Positions 1 to 64,000 of a DNA stretch of 64,000 nucleotides are shown here, piece by piece. Numbering within the stretch: position 1 is the stretch's first letter; the number at the start of each line of letters is the position of its first letter. The notes below the pieces were generated by a model. The model was given only the letters and a program-made list of their open reading frames with translations, ran no database searches and was not told the origin of the DNA. The stretch covers positions 11,667,498 to 11,731,497 of the forward strand of contig OZ024790.1 of the NCBI GenBank assembly GCA_964017065.1, in the 5' to 3' direction. The DNA comes from Haliclona indistincta (taxonomy: Eukaryota > Porifera > Demospongiae > Haplosclerida > Chalinidae). The translations under genes were made by a program, and so were the position numbers.

Positions 1-129
1 CAAGCAGACTGCCGTAAGTAGGCGTGACTGGGTAATAGTGAGCGTGAACAACTGCACGTGGCACCATACGGTACGAGTGGTAAAACATCCAGAATTTTCG
101 TTAAACGTAGGCACGAAGCAGTCTGCTTG
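1..129. repeat. short inverted-repeat element, possibly cut by the window edge
   Basis: The first 12 bases, caagcagactgc, recur as an exact reverse complement at 118-129. This is the layout of a very small TIR element (about 129 bp) or the inner part of a larger one truncated by the window start. No target duplication can be checked because the left flank is missing. Confidence 0.4.
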
Positions 130-549
130 CTGTATGAAACGTCTACATGTAAATTATGCATCTCATGAATATTAATTAGCAAATTTCGCGGAACTTCCCG
201 CGCCGCATAGCCTAACCACTCAGCATTAGTCTGTTACGCTTCTGGGGTATCAGGTTACACTTAAAAGCCAACCACATAAGCGCACATGCACTCAACGTGA
301 TTGGCATGTGGTTTCAGAACTTGGCACTGCCGGGCACATGTACGCGACCATTTTTGATCCCAGGCTTCACACGTTTACAGTGGAACCTGTTTATCCCGGC
401 GGACACTGGAAAAAGTGGACACCTGCTTATAGTGAACGCTTACCTGCAGTCCCAAATCGCTTTCCAATTGCGCTCATACATTCTGAACCTGTAAAATACG
501 GCCACCTACGTTTTCCGACGGTCCGATTGCACCATAGCAATTTACCTAG

Positions 550-996
550 TTATGCAGACAGTTCCAGGCTCTCTGAACGAATAGCTGCTGTGAGCAGCCT
601 GCTTTGCAACCGCGGAAGTTCGATCGTTGCTGCTTCATGATAGTACAGCGGTTTTCCGAGATCTCGCAATACTGTACCCGGCGTCAAGTGTCGCGCGAAT
701 GCATGTTCGTAACTCTGCTTGTGAGAAGATAACGGCTGTGTACACCCGCAGAGAAGTTGGAAGCAGATGTCTACCAATTCCTTCCACCGTGATTTGAGCT
801 GCCTAGCTGCCACAAGAGCTCTGAAAGCTGCATCCATTCCTCTTGAGATCACGATGCGTAGTCCTGTACGGTTGGCCGTTGACGGTTGATTCGGTTGCAA
901 GATCTTGGAAAACCGCTGTATAGAACGTGCATAAACAGTGTGAAGCCTAACGAAACATCGCAGACACGCCCTCCATTTGTGTTCCATTAGTCCCAA
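550..996 (-). CDS. unrecognised open frame, 148 codons
   Basis: A 148-codon open frame on the minus strand. Its translation contains a cysteine/arginine-rich start (residues 9-20) and no domain I recognise. A 110-codon frame on the plus strand (308-640) overlaps it, so the area is simply low in stops on both strands. No splice-bounded neighbour was found. It may be an exon of an unknown gene or chance; I lean to chance. Confidence 0.12.
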   Translation of the reverse strand: MGLMEHKWRACLRCFVRLHTVYARSIQRFSKILQPNQPSTANRTGLRIVISRGMDAAFRALVAARQLKSRWKELVDICFQLLCGCTQPLSSHKQSYEHAFARHLTPGTVLRDLGKPLYYHEAATIELPRLQSRLLTAAIRSESLELSA

Positions 997-1083
997 TAGA
1001 ATTTTGTCATAACATGTGGTCTGCGTATGTCTGACTTTTGTAAAAGCAGTGCATGAATATAGCTTTTTAAGTCATCTACTAGC

Positions 1084-1173
1084 ATAACTGGGTGACCCTG
1101 AAAGATAAGGACACCTTTAACACTTTTGCCCGGTCTCCGGCAAGGTGTCCGTTATAGACAGGCTCCACTATAT
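1084..1173. mobile_element. very short TIR element (MITE, about 90 bp)
   Basis: The ends form an imperfect inverted repeat of about 30 bases. The left end carries ataactgggtgaccctg and then aaggacacct; the reverse complement of the right end carries atatagtggagcctgtc and then acggacacct. The same style of end (an 'acctct...ggacac' pattern) is seen in the element at 61124-61273, so both may belong to one MITE family. Confidence 0.5.
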
Positions 1174-1879
1174 CATTACTTTAGTGCCATATGGCCTGCT
1201 CTCCCATGTAGTCGATCCAGTGCATGATTTACACAAACTTTCATATCTGTAGGAATTGGACCTGGCATGGACATTTACTGTACAGCACTTGTTGAAGAGA
1301 ACTATAATGAAGATAAAAGTAAAATTATAACAGGGATCCCACTCACCGGCCGTAGTATGTTTGAACAAACCACAGGCTAGTCAAAAGGACGTACCAGCAG
1401 GTACTCAGTATAATAAAAAAATTATAGTAGGAGAAAAGACTATGCACTGCACCAAAAAAATAAAATGAACAAACTGTACATCAGAATTTTAATTTTATTC
1501 AATGTATAATTTTTAGATTGCAGTTACGAAATATTTGGCAAAAGTCTAACCTTAGCAAAAGCATGAAAATCTCAACATAATACTCCAAAGGCTTAACATT
1601 AATTTTGCAAAAGTTAATTAGTGTGACAAATCTCTAAAGTGCGACAAATCTCATAATTATTACCAGCAAAGTCTGAAAAATTTCAAATGTCTACACTACA
1701 AACAAATGATTCGATCTGGATAGTTTCTATGTCGACCAAACTCTGGCGTGTAAATGACAAAGTCTAGAAAACTGTTTCGCGCGCAAAAATGTGCGCCAAC
1801 ATTTCGTGGACAACTTTATTTTTACGTATCATTGCTGATGAAGCTGCTGTTTAACTTCAGAATCACGCTGCATGTTCAT
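1174..1879. other. non-coding stretch, nothing recognised
   Basis: AT-rich sequence with no long open frame. A 66-codon minus-strand frame at 1168-1368 has no recognisable content. No inverted or tandem structure stands out. Confidence 0.5.
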
Positions 1880-3560
1880 TAGACATGTCATAGAGGTCAC
1901 TACATAGCTCTCGCCTCAAGTGAGTCTGAGGGACTGCACATCAACACATCAACACAATGGAGTGACATTCCTGCACGCTCCATTGACTACATTCATAGCG
2001 CAGGATTAGTGCTGAGTTGCAACCCTAGGCTGGAAGTCAGAGAGGTCACTACATAAGTCCCGCCACAAGTGGCATCAACACAATGGAGTGACATTCCTGC
2101 AGCTCCATTGACTACATTCATAGCGCATGATTAGTGCTGAGTTGTGACCCTAGGCAGGAAGTCAGAGAGGTCACTACATAAGTCCCGCCACAAGTGGCAT
2201 CAACACAATGGAGTGACATTCCTGCACGCTCCATTGACTACATTCATAGCGCATGATTAGTGCTGAGTTGTGACCCTAGGCAGGAAGTCAGAGAGGTCAC
2301 TACATAAGTCCCGCCACAAGTAGCATCAACACAATGGAGTGACATTCCTGCACGCTCCATTGACTACATTCATAGCGCATGATTAGTGCTGAGTTGTGAC
2401 CCTAGGCAGGAAGTCAGAGAGGTCACTACATAAGTCCCGCCACAAGTAGCATCAACACAATGGAGTGACATTCCTGCACGCTCCATTGACTACATTCATA
2501 GCGCAGGATTAGTGCTGAGTGTATGAACCTGTAGCCTATTTAAGTCCAGCCCTTGACCAGTTGTCTCGATAATCATAACGGTACCACAGGTCACATCGTC
2601 TGAGCTGCACACGCACCTTTATTGGTGACCTTCTGGACGTGAAAGGCGGGAACTCTTGCTCTGCAGTGAACTGACTCTGGTCCGTGCCTCTCCGTCAGAG
2701 TTACATAATACTGAGGTTCTCCTTATAGTCTACTGTCAGTCTATAGTCCGACAGACCCACTGACGAGTCTTCCCGATAGTATACGAAACGACTCACTAAG
2801 TCTTCTAGACGACGAGGCAGACGCACATATAGTCATATACACAGCTCCTTCCGCAGTTTTCCACTCAAGAGCTACACGAATAGTAGCAATTGCGGTGTGG
2901 CTCTTAAATAGAAAGTTGCGCGAAAGGGCTGTACGTGTGTAGGGTATTGTTCAGAAGCTGAATATGAATTTGTGCGTCTGTCTCATCGTCTAGAAGACTT
3001 AGTGAGTCGTTTCGTCTACTATTGGGAAGACTCGTCAGTCGGACTATAGACTGCATGACAGTAGGCGGCCAAAAGGTGAGAACCTCAGTGTTATGTAATT
3101 CTCACTGAGAGGCACGGACCAGAGTCCACTGCAGAGCAAGTGAAAGAATTAAGCGTTTCCTTTCACGTCCAGAAGGTCACCAATAAAGGTGCGTGTGCAG
3201 CTCAGACGATGTGACCTGTCTGTTATGATTATCAAGAGAACTGGCCTGCGCACGTAACGTGCTGGACTTAAATAGGCTACAGTTTCATACACTCAGCACT
3301 AATCCTGGAGCGTGCAGGAATGTCACTCCATTGTGTTGATGTGCCGCCCCTCAGGCCCACTTGAGGCGGAAGCTATGTAGTGACCTCTCCTGACTCTCCT
3401 GGCCCATACACTCAGCACTAAGCCTGCACTATGAATGTAGTCAATTAAGCATGCAGGAATGTCACTCTAATGTGTACTCTTGATGTGCTGTCCCTTAGGC
3501 CCACTTGAGGTGGGACCCTGCTATGTAGTGACCTCTATGATGTCATGTCTAGGCTCATAC
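1880..3560. mobile_element. foldback element, two long inverted arms with a 140-bp loop
   Basis: The left arm (about 1880-2830) and right arm (about 2970-3560) are reverse complements over most of their length. The outer left end reads gacatgtcatagaggtcac and the outer right end gtgacctctatgatgtcatg, which pair. Inner landmarks such as 'ggtcacatcgtctgagctgc' near 2589 recur inverted near 3205. The loop, about 2830-2970, is unique. The arms differ in length because the left holds about five tandem units and the right about two. No coding capacity is seen. This architecture (tandem repeats inside inverted arms) resembles Drosophila foldback elements by design; homology is not claimed. Confidence 0.8.
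1892..2520 (+). repeat. 126-bp tandem repeat, about 5 units
   Basis: Units begin with agaggtcactacata at 1892, 2041, 2166, 2292 and 2418, giving spacings of 149, 125, 126 and 126 bp. Later units differ by only one or two bases (for example caagtggcatc versus caagtagcatc), so the expansion is recent. Inverted, more diverged copies lie at about 3295-3560 in the other arm of the foldback element. Confidence 0.9.
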
Positions 3561-4082
3561 ACTCAGCACTGCGTTTAGTCTATGACAACCAACTTGCAAA
3601 CAGGTATCATGGCATATATGTTTGCAAGTTGGTATAACACAACTGGAAAACAAACTCTAGTCATTATCTCAATGAATAATAATTATAAGGTAATGAATAA
3701 TTATAATTAAACACTGCATGTGTGGAAAGTATTCCAGGAATACATTGAATTCATGACAATCCATGGATCATCCATAGAAGAGTATAGAATCTTGTCAATT
3801 CAATATTATTATGTTGCAAAAAACAATAATATTATTATAAAACTTTGCTTATCCTATAATAATAAAATTTTCAGTCATAATTAAAAATATATACATTATA
3901 AAATAATTATTATTATTGTAAAAAGTATAATAATTATAATTAATAACTAATAATAAACAAGGTTCTCTTTGCTATTTCATTACTTTCACCAGCCTCACTC
4001 TCATCTCTGCTTCGTTTTCTGATTTACATTTCGCTGGGTGACTCAAGTAGTTCAGTGTACTTGTCTAATTTCAAACCAAATA
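3561..4082. other. AT-rich spacer with a small inverted repeat
   Basis: At 3581-3636, accaacttgcaaac pairs with gtttgcaagttggt about 30 bases on. The rest, 3650-3960, is very rich in AAT/ATT runs with no open frame. Confidence 0.5.
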
Positions 4083-4222
4083 TAAGTTAGACGCCGAGGC
4101 CATGGGATCTACGCTGTATAGAAACCCGAGAGGAAGCCATATAGAACCCGAGCGCGAAGGTTCTATGGCAACTCGAGGGTTTCTATACCGCGTAGATCCC
4201 ATTGGCCGAGGCGTCTAACTTA
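4083..4222. mobile_element. hairpin element, about 140 bp
   Basis: taagttagacgccgaggcc at the left end pairs with ggccgaggcgtctaactta-type sequence at the right end, and pairing continues inward over about 55 bases (gggatctacg..., gtatagaaaccc...). The loop is a few tens of bases. It is a near-complete palindrome without coding content, most simply a MITE. Confidence 0.7.
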
Positions 4223-4896
4223 TTTAGAGTATAGCCACGAGTAACTACTATTGGTCGAGCACCGGACCACCGGTATCTAAGCCGTAAGCAAAAGAAACGC
4301 ATTCTCATGCAAGTTCTCGTTCGTGGCATGATATTAAGCGACCAGCTCTTCGACTGGGCGTACGACAACGACGAACTGTTACTGACAACCATTAATGACG
4401 GAGTACGACAGTAATTCTGCAACTTTACTCTACGCCGCTACTCATACGCCTTCAGTAGACTCCGCTGCTGCTACCACGCGCGTACCATGTACCACTCGAG
4501 AAGAAACCGTTCCTAGCTACTCCGCCCTCGACCCAACCTCTATCGGCAACGCCCAGTTTGGCGACCCGTCGTGAAGACTCGTGCTGCGCAAAGACGGAGG
4601 CTGCAAGTAGAGCAAGCCAGACAGATTGTAATTCTAAGGAAGACACTCCAAGACCGTCTATGATAGTCATTCTTCAGATAGTGATAGTCTACTGAGCGAC
4701 TGTGTCAACTCGTAGACTATCACTAGTATTCATCACTTGTTGTTTCCATTGCTTGTATATATTATACACAATGCTATGTAAAATATACTCTCCCGCTCAA
4801 ATCAACCAATGAAACGCCTGGTGTCTATGAAAAACAGCTTGGTTCTACGTGAAATAGACCCTCTGATTGGTCAATATCACTATACTATACTCTAAA
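4223..4896. mobile_element. possible TIR element, 12-bp ends
   Basis: tttagagtatag at 4223-4234 is matched by ctatactctaaa at 4885-4896. The enclosed 650 bases are GC-richer than the flanks and hold unrecognised open frames on the minus strand (4183-4422, 4452-4670). The terminal repeat is short, so this could be chance. Confidence 0.25.
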
Positions 4897-5096
4897 CCTA
4901 TTTAGAGTCAAACCAGATGTTTTTCTCTCATCAGGGTCCTCTGGTACTGGCGCCTTTATGAATATGTATCGCTAAAAAATTAATATGAAAAAATCAATTA
5001 TTGACCTCATTATAATGTGTCAAGTATCGTATTGTACATGATAGACAATGGATTTGAAATGTACGCGAACTTTAAGTTGCTGATGTATAGATAGAT

Positions 5097-5779
5097 GTTA
5101 CGACCCGATTCGCAACCTGACCCGTTTCGAAGCCGGCCGCCGGTTTCGAAGCCGGTTAACCCGATTTACAACCACATAACTCAGTTGACCCGGTTTAAAA
5201 CCGAACGTTTCAATAATGCTCCAGGGTGCCCACCTGCATGCTAGATCGACAGAACCTACTTAGGAGTGCTGTCGTGGTTATAGCTCACTGCAGTTCAGCG
5301 CAGCAAGACTGGAAAGTGTCCACGGAGGCGATTTAGAGCATCATGTGCTACTACAGTCATCGACAGGAGCGTCGTTGTAAGTCGGGATTAGCAGCGCAGC
5401 ACAGCAAGCCTACCTGCTAAATTGACAGGAATGCCGTTACGAGTGGTTCAGCAACGCAGCGCAGCAAGAAATGTTGTGTGCATGCACTGAACAGTTGTTT
5501 AACAATCAAACTGCACTAAAATTCAGAGGAACATGTCACAGCTTCTTCTTCAAACGTGACTCCTGTACATGGAAGCAAATTTATAAAGAACAGTATGATT
5601 GCGATGCAATGTATATGGACACTCAGAGTACATGTTATGTTTAGTAGTCAAAGTCTATTGATTACACGCGCGCACTTAGCATTATGCACGCTTTGAATAT
5701 GGCGCACAGCTAGCTAACCCGCTTCGAAACCGGTCGACCGGCTTCGAAGTGGGTCAAAGGTTGTGAATCGGGTCGTAAC
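5097..5779. mobile_element. non-autonomous TIR element with 6-bp target duplication
   Basis: The left end begins gttacgacccgattc; the right end is its inverse, gaatcgggtcgtaac. Pairing continues inward for about 60 bases through the ttcgaag/ccggt motifs. The flanks repeat atagat directly (5091-5096 and 5780-5785). The interior is non-coding and holds three degenerate copies of a 'cagcgcagcaag' block (5290-5470). The superfamily cannot be assigned from a 6-bp duplication alone. Confidence 0.85.
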
Positions 5780-5785
5780 ATAGAT

Positions 5786-6360
5786 ATCTTGAGTGCAAGG
5801 ACATCTATTTCCATAGCAACCAAAAACTTTGTTGACATAGAGACTAATGTATAACTACGCACCCAAAGGTAGTAGAGCCCAGAGAGCTAGCCAGAGGCAG
5901 TATAAATTTATAATCCCTGTGAGTATCCTTTGATAAACCCCATATGTTGTGATTGTTAACCAATTTTAGTTTTTATAGTGACTTAGAGTGAGTGTCCATT
6001 TGACCTCTATAGCTGACTAATCAGATTACAGAATTGACTTAGGTCACTTTAGTTGGTTTAACTAATAATGTGACTGGGATCCAGAAACCAAATGATTTCA
6101 GGGCAGTTGAAATCACATTATTATCATGATGAGCTCTGGCATAACCATGCAGGTAAGTGATGTCTTATTGTCATGACAATTACTACTAGAACAAAGATTA
6201 ATTTTTGACTTAGTTGCTTTTGCAAATGGCTCATATTAGGAAGCTGGATCAAGCAAAGCTAATCTTAACACTGAATTGTGAGTATAGTTGATGAGCTCCC
6301 TGTGCCATAACATGTACTGTAAAGGTTTAAAGAAGAATTATCGATGTTTACAACACCAAA
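5786..6360. other. non-coding stretch, nothing recognised
   Basis: No open frame of note, no inverted or tandem repeats found. Confidence 0.5.
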
Positions 6361-7809
6361 AATGGTGATAGTTAAAACACGTAACGTGCGGAACGGAACA
6401 GCACATAAAGTGACTTAATGTACGCACATGCACAGCGAAAACGCACTCTGTTTCCAAGCTGGAAACGCCCTTGTACACGAACGTGCACAAGTCGTACTCG
6501 AGTTTGTAAACGCTACGTGAACAAATTGCGCTCGACCAAGAAACGGACTGAATTTCCGAGCCTGGTGTGCATGCTTGTCCACCAGGAGTTTACAACCAGG
6601 ACACTGTCTTGAGCACTAACATGCGCAAGTGGTACACTCTTTGTAAACTGGTGGCAAGCGTTTCCAAAATCGTACTATGCAATCGTTTTTTTGCCTACCT
6701 AGCGTTGTAAATTTCTGAGTTTTAAATAATTAAATTATAATCACAAAATTTAAACAATCACAAAAAATCAGTTTTGTACTTCAGATTCCGCTGGGCCGAA
6801 GATCAGATCGAGTGGACTGCTAGCAGATTCATTCTCCAAGTCTGGAGAACTGTCCAATCAGTTTACTTGGCTCTGCATAAATATCATAAGGATTATAGAA
6901 AGATACAGAGCATGAACAGTGTCTTTACCGTGTTAGTATTCAAACCTTTGAATAATTATTATAGTCACCTACATTTAATAGTAACAGTGATTAGTATTGA
7001 TATCACACTTACTAATGCAAGGTCCAAGGGAGCACTGTATGTGAACATACTAGATTCTACAATAAAGTAACAATAGTTAGAGACATAAGCAGATTCCTCA
7101 CCGATTTTAGTCGTCACGATCTTCACTCTGCAATCATAAAGATACTTTACATATGAGATACCGACAGTAACTCACCTGAGAATTGAGGCAAGATAATAAC
7201 TCAGTCACATAAGTCAAGTCAGAAGCAGTTAGTACACTATTCACCTGAAATATATTAGGAAGACAAGTAAGAGACAGATAACCAACAAGTTTAAAACGTA
7301 CATAACGTTTGATGACGTAGGCAGGTAGTTTACTAACTCAGCTCATGATTCGATCTGTAATAAACATAGGGACGAGTGAATACGAATAACAATACCACCC
7401 AAAATAACTTAAGTATCCAATAGAAAATTTGAACTAAGGACCTCCGTGGTCAATACTCATGAGCTGATCCTCCATTCGATCGATTTAGCGGGTATATTCT
7501 GCTGTCTCAGTGTCTGTTCTGAGCTAAGGAGACAATGATTTCAGCCTAGCCTGCCAAAACCGAACACACATGCAAGGTGGTACGCATGCGTTAGAAGGCG
7601 TGGTTAGCTAACTAAGAACCACGCCCATAGCTACCAAAGTTGGTGGTTCGATCTACTGTACATTCTGTATTCCAGAGGAGGCTATAAGCTTAGTCTGCAT
7701 TGCAAATGTGAGTTTACCAATAATTATGCCATGTCATTATAATGAACAAGTGATAGTGTTCCTCATTGTTCCTCAGAGTGTGCAGCATCGATCATTACTG
7801 TGATTATAA

Positions 7810-9691
7810 TTATATCTGAAACAAAATAACTTGATATGATGACATCAGCCTATACACATTGTTACCTGTTTGTACTGCCCACTTTGGGGCACCTATTGGA
7901 GGAACAGAAGTTGATTCCAATCCCATTCTTCGTTCTTTGCGAGGCATTGTGCCCCCTTCTCGTGATACTTTTGACTCATAGCGTTTATCTAACTCATCAA
8001 TCAGTTTGTTTAGACCTATCATTATGTGGGAGAAATAATTATTCGTAAATATCAAGAAACTCTTACGACTAGAACGCCATGTCAATTTGTGTTGAACAAT
8101 CACAGTCCTTTCAGCGTAATCATCAGATTCTTCTGTCATAAACTGTTGATCGATCTCTTTCCACAGCTTCATCTCACTTTCCTTTGTCACACTCATACGG
8201 TTGTCATACTTCTATAGAGAGTATTAACAATTTAAATAAATAGCTTCAATGTCTTTCATCAGTTCTACATACCCTTTGTCTCCGAGATCGGTGCCGTTTA
8301 CATTTCGCTATAGCCTCAAGAGTTTCTTCATGGTTCTCTTTGTCTTCCATTAGCCACGATCTCCTCAATGCTTCATATTTTCTTTGAATTGCAGCTAAAC
8401 ATTGGCACAAATTATTTCGTACCGCTGTGTACTTTTAACATTACCTTTGACAGTGTCTTCTTTCTCTGTACAAAGTGGAGAAGATATTATCTGGTCAAGT
8501 ATCTCAGCTTTAACTGACTGATTGTGATGACTCAGTGAACTGTATAATTGCAAATAACACGTGAACAAATAATGTTATAATAACCTTTCCTCGAGTTTAA
8601 AAGAATTCTCCATCTCCTCATAGATCTTTGAAACTTGAGACTGTGCACATAATGAGTTAACAGCATTTGCCATTGAGAATTTAAATACAAGTGCAGCACT
8701 TACAGATAGCTGTCTTGTGACTCTTTTCTTTTTGCGTGGACCTGATTCATGAGTTTCCTCTAGCTTAGACATACAATCCTCTATTGTCAGCAAACGTTGA
8801 TCAAAATTAGCCTGCCTAGCCTTTATTTCACTTTGCCCAGCAAGTACCTGTGTTAAATTATTGTTACTGTAATTATTATGTATAATACATGTATATACAT
8901 TATACCTCTTGCAGGATAGCTTGTTGTGACTGCATCATATGTACCAACTGACCATAGTTACTAGGTGGCTGACTTTGATACTATGTATGCAAAATAATGT
9001 AATGATTATTTTTTATCAAACTTACATGACCCAATGAGGTAGCTGGGGGTGAGCCAAGATTGATGTTCTATTTTGGGGGAAATAATTTATTAACCAAGCA
9101 TGTTCAAGTTGAAAACGTACACTTTCTTCGTCTTGTGACTGAAGATGGCTATACTGTATACAACATGCGTACGGTTACAACATGAAAAATCAGCTTACAT
9201 CAGAATGTGTGGGAGACGTGACAATATTTTGACGAACAATTCGCTGTGTTGAAAAGCAATGCTACAATCAATATTTTTCAGATATCTTACTGTTCTTGGT
9301 ATTCTTGCCGACTCTTCTCGACTATGAAGCTGTGGCGAAGGAGATAAGTACTAGGTTGGCAACACTTCAATTAGGAATCTTACGATTCTTGTAGGGGTAG
9401 ACCCCGTTTCTGAATCTGCCTGTGCGACACTTTGCGGTACAGGTGATTGATTCTTAATACATAAATATTGTAAAACATCATCAGTATAGGAATCACGATT
9501 ATGCATTATTCACTTACGTAAAACAAATCAGTATTCACAAGTTGGCTTTCTCCAGTACATGTACCGCTGTCTAGTTCATCCAGAACGAATCTAGGCGGTT
9601 GTCTGGAAGAAAGTTGCTCACCTGGCCTGTAGACTTCGCGACCCGGATAATCTCTTCGGCGGGAGAAAAAACTTGTCGTTGAGTGCGACAT
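7810..9691 (-). CDS. transposon accessory protein, 13 exons, about 411 aa, function unknown
   Basis: Reading the minus strand, exons at 9691-9518, 9452-9384, 9329-9291, 9243-9199, 9153-9121, 9067-9026, 8980-8906, 8847-8704, 8640-8585, 8530-8445, 8394-8273, 8211-8067 and 8015-7810 join with GT-AG introns and keep one open frame. The 3' end is less sure, since ACAG|GTAACA near 7863 could be a further donor. The start is the first ATG after the shared promoter. Residues about 1-160 are Ser/Gln/Pro-rich and low complexity; a basic stretch (PRKKKRVTRQ) follows the conserved-looking IEDCMSKLEE. The C-terminal third is helical and charged, with WRSSRLNKLIDELDKRYE and a GAPKWAV ending. I recognise no catalytic domain. 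Its head-to-head position with the transposase suggests a DNA-binding or regulatory partner, which is inference. Confidence 0.7.
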
Positions 9692-9862
9692 AATAATATA
9701 ATATCTGACTTTTAGAGCTGAGATCTGGTGCTAGACACGAGTACATACAGTACATACAGTCTACAGTAGCAGATCTAGAGCTGCGCGCGCAAGCTACCCG
9801 CGCGCGGGCTGACTATTTTGAAACGGTTAATATTAAAATTATTGTTTTTTAGCACTTTCAAG
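9692..9862. promoter_or_regulatory. 171-bp bidirectional promoter region of the transposon
   Basis: The region lies between the two start codons of divergent genes. It contains a CpG-rich core around 9780-9807 (gcgcgcgcaagctacccgcg) in otherwise AT-rich sequence and a direct tacatacag repeat near 9745. No TATA box is clear. That it drives both genes follows from position only. Confidence 0.5.
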
Positions 9863-12800
9863 ATGTCGACATCTTCTCATGATGCTCATTCTTCTTCAAG
9901 TTCTGCTACTGTGTCGACGTCTAGGGGGAGCAAAAAGCGTCAGTATCTTTACTGTGGTCACTGCGAGAAGCACGTCAGTAAAACTGTATTCTATCTACAT
10001 CGTCGACTGTACTTTGATCAAAAATGCATGAGTTGGTCGAAGAAACGCTTGTTCCTGGTCAATGATGATCCCGAAACTCCAGAGTCAATGCCAATTGACG
10101 ATGATGAAGAAAATTATATTACTGCGCAAGATGAGAACGATGAGATGCTTGAAGAAGGTATCATAATGACATATAGCATAGTAATGTTATCGTTATTATT
10201 TTTAATAAATAATAGACCTGATGCATACAGCACCGATATCAAGTGAAGATGACAATTCGTCAAGTGATGATAGTGATTCAGAGGTTAGTGGCTGATTTTA
10301 ACAACAATAATGTATATCTAGCTATTGCCTTGGTACATACATATATCGTGCAAACATATATACTGATGGATTTGCAGATATTGAACCTGTACTGATTTTC
10401 ACAACCAAATTTGTCCATTGTATGTTTATTCAGACTACCGAGGTTTAGCTGTACTTGAGATTATGAGCTCTATTTTTGGATCAATCTGAGTCACATTAAT
10501 GTACATGTATATACTATACAGGTTGATGAGATACTAGCAGATGAGCCAGAAATTCTCTTTGGTGATGACAATGATTGGCTAGAAATGGTTGACACTCCTG
10601 ATGATTGCTCTGTCTCATCAGATAGCTCGCCATCTACTGCAGTCCCCACGGCTACTCCACCTGAAGCACGACTAATGAGGCTTTACGTCTTTCTTATGTT
10701 CATGTACCAGACCATTTTTCGTGTTTCTGATGCTGCTCTCAGTGTCCTTTTTTCTATCTTTTCTACCTTCCTCAAGAGCCTTGGTCAATATTTGCAGTCT
10801 GATAAATTGATCCAATTTGCATCCAAGATTCCATCCTCTATTTACACTGCAAGGAAAATTAGTGGTCGATCCTGCAATGACAATTTTCGTAAGTATGTCG
10901 TTTGTCGAAAATGTTCCAAACTGTACCAATTTGACAAATGCAAGATTACACTACCGGATAAATCTATTACTTCCAGATTGTGTGAGCATGTTCAATTTAA
11001 GAAGCATGTACAATCTAATCATCGACGTCCTTGCGGAACGGAATTGATGAGGAAAGTTCAGTTGCCTAGTGGGCGCTTGGGGCTTATGCCACATCTTGTG
11101 TATTGCTACAGAAGCATCATCAAATCCCTCCAAGAATTGATATTGCGAAAAGGGTTTGTAGAGAAGTGTAATGACTGGAAAAAGGGCACGACTGGTGAAG
11201 GTTATAGAGATGTATTTGATGGTAGTATCTGGAAGGAATTCCAGACGGTCAATGGGAGGCCGTTTTTGTCATTGCCGTACAATTTTGGACTTCATTTGAA
11301 CGTAGACTGGTTTAAGCCATACAAACACACCCAGCATTCTGAAGGTGTAATGTATGTTACTGTACTCAATCTTCCAAGGTCTGATCGCTTCTTACAAGAG
11401 AATGTAATTATCCTTGGAGTGATACCGGGTCCTAAAGAGCCCAAGAAAAATATTAACTCTTTTTTGAAACCTTTTGTTAACGATCTAAAGGATTTGTGGG
11501 ATGGCACAATAATGAATACTCTAGCACAAGGAAGTGTGTTTGTTCGTGCAGCATTATTGTGTGTGGGTTGTGATATACCAGCCGCTAGAAAAGTCTGTGG
11601 TTTTGTAGGGCACGGGGCATATCGTGGCTGTTCTAAATGCATGTCCGCATTTCCTACTGCAAAATTTGGAGAAAAAGCAGATCGATCTAATTTTAACAGG
11701 AGCAATTGGCATCCAAGAAATTCAAGTGAGCACAAGTCTATTGCTTTTGAGTACAAGCAATGTAACACACGAGCGGATCAGAAAAAAATAGAAAGAGAGA
11801 CTGGAATTCGATTTTCGATACTTGTAGAGTTGCCGTATTTTGATGCTCCGCGAATGTGTATTATAGATCCTATGCATAATTTACTGCTTGGAACAGCGAA
11901 GCACATGCTAGACCTGTGGAAAGGTAAAGACGTTTTGACAGACAATGATTTTGATGCAATACAATCATGTGTGGATTCCTTTGTTTGTCCTAGTGATCTT
12001 GGTCGTTTGCCATACAAAATATCTTCTGGGTTTAGCGGGTTTACTGCTGAACAATGGAAAAACTGGACTTGTTTTTTTTCTTTGGTTGCGTTGAAAGACG
12101 TTTTACCCAGGCAGCATTTTCAGTGTTGGCAACTTTATGTTAAGGCTTGCTTTTTACTATGTAGAAGAGAGATATCAGAAGCATTATTGAAGAACGCCGA
12201 TGAGCTATTGAATGACTTTTGTAATAAATTTGTAACATTATATGGCTGGGAACATTGCACAATGAACATGCATTTGCATGGGCATTTGGCTGATTGTATT
12301 AATGATTATGGCCCTGTTTATTCCTTCTGGCTATTTAGCTATGAAAGAATGAATGGAATACTTGGTTCATACCATACAAACAATCATCTGATTTCGATTC
12401 AACTAATGCAAAGGTTCTTAGATCATAAAACATTTTCTGTTCATAATTTGCCGGAAGAATACCAGGCTGATTATCTACCTCTGATGAGTAAATTAAGTTA
12501 CAACCAAGGATCTCTTGCACAGTCAACATTTGAGAACCCAGATTGTCGCTCCGATGCAACTATAGCTATGCCACCTGTTACGCAAAGAGCCTTATCGAAA
12601 ACTGACATAGCCAGCTTAAAAGAGTGGACCAGTTCTTGTGTTCCTTTTTCTGGAGAAATACTAATACTTTACTTGCACAGTCAAAATGTTAGAATCAATG
12701 CCACCGTCGTCGGCAGTCGATACAAATCGTCGGTTGTGCTCGCATCTAAATCCTCAGGCGATGTCTGTCTTGCAAATGTGCTGTACTTTGCCCAAGTGTT

Positions 12801-13056
12801 CTGTAAAGTTGCTGACGGCAAAGTAGCTGAGTGGGTGGCAGCAGTTAAGTGGTACGAAACACATCAATGCCGAGTGTGGTTTGGATATCCTGTAGAAGTT
12901 TGGGGCTCAATGCAAGAACCTGGATATTCGCTAATTCCTTTGACTGCTATTAAGTCTAGAGTTATTCACAAGAAGATGTTGGTAAACTTTGGCCGCATAA
13001 TTGGCGAACACTCTGTTGTAGTAGCTGTACCATTAGAAAATAAAAGTTTATTCTAA
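9863..13056 (+). CDS. Tnp2/CACTA (EnSpm)-type transposase, 965 aa, intact
   Basis: Exons 9863-10157, 10216-10283 and 10522-13056 join in frame through GT-AG introns and end at TAA. The N-terminus is Ser-rich, then has a small Cys/His finger (CGHCEKHVSKTVFYLHRR, from about residue 31), then an acidic Ser/Asp linker. The third exon contains the Transposase_21-like core: a Cys-rich segment (VVCRKCSKLYQFDKC), the NFGLHLNVDWF and NLPRSDRF blocks, the metal-binding GHGAYRGCSKCM, and IDPMHNLLLGTAKHML near residue 570. In this family the last carries a catalytic Asp. The C-terminal 150 residues are less typical. Family proteins cut DNA at the element's ends for cut-and-paste transposition. There is no stop or frameshift, so it may be active. 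An upstream in-frame ATG at 9818 exists; I prefer 9863, where the Ser-rich start begins. Confidence 0.85.
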
Positions 13057-13790
13057 CAATGTTGTTTATACATTGAACACTTTTTTCTCATTATCATTGT
13101 ACTCACCTCATGCAGTGCTTCATGATCATTTTCGTTAATTCACCTTTCAGTAAAAATTGTGGTTGTTTGTCTCACCTTTTAAGAATAAAAAACAGGTTAA
13201 CAATAGTCTAGAACATCAGAGGTTATATTTAGCTCGCCGCAGTTTCAGGAGGGAACCACTATAAATAGACACTTGCAATTGTATTACACAGAATAATCAC
13301 CTATTAGTGTAAACGCATTGTGAAACTGGAGTTCAAAAGTTCAAAGTTTAATACCCGCGCGCGTGCAGGAATGCAATTTTAGCTTGAATGGCGAAATAGC
13401 TAGGAAACTGGATATTGCTTCTGTGCAAGTTTGTACACTGCTTGTCCTAGGTGTACGAATATGTATACTACTTAATTACAGTGTGCAAGCACTTTACAGA
13501 CTTGGAAACGTACTACACGCAAACTGCTTGAAAACTACAAGTGTAGCGAGTTTGGAAATTCTTGGAAACGGCTATCGTTCTTGCAGTGATGACTCTTGCG
13601 CAGAACTGAACAAGACTATAGTCAGCCCAAAGTCTCGTGTAACGTGAAAGTACTCGAAAAATTATGACCTGTAATAGTTTTTGGCGATGTTTTGATCTTC
13701 ATGGTGCCTGAAGGCTCTGGCAGAGAGCCTGTACAGGCTGCTACGATTGCGACTTGCTCAGTCCATTATGTCCGGAGAATACCCTCATAT

Positions 13791-15314
13791 ATTTTGTCTA
13801 AACCAGTGCAACATACTAAATTATAGAACAGCATGCATGAATATTACTGTGATGCAGTGCAGTGAACAAGATATTAGTAGCGTTCGGGGGTTCTTGTTAC
13901 AAACTTTAATAGTACAGAGTACAGTAGAATAGCGGAATACAATAGAAGAGTAAGAGAGCAGTCTTTTAAATACAATGAACCAGTCTTTTAAATAGCAGTC
14001 TTTTAAATAAGAGCAGTCTTTTAAATACAATGCACCAAGTAAGAGTAGTGGGAATTAGCACTTTACTTAGCATCTAATATACAACGACATAACAGAATAC
14101 CACAATATTGAACATCGCAGGCTTGTCATATTATAACTCTTCAGTTAGTCAGGCTGCTTCGTGCATACTTAGCAGACTCTTCTGCAGCACTGTTTGCAAG
14201 CATCATTGTTGTCTTGCATGGTGAGCACGAGAGAGAAACTAGACTGAGAACGGCTTACTTACGAGCGCAAACTCATTTGCTGGGAAACATACAAATATCA
14301 TTGCGCTTTAATAAATTGGGGGAACACATATCCCTGGAGTAGCGAGGTGCATGGGCATGGTCATGCGGCCGGAAATGTCTCCACCTTTTTCAATTCAAAA
14401 AGTGGGAAATGTCTTGCGCGACGTCTGAGTGCCGTTTCAGTGGCTAAAAACCACCCAAAGGTTTTCAGATACGCTGATTCCAACTAATTATGAAATTTAA
14501 GCGGATAATTCTTGGAAAAAATGCTGTTTTGCTATGATCAATCAGTGCTAGATAAAAAAAACCAGCAATTTGGCAATCGAAAAATTATTTTCGTAGCCAA
14601 ACAGTTTGTAATGTTAGTTAAACTTGGAGAATACCTCTGACCAGCACTTTCAAAGATACTAGTGACAGTTTAGGTAAGTGCAAACGTGCTCCTAAGTCGC
14701 ACACAGCTGGAGTGTCATGCTAACTGGCCTGTTCGCCATGTACTGTAACAGGCAAATAGCTGGTCGAGCGTCCGTTATAGCCATTGTTGTAGATCTGGCT
14801 GGTCGTAGTTTGCGTCAATAAGTATGCCGAACAGGTCAGCGTAGCCCAGGCTGTCGTGTCATACTCAAGATTACTGTTTTGCACCTATGCTACGAAGTGC
14901 GCAACAGCGCCGCTGTAACCAGGAAGCCGGCTTTGTAATGTAAATTAGTGGAGAACAAAACCACACAGTAAACCGCCACAAAACCCGTTGTAACTCAGCC
15001 ATTTTAGCACCGATTCTAACAAAATTTAGATTTGTGTGCTGCTAAAGGTTAGCAGAAGACACCCAAAACAACTAGTAATTGATTCAGACAGTTTAAACTT
15101 TTTAGTGCACATCGCTACCTGGAGTCGTGGCTGGAGATGTCTGCTCGGGGGATTGGAAGTGGAACACATCTCTGCTACACCGGCTTCAGCTCAATATTCA
15201 GGTTTTACTGCAGACAAGCTCAATAATATTCAGGTCAGTTTACTGTCTGTGTTTTAGATTGTCTGAAACCGAGTCTGGAACACAACCCACTGATGACTGC
15301 ACCGCGTGCTGTAC
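13791..15314. other. non-coding stretch with a short tandem repeat
   Basis: At 13960-14036 the motif cagtcttttaaata occurs four times with variable spacers. Around 14715-14840 two ctggcctgttcgcc-like motifs lie in opposite orientation. I see no gene. Confidence 0.5.
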
Positions 15315-17004
15315 AAAGGCGTGGTTTCGGTCATTCTGAGCTGCTATATTCAAGTTCCGAAGACAAACTCAACTTCCCCAGTGCTCTTGGGAGCAAGCTG
15401 CTTATACATGTAGCCGGAACAAGATTCTGCACTAGTAGGACGCAAGAGACGCCGAGTGAAAACACGTGAGCACATCAGGGCTTTGTTGGACATACTGAAT
15501 TCCTCTCTTTACTGTAGAGCGCTTATGATCAATTATAAATATTTTTTGATGTTGGATACTAGCAGAGCATTGTAAAGCTGTTGATCTTAGCATGCAATCA
15601 CTGGAGTGGGCGGGGTCTGTTTGTACTTAGGCTATGCTTCCGCAGGAGGGATCAAGATGTGGTGTAGGTATCATAGTAGTGTAGGTATGAACCAGAGTAT
15701 GATGGTGTTGTTGAATGATCTGTGTATAGAGTTCCAAGGTCGCTGTGGACTGGACTCTTTTCAGGTAAACAAAACAATAAAATTACAAACACAATTGTAT
15801 GTGCACATAAGCTGTGTAAAATTATTTCTACTTTGCTTTTAAAAAGCTACAAAACAGCTATAATACTTATTCAACTTGCTGAATTTATTTAATTATTTTA
15901 TTCTACTTATAATAATAAGTATTAATATACTTATTACTTATTAAGCCTCCAGTGAGCAAATAATTTTTACTTGCTGCCATTTGTACAGTACATTCTACAG
16001 TGTCCTGGCTACCTCTCGCCTGTTTTTGACCGAGAATCAGTGTAGCCATTCTCCAATAGCACTTACCGTATTTTCGAACAAAATTAATTTGTACTCTGCA
16101 ATCACGGAGAGCCGCATAGAGGTGGGTGGGTTGTTGGGTGGAAGGGATTGGGCAGAAGGCGATTTATTGGCGCTCTGGCAACAAGCTAGGAATCTTTGTC
16201 CATCGCTCTTGTCGGTAGGAGCTTTTTACAGAAAACGGCGCAACTAATTAAATATTCACCTTTCTGTAACTTACAAACTGAGACGTTGATTTGCCTGTAG
16301 AAACCAAAATATTCATAATTCTGGTGTTTGCTCTGTTGAGGCTTAATAATTATTTTATTAATACTTATTGTGTTGTATCTTATTCTCTGCATTATGGCAG
16401 CAGTGCCATGGTTGGCTACCTGGAAATCAGTCGTCCATTCCTTGATTTCTCTCACCCGCGCCATCATAACAGCACTCACAAGCAACTGCTCACGGTAATT
16501 ATTTTTAACCACTATTTTTATCCAAAAAAATTATTTCTGCCCAATACATGTTTGTCACTGTAAGACTATTATCAGAATGGTTGGATATTGGTCCAGATGG
16601 CTGATGCTATTGGTCGTCTTGTGCTAGCAGGGAGAGACTTTGCTCGTCTGTCAGGATTCACTGCTCGTGTTTTTGAGCTGATTGAAGTGCTGCGTGATCT
16701 TCACAATGGAGTCTATGAGAGGACTATGGTAGCTACTGAGGCTACTGAAGATGGTGAGTGAGTGAGTGTGTGACTATGAGAGAGTGTGCTAGCTGGATAG
16801 GTAATAAGTTAGCTGAGTTAAGAATTGCTACTGTAAGCATCGGATTTTTGATTTTTTAAGCTGAAAATGTTGTATTGCCGTACATATACATACACTGGTG
16901 CCGTTGGGCATGCATTGTTATGATAACTTTGGTTTATTCCAGACCTCACCCCCTTGTTACCGTTGATACCAGCTAGGCAGTAGAGAGCTGGACTATGTCA
17001 TCAG
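15315..17004 (+). pseudogene. decayed duplicate of the 5' half of the ABCD3-like gene
   Basis: Parts of this stretch match the gene at 29.6-34.3 kb in the same order. Matches are the upstream region (aactcaacttccccagtg and ggaacaagattctgc near 15370-15430), a mangled first exon (about 15575-15640), the exon at about 16391-16494, the 190-nt exon at 16565-16753, and the 67-nt exon at 16943-17004. It is broken. Exon 1 lost its start context, several middle exons are missing, the 98-nt exon has inserted bases (cagcagtgccatggttgg), the 190-nt exon lost a base at its 5' splice junction, and the 67-nt exon has a deletion and an in-frame tag. Only the 190-nt exon still reads almost perfectly. Introns are much shorter than in the other copy. 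The protein would have been a peroxisomal ABC half-transporter membrane domain. Confidence 0.85.
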
Positions 17005-17127
17005 GTAACATATAGCTTAATCCTTTTCATTCTCTTTCAATTGTTTGTAGTTTTTCAACTCACTGCACATTACACAAATCATACTCATTATCAACATACG
17101 AATTCAAATACACAATGGTCGTAGTCC

Positions 17128-17380
17128 ATTTTCATTGTTTGTTAGTATCAGTGTGTGTGATCTTCTTTTCTCCATGAGCCCAGACCAGTATACAGTAGTT
17201 GTCAGCTCTGGTGGTACAGGGCTGTGTGTGATGGTATAATAATGATGAAGCTACACATGTAGTGAGGCTTACTAGTGTAGTGGAGTAGCTTTCAGTTGAG
17301 AGAGTGTGTCCAGTGACTAGCTGACTGGTCTCTACACTATACTGCTCAGCATGTACTGGTTTACTGTACTCCATTACTGA
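17128..17380 (-). repeat. L repeat, copy 1 (short form)
   Basis: A member of a dispersed family with constant edges: the left edge reads ttgttagtatcagtg and the right edge ccattactgaat. In minus orientation it carries an open frame beginning MEYSKPVQAEQ and ending near AHGEKK. It follows the ABCD3 exon copy at 16943-17004 by about 120 bp. Confidence 0.85.
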
Positions 17381-18542
17381 ATATATGCAAAAAAAGTATT
17401 TTCGTAATAGCAGAGAGATATTGTATATAGACTGCAGTAGACACAGAATATTCACAGCAGTTGAATCACCATACATATCCTTGGTACTATAATATGTGAA
17501 CTCACCTTGGTACTATAGCAACTCAGCAGTCTACAGGACATCATTAACTGTAGACAAATCAAGGCACCAATACTTACAAGCTCTAGACAGAGGTATCTGC
17601 AGGACAGCACTGCTAAAAGCTCAATGAAAACAGTATAATGACTCAATATGCTGAGACTATGCTATATAATAGCAGAGCTCAAGTAGCGATCTAATCCAAC
17701 GTGTTTTGACACCACACATAATGCATATTGTGTGGAATTTGATGGAATTCTACAACTTCAACATTTGCACTATAGTACACTAACCTTTAATCTCATTACA
17801 ATAAACCTTTGATATAAATTTCCATAGGTCTAGGGTAACCAATCTTAAGACACAACCATTAATCAGAGGAGGTATGTTTCAGCAACCCATTAATAGGAGG
17901 TGTGTTATCACTGGCAACTATACCATGGCTATTGCAACCATACCATACTGCAGCCTTAAAAGTGGTGATCGTAACAACATTAACAACAGATCCATGCCTC
18001 TGTAACAACATGAGGGACTGCATGGTATTGCACAACTCATTACCAGTGTGGTTTCAACTTATTCCATGGTTCTCAACAAATTATTGTTAGCCGAGTCTAG
18101 AGCCAATCAGTTTTAATCAACTGCATTCCTCAGTGTGAACAGTGCAGTGGTAAATCACTTTTAAGCTGTATCAGGATGGCAGCCAGTGTGTCACTGCACT
18201 TGAGACTCTATGCAATCAATGTTGAGTGGTACAATACCTAATCCCTACTGTACCAAAGTGATATTATGTAGATACTGTTGATCAGGTAATTTGTGGCGTT
18301 TGTATATCTTCGTCATCTGTCAGTCAATGAAAATATTAACGTACAAAGTGCATTTATAACACACAGCTATAGTATCGAAAAAAATTGAATAGCACAAAAA
18401 TGTTAAGAAACTTTATAGATGAGAATTTCCCAATATACTGAGCGTCAAGTTGCTTAATTGTTGTTTCTGTTTGTAGCTGCTCTATTGTTATAACACTCAC
18501 AGATTGTTACATACAGCACATTAATAGTTATTGTTCACGAAT
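17381..18542. other. duplicated non-coding spacer
   Basis: 17440-17660 resembles 51200-51430 (aggcaccaatacttacaag, cagaggtatctgcagg), and 17940-18300 resembles 47970-48290 (ttgcacaactca, tattccatggtt, tcaggatggcagccagtg). There is no gene, only shared segmental duplication. Confidence 0.7.
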
Positions 18543-19122
18543 TTTCATTGCTTATTAGTATCAGTGTGTGTAATCTTCTTTTCTCCATGAGCCCAGACCA
18601 GTATACAGTAGTTGTCAGCTCTGGTGGTACAGGGCTGTGTGTGATGGTATAATAATGGTGAAGCTATACATGTAGTGAGGCTTACTAGTGCAGTGGAGTA
18701 GCTTTCAGTTGAGAGAGTGTGTCCAATGACTAGCTGACTGGTCTCTACACTATACTGCTCAGCTTGTACTGGTTTACTGTGCTCCATTACTGAATGAGTA
18801 TACTATATTATACAGCAAAGGTAGTTTGGCCGATTGCTAAACTTGAGAGAGGAATTAGTTTATATACTGTACTCACCTTATCTGCTCAGCTCTGGTCTTT
18901 ACTGCTATAATGCATAGTCCAGGATCCTTTTATACTCACTTCCACAATCCACCCACTGACATCATGTATGTTCAGGAAATGTACACACATGCATTTTAGC
19001 TAATCAGTGTGTTTATACTAGATTAACTTATACGGCCAGGTCTAGTGTTCACAAACTTGACACAAAGTCATCACAAGTTTAATAATTACCAGACAATACA
19101 ACTTACCGTGACTATCTGGAAC

Positions 19123-19660
19123 CAGAGATGGGGCGTAGCACTTTTGAAAGTGCTTCACTGGGAAAAGTCCAGGCACTTTAGATAGACTACTAATTGAGTA
19201 TGAGTACCTCTTCAGGCTAGGTTGTAATCAGTACAAGTACAAGTACTTGACCTCAGTACTTAAGCACAACTCAAAGCACTTAATGATTATTATTAACTAT
19301 TGCTTCTAATAAAAATTAACTGGGTAAATCTTTTGTCTATTAATTACCTATACCTATCCGATCTAAAGACTTTGCCTGCCGTATTAAATAGTCATTCTAT
19401 ACTGCTGCAGATGATGCTTGAACAGCTAGAACAAGAGGTATTCAAGACGTATTTGTAGACAAGAGGTATTCAATGGAAAGTGCTTCAAAGTGCTTAAAAG
19501 TGCTTCAAAAGCACATTGCAATATGGCCTGTGCTTGAGTATAAGTACAAGTACACAGCCATGATTTTTAAAAGGACTTGAGTACGGTACAAGTACTTTCA
19601 ATGATTGTGCTTAAGCATGCTTAAGCACAAGTACAATTAAAGTGCTTCGCCCCATCTCTT
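19123..19660. mobile_element. non-autonomous hAT-like element, 538 bp, 8-bp target duplication
   Basis: It begins cagagatggggcgtagcac and ends with the near-inverse gtgcttcgccccatctctt. tctggaac is duplicated at 19115-19122 and 19661-19668. The sibling copies at about 44950 and 49460 lack the insert, giving an empty site. An 8-bp duplication and a cagag...gggc-type end are characteristic of the hAT superfamily. The interior is full of aagtgctt motifs in both orientations and has no coding capacity. Confidence 0.88.
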
Positions 19661-19712
19661 TCTGGAACACATACATGTAAATCGTCAGACAAAAGACCAA
19701 GGCTAACCTGAG

Positions 19713-19843
19713 AACACATACAAATACTATCACAACAGACAAGCATAGGACACATACAAATACTATCACAACAGACAAGCATAGGACACATACAAATACT
19801 ATCACAACAGACAAGCATAGGACACATACAAATACTATCACAA
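19713..19843 (-). repeat. 36-bp tandem repeat, about 3.6 units
   Basis: Unit: acacatacaaatactatcac followed by aacagacaagcatagg. Because 36 is a multiple of three, open frames run through it on the minus strand. A parallel array with variant units (aggacccataaaaatactgt) sits at 49511-49640 and a shorter one at about 59330-59430 in the sibling blocks. Confidence 0.9.
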
Positions 19844-20882
19844 CGTGCAGACCAAACACATTTTCTGATCCATGTACCAAACCATTGTGTGGGCGTAAGA
19901 GACTACTATGGCTCATAGCTCATGGCATGCATGGTTCTGGTTTCCATGGCATAAATTCTCCTCAAACATTGCCTCAACCAACAAATTATGCTTGTAATTT
20001 ACTTGTCAAGAACCATTCAGTTCTGTGCTGGACTGTGTTTTAGGTTCAGACTTTCTCGAGATTATAGATAGCAATTTGTATTTGAGTTGGTTTTGTCAAT
20101 GGTTCATTTGGTTTTCTTTTTGTGTACTGTAGTTAAGGTGGCGGCGGTCCTTATGCGTCGATGCACCATGAATATAATTATCACTCAGGAATGCTGACAA
20201 TGTAAATGCTGCCAAATTGTACGATCAGCATCGCTGGGTAAGCAGTTTCAGCATGACACACGGTCGTCCAAGCTGATAGTCTCTGGCACTCCAGAGAATG
20301 CTATCCTATCGCTAAATGAAAAGCTTTGTAGTTACACTGTTATAGCACGTATTAAAGTGGTCCGCCATTTTCAGTTTACTATACTATCACTCTAATTTTG
20401 CCTGCTGTCACCGAGTTGCACAGTACTTGGCGTCGAACATAGCACTCAAGAGAAGGAATAGCATTAAGTGTCTTTATTGCTGGCCTTCACTGCGCTCTAT
20501 CGTATGAGTGCTAGAGCACTCTAGCACAGCTCTCTAGTTTTTTCACTCCTAATTTTAACATGGACTGTTTAAAACTTGACTTATGTATCCCACATGTTTA
20601 ACTTTGGTTGGGCTGATAGAATGATGACTAAGACTAACATGCTTATAGTGTTTTGCTTGTTACAGTGTACCGATCATGTCGATCACTTATTATTTCCTAT
20701 TCATTATTTTTGTATCTACTTATGTGCAGCTTGATATTGTCAACATTGCTATCTCTTGATCTCTTTCCTTCTCTTCTCATTGATTTGACACAAGTAGCAC
20801 AGAAATCGTACTCATTATCAACATAACAATGTAGTTATTGTACTGTACAGTAGTGTAATCAATGGTTAATATTATCATCACT

Positions 20883-21019
20883 AGTCATTGTTTTTTAGTA
20901 TCTGTGTGTGTGATCTTCTTTTCTCCATGAGCCCAGACCAGTATACAGTAGTTGTCAGCTCTGGTGGTACAGGGCTGTGTGTGATGGTATAATAATGATG
21001 AAGCTACACATGTAGTCAT
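20883..21019 (-). repeat. L repeat, copy 3 (truncated)
   Basis: Matches the left 135 bases of the short L form and then switches to unrelated sequence after catgtagt. The following region (21030-21260) is duplicated at about 53965-54180. Confidence 0.85.
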
Positions 21020-22022
21020 ATAGTCATATTTATAGTCACCAAGTTGGTAGTGATGAAATTATGCAGCATCACCTGAGAGTGCTTATCTTACATTACCATA
21101 GACAAATTAATTTTTAGTATGCTCTCCTCTTGAACATTTCTTGCCAGGCTAATCTACAGGGGGAATTCCCTTAGTCTGTTTATACTCACCTACACAAGAA
21201 TGTATAATAATAACATCATTAGACTTCTCTCAGCGTTCATTGGACTTCTCTCAGCATTCATTAGACTCGCTTCTCTCAACACAAATGACATTACTGTATA
21301 GTCTACCACTAGTCTATAGTGCTAGTTTCTGTCACTACCATAGAGCTGGTTTCTTTTGCGTTTCACAAGAAGTGAAAATTAAACCCACTAACATTTAGTA
21401 TTCAACTGTCGTCATAATCTGGTCCCACCAAACTTAAAGTTATCAGGATATGTTAATCACCAACTATAGAAGCCAAGGAACTTGAGGAACTCTTTTCCCT
21501 TGAGTTAATGCACTCACTACAGCTAAATGTCTGGCACCTTTGTTTATTACATCCTGCAGAATTCAAGATTCTCTCTCCAATCAATGTACTGGCTCTTGTC
21601 AGTTTTCATCCTCTACCTTGTTTATAGAATAGCTATAACCTCTGTCTTTGTTGATTTCAGTTTAGTGTTTAGCATGGCTCTATTTTCCTAGGGTACTATC
21701 ATCACACGAGAATCAGCATCTTCCTCGGAGATACTCTGCTAAGACATAACCTTATCTGAGAGTGTGCTATACGGAAGTATGTTGATAACAATATATGTGC
21801 CAGCACAGTAGGTCACAGCATGCCAATAAAAGGCCCAATATCCAAGTCTCCGTAGCAGCCATCAGTCCATTACCTAATAACAAAGGAGTATTCAGTGATG
21901 TTAGAGGCCTATGATGACAGGAATATTTCCATTTCCACTATTGAGCTAGTTTTGGAGCACAATTTCTAGGCCTTTGACATTAATTCTATTGTTAATGTCC
22001 ACATAGCTTTTCTCATTTCCAG
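21020..22022. other. non-coding; partly duplicated elsewhere
   Basis: 21040-21260 resembles 53965-54180 (ttggtagtgatgaaattatg, gggggaattcccttat/g, cattagacttctctcagc). 21935-22020 resembles 63210-63312 (ccactattgagctagttttg). No open frame is recognised. Confidence 0.7.
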
Positions 22023-22091
22023 ACCGCACCCCTCCGTTACCATTGATACCAGGCAGTGGAGAGCTAGTGGAGGCTATAACTATGTCATCAG
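22023..22091 (+). pseudogene. extra copy of the 67-nt ABCD3-like exon, frameshifted
   Basis: This has splice-site-like edges (cag before, gtaaca after) and matches the exon at 34265-34331. A two-base insertion (ggctataactat for ggctaactat) breaks the frame. No other ABCD3 exon is adjacent, and an L repeat follows at 22213. Confidence 0.85.
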
Positions 22092-22212
22092 GTAACATAG
22101 ATTAATCCTTGCTCTCATTCTCTGTTCAATTGTTGGTTAATTATTATAACTCACATAAACCATAGCAACATTATCAACATACAATTCTAATACACAATGC
22201 TCATAGTCCATT

Positions 22213-22463
22213 TTCATTGTTTGTTAGTATCAGTGTGTATGATCTTCTTTTCTCCATGAGCCCAGACCAGTATACAGTAGTTGTCAGCTCTGGTGGTACA
22301 GGGCTGTGTGTGATGGTATAATAATGATGAAGCTACACATGTAGTGAGGCTTACTAGTGCAGTGGAGTAGCTTTCAGTTGAGAGAGTGTGTCCAGTGACT
22401 AGCTGACTGGTCTCTACACTATACTGCTCAGCTTGTACTGGTTTACTGTACTCCATTACTGAA
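22213..22463 (-). repeat. L repeat, copy 4 (short form, single)
   Basis: Full short form with an intact minus-strand open frame. Its right flank (22475-22640, ataataccaaattcttttc...) is the same as the flank at 45490-45660, where L plus internal sequence precedes it. The two sites look like single versus composite versions of one locus. Confidence 0.85.
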
Positions 22464-24535
22464 TAAGTACATAGAATGAGAGACCAAAACATAATACCAA
22501 ATTCTTTTCACACTATTTTCAACATGTTGTGTTAGGTCACCTTGTTCACTCTCTCTTGTAGAGAAGTGCGTTTCAGGTTGGAACTGTATACTGCTTATAC
22601 TCTGTTAGTTACTGCAGTTTGGTTTGCTCGAGCTCTTTTTATAGCACCCACTCTGGCAAGAAGCCAACATCCAGATTGACAGATTCCATCTACATGTAGC
22701 AGGATTCTGTATGTGCATGCGCGAGATCTTGTGTGTCTGTTCTAATCTACTATGGTCATACTGAGTAATATACATCAAAACACAGCACGTGCGTAGAATA
22801 CCATAAGGTACTATACGACATTGCTATAGTTTCACTGGGAATAACGCCTAAATTAAGATCATACATAATTATGTGCCTGGAATGCTTTTATAGTAATAGT
22901 GAACCAATAATAATAGTGAACCAATTATAAGTAAACTACAACACAGTGTACATCAAGACCATAGCTGGAAGTCTTGAGCTTTTAGTTACAAAGAAACGCC
23001 GGCCATTTTGTGAAAACAGTAACATATAAAAAGCTTCAAAACCCAACTTTCCAGATATAAATATTTTTGCATATCTTAAAAACAAGACTTACACTTTACA
23101 TATTAGTCCACTTTTCTCTACTGTGTAAGGTACATAAATTTCAATCCCAATACTCGTGTTTGTATTGGTTTTTTGACACTGGATTTAATTGGGAATTTTT
23201 GGAAATAGGATGCTGGAAAGGACCACGAAGACCACCAACACTATGATCGATGATAAGAACACGATGTAGCCATCTGCAGTGGAGTTGTACCATTTGCTGT
23301 ACAGAGTAAGTATAGCAACGGGCATGCAACCGTCCCCTTAACCCTCGTGTGCATGCCCACACACACAATGTAAATAATTTATCTACAGCGAACTCTAGTA
23401 GAACTATTGTAGGTGAATTAGTAAGTGCCATTATCATACTCATGATGATATCCGTGTACATGATTGCACAGGCTGTGGCTTTAATAATATTCTACAGCAT
23501 TGACCAAGTACCCTTGATATGTCTAGGTGTAAATTAACAGAGTACTTTAGCATATGCCACAGCCTAGCTGTGCAATCTGACAAGTCTCTACTAGAGACAG
23601 GTGATGAAGGTTGCACTGCAGTGAGCTGTCATGTCTAGCTAGCTGACCCTGATGAGCACCACCCATCTAGAGGAGACAACAATGATTGATGTTATACAGT
23701 AGTAATATAGCACTCACTCTAGAGGAGACAACAATGATTGATGTTATACAGTAGTAATATAGCACTCACTCTAGTGCTGACAATGCGTCCTCAATGATTG
23801 TGCTATACTGTGAATATCAGTTAACATGGACACAAAACTTCTAATTTTACATAAAAATTATTTTTTTAAATTAATTTTATGTATCGCACATTGTCTGTTA
23901 TTTGACACTTTCCTTGGCTTGAATGATCAACTAAGAGGCTGTTTGTTATAAGTGTATCAAATTATTTCGAATTCGCCCTGTTTTAAACTATGATATGAAT
24001 AATTCTCTTTGATGTAATGAGGTATCTAAATTCCCATATACACCTGTGCTTAGGCAGACGTAAAAAACATGGCCGCCATCACATACTTGACAGCAAATGA
24101 ACTGCTGTGTGTCACTTTGTTGGCACGTTTTGCACTGATTCTGGTAGCTTGCTGGGACGACAGTGCTCTACCACATACTCTGTACATAGCACACTTCTCA
24201 GATAAGGTTATGTCTCTGCAAAGGGGCTGTGAGGAAGCCATGAAATTGCATTGTGTGCTAGCATTTACATGTAAACATGTGTGCCATATTTACCTTAGAA
24301 TATTTATATTATAATTATTTCATTGTTTTTTGTTTTTTATGGATGGATTCGAGATGGATTCTACAACAAGGCTGCCCACGGACTAGAGATCAGGTATCAA
24401 TAATTAGTGTTCTATTGAGTGGGAGGTATAGTCTAGACTCTAGCAATTGCATGGTGATGACCTGTCAATTGTTTACTCAATTTCTTTTCCTCTTTTGCAG
24501 GCACTGGGCCCACAAGCAGACACGCCATATTTCCA
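22464..24535. other. non-coding stretch with a two-unit 52-bp tandem repeat
   Basis: 23667-23772 holds two copies of a 52-bp unit starting ctagaggagacaacaatg. Minus-strand frame 23141-23461 (106 codons) has no recognisable domain. At 24250-24280 the words gtgctagcatttacatg and aacatgtgtg foreshadow the satellite unit just downstream. Confidence 0.5.
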
Positions 24536-25650
24536 ATGCTAGCATTTACATGTGTGCTAGCATTTACATGTGTGCTAGCGTTCACATGTGTGCTAGCGTT
24601 CACATGTGTGCTAGCGTTTACATGTGTGCTAGCGTTTACATGTGTGCTAGCGTTCACATGTGTGCTAGCGTTTACATGTGTGCTAGCGTTCACATGTGTG
24701 CTAGCGTTTACATGTGTGCTAGCGTTTACATGTGTGCTAGCGTTTACATGTGTGTTAGCGTTCACATGTGTGCTAGCGTTTACATGTGTGCTAGCGTTCA
24801 CATGTGTGTTAGCATTTACATGTGTGCTAGCATTCACATGTGTGCTAGCATTTACATGTGTGCTAGCGTTTACATGTGTGCTAGCGTTTACATGTGTGCT
24901 AGCGTTTACATGTGTGCTAGCGTTCACATGTGTGCTAGCGTTTACATGTGTGCTAGCGTTCACATGTGTGCTAGCGTTTACATGTGTGCTAGCGTTTACA
25001 TGTGTGCTAGCGTTCACATGTGTGCTAGCGTTTACATGTGAGCTAGCGTTTACATGTGAGCTAGCGTTCACATGTGTGCTAGCGTTTACATGTGTGCTAG
25101 CGTTCACATGTGTGCTAGCGTTCACATGTGTGCTAGCGTTCACATGTGTGCTAGCGTTTACATGTGTGCTAGCGTTCACACATGTGCTAGCGTTCACATG
25201 TGTGCTAGCGTTTACATGTGTGCTAGCGTTCACACGTGTGCTAGCGTTCACATGTGTGCTAGCGTTTACATGTGTGCTAGCGTTCACATGTGTGCTAGCA
25301 TTTACATGTGTGCTAGCGTTTACATGTGTGCTAGCGTTTACATGTGTGCTAGCGTTCACATGTGTGCTAGCGTTCACACGTGTGCTAGCGTTTACACGTG
25401 TGCTAGCGTTTACATGTGTGCTAGCGTTCACATGTGTGCTAGCGTTCACATGTGTGCTAGCGTTCACTTGTGTGCTAGCGTTCACATGTGTGCTAGCGTT
25501 TACATGTGTGCTACAATCACCTGTGTGCTAGCAATCACTTGTGTGCTAGCAATCACCTGTGTGCTAGCAATCACTTGTGTGGTAGCATTCACATGTGTGC
25601 TAGTGTTTAAATGTGTGCTAGCATTTACATTTGTGCTAGCGCTAGTATTT
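24536..25650. repeat. 18-bp satellite array, about 62 units
   Basis: The unit is acatgtgtgctagcgtt followed by t or c. It varies mainly at that last position and at gcg/gca. The last six or so units (25510-25650) are more diverged (aatcacctgtg, gtgtttaa). Because 18 is divisible by three, open frames of 200-350 codons run through on both strands; these are by-products, not genes. Each unit contains two 6-bp palindromes (acatgt, gctagc) and a 10-bp alternating purine-pyrimidine run. Confidence 0.98.
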
Positions 25651-25980
25651 ACATCCAGGTCAGCCTGTGTTTCAGATGTAAAAGTTGTATTGTCATGATG
25701 TGCTAGTTTTGTAAGCTTACATTATCTGCTAACATCAAAACTTGTGAAGCTGTCAATTGCACAGTTTTATAGCCATAAAGTTCATGAACCAAGTCTATAA
25801 ATACACTGAGTCCATAGACTAGTGGTAGTTTCTATAGATGCTGCATCACATGGGTTTCTGTTGTTGGATTTTCATTGGTTTCTGTTGTCTCATAAGTTGA
25901 TACATCAAGAGAAGTCATAATATAACATCATGCTTCCATTGGAACTCTACTATAGTGATACACTAATCTAGTGTTAACGG

Positions 25981-26270
25981 GGATTGGTAAAACCCGTAAC
26001 CACGCGGAACGGAATGGAACGGAACAGGGTTAAAACACTGAACAGCACAGAGAGTGACCTAAAGTATGTCCACAACTCCTGCGCAGAACTGAGTAGTAGG
26101 CTAAATGTCTCATGCAACAGGCAAGTACTCGAGAAAACGTACCAATCATAGCTTTTGGAGATGCTTTATCTTTGTGAAGCCTGGCAGAGAACTTCTGTCC
26201 GCAGTACAGACTCTTATTGTGATGTGCTGCATGACCATACATAATTACCATACCACACAGGATTGGTAAA
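25981..26270. mobile_element. short deletion derivative of the Tnp2/CACTA-like transposon
   Basis: Left part: aacccgtaaccacgcggaac and aacagcacagagagtgac, close to 6375-6420. Right part: gcgcagaactgag, agtactcgagaaaa, gcttttggagatgctttat and tggcagagaac, close to 13600-13730. An 11-bp direct repeat ggattggtaaa lies at 25981-25991 and 26260-26270 and could be a target duplication. Both transposase genes are deleted. The 73-codon minus-strand frame here is not a gene. Confidence 0.6.
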
Positions 26271-27304
26271 TGAACAGTAAAATAGATCCTATTGCAAACT
26301 TAGAAGGGCAACAATTAATTTTTATGCACGTGTTTGGCGTTCTTCCAGCGTCAGAGGGAGAGCAACTGTCATTAGTGGCATATGGCCGCAATTAACGAAC
26401 AAGTTAAATTTTTTTTTGAAAAACCATTAGTGCTAGACGTGTTTTTGTCTTCAAGTTTCAGTAGTATAGTCAAAATGATCATGACCAGTGTATTATTCTG
26501 CCGTACTCTTATGGAGAGATTGAGCTGCTAAAGCTATCATAATATTAACAATGCTACCACCACTTTAAAAGACGCTGCATAAGATATAAACATTATTATT
26601 GTTAGGCTATATTCAGGAGGAGATGAATTCAGAAACAAGTTTTAATTTCAGGTAAATAATTTGCATGACGTTCTTTCTGATGATGTATGGATCAGAGAGA
26701 ACCTGTCGTTGATCTACAAGTGTTGCAACAATATTGAGGAAAGTAACTTGAAATCCAAAATTCTAAATGAACCGAATCACAAGAAAATGTAATCCAGCAC
26801 TGGATTTAATTCACTAGGAAAAGGAATAAAAGTGGAAGGAAATTACTACAATGCTATTATTCACATAGTCCTGTACTGTATGATACAATACCAACTTTTT
26901 AGCTTGAATTCAGCACATCAGTCAGTAGAACCATTGATAGATTACAGCGGAACATCCTTTGATCACAACCTGATTAAAACAAGCACAAATAATAATAGGT
27001 AGCCCACACCATAAATTTTGAAAGACAAAACATACTTACATTAGCTGTTGTAATACAGACCTTTGCAAGTGAATGATATTTCCTGAATAGTATTCATGGT
27101 TATTGTTTGCATACCTGTCTTGTTACCAGGATACCATACCAGAGGAAGTGGCTGTGGTATAAAAGAGTGAGTTAGTCTCAGCCACACCAGTAAATCAGAA
27201 TGCAGCAAGAAGAGTACAATGGTAAACTGTATATATCTCTAGTAACAGCAGAAGTTGGACAAAGTGAGCTAACACTTATGTTGGAAATATTATTACTTGT
27301 ACTT
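26271..27304. other. non-coding; partly repeated at the window end
   Basis: 26615-26815 resembles 63800-64000 (atgaattcagaaacaag, gatcagagagaacctgtc, caatccagcactgg). Both copies have a cag...caggtaaat segment that looks like a tiny exon. No protein is recognised. Confidence 0.6.
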
Positions 27305-27660
27305 ATTCAGTAATGGAGTACAGTAAACCAGTACAAGCTGAGCAGTGTAGTGTAGAGACCAGTCAGCTAGTCACTGGACACACTCTCTCAACTGAAGGCT
27401 ACTCCACTATACTAGTAAGCCTCACTCACTCACCAGTGGCTACAGCTGCATGGCTAGCTCACAGTGTGATATACTGTATGTGTTGTGTCTCAGTGTAGTG
27501 AAGCAGCACTGAGGACCAGTCAGCTAGTAGTGGCTACTACACTGCCTGCTGCTACTGACCACTGGACCACACTGACTACAGTATACCAGCCCTGTACCAC
27601 CAGAGCTGACAACTACTGTATACTGGTCTGGGCTCATGGAGAAAAGAAGATCAGACTAAA
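27305..27660 (+). repeat. L repeat, copy 5 (long form, opposite orientation)
   Basis: The only plus-oriented L. It has the long form, in which the middle is a 160-bp segment (gtggctacagctgcatgg ... actgactacagtataccag) instead of the 40-bp segment of the short form. The inserted part itself resembles the front of L (accagtcagctagt occurs twice), so the long form contains an internal duplication. Confidence 0.85.
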
Positions 27661-28647
27661 CATTGACAAGTCATGAGACCACTGGATGAGACATTACTAA
27701 AAGGAAAGGAACAATAATACAAAAGTATGCACTATGATATTCATAAACATGTAATGATATTCACAACTCCTTCAATCATATTATACTAAAAAGTGAATAT
27801 ACTTACTTAGTAGTGAATAACCTTACACAGAACCAGATGACTCGAGGTCATGCAATGAACTGATTTCACAAAACCCTCGGCGGCGTGTCATGCACATTGT
27901 AGAGTTAGATCCTGGTTTGTAGCAGCTATAGTGCCAACCTGCTAGCTATGGGAAGTGGTAAAACCGGAAATCAGAAACCAATAGTTATATCCAGGTTATA
28001 TCTATGGTTAGATTAGACCCATCATCACGAGGCATTTTTTATCACGATTAGTAGTGTGTGTATTGTTCACTGAAAAGCTAGAGGTACATATAGCTGTGCT
28101 TGGAGGACGCAGTCCGTTGAAGTAATTGACGTTTGTAAAACTGGTATGGGAGGAGGATTCCGGCAGGTCATCGCAGCAAGCAGCTGATGTAGGGATACTT
28201 GGGACTTTTACAAGCATTATTCCATCTTGTTCCTTTACTTTCACAAGCCCTACACTTTTCGGTTTTATTAATTTAATAGTTAGTTATAAAGCTGCATGCT
28301 TGCTAAGACAACACATATACACAATCTATCATGTAAACCTGAGAAGCTCTGTTCTCAGGTTTAAGAAGAATCCTGAACAGACTCTTTCCTGGACGTTTTT
28401 TTTTCTCTCTGGAACTGGAAGTCGACCGTTGCAGATAGATGTGAAAGGTGCAGTTCGCAGGACGCGGTGTGCCCGCTGGCAAATGTATTACGCTATTGAG
28501 CGTACAAGAATAGAATATCATTAATCATTTCACATGTTATAAATATCTGTTTCCGAGAAACAGTTGTTTGCTAACTGCATACGGTAATGTATGTTATAGT
28601 GTTGTAAGACATTATCATTATCACACATGTGCATCATACAATATGGT
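27661..28647. other. non-coding stretch
   Basis: ttgttcctttactttcac and ccctacacttttc near 28227-28260 recur at about 33845-33880. A plus-strand frame 28126-28524 (132 codons) has no recognisable domain and is overlapped by minus-strand frames. Confidence 0.45.
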
Positions 28648-29059
28648 AGTCTAGCCGCTAGCCCTCTTTTCGCTAATAATTAATGGGCGGGGTCACGGCA
28701 AGGCGAAAAGAGGGTCTAGCAAAACTCGCAAGTCAATGAGTTTCAACTGACCAATCAGATTTTTCGTGTATATAGTAGCCCCAAAATGTTAAGGAGAAGG
28801 CGTGTACACGTGGTTTTCATTGCCATGTTGGTGTGTCAACAGTTAGCCGCTGCTATTGAAAGGAAAGATTCTAACTGTTGACACACCGACATGGCAATGA
28901 AAACCACGTGTACACGCCTTCTCCTTAACATTTTGGGGCTACTATATACACGAAAAATCTGATTGGTCAGTTGAAACTCATTGACTTGTAGACCCTCTTT
29001 TCGCCTTGCCGTGACCCCGCCCATTAATTATTAGCGAAAAGAGGGCTAGCGGCTAGACT
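28648..29059. mobile_element. foldback MITE with 10-bp target duplication
   Basis: agtctagccgctagccctc at the left is mirrored at the right end, and pairing runs about 190 bases per arm (ttcgctaataattaatgg, gggcggggtcacggc, cgtgtacacgtggttttc), leaving a loop of about 20-25 bases near 28850-28872. acaatatggt flanks it at 28638-28647 and 29061-29070. Ten bases is near the 9-10 bp usual for Mutator-like elements. There is no coding sequence. Confidence 0.88.
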
Positions 29060-29070
29060 AACAATATGGT

Positions 29071-29600
29071 TGACTATTGAAAAGAGTGAAATAAGTAGCC
29101 ACAACCACATCTGTACTAAGTCCAACCAGTAGGGCGTGGCACGTGGCCTAAAACTTTACAAGCCTTGCTGCAGCAAGCATTGCAAATTAAGCATCACGTG
29201 ACCTAGCTACTATTATATCGGTTAAAAAAAGAATGTCGACTGTAGAACTTGGGTGAGAATCATGTAAGCAACAAAACATTGTAATACCGATTCAACAGAA
29301 GCACTGTTGAATTGGTCCTTCACTACATTCCGTTTGCTGATTAAGTCAGTGTGATTAATGTTAGACAATATTAAAATTTAGCAACAGTTAACACACGCAT
29401 CTACAGTAGCTGCATGATTGACGCAGCATGGACTCGATCTTGATGTACAGCAGTGCTTGCAGGAGATGAGAGTCTTGTTGTGACTGTATAACCGTGTGCT
29501 GCAACACTAGCTGTTTCTTAATTTAACACCGTAGACATGCATAACTACACGAATTTAAAAAAGGCGTGGTTTGGTCATTTCTTGGCGACTTTGACTCTCT
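29071..29600. other. non-coding stretch upstream of the ABCD3-like gene
   Basis: No open frame or repeat structure recognised. Confidence 0.5.
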
Positions 29601-29834
29601 CTGAATCGACATGCTATTCAAGTCCGGAAGGCAAACTCAACTTCCCCAGTGGTCTCGGGAGCAAGCTGCTTATAGCCGGAACAAGATTCTGCTACTAGTA
29701 GGAGGCAAGAGACGCCGAGTCTGGAGAAAGGCACGCGAGCTCATCAGTGTACTTGAATTCATTTGTACACTCTGCCCTTTCCCTTTGCTGTAGACCGCTT
29801 TTCTAATACTTGAGTGATCAATCATATTCTGACA
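29600..29834 (+). promoter_or_regulatory. 5' flank / leader of the ABCD3-like gene
   Basis: Sequence immediately upstream of the ATG is conserved in the decayed copy at 15315-15570 (aactcaacttccccagtg, gagcaagctgcttata, ggcaagagacgccgag), so the duplication included the promoter and leader. No TATA box or other site can be named with confidence. Confidence 0.5.
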
Positions 29835-32800
29835 ATGGCTCCTGTTCTGTCTAAACTAGCAGAGCATCGTAAGCTGTTGATCTCAGCTGTCACTGGAGTG
29901 GGCGGGGTCTGTCTGTATCTACTGGCTCGTGGCAGCTATGCTTACAGGTAGAAAACATGAATACAACTCACATTGTGCTCACTCACTCCATTCCCACAGG
30001 AGTGATCAAGATGTGGTATTATCATCAAAGGTACCATACTAGCTAGTAGTGTAGGTATGAACCAGTGTATGGTGGTGTGTTCCATGATGTATAGGATCAC
30101 AAAGGGAAGAGATCCAAGGCTGCTGTAGACTTGACTTTCTTCAGGTAAGCAAAAACTGATGATTTTGGAGGGTTAAAATTAAGCGAATTTGTGTCTTGGC
30201 GTACATGCACAGTACGCTCGGTGTATCTCATCACTGCTTTTGGGGAAATTAATTTTGGTGACAGCTGCTGAATTACCTACTATAGCTGTATAGTGATACA
30301 TGCTCTATACATGGGTGGTACATGTAGATTTGCTGTATAATCCTACAAAACCATGGAATATACATGTATTGTAAAAATGAACTTGAGTGTGTTGGTTGCT
30401 CTGACTAGCTTTAGTTTTATAGTTGTGTTCCTGATGATAGTTGCTGTGATCTCTCTTCAGACGATTAGGTACATTGTTGAAGATAGTGATACCAGGACCA
30501 TTCTCAATGGAGGTCGTCTACATCATGTTAGTGGCTGTTCTACTGCTGCTACGAACCTACTATGATATTTGGGTCATCAAGAACACAACGTCCATTGAAA
30601 GGTAACAAGAGAACAAGATGACATGGAGTTTAGTAGACAATACTGGTAGCTAGCATTTGAGTGTTGCTGAAATCTATGTGTAGCCTTATTTTAATCACAA
30701 TGTTATGCATAACAGACAATAAGCTTTGAAATTATGCCAGTACTGTGTTCAACTGTGACTGCTCTTTTTTTTAACTTTGATTTTTTTTGTTTTCATAGTT
30801 CAATCATTGGACGTGACATGGGTCTCTTCAAGAAGCACTTGTTGGACTACATTATCACAATACCTCTTCTATCAACCATCAATAATCTACTCAAGGTGTG
30901 TGCGTGCGCGCGTGTAACACTGCTGCTGCTTATTACAGTGTTCTTCTCTTGTCCTCCATTTTGTTCTCTAGTATGGTCTGCATGAGTTGAGTCTAAGATT
31001 CCGTACTCGTCTATCTACCCATCTCTATCAGGAGTACATGCAGTAAGTAGTTATTCATTATGAGAACTTCCATTTTGATAATAGCTACAATAATTTTACT
31101 ACGAAATACCGTATTGCGAGTAATTTTGGCAAATTTGACGAATCGTCAAGCATTAATTCGCCAAAGTAAAAATTGACATTAAATTTTTCTATTGCAGTAA
31201 TACATAAACCAGGCACTTGGCGCCAAAATTAAATTCGCCGAAACGTAAAATCCCAAAATTTTGACCCTCCAAAATTACCCGCTATAAGGTAAGACCGTAA
31301 AACGTTTGAAACTACACACATGTAAGTTAGTACTGAGTTATTGTTGCTGCTTATATGAATGACGGACATTCTTTTTTTTGTAGTGGATTCACGTTCTATA
31401 AGATGTCTAATCTTGACAATAGAATAGCCAATGCTGCTTACACAGGTACTCACACACACACACACACACTCACACACTCACACACTCACACACTCACACA
31501 CACACACATACACATTTACCTTTTTCTTCTGTCCTCAGGATATTGACAGGTTCTCTGAGACACTAACTGACTTGTATTCTAATATAGCTAAGGTCAGTAT
31601 CCACTCTGTGATTTATACACAAGATTGACATGTCTCTTATCTTAGCCAATTCTGGACATTGTCTTGTATATCAGGACTCTAGCTGGTAATATTGGAGCAC
31701 AGGTATTATCACAAAATTTTAGGTGGTGTATCAAAATTGATAACTGACTTATAAAATTTTACCCCAGGGCCCTCTCTCAATGCTGGGATACCTAGCTGTG
31801 TCTGGCTTTGTTCTCACTAAGTATGTGAAATATTTTTGAAAGGGTGGGATCTTTATTTTGTTTTCTCTCTCTCTAAGGCTACGTTCTCCAGTTGGAGGTA
31901 TGACAATGCGTGAGCAACAGCTGGAGGGTACTCTACGCTTTGTCAACTCACGAGTGATCACTAGCAGGTGAGTTATACCATATCAACTGATAAAATGATG
32001 GAAATTATATGTTTTTATTGAAGTTTGAGATAAATGGGACTGAAATGCACTTGTATTTTTAACTCGTATGAAATGAACACTTTATCAGTACTAACTGGAT
32101 TAGCTAATACAGTATTATTACATGTATTCCAGTGAGGAGATATCGTTTTATCAAGGCAGTGTTCGAGAGGAACAGAACATCAGGAAGATGTTTGGTCGTC
32201 TGGTGAGCTAGACTGGTAGTGGTCATGTGACAGATCATGTGACTTGTGTACAGGTGGATCACTTGAGGAGTATCATTCACTTTCGGTTTGGTATGGGATT
32301 CATTGATTCAATGGTGGCTAACTGTAAGGAAATACACAAATTCATTCTCGATCAAAATATTTCATCGCATTAACATTTTTGAATTCTGAAACCGGAATAT
32401 TGAAGTGTACATGTATTATCTCTCTAGATATGGCGGCAGTGGTTGGCTATCTGGCTATCAGTCGTCCATTCCTTGATCTCTCTCACCCGCGCCATCGTAA
32501 CAGCACTCACAAAGAACTGCTCACGGTAATTTTTACTGTAAAATTGAAATTTAAATAATTTTGTTATAAAAAGTATGAAAATCTATTTTTTATTGTTCCA
32601 GTCAAATTTTTTACTCTTCTACCAAAACTATTTTTGCTCTTTCACAAAACCTTTGTTACAATAGGACTATTATCAGAATGGTTGGATGTCGGTTCAGATG
32701 GCTGATGCTATTGGTCGTCTTGTGCTAGCCGGGAGAGACTTTGCTCGTCTGTCAGGATTCACTGCTCGTGTGTTTGAGCTGATTGAAGTACTGCGTGATC

Positions 32801-34331
32801 TCCACAATGGAGTCTATGAGAGGACTATGGTAGCTACTGAGGCTACTGAAGATGGTGAGTGAGGTGTGTGTAACTATGAGAGAGTGTGCTGTGAGTTGCC
32901 ACTGTACATTAGTAAACCTGAAATACTAGGTCTGTTAGATGTATTCCTATCTAGCTCTGTTGCATATTAGCCTCTATGAAGCCTCTAGTTAATCTTACTA
33001 TGCTGCTGAGCGCCATAGTAGTAAACACGAAACTAAAGCAATACAATTTATAAATCAGTAGTCAGCATGACACAGAAGGTGACATTTACTCCTCCTGCAT
33101 TGCGTGATACATCCTGAAAGAATGATATGTTTGATGTACTGCTTGTCACGGTCAATAAATCATATTCTTATGTATTGGCTATGGAATGTAATACTTCATG
33201 CTGCAATGGTCTACATGAAGTCAGGAGCGCATAATGAGAGTGAGCGCGGTAAGAAGGCAGGAGCGGGACACTCCCACGCACTTGATTAAAAATTGCACCT
33301 CCACACATGATGGCCGTGTTTCTAAAGATAGACTTGTGATGGCCGACGGTATGTGTACGTACAGCTTCGTATTGGATGGACTCTGGCCTTCTCGAAGGTA
33401 AGAAGCAGCTTTCCACTATCCCAGGACAATCATTCTTGTCTGCTATCTCGAGTAGATACTGTTAAAGCAAGAAACGAGTCGAATCTGTGATGGTGGACCG
33501 TCGTGCTGTTTCTCTACAGCTGGTATATGAGCACGTGGAGATCGTCTGCGCATCATCGCGGGTGTAGAAAGCTTCTACGAGCTGTTGCTTACCTCAAGGA
33601 GCCTCTAACTGTCAAGTTCCATCCAATACGAAACTGTACGTACGCGTACCGTCGGCCATCACAAGTCTATCTTTAGAAACACGGCCATCATGTGTGGAGG
33701 TGCAATTTTTAATCAAGTGCGTGGGAGTGTCACGCTCCTGCCTTCTTACTGCGCTCACTCTCATTATGCGCTCCTGATGAAGTGTACATGTTAAAATTTG
33801 TTAATTAACTCTCATTGCAAGCACCATCCCATGTTGTCCCATCTTGTTCCTTTACTTTTGCAAGCGTCATCCCTACACTTTTTAGTTGTTTTTTTTTAAT
33901 TAAAACTTTTTTACTTTACTTGGATATTAATATCTATCATAGTTTTGTGCATTAGTGGATACTGGCAGTGCCAATCTAGCTATTGCAGGAGCTCCTGATA
34001 GTTCCATCAACAGCTCTTAATCAATACAATTGGACCTATATTTCCATAGCAAAGAAATATGCAATTATAAGTGAGATGCGCTTATTAGCTGAAGCAAATT
34101 ATTCGCTTGTATGTATGCCTTTAAGTGAGCTATGCCTAATAGCGTGCCAGTAGAGATTGTGAACGTAGATTGTGAACGTATTTGATTGCGTACCGGCGTT
34201 TGTACGACTACGTGCCTTTATTACATTGACATTTTCACATAATTTGTTTTCTTGTTATTTCCAGACCGCACCCCTCTGTTACCATTGATACCAGGCAGTG
34301 GAGAGCTAGTGGAGACTAACTATGTCATCAG
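29835..34331 (+). CDS. ABCD3/PMP70-like peroxisomal ABC half-transporter, membrane domain, partial
   Basis: Exons: 29835-29947, 30000-30030, 30095-30144, 30461-30601, 30799-30895, 30972-31042, 31384-31445, 31539-31592, 31646-31702, 31768-31820, 31878-31967, 32133-32202, 32254-32323, 32428-32525, 32665-32854, 34265-34331. All are GT-AG and phases agree except exon 7/8, where the frame slips by one base. About 438 residues. Recognisable family landmarks include AAVDLTFF, TYYDIWVIKN, FKKHLLDYI, FTFYKMSNLDNRIAN, QDIDRFSETLTDLYSN, FVNSRVITSSEEISFYQGS (equivalent to the EAA-like loop), GYLAISRPFLDLSHPRH, GRLVLAGRDFARLSGFTARV and PLLPLIPGSGELVE. These proteins import branched and long-chain acyl-CoAs into peroxisomes as dimers. 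The ATP-binding half (Walker A, LSGGE signature) does not follow within the window. Intron 15 (1.4 kb) holds a foldback element. The gene may be partial, or disrupted by the repeats downstream. Confidence 0.8.
31108..31290. mobile_element. MITE in intron 6 (accgta...gggtaatttt family)
   Basis: Starts accgtattgcgagtaatttt and ends aaaattacccgctataaggt, an imperfect terminal inverted repeat. The interior repeats ttcgcc/ggcgaa words. It is the same family as 35548-35758. Confidence 0.75.
31447..31513. repeat. CA/CT microsatellite directly after exon 7
   Basis: cacacacacact-type runs begin only a few bases after the exon 7 donor. This is next to the junction where the reading frame slips, so repeat-driven deletion or a sequence error is possible. 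Confidence 0.95.
33221..33777. mobile_element. foldback element in intron 15 with 5-bp direct repeat
   Basis: tcaggagcgcataatgagag at the left pairs with ctctcattatgcgctcctga at the right. The arms pair over about 160 bases (gattaaaaattgcacctcc, ggccgtgtttctaaagat). tgaag flanks both ends (33216-33220, 33778-33782). The loop of about 230 bases is non-coding. Confidence 0.8.
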
Positions 34332-34454
34332 GTAACATAGATTAATCCTTGCTCTCATTCTCTGTTCAATTGTTAGTAGATTATTATAACTCACATAAAC
34401 CATATACACATTATCAACATACAAATTCAAATACACAATGCTTATAGTCCATCT

Positions 34455-34705
34455 TCATTGTTTGTTAGTATCAGTGAGTGTGATCTTCTTTTCTCCATGA
34501 GCCCAGACCAGTATACAGTAGTTGTCAGCTCTGGTGGTACAGGGCTGTGTGTGATGGTATAATAATGATGAAGCTACACATGTAGTGAGGCTTACTAGTG
34601 CAGTGGAGTAGCTTTCAGTTGAGAGAGTGTGTCCAGTGACTAGCTGACTGGTCTCTACACTATACTGCTCAGCTTGTACTGGTTTACTGTACTCCATTAC
34701 TGAAT
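34455..34705 (-). repeat. L repeat, copy 6 (short form, single)
   Basis: Follows the 67-nt exon by about 120 bp, as at the other exon copies. Its minus-strand open frame is intact. No internal block is attached. Confidence 0.85.
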
Positions 34706-34809
34706 GAGAGTGCTAATTTGAAATAGAGATGAGATAGTATAGAGAAGATTTTATTAACTCACCTGATGTAGCTTGATTACCACTGCAATAGTAGAGTAAA
34801 GAGTACAGT

Positions 34810-34963
34810 TAGAAGCAGGCAGTGATCACTATAGACAGGTTCCACTGTACTGTTTGGTCCCTAGCTAGCTGACTGTTATAAGCAGACAGTGATCACTATA
34901 GACAGGTTCCACTGTACTGTTCGGTCCCTAGCTAGCTGGCTGTTAGAAGCAGACAGTGACCAC
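34810..34963. repeat. tandem repeat of about 67 bp, 2.3 units
   Basis: Units begin agaagcaggcagtgatcac (34811), ataagcagacagtgatcac (34879) and agaagcagacagtgacc (34945), joined by ggttccactgtactgtt and ccctagctagct. Confidence 0.9.
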
Positions 34964-35547
34964 GAATAGTCAGAAAATTTTGATCAACTGCTTTTATACT
35001 ATGTAGGGAATCCAGCCATGAATATCATTACTCCATCATGAATTTTTATTGTGTGGGCGGGTCAACAACTGACAATGCATGGCCTATATGGGCCATTGGC
35101 CATAGTTAATAGTTAGTATGTTGGAATGTGAAGTTGAGAGAAAAATTCACACTCTCATTGATTGTGCTGGAATTCGTCCAATGTCAATGGGAAACTAGGC
35201 ACTTGTTTGAAGCTTTGTGTAGACTAGAATCATCATCATCATCAAATCACATTGTTCATCACAGAGAGCAGTCAGCATTGTGTGCTGGTCAGACATGATG
35301 ATTAGCAAGTGTGGTACCGACTGTTAATAAATCACTCATTGATACATTATATTGTCTTCAGCAGCATTGATTTGTACGCAAGCTTGATGCCCATGTTAAT
35401 TACCATGAAACTAGGCATGAAAAATATCTTTTCTATAGTGTATGATTTAGTGACTGAGATTATGGTGGAGTATGTGTTGTCTAGAAAGCCATACCAGTAT
35501 ACAGGAAGTACTTGAGTTGTTATGTTTTGGGTCATAATGTGTGCATA
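34964..35547. other. non-coding stretch
   Basis: A short plus-strand frame (35309-35515) lacks any recognisable feature. Nothing else stands out. Confidence 0.45.
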
Positions 35548-35758
35548 TACCGTATAGCGGGTAATTTTGGAAGGTCGAAATTTTGGCGAATGACCCAGAT
35601 TTTGCATTTTGGCGAATTTAATTTTGGCATCAAGTGCCTGGCCCACGTATTGCTGCAATAGAAAAAGCAGATTTTGGCGAATTTTATTTTGGGGAATGCT
35701 TGACGATTCGCCAATTTCGCCAAAGTTTCCTCCCACCAAAATTACCCGCTATACGGTA
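35548..35758. mobile_element. MITE, accgtatagcgggtaatttt family
   Basis: accgtatagcgggtaatttt at the left is matched by aaaattacccgctatacggt at the right, a perfect 20-base terminal inverted repeat. The interior has several ttttggcgaa words. A relative lies in intron 6 (31108-31290). Confidence 0.92.
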
Positions 35759-35926
35759 CCCAGTCACACATGCATTTCATATACACACCACTCCTGGTGC
35801 ACTCCTCAAGGATGAGTAACTAATAACTTTAACTTTTCTACTCTAATTTTTGTTGGAGTGGATAAAAACTCTGTCTCTTTCTGCATAATACACGTGTAGG
35901 TTATATCCCGCGTTAGAGGGATATAC

Positions 35927-36052
35927 GACCCGTTATATCCCGCGGGAAAGGGCGCGCTCAAGTGAAGTCAAGGAAGCGCCGAGGGCAAAGCCCGAGGAGC
36001 TTCCGAGACTTCACGAGAGCGCTAGCCCTTTCCCGCGGGATATAACAGGTCG
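35927..36052. repeat. imperfect hairpin, GC-rich
   Basis: gacccgttatatcccgcggg pairs with cccgcgggatataacaggtc, and gctcaagtgaagtc with gacttcacgagagc. A partial third ttatatcccgcg motif precedes it at about 35901. Probably a small TIR element. Confidence 0.65.
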
Positions 36053-36429
36053 TACTTCCCGCCAACATGTGATATAACTTACTTGTACCATGCTAAATTT
36101 AGCGTTTATGACTTCACTCGCTAAAAAACGCTAAAATTATTGGTCGCTAATAATACAGGTTTTAAGGTAACAAGAGATTGAGTACCGTATACTAATTTTA
36201 GAGGCTGACTGTTATTTAAGCAAGTTTGATTTGAGGATCTATGTGTATATCTCGAGTTATGATCCGCTCAGAGTCTACATAGTCAAGGATGGTCTGGTCA
36301 GATTCGCAACATGCAAATACTCACATAGTAACAAGAGACTGAGTACGTTATACTAATTTTAGCAGGTGGCTGTTATTTAATGAGATTCATGCTCGTTAGC
36401 AAACATTCATGCTCGTTAGCAAACATTTG

Positions 36430-37037
36430 TTAGGGTGCAGACCCTAACAACCATTAAATTATTCAGGAATGTACAAGTTGGACATTATTACACACCACAA
36501 ATGATATTCACTGTTTATACAAGCACGTTAACAATACTAATAAGTGACAGTAGCCAGGCGAGATCGCGAACAATACATTCCTCAATAAAACTCTGTCTGT
36601 GGTCTTCAGAATAGACCCAAACTTAGATATATGACTATTAGCGACCAGATAAAGACCTTAACGTAGAGTTTTTTTTAATAAACACACTCTGAGTAGAAAA
36701 ACCACGAGGTAAGCAGCTCATAATCGCACTTTCAAGCACAATACACGAAAAAGCTCTACGTTACTGCCTTCGCCTTGTTGAAGTACGTATATATCCCAAA
36801 TCTGAAGTTCTACTGCCTGAGTGAACGAAAGTTTTATTAGCCTAAGCGTTGTATCTAGCCGTGCCCGTCACGTTTCCGTCTGGCACTTTCAGCGCTCATA
36901 GTTTGCAATGTATACAGCCTTCGCCAGTCTTGTAGCATAGGTCTTTGGTTTCTTGGAATATCAGCAGTAGTTTCTGAGATACAGTCCCCTAGCAACCAGC
37001 CAAAAATACATGCGTGGGCGTGACACTGCACCCTTAA
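36430..37037. mobile_element. TIR element in the left arm of the giant palindrome
   Basis: ttagggtgcag at 36430-36440 pairs with ctgcacccttaa at 37026-37037. The right arm lacks this sequence at the mirrored position and holds a different element there (42615-42953). The right border is ttaa, which suggests a TTAA-targeting (piggyBac-like) element. The interior is non-coding. Confidence 0.7.
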
Positions 37038-37257
37038 GGTGGCGGGATACCATTTTAATGAGATTCATGACTTTGCAAGTGGCTATTTCTTTTTAAGCCA
37101 AGTCTATCTGTGCAGACGGAGTTGCAGTGTGCGCTTTGTTTGTCTATAGATAGGCATCGATAATAGCAAGTTTCAGCCACGTAGTGTTCGCCATCACGGA
37201 ACGACGAGCTCGCCTGTGAAGACTAAACACGATCGAGTTTTTACAATTTTTCTTTAG

Positions 37258-37503
37258 TTGTGTGAAACGTACGAAGCTAAAACTGCTCATGCAAGCTCAT
37301 CTTCCATTCGTGGAGGAGCCTGTGTATCGATTTCGCCGAGCAATGCTCGTACGCGATACTGCAGCTACGTACTGCCAGACAGTACAGAGTACGCAGCTGT
37401 AGTATCGCGTGCGAGCATTGCTCGGCGAAATCGATACACAGGCTCCTCCACGAATGGAAGATGAGCTTGCATGAGCAGTTTTAGCTTCGTACGTTTCACA
37501 CAA
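37258..37503. mobile_element. hairpin MITE in the left arm, absent from the right arm
   Basis: ttgtgtgaaacgtacgaagc is mirrored by gcttcgtacgtttcacacaa, with pairing over about 110 bases per arm. At the mirrored place in the right arm (about 42390-42400) the sequence is uninterrupted. tag lies on each side (37255-37257, 37504-37506), but the empty site does not show a clean duplication. The facing 68- and 72-codon frames are two sides of the hairpin. Confidence 0.85.
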
Positions 37504-38436
37504 TAGTACAGGCAAATTAGAGTTTGACCTCAGACTAATTGCAACACAAACATTTTCAACTGTTTTCTACACAGAAAAATGTCCTCTATAACATACTAAA
37601 AGTCCTAAGGAATCCCGTGAGGGGAAGTATCAAAAATTGTATGTTTTTTAAACCAACATCATTAATAATTCATGAGTTGAGTATTTTGACATAGTCTATA
37701 ATAACTCCGGTTTTTTTATAGCTATAAGCCTCCTAGAAGTTTTTAAACATTCAATAGGTCAAGTAAAAAGTATTTCTTTGATAATTTTTGAACAATACAT
37801 GTATAATTGTGACAAAGTCCTTTGTCTTTGTGTAGCCTGTGGTAAGAGTACTAAGTAGGTGTTAACTGTCTTTGGTTAGTTGTGTAGTTTTGTGTTATTG
37901 TATCTTGGTCCTTAGTGGTGTGTCTGTTAGTTTTGTATTGCTGATTGGTCTGTTTGTGAGTTTTCGTATCTGAGTTGTTAGTATTTAAGTGTGTCTTCTA
38001 AGGAATTTTATCAATCTAAGTCGCGGAAAACTTGAAATCGCGACAATAATGTTCTCTGTCAATCTATTTAATCCATACTATCTTCATCATCATGGTCTGA
38101 GTTTGTGCAACCAGATCCCTTGCAGTTGCCACATGCAAGAGAGAACATTATATTATGCAGTTTACAAGTACACCTCATGCTGCTACAATCAGTCTGGCAG
38201 TTAAAACCTGATTACATGTATAGTAGTTCTTCTGGTGCTGGAGGCAAGTCAGTGAGTATTGGGTTTCTTCATTTTCTTTCCTCTACTGGAGAAAGATCAT
38301 CCGCGGTGCGCTTTACACTGCTGTATCTGAAGGTATATACACGGAGGCTGGAATAATTCTTTGCCGCTGATGTAGGTGATAAAGTCTGAGACTGGTACAT
38401 TTTGGTAGCGATCTGACTTGAACTTTTTGAGCTTTC

Positions 38437-40366
38437 TGGTAGTGCAATAGTGTGTATTAGGAGAGTAGTGTAACAATGCAACAGAGTCACTGGTAGTGCA
38501 ATAGTGTGTATTAGGAGATAGTGTAGCAATGGAATAGAGTCACTGGTAGTGCAATAGTGTATCAGGAGATAGTGTAACAATGGAATAGAGTCACTGGTAG
38601 TGCAATAGTGTGTATTAGGAGATAGTGTAACAATGCAACAGAGTCACTGGTAGTGCAACAGTGTGTATTAGTAGGAGATAGTGTAACAATGCAACAGAGT
38701 CACTGGTAGTACAATAGTGTGTATCAGGAGATAGTGTAACAATGGAACAGAGTCACTGGTAGTGCAATAGTGTGTACTAGGAGATAGTGGAGCAATGCAA
38801 CAGAGTCATTAACCCTCGGCGCATGCGCGAGGGTTACGGTACTTGCTTTGTCGTTCGGTCGGTCTGTCTGTCTGTCTCTTCTGCTACAGAGATCAGCGAT
38901 CGCTTCTACGCGTCAACTAAGGTATGAACAGGCTAAGCACGACCATGGCTTGCAATGTGACTCGTGGATTTTGCTAAAGTGCTTTCGTTCTTGAGTTATG
39001 GCTGGCTCACCTTGCATGACGGCCATCTTAGACTTCTCTGACAACAAAGGCGCCCATAGTTGACTACCTAGGTACTTGTAGATTCCATCTAAACAGCAGG
39101 ACAGCTCTGGGGGTGCGTAGACATCTCAAGAAAAAGCCTATCAAAGCCAAGAGCAATGGCTACCTACTCAGTGTTCACGGTCACGCCCACTTGACACACC
39201 TTGTCTCGATTGAATTGTGGTCAGCACTTTGCTGTCTTCTGGTTACATGTAGCAGTGCAGTTTCAATAGCAAGCAGGTTGGCTTCAGCTGCAAAGCTCCT
39301 TCTGCAAACCATAACTAAGGTGCTAACTCTACAATGTGCAACACGCCGAGGGTTTCGTGAAATCTGTTCATTGGTAGTGCAATAGTGTGTATTAGTAGGA
39401 GATAGTGGAGCAATGCAACAGAGTCACTGGTAGTGCAATAGTGTATTAGGAGATAGTGGAACAATGCAACAGAGTCACTGGTAGTGCAATAGTGTGTATT
39501 AGGAGATAGTGTAACAATGCAACAGAGTCACTGGTAGTGCAATAGTGTATTAGGAGATAGTGTAACAATGCAACAGAGTCACTGGTAGTGCAACAGTGTG
39601 TATTAGGAGATAGTGTAACAATGCAACAGAGTCACTGGTAGTGCAATAGTGTATCAGGAGATAGTGTAACAATGGAACAGAGTCACTGGTAGTGCAATAG
39701 TGTGTATTAGGAGATAGTGTAACAATGCAACAGAGTCACTGGTAGTGCAACAGTGTGTATTAGTAGGAGATAGTGTAACAATGCAACAGAGTCACTGGTA
39801 GTACAATAGTGTGTATCAGGAGATAGTGGAACAATGCAACAGAGTCATTGGTAGTGCAATAGTGTGTACTAGGAGATAGTGGAGCAATGCAACAGAGTCA
39901 TTGGTAGTGCAATAGTGTGTATTAGTAGGAGATAGTGGAGCAATGCAACAGAGTCACTGGTAGTGCAATAGTGTATTAGGAGATAGTGGAACAATGCAAC
40001 AGAGTCACTGGTAGTGCAATAGTGTGTATTAGGAGATAGTGTAACAATGCAACAGAGTCACTGGTAGTGCAATAGTGTATTAGGAGATAGTGTAACAATG
40101 CAACAGAGTCACTGGTAGTGCAACAGTGTGTATTAGGAGATAGTGTAACAATGCAACAGAGTCACTGGTAGTGCAATAGTGTGTATTAGGAGATAGTGTA
40201 ACAATGCAACAGAGTCACTGGTAGTGCAATAGTGTATTAGGAGATAGTGGAACAATGCAACAAAGTCACTGGTAGTGCAATAGTGTGTATTAGTAGGAGA
40301 TAGTGTAACTATGGAACAGAGTCACTGGTAGTGCAATAGTGTGTATTAGGAGATAGTGTAACAATG
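38437..40366 (+). repeat. 53-bp tandem array, left side
   Basis: Unit: cactggtagtgcaatagtgt, then gtattaggagatagtgtaac, then aatgcaacagagt. Variant units of 51 and 56 bp occur (loss of gt, gain of gta). About 25 copies, interrupted by an insertion at 38811-39367. Some multi-unit blocks recur in the same order (39380-39590 and 39900-40130), showing block-wise expansion. Confidence 0.95.
38811..39367. mobile_element. 557-bp insertion in the 53-bp array with 5-bp target duplication
   Basis: The array is interrupted after cagagtcatt and resumes at tcattggtagtg, so tcatt is duplicated (38806-38810, 39368-39372). The insert starts aaccctcggcgcatgcgcga and has cgccgagggtt near its right end, followed by 13 extra bases. 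It carries a tctg/gtcg-rich stretch near 38850 and a 90-codon frame at 39113-39385 that I do not recognise. The mirrored arm has no such insert. Confidence 0.8.
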
Positions 40367-41450
40367 CATTGTTACACTATCTCCTAATACACACTATTGC
40401 ACTACCAGTGACTCTGTTCCATTCTTACACTACTCTCCTAATACACACTATTGCACTACCAGTGACTCTGTACCATTCTTATACTACTCTCCTAATACAC
40501 ACTATTGCACTACCAGTGACTCTTTGTTACACTACTCTCCTAGTACACACTATTGCACTACCAGTGACTCTTTGTTACACTACTCTCCTAGTACACACTA
40601 TTGCACTACCAGTAACTCTGTTGCATTGTTCCACTATCTCCTGATACACACTATTGTACTACCAGTGACTCTGTTGCATTGTTACACTATCTCCTACTAA
40701 TACACACTGTTGCACTACCAGTGACTCTGTTGCATTGCTCCACTATCTCCTAGTACACACTATCGTACTACCAGTGACTCTGTTGCATTGTTACACTATC
40801 TCCTACTAATACACACTATTGCACTACCAGTGACTCTGTACCATTCTTATACTACTCTCCTAATACACACTATTGCACTACCAGTGACTCTTTGTTACAC
40901 TACTCTCCTAGTACACACTATTGCACTACCAGTGACTCTTTGTTACACTACTCTCCTAGTACACACTATTGCACTACCAGTAACTCTGTTGCATTGTTCC
41001 ACTATCTCCTGATACACACTATTGTACTACCAGTGACTCTGTACCATTCTTATACTACTCTCCTAATACACACTATTGCACTACCAGTGACTCTTTGTTA
41101 CACTACTCTCCTAGTACACACTATTGCACTACCAGTGACTCTTTGTTACACTACTCTCCTAGTACACACTATTGCACTACCAGTAACTCTGTTGCATTGT
41201 TCCACTATCTCCTGATACACACTATTGTACTACCAGTGACTCTGTTGCATTGTTACACTATCTCCTACTAATACACACTGTTGCACTACCAGTGACTCTG
41301 TTGCATTGCTCCACTATCTCCTAGTACACACTATCGTACTACCAGTGACTCTGTTCCATTGTTACACTATCTCCTGATACGCTATTGCACTACCAGTGAC
41401 TCTGTTGCATTGTTACACTATCTCCTAATACACACTATTGCACTACCAGA
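40367..41450 (-). repeat. 53-bp tandem array, right side (inverted)
   Basis: The same unit as the left array in reverse orientation, about 20 copies, starting exactly at the axis. A three-unit block (ending gttccactatctcctgat) is duplicated at 40840-41020 and 41040-41225. Confidence 0.95.
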
Positions 41451-42614
41451 AAGCTCAAAAAGTTCAAGTCAGATCGCTACCAAAATGTACCAGTCTCAGA
41501 CTTTATCACCTACATCAGCGGCAAAGAATTATTCCAGCCTCCGTGTATATACCTTCAGATACAGCAGTGTAAAGCGCACCGCGGATGATCTTTCTCTAGT
41601 AGAGGAAAGAAAATGAAGAAACCCAATACTCACTGACTTGCCTCCAGCACCAGAAGAACTACTATACATGTAATCAGGTTTTAACTGCCAGACTGATTGT
41701 AGCAGCATGAGGTGTACTTGTAAACTGCATAATATAATGTTCTCTCTTGCATGTGGCAACTGCAAGGGATCTGGTTGTACAAACTCAGACCATGATGATG
41801 AAGATAGTATGGATTAAACAGATTGACAGAGAACATTATTGTCACGATTTCAAGTTTTCCGCGACTTAGATTGATAAAATTCCTTAGAACACACACTTAA
41901 ATACTAACAACTCAGATACGAAAACTCACAAACAGACCAATCAGCAATACAAAACTAACAGACACACCACTAAAGACCAAGATACAATAACACAAAACTA
42001 CACAACTAACCAAAGACAGTTAACACCTACTTAGTACTCTTACCACAGGCTACACAAAGACAAAGGACTTTGTCACAATTATACATGTATTGTTCAATAA
42101 TTATCAAAGAAATACTTTTTACTTGACCTATTGAATGTTTAAAAACTTCTAGGAGGCTTATAGCTATAAAAAAACCGGAGTTATTATAGACTATGTCAAA
42201 ATACTCAACTCATGAATTATTAATGATGATGATTTAAAAAACATTCAAGTTTTGATACTTCCCCTCACGGGATTGCTTAGGACTTTTAGTATGTTATAGA
42301 GGACATTTTTCTGTGTAGGAAACAGTTGAAAATTTTTGTGTTGCAATTAGTCTGAAGTTGACCCATTTTTTTCCATAAATTGCCTGTACTACAACTAAGG
42401 AAAAATTGTAAAAACTCGATCGTGTTTAGTCCTCACAGGCGAGCTCGTCGTTCCGTGATGGCGAACACTACGTGGCTGAAACTTGCTATTATCGATGCCT
42501 ATCTATAGACAAACAAAGCGCACACTGCAACTCCGTCTGCACAGATAGACTTGGCTTAAAAAGAAATAGCCACTTGCAAAGTCATGAATCTCATTAAAAT
42601 GGTATCCCGCCACC

Positions 42615-42953
42615 TTAATGCTATGCATTTATGGGGCGAGCCTGAGCTTTTACAGATCGCGTCAGATCAGATCGATAATACAACACGTCTCTCTCTCCGG
42701 CAGACTTACCTGGCGTTTGCTCTTGTACGAGACAAGAGTACTTCTACAAAACGACGACGAGCAGCAGAGTCACCCGATCAACGAGAGACGACTGGAGCGA
42801 CAAAAAGAATACCATTGAGAATACCGGAGATGAAAGAGAGCAACAGAGCAAACGCCAGGTAAGTCTGCCGGAGAGAGAGACGTGTTGTATTATCGATCTG
42901 ATCTGACGCGATCTGTAAAAGCTCAGGCTCGCCCCATAAATGCATAGCATTAA
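42615..42953. mobile_element. hairpin element in the right arm, flanked by ttaa
   Basis: ttaatgctatgcatttatgg is mirrored by ccataaatgcatagcattaa. The arms pair over about 130 bases (gatcgcgtcagatcagatcg, cacgtctctctctccggc), with a short central loop encoding nothing recognisable. The ttaa on both sides fits a TTAA target duplication. The left arm carries a different insert at the mirrored TTAA. Confidence 0.85.
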
Positions 42954-43296
42954 CTAGTTACTATGGTTTCCCAGTAACAATGTTTGCTAACGAGCAGGAA
43001 TCTCATTAAATAACAGCCACTTGCTAAAATTAGTATAAGGTACTCAATCTCTTGTTACTATGTGAGTATTTGCATGTTGCGAATCTGACCAGACCATCCT
43101 TGACTATGTAGACTCTGAGCGGGTCATAACTCGAGATATACACATAGATCCTCAAATCAAACTTGCTTAAATAACAGCCACCCTCTAAAATTAGTATACG
43201 GTACTCAATCTCTTGTTACCTTAAAAAACCAGTATTATTAGCGACCAATAATTTTAGCGTTTTTTAGCGAGTGAAGTCATAAACGCTAAATTTAGC

Positions 43297-43600
43297 AAGC
43301 GCTAAAATTTAACTTTAATGAGATTCATTCTACATAGCTGTGGTTTAGCAGTAATAATGACTATGAATCTCATTATATAACGGCCAAACCGTAAATGTCT
43401 TTCATCGCAAAACGCTAAATTAAGTGGTCGCTAATAATACTGGTTTAAAGGTACTCAGTCTCTTGTTATTATGTGAGTATTTGCATGTTGCGAATCTGAC
43501 CAGACCATCCTAGAATATGTAGACCCTGAGTGGGTTATAACTTGAGATATAAACATAGATCCTCAAATCAAACTTGCTACCAGTAATCAGGAATGGATTA
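43297..43600. repeat. direct repeat of the palindrome's outer end
   Basis: 43420-43590 repeats 43020-43170 (tcgctaataatactggttt, atgtgagtatttgcatgttg, ctgaccagaccatcc). The left side has a parallel duplication (36165-36290 and 36330-36360). The terminal segment therefore exists in several direct and inverted copies. Confidence 0.8.
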
Positions 43601-44039
43601 GACAGATATCTGTAGAAAAAAAACATGAGCTATAATAGACCATGCAATGGTACAGTAGTCTACTAGACAGATACCATACTGCCATAGCAGAGAGACACTA
43701 CACAGTGGTTAATATAATGGTCTACAACAACTATAGTCCAGACATTGAGAATTATTGTATGAATAGCAAAAATGTGATGTGAGAGTTGATATGACCATGA
43801 ATAGTGGTGACTCACTTCTGCACAACTATGGGTCTTTTCTTGAAGATTTGCTTCTACTGATGTACCTCCCTGATTCCTATACCACGTGCAGATGCAGGTG
43901 GTTTCACAATAAAATCAACCCCTTGTTAATATCAGCCATTGTGGTCTATTGAGTTTGGCTTTGGTCCTTTGGAGCACAATCTCTGTGCCTTTATTACGTA
44001 ATAACTGACATTTTCACATAGTTTTTTCTTGTTTTTCAG
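43601..44039. other. non-coding stretch before exon copy D
   Basis: 43960-44039 resembles the intron sequence upstream of the 34265 exon (gtgcctttattacg, tgacattttcacata). No gene. Confidence 0.6.
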
Positions 44040-44106
44040 ACCGCACCCCTCTGTTACCATTGATACCAGGCAGTGGAGAGCTAGTGGAGGCTAACTATGT
44101 CATCAG
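44040..44106 (+). pseudogene. isolated intact copy of the 67-nt ABCD3-like exon
   Basis: Identical in frame to 34265-34331 except that one codon reads gct instead of act. It has tttttcag before and gtaagt after, a better donor than the other copies. No neighbouring ABCD3 exon is seen. It could be spliced to the 190-nt exon at 32665-32854, but lies 11 kb away across the giant palindrome. Confidence 0.75.
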
Positions 44107-44229
44107 GTAAGTTAACATAGATTAATCCTTTCTCTCATTCTCTGTTCAATTATTATTATAACTCACATAAACCCATATACACATTATCAACATATACAAA
44201 TTCAAGTACACAATGCTTGTAGTCTATTT

Positions 44230-45487
44230 TCATTGTTTGTTAGTATCAGTGAGTGTGATCTTCTTTTCTCCATGAGCCCAGACCAGTATACAGTAGTTGT
44301 CAGCTCTGGTGGTACAGGGCTGGTATACTGTAGTCAGTGTGGTCCAGTGGTCAGTAGCAGCAGGCAGTGTAGTAGCCACTACTAGCTGACTGGTCCTCAG
44401 TGCTGCTTCACTACACTGAGACACAACACATACAGTATATCACACTGTGAGCTAGCCATGCAGCTGTAGCCACTGGTGGGTGAGTGAGGCTTACTAGTGC
44501 TGTGGAGTAGCTTTCAGTTGAGAGAGTGTGTCCAGTGACTAGCTGACTGGTCTCTACACTATTATACTGCTCAGCTTGTACTGGTTTACTGTACTCCATT
44601 ACTGAATGAGTAGTATAATATATTATACAGCAAAGGTAGTTTGGTTGATTGCTAAACTTGAGAGAGGAATTAGTTCAATATACTGTACTCACCTTATCTG
44701 CTCAACTCTGGTCTTTACTGCTATAATGCATAGTGCAGGATCCTTTTATACTCACTTCCACAACAATTTTATTTCCACCCACACATACCATGTTATCAGG
44801 ATATGTATACTCATGTCATGTTAGCTAGTCAGTGTGATTAACTTATACGCTACCAGGTCTTCAAATGCCCAGTGTACACAAACTTGACACAAAGTCATCA
44901 CAATTTCTGATGTAGCAATTTTTTACCAGACAATACAACTTACACTATCTGGAACCGATCTGGAACACATAAATCCTCACCACCAAGGCTAACCTGAGAA
45001 CACTATCACAACAAACCAAACAGCTACCAAACCATTGTGTGGGCATAAGAGACTACTATGGCTCATAGATCATGGCATGCATGGTTCTCGTTTCCATGGC
45101 ATAAATTCTCCTCAAACATTGCCTCAACCAACAAATTATGCTTGTAATTTACTTGTCAAGAACCATTCAGTTCTGCATGTGCTGGTCTGTGTTTTAGGTT
45201 CAGACTTTATTGAGATTATAGATAGCAATTTGTGTTTGAGTTGGTTTTGTCACAGTTTGTTTGTTTATGCCCACACACTGTCAATCAAACCTGTGTCATG
45301 CTGAAACTGCTTACCCAGCAATACTGATCGTACAATTTGGTGCACCAGAACATGATCGCATTTAGATTGTCGGCATTCAGAGATAATTATATTCATGATA
45401 CATTGACAGTGTGTGGGCATAAACAAACAAACCCTGACAAAACCAACTCAGCTTGTACTGGTTTACTGTACTCCATTACTGAATGTT
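44230..45487. repeat. composite block L(long) - internal - L fragment (copy 2)
   Basis: A long-form L (44230-44610), a shortened internal block (44611-45448), and a 39-bp fragment of a second L (45449-45487). The right flank from 45490 equals the right flank of the single L at 22213-22463. The internal part carries a local inversion (45286-45401). Confidence 0.75.
45239..45449. other. micro-inversion bounded by a 47-bp inverted repeat
   Basis: gagttggttttgtcacag...cacacactgtcaat (45239-45285) is mirrored at 45402-45449. The enclosed segment (gctgaaactgcttacccagc) is the reverse complement of 50220-50280 and of the same place in the other sibling blocks. So only this copy has the segment inverted. 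Confidence 0.85.
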
Positions 45488-46559
45488 ATGAGACAAAAAT
45501 AATACCAAATTCTTTTCACACTATTTTCAACAGGTCTGTATTAGCTTACCTTGTTCACTCACTCTTGTAAGGAAGTAAATGTTTCAGGTTGGAATGGTAT
45601 ACCACTATACTGCTTATACTCTGTTAGTTACTGCAGTTTGGTTTGCTCAACTGCTTTATATAGCTCCCACTCTGGCAAGTAGCCAATTATACTACACTGC
45701 TGTGTCTGCCTGTACCCAAATGTAAACACACAAACTTGGAGCTGGTCTTGTGCGTGAACTATTTGCAGTCCTTGAAGAGGAAGCATCATTACACTTACAG
45801 CTGACAAAGAATGGCTGCCAAATATGACATGACACGTACCGCAGTTTTGGTAGGCTATTCCGAGAACAAGCCATTTAACACAACCTAAGCATTCCATGCT
45901 CATAATTATGTATCATCTTAATAGGTAAAATTAATTTATACAGTATACATACATAATTATTGGGTGTTCATTCATAAAGTCAATGTTTAGTGTAATCTTT
46001 AGACTTTAGCACAAAATTTTGCATTAATGTTTTACATAAAATGTTTTTAAATGTTTCGCCGCTACAATATTATTTAACTGGGTTTAGGCATTTATAGTGT
46101 CTCGTCACTTTTCAGTGTTTGGTAGTAGCAGTCTTTTCTCTGTGAGCCCAGACCAGCATGTTCACACTCCCTGGTGGGTCATCAGTAGCTTGATGTGCAG
46201 TTGCAAAGATGTCTTGACTGTTCGATGCTGTTTGCTGTGTGATGTGTCCAGTGTGTTCCACTGCTTGTCTACTGGTATCCATTGACTAGCTACAGTAATG
46301 TTGTGCTTAGACAGAATAAAAAAGTATTTGTAACTAACTTGAACTGACCACAGCAACAAACAGTAGATCCATCGCCCGCAGAAGCATAAAGATCTGGTAC
46401 ATATTTTATGTAGACTTCAAAACTAATCTTATGCAGATTAGTAGTAGTCTCGTCCCCCAGACCCTTCAATGGAGGAGGCAAGGTTTGGTGCATTGGCTGG
46501 GGCTCACTAGGAATTCAGGAATGTGATGGGCGGGGCTGAAATACTTAGTGTTGTTGACC
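45488..46559. other. non-coding; contains a relic of L
   Basis: 45490-45670 duplicates 22475-22650. 46110-46285 is a diverged L (tctgtgagcccagaccagc, gtccagtgtgttccact). A 91-codon minus frame at 45628-45903 is not recognised. Confidence 0.55.
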
Positions 46560-47429
46560 CATAGATTTATGAGACTACGTAACCGGGATTGGAAACGACA
46601 GTCTGATGTCAATAGCAACGCGTACAAACCACGTGAAGCACTCCGTGTCTGATCGAAAAAGCTGATTTTTGGCTAATTTTTGGCCTTTGTGGCTCGTTTG
46701 CTGGAAAGCTCAAGGCGCTTCAAGAAATCCAACCAGCTTTTCAGACTCAATGCGCTCTCTTCTCGGTGATGGTAAAAATAACCGAGATCGCTTTAAAAGA
46801 GTCTTTTGCGTGCAGTTTTTCATTTCCAAACAAACAGTGCGTTTGCAGGGATCCCTCCTGTGAGTTACTGAAGCTTCTGGTGGTTTACTTGGTTGTTTCT
46901 AAGTGTCAACCAATGCCTGCTGTATAAAGTAGTGTGGTATTTGGCTGCATTAGCAATTTGTGTATAACAAAATTGTCGCTAGAGTAGAGAATTTAGCTGT
47001 TTTTAGTCGATTCACGGGAATCCCTTTTGGGACAATACCAAGCAACTGGAAGCCAAGACAGCCTTGCAGTTTAAAAGATCGACAATTGTTCCATACAACT
47101 GAATGAGTAGTACCATCGATCCATTTGTTTGTAGCATTCAGTGTGCCTGTGAAGTACCTGCTTTCTCGTTCGTTTCAAACCAAAACGGCCTGCTACAGTA
47201 TGAAAAATCGCTCAAGCTTCTATCTGCTCACAAACAAGCATCTCTGACATGTGAAGCCAATTCGCACAGCATCTGCTGTGTGTGTAGGTGTCTCCTTTCA
47301 GCGTTTGTCGTTTGACCGTTGCTGCGCCGCTGACAGCCATATTGCAAGTCCACCCTAGCAATGGACGCGGAGTGTTTCAACGCACACGCACCGTTTCCAA
47401 TCCCGGTTACGTAGTCTCATAAATCTATG
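46560..47429. mobile_element. TIR element, 870 bp, 7-bp target duplication
   Basis: catagatttatgagactacg continues into taaccgggattggaaacg at the left and is exactly mirrored at the right end. gttgacc is repeated at 46553-46559 and 47430-47436. The interior has no transposase; short frames at 46669-46863 and 47103-47315 are unrecognised. Seven to eight bases of duplication would fit hAT, but the ends do not start with cag. Confidence 0.9.
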
Positions 47430-47436
47430 GTTGACC

Positions 47437-48923
47437 AATGTTTCTCATTTCAATGCAAATATCTAATGCCAATGTGCACAACTATATGGCCATATTCGCT
47501 TCATCCAGGACTACAGCGGTAAATGTTTCTTGCAAAATTTTCGCTATAGCAATAATTGTGATATTGGAAATTGTCCACAGAACCGTGAAAATCATGAAAT
47601 GCCCAATTGGATTAATTATCCCTATGAATAATTAACTGCCAGGCTCAACTTTTGGTTCTTGGTGAATTGAGTAATTTGGGGCAAGCCTGAACAAACCACG
47701 TGCTCAGAAACTTTGTATGTATGTCAGTATCTGTGTTTGTTGCCCCAATGTTCCTGAGAATTAGAACACACCTAGTCAATCATTAATATGCGCTGCACAT
47801 GCTCAGCTCAATAAGAAAGCACGATTGGAGTGCTATATGGAAGTTAAAGCACAAGACTCAATCCCACGAGTGCAATTCTTGGTTGCTTACACAAACATGT
47901 AGTAGAATTGCAAGTGCCTTATTCTCAACATTGTTTGCTATAATATTTTACCTCATTCCTCCACAACTGATTCATAACAACATTAAGAACAGATTCGTGT
48001 AACAACATTAGGGAGTAGATGACAGGTTTATTTCATTGCACAACTCAATACCAGTGTTGTTTGATTACACATTATTCCATGGTTGCTTGCCTCCTTGTTA
48101 GCTGAGTCTTCCTTGACCATGCAGTGTCAAGTAGTACTGGGCAATCTCTGTCAAATCTTCAGCAAAGCTGTATCAGGAGAGCAGCCAGTGAGTTACTGTA
48201 CTTGAGACTCTATGCAATCAGTGTTGAGTGGTATAATACCTATTCCCTACTCTTCAGATGGGCCGGCTCAACAATACTGTAGGTGGTACTCAACTACTAT
48301 GGTTTACTTTAATACAAATGCAGTTTGTTCTAAGTCCAACACACATCACTCATCACACATCACATCCTTCAGGATTCAGATGTTGCCTATGTGTTTATAT
48401 ACTCATCACCACTTATAGGGAAATGTGCCTATCACCAAAGCCATCAAGGATACATCTAATATAATTGTTGCTAAGTGATTGCTATTGTGGGTTTCATGGC
48501 TTCATTAATCACATGGGCAACATCTGAGTCTTGAAGGAAATAAGTATCTGTACTAGCAAGTCAGTGGTTTTACTAGCAAATACCTATGGTTAAACACATT
48601 TGCAACATAGTTGAAATAAGAGTCCAAAGTCAGTGGTGTGTGTGTTAAACAAACTGCATTTGTATTAAAGTAAACTATAGTTGCTGATTACCTCCTACAG
48701 TACGGCTGAGCACCCTCACCTGTACCCAGTGCTATAGCCTGTAGATACTGCAGCAACTGTGAATTCTTGTTATACTGTTTCATCTGTAGCATTTATCTGT
48801 AAGTATTTTTTAAATGAAAAGCACCCCAATATGTGTAGGTTTTTCTCCTCTTGACTACACGTTTGGTTATCCTACTTACATAGAGCTATCATCAGCTTGT
48901 TGCACATAACACATCATCATAAA
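47437..48923. other. non-coding, duplicated spacer
   Basis: 47970-48290 resembles 17940-18300. No gene is seen. Confidence 0.6.
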
Positions 48924-51136
48924 TTTTCTTTTCTCCATGAGCCCAGACCAGTATACAGTAGTTGTCAGCTCTGGTGGTACAGGGCTGTGTGTGATGGTAT
49001 AATAATGATGAAGCTACACATGTAGTGAGGCTTACTAGTGCAGTGGAGTAGCTTTCAGTTGAGAGAGTGTGTCCAGTGACTAGCTGACTGGTCTCTACAC
49101 TATACTGCTCAGCTTGTACTGGTTTACTGTACTCCATTAGTGATTATAGTTTAGTTGGTCCACTAATGACATTAGTGTAGAGATTAGTTCAATAATATAC
49201 TGTACTCATCTTATCTGCTCAACTCTGGTCTTTACTGCTATAATGCATAGTCCAGGATCCTTTTATACCCACTTCCACAACAACTCAACTCCATCCACAT
49301 ACCATGTTCAGGAAATGTAGACTCATGTCATGTTAGCTAATCAGTGTGTTTACACTAGATTGACTTAGGCACCCAGGTCTTCAAACGCCCAGTGTTCACA
49401 AACTTGACACAAAGTCATCACAAGTATTGAAAATCTTTACCATGCCAGACAATACAACTTACACTATCTGTCTGGAACACATTATTCCTTAGCAAGGCTA
49501 ACCTGAGAACACATACAAGTACTATCACAACAGACAAGCTTAGGACCCATAAAAATACTGTCACAACAGACAAGCTTAGGACCCATAAAAATACTGTCAC
49601 AACAGACAAGCTTAGGACCCATAAAAATACTATGCACAACATACCAAACACATTTGCTGCTACCAAACCATTGTGTGGGCGTAATTTTTACTGCAAGACA
49701 CAGTTCAAATTCCAATCTAAATACAAGAGATTCCGCTACTCTTTATACATTCTGCTAATCTAGAGTAGAGATTCCGCTACTCTAAATACAAGAGATTCCG
49801 CTACTCTTTTCCCTATAACGCAATAATAGGTAATAGGGAAAACACCACTAGCACCTCATGCATCAAACACATTTGCTGCTACCAAACCATTGTGTGGGCG
49901 TAAGAGACTATACTATGGCTCATAGATCATGGCAGGGTTTCGGTTTCCATGGCATAATTCTCCTCAAACATTGCAAATTATGCTTGAAATGTACATGTCA
50001 AGAACCATTCAGTTCTGTGCTGGACTGTGTTTTAGGTTCAGACTTTATTGAGATTATAGATAGCAATTTGTATTTGAGTTGGTTTTTTCAATGGTTCATT
50101 TGGTTTTCTTTGTTGTGTAGTTACTTTTAAGGTGACGGCCATTGTGCCCACTCACAGTCAATGCACTATGAATATAATTTCCACTGAATACTGACAATGT
50201 AAATGCGACTGTGAATCAGTCATGTTTTGGTGTGCCAAATTATACGATCAGCATTGCTGGGTAAGCAGTTTCAGCATGACAAACAGTCGTCCAAGCTGAT
50301 AGTCTCTGGCACTCCAGAGAATGCCAACCTATCGGTAAATGATGAGCTTTGTAGTTACACTGTTACAGCACGTCTGAAAAGTAGTCTGCCATTTTCAGTT
50401 TACTATACTATTACTCCAGTTTTGCCTGCTGTCACCTAGTTGCACAGTACTTGGCGTTGAACATAGCACTCAAGAGAAGGAATGGCATTAAGTGTCTTTA
50501 TAGCTGGCCTTCACAGCGCTCTAAATGTGAGTGCTATAGTGCTCTAGCACAGTTCTCTAGTTTTTTCACTCCTAATTTTAACATGGACTGTTTTAAACTT
50601 GACTTGTGTATCACACATGTTTAACTTTGGTTGGCTTGATAGAATGACTAAGACTAACATGCTTATAGTGTTTTGTTTGTTACAGTGTACCGATCATGTC
50701 GATCACTTATTATTTCATATTGTTGTATTTACTTATGTGCTGCTTGGTATAATAACATTGTCAACATTGGTATCTCTTTCCTTCTCTTCTCATTGATTTG
50801 ACACAAGTAGCACAAAAATCATACTCATTATCAACATAACAATGTAGTTATTGTACTGTAGTGTAATCAATGGTTAATTATTATAATCATTTGTCATTGT
50901 TTGTTAGTATCAGTGAGTGTGATCTTCTTTTCTCCATGAGCCCAGACCAGTATACAGTAGTTGTCAGCTCTGGTGGTACAGGGCTGTGTGTGATGGTATA
51001 ATAATGGTGAAGCTACACATGTAGTGAGGCTTACTAGTGCAGTGGAGTAGCTTTCAGTTGAGAGAGTATGTCCAGTGACTAGCTGACTGGTCTCTACACT
51101 ATACTGCTCAGCTTGTACTGGTTTACTGTACTCCAT
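48924..51136. repeat. composite block L - internal - L (copy 3)
   Basis: A short L at 48924-49145, internal sequence 49146-50892, and a short L at 50893-51136. Its right flank (51140-51430) equals the right flank of the single L at 17128-17380. It contains a 36-bp tandem array (49511-49640) and a local insertion bounded by a 41-bp direct repeat (49643-49903). Confidence 0.8.
49643..49903. other. insertion flanked by a 41-bp direct repeat
   Basis: caaacacatttgctgctacc...gtgtgggcgtaa occurs at both ends, where the sibling blocks have it once. The insert of about 178 bp has three agagattccgctactct motifs. The flanking repeat is too long for ordinary transposition and suggests repair-associated duplication. 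Confidence 0.8.
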
Positions 51137-51430
51137 TGCTATATTATTATATCTAAAGAAAGTATTTTTGCAATGATCATAGCAGAGAGAGCATCCATAG
51201 ACTGCAGTTCAGTAGACACAGAATATTCACAGCAATTGAATCACCGTGCATATCCCACAGACAGTGAACTCACCTTGGTACTATAGCAAAACAGCAGACT
51301 ACAAGACATTAACTGCATAGACAGATCAAGGCACCAATACTTACAAGTTCTAGACAGAGGTATCTGCAGGACAGCACTGCTAAAAGCTCGATGTGCAGTA
51401 TAATGACTCAAAATGCTGAGACTATGCTAT

Positions 51431-51818
51431 ATAATAGTACTGATACTGATACAACAGGATGTGTTTACATAATTCATACCATGCACACATAATGCATGGA
51501 ATTTGAGTTTTTGTATAACTTCAACATTTTTGTTCACTATGTTCATGAAAACAATTTTGGTGAAATTTTGTGGAGATTAGTAAACCATTATATTTTTGAA
51601 AAGCTTATGACATGAAGAATCCAAAAATCAATGTTTGCATTTGCACCAAACCTCACTTGGCCACTTTTCGGGGATTTAAAAATGGCTACCTAATCAATAC
51701 TAATTAACAGAATCATGAGCCTATTTCACTTCACACATAGATGGTTTTCAAACAGTAATAAGTGATCAAAAACTCATATAGCAACAGAAAAATAATTTTG
51801 TAGCAACTAATACTAATT
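51431..51818. other. non-coding stretch
   Basis: AT-rich with no structure recognised. Confidence 0.5.
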
Positions 51819-52217
51819 TTATTGCTCATTATCATCGTCATCACTGTCCGTATCATTTCCAATGTTACTGTCTTCATCATTTGCACATTCTATGTCACAT
51901 GAGCAAAGTTCTGTGCATGGTAGATTATTCTTCCTGCATGAACATCTTAGTGTAGAGCAATCAGTTTTACACCTGCATCTAACTAGCTCGATGATGGACT
52001 GTGCTGCAGGAAGAACCTTTGTAGTGAGTGGCAAAATTTGACCATCTGTGTTCTTGTAGTATCCAAAATTTAGTGGTTCAAAAGGTTGTTGCTGCATTAT
52101 GGTGGCTTGGAACCATACCCGGCTTTGTAACCGCACGCGCTTGATATGTTCCTCAAGTGCACCAAGCGTAGACGGTAATTTGTTGCTTTCAGCTAGTTTT
52201 TGCAGAACAGATGCCAT
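51819..52217 (-). CDS. CXC-type cysteine-rich protein fragment, last exon
   Basis: A 132-codon frame with a splice-acceptor-like ttaag directly before its ATG. Around residues 60-108 is a cysteine-rich block of the tesmin/TSO1-like pattern (ELVRCRCKTDCSTLRCSCRK, CTELCSCDIEC), then an acidic tail of Asp/Glu. The helical part before it (residues 1-50) and the cysteine block match a type often found as the last exon of large, dispersed, transposon-associated proteins in invertebrates (recalled, not searched). The upstream exons are missing; an Ig-like fragment abuts it. It is therefore probably a fragment, not a working gene. It would bind zinc and perhaps DNA. Confidence 0.45.
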   Translation of the reverse strand: MASVLQKLAESNKLPSTLGALEEHIKRVRLQSRVWFQATIMQQQPFEPLNFGYYKNTDGQILPLTTKVLPAAQSIIELVRCRCKTDCSTLRCSCRKNNLPCTELCSCDIECANDEDSNIGNDTDSDDDDNEQ

Positions 52218-52229
52218 CTTAAATCAGGT

Positions 52230-52943
52230 ATACTGGTAATACCCTTTGGACAGTACCTCAAACAAACAGACTTCAAAGCGAAGAGGTCCAGTAGCTGTTA
52301 CAGCTACACCAGGAGTGGAGCCCAACATTGCACCATTAAATAACCAAGTCACGTTAACAGGTGCAGGAGTAGGTATGCCGGACAAGAAGATACCCACTGT
52401 GGTGCCAGTACCAAAACTGCTAGATACAATGACATCTCGATCAACAGTAACGCTTGGATTGCCTGCGACAACAAAAAGAGTGGATGTGTATAACACATAA
52501 TTATGCTCAGGCATGTGCCGTACCTTCTCTGACGATCAGAGTTTGTTGTAATCTGAAGACGGCCGACAAGTGAAAGACCCCGCTAAAGTAGTGTCGAAAT
52601 TACAAAACCTCAAAACCCAGTTATTGCTGTTGTCGACATCATCATTATAGAACACCTCAGTTAGCGAGCTACTGCAAACAGCGCTTTCTTCTCTCTTTTG
52701 TACTGCAGAGCCGTCTCTGTACCAGTGCTGTTCAACATTGAGCCCATGCAGGAACGTCGCCTGCTTTGCAGGTGATCTCGTGGGTCAGTCCAGTATAGTC
52801 AGGTGAATGTCGCGCTGAACTCCTGATACATCAAAGCTACCCAACACTGCTTCCTCCTTGATGGTAAATGAGCTACTTGGCACTGTAGACTCAGATGTAT
52901 CGAAAAGAACACAAATAGTAATGGCGACTGCAGCAATCATCCT
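52230..52943 (-). pseudogene. immunoglobulin-like domain gene fragment, two exons, frameshifted
   Basis: On the minus strand an ATG at 52943 opens a hydrophobic leader (MIAAVAITICVLF). Further on comes an Ig-like pattern: EITCKAGDVPA (B strand Cys), HWYRDGSAVQ (core Trp), NNWVLRF and AGSFTCRP (F strand Cys), then QTLIVREG. These pieces lie in different frames. An in-frame tga follows TILD, a second slip returns to the first frame before HWYRDG, and a third lies before QTLIVREG. A GT donor near 52529 and an acceptor at about 52470 lead to a second Ig-like exon (NPSVTVDRDVIV, VNVTWLFNGAML) that is open. It looks like the start of a secreted or surface receptor that has decayed. If sequence errors explain the slips, it would be functional. 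Confidence 0.5.
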
Positions 52944-53280
52944 CAGTGCACACACACACACACACAACACACTGCGTGTGTGTGTAAAATTAAGATCATG
53001 ACACGGAACGTGGAATAGAAACGGCAGAATGGAACGGTCAATCGGTAAAAACCAGCCAAATTCGACTGGAAAAGAGAAAAGGACACTTATTTGTGACGCG
53101 TGTGAGTAGACATCAAGTTTCAAAAGCGCGATGTCTTCCTTGGCTAGCCACAGAACCAGGCGAAATGTGTTGGCTAAACCGCTGTGGTTGTCCACCCATG
53201 TTGTCTCTTTCAGAATGGCTTGGGCAGTTAAATTTCTTATTTTTGATTCTTCCACTGCCTCTCAGTGTTTTTTCCCCTTA

Positions 53281-53661
53281 TCATGTTCTCCCAGGACATA
53301 TTTTTAACCCTGTTGGTGCCTGGAAGCGTGAGTGAAGTAGTTTTCTTTGATCTGTACAAACAGAGCAGAACATCTTGTCTATAGAAGGATCATATCGTGC
53401 CCAAGGGTATGTCTCTTGCCAGTCTTCATGCCACGGGCGAGATACACGCTTCCGCTTCGAGTTTGAAGGGTTGCTAAAGTTAACCTCTACATCAGAACTC
53501 GACGATGTCCCGGGTCTTGGCGATGATGACCTTGAAACTGGCGAAGCCGAGGGCGAAGCAGAACGTGAATGGGTCAACAATGAGGAGGAAGAACGAGAAC
53601 GCCGAAAACTGGGAGAAGTAAACTGAGAGCTGGATTGAGCACTCATCCTCTCAAGCAGCAC
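53281..53661 (-). CDS. TTF-type zinc-finger fragment (ZNF862/hAT-related)
   Basis: A 126-codon frame beginning with a long Ser/Arg-rich, low-complexity stretch (residues 7-60), a basic KRKRVSRPW, and then WHEDWQETYPWARYDP and KMFCSVC. The last is the opening of the TTF-type zinc finger found in hAT transposases and their domesticated relatives such as ZNF862-like proteins. The rest of the finger (the His/Cys partner) and any transposase core are not present downstream. A Ser/Arg-rich leader plus a half finger suggests a first exon cut off from its gene. Confidence 0.45.
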   Translation of the reverse strand: MLLERMSAQSSSQFTSPSFRRSRSSSSLLTHSRSASPSASPVSRSSSPRPGTSSSSDVEVNFSNPSNSKRKRVSRPWHEDWQETYPWARYDPSIDKMFCSVCTDQRKLLHSRFQAPTGLKICPGRT

Positions 53662-53964
53662 CGTAGACTGTATCTAGATGGATCAGTGCTTCCCAACAGA
53701 ACTATGCTATCAACTGATGATATAGGCAGAATCTTGGCTACTGCACTGTGGTATCAAAGTTCGCAATATTGGAACCTGGAAGTTGGAACTGTGAACTAGA
53801 ACTTGTCACGTGTTAATTGACGTGGGTGCTCACGTGCACAAATAGTGACCGAAAATTCTGTAGACTTTCGGCAACCGTGAGGCCACCAGTGGCCTGCTAG
53901 GCTTGATAACTTCGGCCAGTGGCCGAATGTGGCCGAAAAAATACATACAAGTGGCCGAAATTTC

Positions 53965-54611
53965 AAACACTGGTTGGGTAGTGATGAAATTATGTGTCAC
54001 AGTATCACTTCAAAGTATTCAGAGAATGCCTAGTCTATGAATTACATTACCATAGACTAATTTGGTAGTTGGCCTCTTGACCATGGTGAATCTGGAGGGG
54101 GAATTCCCTTATTCTGTTTGTACTCACCTACACAAGTATGTATTATGATAACACCATTAGACTTCTCTCAGCATTTATTAGACTTCACTGCGCAATTAGA
54201 CTACACTACATCATTATAAGACTTCAGAACACTTGGGCATTACTATATGGTCACGTTTGATGGTTCACATAAAGATTCCAAACAAGTTAGCATTGCAAAT
54301 ATTCATTACCAGCTTTTATAAGACCCAGCGGCTATTAGAATACAACGCTTATTAGAGGAAGGTTGTCTTGTCTTTGTTTTATAGCTTCACTTGAGCTAAC
54401 ACCCACACATTTGACAGAATATATAGCTTCACTTGAGCTAACCATTCCTAGTTTATGTATGGCATAAGAAACTTAGCTGTGACTCAAGTTAGAGTCATTC
54501 TCTGTATAAGATAGTTCTAGAAAGTGTTTGCACTACCTTGGTGATGCACGATGCATTTCACAAGTCATTCTGTTTCAACAATTTTTAACTGACTCGGCCA
54601 CACTATCTAAA
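53965..54611. other. non-coding, partly duplicated
   Basis: 53965-54200 resembles 21035-21260. Just before it (53890-53970) gtggccgaa occurs several times, perhaps a remnant of a TIR element. No gene. Confidence 0.55.
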
Positions 54612-55001
54612 GAAAATTAAAAAGATTTCTATCGAAATCAATAGAATGTAGGGTTGTGAAATCTACCACTGGTCCACAATGTAAACTAACAAGGAACAAG
54701 CATGGAATAGTAACACGATTGCCACTTGCTAACAGACCATAGATCCCTACATCAGTGGCTGCTGTGGTTGGCTATAGCTAGTTCAGCTATAGTTACTGTT
54801 GACTGACACCAGATGTGCATTCAGCTTGTGACAAAATATTGATCTTATGTACAGCCACTGATGTAGGGATCTATGGTCTGTTAGCAAGTGGCAATCGTGT
54901 TACTATTCCATGCTTGTTCCTTGTTAGTTTACATTGTGGACCAGTGGTAGATTTCACAACCCTACATTCTATTGATTTCGATAGAAATCTTTTTAATTTT
55001 C
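54612..55001. repeat. palindrome inside element X, copy 1
   Basis: Arms of about 150 bases pair (aaagatttctatcgaaatca; tagggttgtgaaatctacc; gcaagtggcaatcgtgtt). The loop is about 70-80 bases. The second copy is at 58698-59072. Confidence 0.88.
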
Positions 55002-55831
55002 TTGTTTGTGTCATTTTTTCTTTTTCAGTAATGTGCAGTTCAATATCATGCACGTACTGAGCTGTCTTTATTTCCACCATTGGTTTAGTTTTCCTGTTGT
55101 TGATGGCTTCTATTTAATATTAAAAATTTTAAACTTGTAGCTAAGTTATGCTGTACATATCAGCTCGCCTACGCATGCATGAATGCAGTGGATACGAGCC
55201 CCGCCCATACTTGTTTGTGGACCTGTACGACTGTTGTAATTATCTGGCAAGTGCAGCAGAATGGTGATCCTATACGAGCTTACCGTTCTTCGAAGACTCC
55301 AGACAAATTATTGTTCTCCGTGAACCATACGGCGCGGCGATACTAAAGCTAGTGCTTAGTCACGTGCGCTAACCACTGCTTGGTCACGTGCGTATTGTGC
55401 AATCACAATAATGGCGTCTAACACTTAGCTGACAATGGATCACGATCGAGAAATCGCGGAATTTATATTGCCGTTACGCTAAAAACAAAGTTCAAAAGGC
55501 ACCTGCCAGGAGAATTTCACGACTGTTCGTGGGTGTTTTGGTCTCGGCACTGCTCGCGTAAAGGCACTAGGCGCGCTGAAGAAAGAAGAAAGAAAGAAGA
55601 AGACGAAGATGACGAAACTCGATTTTCACCGTTTCCAGGTTAGCATCAATTTCGAGCGATCTCCTTACTATTGTATGATGGGGCAACGCCAGAGAGCAGA
55701 TCTAAGTGTCTTTGGACGTATAAAATTCATCACCAGGCGAAATATCAGCGTTTGAACGCTAATACATTGTATGTAGCCGCCATCTTGTTTTCTCGTTCAA
55801 CCCTACATAGGGAGACACTACCGTGTCTCCC
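54612..55831. mobile_element. DNA element X, copy 1
   Basis: Begins gaaaattaaaaagatttc and ends accgtgtctccct. The same sequence occurs inverted at 57201-59072. The outer part (54612-55001) is itself a palindrome whose arms include gatccctacatcagtggctg. The inner part contains aatatcagcgtttgaacgc and ggagacactaccgtgtctcc, a small hairpin at its right edge. No coding sequence was identified. Confidence 0.75.
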
Positions 55832-56711
55832 TAATAATTATTGACAGCCATTCTATTGCGATAGTCTGTTGTGCTATTTGCTAGCTAAGCTATAGACCAC
55901 TACTGTTATCATTGTCATCTGACTATCGCTCGTCATCTCTCACTATCATTGTCATCTGACTATCGCTTCTCATCTTTAACTATCTTGATTGCTATCTTGC
56001 TCACCAGTACATGGACATTATGGTTGCTTCTGGTCACTTCAAGTACAAACACGTGTTAACATTTCTGTTGATCTGTCCGACCATTAATTATAAAAATTCT
56101 GTATTGTATAACCAAGGGCTCATCAAATCATCATCAACTGTAGACAACTGAGAAGCAGTTGAAGGGATTGGAACCATTACCTTCTGAGTGTCGCTGGGGT
56201 GCCTCGTACTGGTATCGCTCTCAGGCTGCTGCTAGACGCTGTGGTCAAGTGGACTATTGCCGGACCAATGTGTGGGAAGCATTCCAATACTCTTCTCATG
56301 TTTACATTGTTGCAGCACATATATGTATATGGCTGCATACAATACACAGCTCTGTAATTATAATTATTAACTGTGTTTGCACTCTATATGTTACCACTAA
56401 AAATGCACGGACTAATAATGCACCATTGAAGACTACAGAGATAGCTCATTGTCTCCATAGCAACCTCCATAGCATCAGTCAATTAACCATTTTATTGTAA
56501 CATAGAAGAATTGTGTAACAATTAATGTGATATTAGCATGAGAATGCTCTGCTGTTCAACAGAGTCCCTGCTTTTGGATCGCTGGTTAAATATTGCCTAC
56601 AGCGTTACATGCACACTATTAAACTCTCTATAGTGTTTAGCACCAGGTTAATAATTTATTATTGATTTTCACTTACAAAGTGTACTCAGAGTAATATTGT
56701 TGATTGTCTAT
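55832..56711. other. non-coding stretch
   Basis: tcattgtcatctgactatcgct is repeated near 55909 and 55948. The plus-strand frame 56159-56500 (113 codons) starts KGLEPLPSECRWGASYW in its body but matches nothing I know. Confidence 0.4.
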
Positions 56712-57200
56712 GTTAGTGCTTAGTATCAGTGTGTGTGATCTTCTTTTCTCCATGAGCCCAGACCAGTATACGGTAGTTGTCAGCTCTGGTGGTACAGGGC
56801 TGGTAGACTGTAGGCAGTGTGGTCCAGTGGTCGGTAGCAGCAGGCAGTGTAGTAGCCACTACTAGCTGACTGGTCCTCAGTGCTGCTTCACTACACTGAG
56901 ACACAACACATACAGTATATCACACTGTGAGCTAGCCATGTAGCTGTAGCCACTGGTGAGTGAGTGAGGCTTACTAGTGCAGTGGAGTAGCTTTCAGTTG
57001 AGAGAGTGTGTCCAGTGACTAGCTGACTGGTCTCTACACTATACTGCTCAGCTTGTACTGGTTTATTGTACTCCATTACTGAATGAGTATAATTATTATA
57101 GTACAGCAAAGGTAGTTTGGTTGATTGCTAAACTTGAGAGAGGAATTAGTTTATACACTGTACTTACCTTATCTGCTCAACTCTGATCTTTACTGCTATT

Positions 57201-59072
57201 AGGGAGACACGGTAGTGTCTCCCTATGTAGGGTTGAACGAGAAAACAAGATGGCGGCTACATACAATGTATTAGCGTTCAAACGCTGATATTTCGCCTGG
57301 TGATGAATTGTATACGTCAAAAGACTCCTAAATCTGCTCTCTAGCGTTGCCCCCATCTTACAGTAGCAAGGAGATCGCTCGAAATTGTTACTAAAGTGAC
57401 GAACCTGGAAACGGTGAAAATCGAGTTTCGTCATCTTCGTTTTCTTCTTCTTCTTCTTCTTCTTCAGCGCGCCTAGCGCCTTTATGCGAGCAGTGCCGAG
57501 GTCAAAACACCCACGAACAGTCGTGAAATTCTCCTGGCATGTGCCTTTTGAACTTAGTTTTTAGCGAAACGGCGATATAAATTCCGCGATTTCTCGATCG
57601 TGATCCATTGTCAGCTAAGTGTTAGACGCCATTAATTATGTGATTGCGCAATACGCACGTGACCAAGCTGTGGTTAGCGCAAGTGACCAAGCACAAGCTT
57701 GAGTATCGCCAGATTCGCCACGCCGTATAGATCACGGAGAACACATATTTGTCTGGAGTCTTCGAAGAACGGTAAGCTAGCAAGCGCAGAATCACCATTC
57801 TGCCTTGACAGATAATTATAACCGCCGTAAACAAGTGTGGGCGGGGCTCGTATGCACTGTATTCATGCATGCGTAGGCGAGCTGATATCTACAGCATAAG
57901 AATTATTTAGCTACAAGTTTAAAATTGTTAATAATAAAGAAAAGCCATCAACAACAGGAAAACCAAACCAATGGTGGAAATAAAGATGCCGCACAGTAAT
58001 TGCATGATATTAGAGAGGTTTAGATTCACATCGACGGCTAACGGCAAACGCCTGTGACGTCACCATAATATTACGGACAAACACGCGAGTATACTGACAT
58101 GAACGGAAGTATATTGGGCGTGTACCGAAGCTCAACGTGCGGGCTGAAGCAGTCAAAGCACTGCTTACACTGCTAACCTAGCCAGCTTTGGCGATCTACC
58201 ACTTGTGAAGTCATCATTGTAGCCTTCATGTATTGCTACTGCAACACAGAAGCTCTAAAAGTGAAGACACGTGGCCGTGTAGGTGCTTCTAAGTTGTTGT
58301 GCTGGCTACGGGCTAGTTCCACGTACCTCTTAGGCTTCTAGGTCTCCAGAGTAAGCCATGCGTATTGGCTAGTGATATAGCAATCGCATTATCAAACATC
58401 GATTATCGATCGCCTAAGGTACGCAAGTAAGCTCTTCTTTGGTCTAGACTGGTAGCATAACCGCGTTTCCTGACGCCAAAAAGGGGCTGTAGACGAGAGA
58501 AACCGCCGTCTGTGGCGATTTGAACGGCGACTGGATTGACATTTATGACGTCAGCACACTATCTGTATTCAATTTTGTACTGCCCTCAATGAAAAAACGT
58601 GACGTCACAATTTAGCGTTCACGTTCACCGTCGACGTGAATCTAAACCTCTCTATTGAACTGTACTTCACTGAAAAAGAAAAAAAGGACACAAACAAGAA
58701 AATTAAAAAGATTTCTATCGAAATCAAAAGGATGTAGGGTTGTGAAATCTACCACTGGTCAACAATGTAAACTAACAAGGAACAAGCATGGAATGGTAAC
58801 ACGATTGACTTGCTAACAGACCATAGATCCCTACATCAGTGGCTGTACATAAGCTGTCACAAGCTGAATGCACGTCAGGTGTCAGTCAACAGCAACAAGC
58901 TGAACTAGCTATAGTCAACTACAGCAGCCACTGATGTAGGGATCTATGGTCTGTTAGCAAGTCAATCGTGTTACCATTCCATGCTTGTTCCTTGTTAGTT
59001 TACATTGTTGACCAGTGGTAGATTTCACAACCCTACATCCTTTTGATTTCGATAGAAATCTTTTTAATTTTC
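57201..59072. mobile_element. DNA element X, copy 2, inserted in an L-type block
   Basis: An inverted copy of 54612-55831, enlarged by a nested element (58012-58653). The uninterrupted sibling blocks give the empty site. It carries the ggagacacggtagtgtctcc hairpin at its left edge and the palindrome (58698-59072) at its right edge. Confidence 0.82.
58012..58653. mobile_element. TIR element nested in X copy 2, 3-bp target duplication
   Basis: agagaggtttagattcac is mirrored by gtgaatctaaacctctct. att is duplicated (58009-58011, 58654-58656). The empty site is seen in X copy 1, where gatattgaactg is continuous (inverted, near 55045). Three-base duplications occur with CACTA and PIF/Harbinger elements. 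The 642-bp interior has tgacgtca motifs and no transposase. Confidence 0.92.
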
Positions 59073-60828
59073 TTTAATGCATAGTGCCAGGCTCTTTTAT
59101 ACTCACTTCCACAACAATTCTATTTCCACCCACACATACCATGTTCAGGAAATGTACACACATGTCATGTTAGCTAATCAGTGTGTTTACACTAGATTGA
59201 CTTATTATGTATATGCTACACAGTCTTCTCCTTGTGTTCACAAACTTGACACAAAGTCATCACAGCGAATCATTACCAGACAATACAACTTACAGGCTAT
59301 CTGGAACACATATATCCTCAGACAAGAATCCAATGCTACACAAACAAATACTATCACAACAGACCAGCATATGACACATTCAAATACTATCACAACAGAC
59401 CAGAGGACACATACAAATACTATCACAACATACCAAACACATTTGCTGCTACCAAACCATTGTGTGGGCGTATGAGACTACTATGGCTCATAGCTCATGG
59501 CATGCATGGTTCTGGTTTCCATGGCATACATTCTCCTCAAACATTGCCTCAACCAACAAATTATGCTTGTAATTTACTTGTCAAGAACTGTTCAGTTCTG
59601 TGCTGGTCTGTGGTTTAGGTTCAGACTTTCTTGAGATAATGGATAGCAATTTGTATTCCAGTTGGTTTTGTCACGGTTCATTTGGTTTTCTTTGCTGTGT
59701 AGTTACTTTTAAGGTGACGGCCATTGTGCCCACACACAGTCAATGCACTATGAATAATATAATTTCCACTGAATACTGACAATGTAAATGTGACCGTGAA
59801 TCAGTCATGTTTTGGTGCGCCAAATTGTACGATCAGCATTGCTGGGTAAGCAGTTTCAGCATGACACACAGTCGTCCATACTGATAGTCTCTGGCACCCT
59901 AGAGAATGCTAACCTATTGGTAAATGATACACTGTTACAGCACGTCTGAAAAGTGTTCCGCCATTTACAGTTTACTATCACTCCAGTTTTGCCTGCTGTC
60001 ACCGAGTTGCACAGTACTTGGCATTGAACATAGCACACAAGAGAAGGAATAGCATTAAATAGCATTAAGTGTCTTTATTGCTGGCCTTCACAGCGCTCTA
60101 ACATGTGAGTGCTAGAGTGCTCCAGCACAACTCTTTAGTTTTTTCACTCCTAATTTTAACATGGACTGTTTAAAACTTGACTTGTGTATCACTCATGTTT
60201 AACTTTAGTTGGCTTGATAGAACGACTAAGACTAACATGCTTACAGTGGTTTGTTTGTTGCAGTGTATCGATCATGTCGATCACTTATTTGTTGTATCTA
60301 CTTATGTGTAGCTTGGTATAATAGAATATTGTCAACATTGCTATCTCTTGATCTCTCTTTCCTTCTCTTCTCATTGATTTTACATACTCATTATCAGCAT
60401 ATCAATATAGTTATTGTATTGTAGTTTTTTGGGTTTTTTGAGCTTGTAAATGACTTAATAATATTAAAAGAATAATAGTAATAAAAGTTAGATTAATCCA
60501 CAGATAGCCTCCCCTCGACAATAGCAAGTTCGAGGGAAGCGTACAGTAATTAATGGTTAATATCTAATCACTAGTCATTGTTTGTTAGTATCAGTGTGTG
60601 TAATCTTCTTTTCTCCATGAGCCCAGACCAGTATACAGTAGTTGTCAGCTCTGGTGGTACAGGGCTGTGTGTGATGGTATAATAATGATGAAGCTACACA
60701 TGTAGTGAGGCTTACTAGTGCAGTGGAGTAGCTTTCAGTTGAGAGAGTGTGTCCAGTGACTAGCTGACTGGTCTCTACACTATACTGCTCAGCTTGTACT
60801 GGTTTACTGTACTCCATTACTGAATGAG

Positions 60829-61123
60829 CTAGACAATGAATGGACCAATGAGCAGCGGAGATCAATCACTTTAGTAGTTTAGTTCCACGAGTATTATCAC
60901 TTTAGTGTAGACTGAAAATTGTTAGTAACTGCACACTTCATTCACTTCCTCTTTTGCTTGCTTGATGCCTCTCTTCTGCATGCTCTTGCAATGCTTTTAT
61001 ACCCTAACCAAGAGCATTGTTTAGTAGTATCAAATTTCTCAGTCTGCTGTGATCTCATGCACTTTGTGAGAAACAATACTAATGCTTCACTGTATAATGC
61101 AAACATAGTTAGTTAACCATTAT
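60829..61123. other. non-coding stretch
   Basis: Nothing recognised. Confidence 0.5.
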
Positions 61124-61273
61124 AGTAAAACCTCTCACTGCGGACACCCCTCAAATAAGGACATCCAGAGAAATGTGGCCGTCGTCTATGATGCATAATA
61201 AAACCACTGAAATCATGCAAATCAGGACATTGATAGAGGGTTCAAAGAGTGTCCAGATTAGTGGAGTTATACT
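61124..61273. mobile_element. short TIR element (MITE, 150 bp)
   Basis: agtaaaacctctcactgcgg followed by acac at the left; the reverse complement of the right end reads agtataactccactaatctg followed by gacac. An imperfect terminal repeat of about 25 bases. The same style as 1084-1173. Confidence 0.65.
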
Positions 61274-61543
61274 AAACAATGTCATACAACTAGCCATTGC
61301 CACATGCTGTATTCTCATGTGATTATTAGCTCCAGTTATTAAAGATTCCAATAGTTTCTAGTTAATTGTATTCATGATGCCATGGAGACCGGAACCATGC
61401 CATGAGTTATGTTGTACATTTGATACTAGTCTCTGACTCCCACACATTCATGCACATAAATAAAATTATTATTCAGTAACATTCAGGAAATACCAGTATC
61501 AATGTCATGTTTTTATTAAGAATGATAGTAATTATTATTTCAG

Positions 61544-61999
61544 GTGAATGAGCATATACCACGGGTGAGACATAAAGATAAAGGTAAGTCAAAAAGATAC
61601 ATTGTTTAAAACCGATTCAGACCGCACCATGTCCACAGGTGGTGAAAGTCGTACTCGCACAGGGTAGCCACATTTGGATCTGTAGCCTCGGATACATCTA
61701 ATCGATGAACATAAAAGTGCAAATGATAGAGAACATCTTATCCAAGTCAGCACACTGGAGTAAGGATTTTGACATTTTGAGGAAATGAGGGATGCCAATC
61801 ACTTAATTGTAAAAAATCATTGCTTCATGCCCCAGCCCACCTGTTGAAGAGAAAACAAGGGGGTTGAAACAGCCATGCTCCATTTCTCTGACCCGTGCAC
61901 CATAATCATGCTTTTCTCATGCTCGTGTCGTTTGTACATTGCAGGGATGGAGTACATTGTGTTTGAGGGTGCCAGTGGGTTGAACACACATATGCCAAA
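61544..61999 (+). CDS. two candidate exons of an unknown gene
   Basis: The segments 61544-61583 and 61945-61999 each have AG before and GT after (tttcag/gtaagt and ttgcag/gtaagc). They join in phase to give VNEHIPRVRHKDKGMEYIVF followed by EGASGLNTHMPK. I do not recognise the protein. No further exon was found with confidence on either side. A minus-strand frame (61817-62050) overlaps. Compatible phases and good splice sites make this more than chance, but it is only about 31 residues. Confidence 0.35.
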
Positions 62000-62361
62000 G
62001 TAAGCCCTAAGTTTTTGAGTACAGTATATATGTCCTTTTGTTGATCTCACTATTTCTTAGAAATTATTTTTTTTCATGCAAACAAGTGATTAACAAAATT
62101 ACAGAATCTTATTTATGCACAGCGTTATCATAGAACAGTTTGTGCTAGTGTTTAAGACAAGATGCATGTACTCACTTTTGTTAAAATACAGTTGTTTGGA
62201 CACCTGGATCATGGAGCCGTAATATTATTAGTGAAATTTTATGATACAGTATTCAATATAAATACCTTCTGTGTGCATTAAATCACAGCATATAGCTGGA
62301 TGCAAGACAGAGAATCCTGTTTGGCTAGTTTGGTAGACAACCATGCATAGCATCTCAACAG

Positions 62362-62896
62362 GTAGCCTCGCCTCCAGGCCACTCCCCCTGCTGAGGAGAT
62401 GGCCTGGTCCAGACTGTCTGCGCATGCTCCAATATTACCAGTAAAACCTGGTAATCAGTAAAACATCGCACACGATCGGGGCATTTTAACGCACACTATC
62501 GAGACATGTCCGTTTCATCTTCCTATTGAAACAGCTAGTTTAAACTACGCAAGAAGGCTTCTGGTGCAAACATGCTGTTGTACCCAAAATAAACTGCGTT
62601 TTTGGTCCGGAGAGAGTGATTCTAGCGTACAGAAGTCGGTAGATCGTCAAGTGGGCGTGGCTAACTTCACTCGCAAACCTTCGCGTAAGAATCTCGTTGT
62701 GCAAGTTGGTATTGCGTATTATCAGTGATCACAGCACTAGTTTGTACGTGTAATGGTTACAAAGGTTAGTGAAATGCACAGAAACAACGGCTCGAATTAC
62801 TGTCCGCACTTGGAGGGTTAACGGAAAATCTTCGCGCATGCGTATGCAGTCATTACCAGGCCATTATATTAAAAAATGGCCTGGATGCGAGGCTAC
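62362..62896. mobile_element. TIR element, 535 bp, 7-bp target duplication
   Basis: gtagcctcgcctccaggcca at the left and tggcctggatgcgaggctac at the right are inverse with one or two differences. tcaacag lies on both sides (62355-62361, 62897-62903). Inner accaggttttac/taccagg words also pair. The interior is non-coding. Confidence 0.9.
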
Positions 62897-62903
62897 TCAA
62901 CAG

Positions 62904-63314
62904 GTAGTCATACAAGGCTTCTTCATATGTCTATATGTTGTATCTTGTGTTTCCTTAACTGCCTTTAGGAAACCATTCTATAACATACCGGTAATATAAT
63001 CTACTTGAGAATGTGATAGGTTGATTTTAACAATGTAAATCAAGGAAATACCAATCATGTTGGTTACAATGTCCATAGAGACGGGCCCCCATAATTCAAC
63101 CTTTGTTATAAGATAATGGGACATAATATATAGCTCATAGAAAAGAGGATCTCTCAGAGTGATTCACTCTGCACACTAGAACATTGTGTTTGCCTATTGA
63201 CATTATCCACTATTGAGCTAGTTTTGGACCACAATTTCTAGGCCTTTATTAACAGCTGGCATTAATTAAATTTTTATTATTAATGTCCACATATTTTGTT
63301 TTCTTGTTTTTCAG
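62904..63314. other. non-coding, partly duplicated
   Basis: 63205-63312 resembles 21935-22020 and includes the polypyrimidine/acceptor sequence before exon copy E. Confidence 0.6.
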
Positions 63315-63381
63315 ACCGCACCCCTCTGTTACCATTGATACCAGGCAGTGGAGAGCTAGTGGAGGCTAACTATGTCATCAG
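63315..63381 (+). pseudogene. isolated intact-frame copy of the 67-nt ABCD3-like exon, altered donor
   Basis: Coding sequence equals the copy at 44040-44106. The donor reads gttacata instead of gtaacata, which weakens it. A TIR-type palindrome begins right after, in place of the usual L repeat. Confidence 0.75.
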
Positions 63382-63590
63382 GTTACATAGATTATTACAT
63401 AGTACGTCATCTTTCACCAATCAGATTGCTCTATTCGAGGGCATTAATGTAGGTTAATGACCGCTCGTAGCGTCTTCTATAGCAACAGACCATTGCGTCT
63501 TTGCGAGTTTGAATAATTCACGATGATATTGCGCTCACAGTGTTGTGTGCGATGAACTATATAATAAGCCAGTTATTGCACTACACAACT

Positions 63591-63694
63591 CGGGCATTAA
63601 CCGACATAAATGACCTCGGGAAAGTCGGTTGCCCTCGACCGTTACTCGGGCAACTCGACTTTCCCACGGTCATTTATGTCGGTTAATGCCCTCG
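63591..63694. repeat. hairpin, about 104 bp, in a larger inverted structure
   Basis: cgggcattaaccgacataaa and gacctcgggaaagtcg pair with cgactttcccacggtc and tttatgtcggttaatgccc. A more diverged gagggcattaatgtaggtta lies at 63438. Probably the right part of a TIR element spanning about 63390-63700. Confidence 0.7.
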
Positions 63695-63799
63695 CGTGAG
63701 GGCAATAACTAATACTTAATCTCTATAGACTTAATTTCTTTTCACAATAAATCAACCCCTTTTAATCTTGCATTTATATTTTTAATTTTTAATCATTTT

Positions 63800-64000
63800 C
63801 AGAAACAGATGAATTCAGAAGCAAGTTTGTAATTTCAGGTAAATAACTTACTACAGTTGCATGACATTATACTCTTCTTTCTGATAATGTCTAGATCAGA
63901 GAGAACCTGTCATTGATCTACAAGTGTTGCAACAAAGTAACTTGAAATCAGAAATTCTAAATGAACAGAATCACAAGAAAATGCAATCCAGCACTGGAAA
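63800..64000 (+). repeat. duplicate of 26615-26815
   Basis: Near-identical words (atgaattcagaa, gatcagagagaacctgtc, ctacaagtgttgcaacaa, caatccagcactgg) in the same order. It continues beyond the window. Function unknown. Confidence 0.75.

Follow-up and report, generated by a model that had tools for sequence, protein, structure and literature searches.

We found that a large inverted repeat in the sponge Haliclona indistincta is built around what is very probably a non-autonomous foldback DNA transposon (positions 37504–42391), a descendant of transposons encoding a FEN/XPG-type nuclease that inserted into a MITE and brought an inherited, spacer-free axis with it. The window, by which we mean the whole stretch of DNA analyzed, comprises 64,000 nucleotides of contig OZ024790.1 and contains no runs of N. 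We searched the source genome (144 Mb, 46 contigs) and extracted 20 L-numbered loci carrying relatives of this transposon, hereafter the C element. Elements of its kind are already known; the new part is the regular spacing of sequence boxes at the tips. The C element offers a foldback element of traceable origin, for which a single genome preserves relatives of its parent gene together with an intermediate and an array-bearing stage, and a case in which a spacer-free axis can be seen to have been carried by transposition to several loci.

The 7.2-kb region is a nest of inverted-repeat elements

A preliminary description of the region had reported a 7.2-kb palindrome with a spacer-free axis. 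Self-comparison of the window upholds the axis: a 53-bp tandem array flips direction exactly at 40366/40367 with no loop, and complementarity is perfect for 56 bases per side, nearly the 60 or so first given, with the halves of the array out of register farther out. Inverted blocks reach outward to 36091/43297 and include the pairs 36091–36407/42979–43297 (96.9% identity), 37034–37261/42391–42618 (99.1%), and 37527–38795/41095–42358 (95.5% as aligned, gaps counted). A single continuous palindrome is ruled out by nested elements with partnerless stretches between the main inverted blocks (X, 36433–37033; H, 37258–37503; M, about 38811–39367; R, 42619–42949). The region is a nest of inverted-repeat elements whose core is one transposon copy, surrounded by the following layers.

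36091–36407, + strand: outermost inverted block O, left (self-comparison, genome matches)
36433–37033, + strand: insertion X, GGGTGCA...TGCACCC, adjoining TTAA (copy in L028 at 95.7%)
37038–37503, + strand: left segment (B-H) of a palindromic MITE flanked by TTAA (genome matches to B; uninterrupted copies L038 and L043)
40366–40367, no strand: axis, GTGTAACAATG/CATTGTTACAC (56 exact pairs)
42392–42614, + strand: right part (B′) of the palindromic MITE (rejoined-MITE match)
42619–42949, no strand: hairpin element R, between TTAA sites (109-bp arms, 100%)
42979–43297, − strand: outermost inverted block O, right (self-comparison, genome matches)

Each arm had also been taken to consist of an outer unique part and an inner 53-bp array. 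The arrays stand, but the outer block is part of a dispersed repeat. A genome search with this block, whose outer end (GCTAAATTTAGC...) had been proposed as a query, listed at least 75 matches to block O (40 of 85 candidates scored), and among those listed only the window's two copies are full length.

The core is very probably a mobile foldback transposon

The C element and its parts are arranged as follows.

37501–37503, no strand: target site duplication CAA, left (comparison of copies)
37504–42391, + strand: the C element, a foldback transposon copy of 4888 bp with one nested insertion counted in (ends TAGTACAGG...CCTGTACTA, target site duplication, empty site)
37504–38436, + strand: left arm, bearing the short-spaced (type a) tip (tip gap 25; alignment to right arm)
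38437–38808, + strand: 53-bp array, left, outer part (TRF)
38811–39367, + strand: insertion M in the left array, a dispersed repeat with approximate borders (matches in L013, L014, L021, L025, L026, L027, L028)
39368–40366, + strand: 53-bp array, left, inner segment adjoining the axis (TRF)
40367–41448, − strand: 53-bp array, right (TRF, blastn)
41449–42391, − strand: right arm, bearing the long-spaced (type b) tip (tip gap 35; arm alignment)
42392–42394, no strand: target site duplication CAA, right (comparison of copies)

Like foldback elements generally, the C element has long inverted terminal arms and internal tandem repeats. Alignment of the left arm with the reverse-complemented right arm, a check suggested at the outset, gave 98.4% identity over 910 columns. 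Matches to the arms form at least 24 clusters in the genome; 16 of these contain both orientations, in identical inward order in every case (16/16). Both ends read TAGTACAGGCA in 12 copies (the window and 11 loci), a count that takes in only copies having both tips exactly matched, and 10 of the 12 are bordered by matching 3-bp target site duplications whose sequence varies by copy, L023 and L053 being without. Duplications of TA or of 4 bp at the tips were considered and set aside, 3 bp fitting best across the compared copies. No intact transposase is encoded within the element, where the longest open reading frame spans 107 aa and the gene remnants contain stops.

The insertion site provides a second line of evidence for mobility, as the C element split a palindromic MITE that is still uninterrupted elsewhere in the genome. 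TTAA sites at 37034–37037 and 42615–42618 surround the split MITE (37038–42614), and at least 44 genome matches to its left arm B are listed, many at 100%. Removing the C element with one CAA rejoins a MITE of 694 bp, which L038 and L043 match over 694/694 columns, gapless, at 98.4%; a full-length match was absent at the other five MITE loci compared (L037, L040, L041, L042, L044). A shorter, 200-bp joined-flank query is weak evidence, because the palindromic MITE also matches its own mirror junction. Together with the tips, the long inverted arms and the tandem arrays, the duplications bear out the early suggestion of a foldback element built on satellite DNA.

Assembly error had been named as the main alternative. 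The family does look hard to assemble, since runs of 200 N occur in 7 of the 20 extracted loci and lie within or next to the element at five (L011, L013, L014, L018, L019), and the palindrome might thus be an assembly or library artefact, such as a foldback read or a collapsed repeat. At the window, however, the arms differ by 1.6%, the tips are unlike, the arrays are unequal, insertion M is one-sided, no N is present, and the flanks rejoin into a MITE found uninterrupted elsewhere, so we consider an artefact very improbable.

The axis was most likely inherited

Searching the genome for the head-to-head junction pattern, with 0–6 central bases allowed, identified six loci (reversed control, none), all of which are C element copies: the window, L010, L011, L012, L014, and L015. 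The junctions outside the window carry one more central base than the window's own. Altered axis junctions are found in L009 and L016, and half of the array is missing in L013 and L017. Because the same junction lies at six loci, all of them C element copies, the axis was inherited rather than made at the window; most likely, the spacer-free junction formed once in an ancestor and then spread by transposition.

One explanation originally offered, namely that an inversion within the tandem array or a switch of template during replication took place here, would mean that the palindrome was created locally, and a spacer-free axis inside a tandem array is indeed what a template switch would leave. 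The presence of the same junction, with one extra central base, at five other loci argues strongly against such a local inverted duplication, as do the two tips and matching 3-bp duplications in L010, L011, and L015 (L012 and L014 miss one tip), and we regard it as highly unlikely. A template switch may instead have occurred once, in the ancestor of the C element.

The arms appear to derive from a transposon gene

Comparison of translated sequences indicates that the arms are decayed copies, in inverted orientation, of the 3′ end of a transposon gene with intact relatives in the genome, of which the following remnants are recognizable.

38098–38433, − strand: decayed coding remnant in the left arm, residues 1363–1472 of the L050 protein (tblastn 47%, E 5e-11)
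41452–41787, + strand: decayed coding remnant in the right arm, residues 1363–1472 of the L050 protein (tblastn 46%, E 5e-10)

The L050 protein has 1498 residues, placing the remnants near the 3′ end of the gene. Among the intact frames retrieved with a query derived from the remnants are three of 1062, 1498, and 1071 residues (identities 59, 56, and 40%, respectively); an intact element with exact TAGTACAGG tips was not found in the genome, the longest intact frames being 40–59% identical in protein. L050 is a 5331-bp element between CAG/CAG duplications; once the element is removed, the joined flanks align with an uninterrupted paralogous site over 157/157 columns. Among the 40 matches scored, its 5′ tip matches mainly foldback a tips, plus two b tips. 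Matching 3-bp duplications border three of four gene-bearing relatives (CAG at L050, AAG and TAT at two others), and L049, also gene-bearing, has unmatched flanks (GAG/TTC). The homologous proteins listed include some from Dysidea, Porites, and Littorina. Relatives of the transposon protein were absent from the viral and prokaryote contigs searched.

Older, array-free copies (L018, L021, L022, L024) retain more of this gene: their arms hold residues from about 1284–1339 to 1432–1472 of the L050 protein, and their loop encodes about residues 1181–1258. We propose that these loop-bearing copies represent an intermediate stage with a loop that still codes for residues around 1198–1258. Most of the ancestral gene would have disappeared and an inverted second copy of its 3′ end arisen, with the 5′ tip remaining at one side of the element and the 3′ tip at the opposite side; in the younger subfamily the inner part would then have been replaced by a head-to-head 53-bp tandem array, whose junction would have spread as the element transposed, presumably by cut-and-paste through a partner protein. 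One candidate for an internal gene between the arms, the 1826-aa frame of L020, was rejected as a BEL/Pao-type retroelement (Pfam Peptidase_A17 and others) nested in an older copy.

The parent transposon probably encoded one large protein with a FEN/XPG-type nuclease fold, and AcademX appears to be its best-matching lineage by described features. AcademX elements carry an XPG-type nuclease beside the transposase, which has a DDE-type core related to that of Academ. Structure comparison of a model of the homologue P0015 identified a FEN1/EXO1/XPG-like fold, with the VIA-align matches listed all falling on one domain (model residues 407–746). The sequence profile for the nuclease is marginal (EXO1, E 0.11), a structure model predicted from one sequence was of poor quality (pLDDT 36) and went unused, and Pfam returned nothing but weak DUF6589 matches, in 9 of 20 homologues. 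The available part of one account reports AcademX as nuclease-encoding with target site duplications of 3–4 bp (PMC10045372), and the parent group of the C element is alike on both counts, given the fold of P0015 and the 3-bp duplications in 10 of 12 foldback copies and three of four gene-bearing relatives. The C element copy differs in being non-autonomous and foldback, and asymmetric tip spacing goes unmentioned for AcademX in the available part of that account (PMC10045372).

Alternatively, a transposon of another superfamily with 3-bp duplications could have acquired a FEN-like nuclease independently. The Pfam result, confined to weak DUF6589 matches, and a likeness to AcademX judged by description leave some room for this, but a nuclease combined with 3–4 bp duplications is as reported for AcademX in the part of the source at hand (PMC10045372), and we think independent acquisition improbable. 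No foldback element of Academ type came to light in the literature searched, a weak test with subscription papers mostly outside reach.

The arms of a copy probably correct each other

Mean arm identity in nine young copies is 98.2% within a copy versus 96.6% when a arms are compared with b arms of other copies, and the observed within-copy identity was reached in 0 of 20,000 shuffles. In a tree of 24 arms from 13 loci (L053 left out), the two arms are sisters in 8 of the 11 copies having both, with support of 100/97 for the window and only 95/79 for L009; the exceptions are L010, L012, and the old copy L024. Across 10 copies with both arms, 24 private states are common to both arms and 85 occur in one arm only (mispaired-arm controls: 0.36 common on average and at most 2, over 74 shuffles). 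L010 and L012 have no private state common to both arms. The arms of each copy therefore probably correct each other, by what would be gene conversion between arms, a reading that fits the earlier proposal that the palindrome is held by conversion.

Fold-back recopying of one arm during transposition or repair would likewise yield private states common to both arms. Against it, the tips differ in all 12 full copies and the array is unequal in length between sides in the eight array-bearing copies with both halves (it also varies among copies), so recopying would have to halt short of each tip. Partial tracts are explained more simply by conversion, and we judge recopying unlikely and prefer inter-arm conversion.

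Tip boxes are regularly spaced

The group has three tip boxes, TAGTMCAG, AATTGCAAC, and AAGTCCTAAG, which are placed in the window as follows.

37504–37609, + strand: left tip, TAGTACAG, 25 bp, AATTGCAAC, 54 bp, AAGTCCTAAG (box scan)
42276–42391, − strand: right tip, TAGTACAG, 35 bp, AATTGCAAC, 54 bp, AAGTCCTAAG (box scan)

Tip spacing is the gap from the first box (TAGTNCAG) to the AATTGCAAC-like box. The first two boxes have 104 genome matches (reversed control, 0), and among the 100 matches listed the gap is 25 bp in 45 and 35 bp in 33. Inward pairs no more than 12 kb apart among these 100 number 24, and all are mixed, with one short and one long tip; the gap is exactly 25 or 35 in 47 of their 48 tips, and 33 in the remaining one. 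Mixed pairing was reached in 0 of 100,000 shuffles, which ignore descent, and the pairs are not independent: 11 of the 24 are foldback copies from the 12-copy set (12 if C9:140066-143429 belongs). L049 and a second C10 element add two more mixed pairs.

A scan of 24 loci for the third box (L024 yielded no tip) placed it 54 bp from the second in 32 of 35 tips (23 loci), with gaps of 47 in L017 and 121 in L019; it was not found in one L053 tip. The two 54-bp stretches of L050 are alike at only 25/54 bases, and its 25-bp gap and that of the C element family at 14/25. From these comparisons, common descent would account for two unlike tips per element, but would not readily explain why lengths stay constant where sequences have diverged so far.

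A tip rule meets a natural test in the foldback element, because homogenization of its arms has left the tips unlike in every one of the 12 full copies. The outermost tips may be kept different since transposition would need one short and one long tip. We tentatively suggest that FEN-nuclease (AcademX-type) transposons obey a 25/35 tip rule like the 12/23 rule, whereby movement requires one tip of each kind, a proposal to which we give somewhat less than an even chance. The two gaps differ by 10 bp, about one turn of the DNA helix, as in the 12/23 rule.

Transib and RAG transposition generates a 5-bp target duplication, and that of the C element is 3 bp. According to the part of a review available to us, the 12/23 rule has been recognized in RAG recombination and in some Transib elements but nowhere else, and the spacers of amphioxus protoRAG are 27/31 (PMC8355894). 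The likeness lies, as far as that part describes these systems, in two conserved boxes whose spacer takes either of two set lengths differing by about one helical turn, with each element carrying one tip of each kind (PMC8355894). The C element group differs in its spacers, 25 and 35 bp between other boxes in place of 12 and 23 bp, in its third box at 54 bp, and in its box sequences, and we claim no homology. The tip pattern is reminiscent of the signals in antibody gene assembly. It suggests that unlike ends spaced one turn apart exist in a further group of transposons, and how 12/23-type rules arose and what they are for could then be tested in elements other than RAG and Transib.

The 53-bp array also occurs outside the C element

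Tetris, a foldback element of Drosophila virilis, resembles the C element in its long inverted arms, internal tandem repeats, lack of transposase and variable array size, and its tandem repeat likewise occurs outside the element, as described in the available part of the source (PMC4079207). The same part gives Tetris 8–10 bp duplications and assigns it to Mutator (PMC4079207); the C element duplicates 3 bp. The C element also differs in that its arm is recognizable as an inverted copy of the 3′ end of a FEN-nuclease transposon and in that no middle domain lies at the axis of the six shared-junction copies.

Outside the C element, the 53-bp unit forms arrays on another contig, C4, where we counted 16 clusters from 4.1 to 7.4 Mb. 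Four of these that we examined run head to tail, and since the flank on the same side is 92–97% alike in all four, they are copies of one duplicated sequence. Arm sequence was not found beside any of the four, and the translation adjoining the C4 arrays lacks a Pfam match. That a foldback element can seed satellite DNA is already known from Tetris, in the part of the report available (PMC4079207). For the C element, capture of the array is slightly favored over seeding from the element, because the older copies L018, L021, L022, and L024 are without it.

Unit consensus sequences of the foldback (127 units) and C4 (92 units) sets are a 3-base insertion and two substitutions apart. Mean unit identity is 90.0% within the foldback set, 92.7% within the C4 set and 88.4% between them, and neither set is nested in the other. 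The C4 flanks, at 92–97% alike, are hardly older than the C element, an observation that counts against capture.

Additional repeats and transposon sequences

Outside the foldback element, arrays of the 53-bp unit occur between 4.1 and 7.4 Mb of contig C4 of the same genome, where those at the four loci examined (L045–L048) run head to tail and have one flank in common. These four arrays apparently multiplied together with a duplicated sequence. Within the window, a self-inverted hairpin of 187 bp (35896–36082) adjoins the outermost inverted block of the foldback structure on its left. An older foldback copy at another locus, L020, carries between its arms a BEL/Pao-type retroelement with an open frame of 1826 aa (L020 1855–7335, minus strand).

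Other transposon sequences in the window include an 865-aa open frame with a Transposase_21 domain (10459–13056, plus strand; Pfam, E 5.2e-18), which we take to be a CACTA-type transposase, and another, distant remnant of the C-terminus of the FEN-type transposon protein (51900–52220, minus strand; 35% identity). Tandem repeats are represented by 61 copies of an 18-bp unit (24537–25641), an array in which several frames are open on both strands, and by similar units of 33–36 bp at three separate sites (19714–19844, 49512–49641 and 59338–59435).
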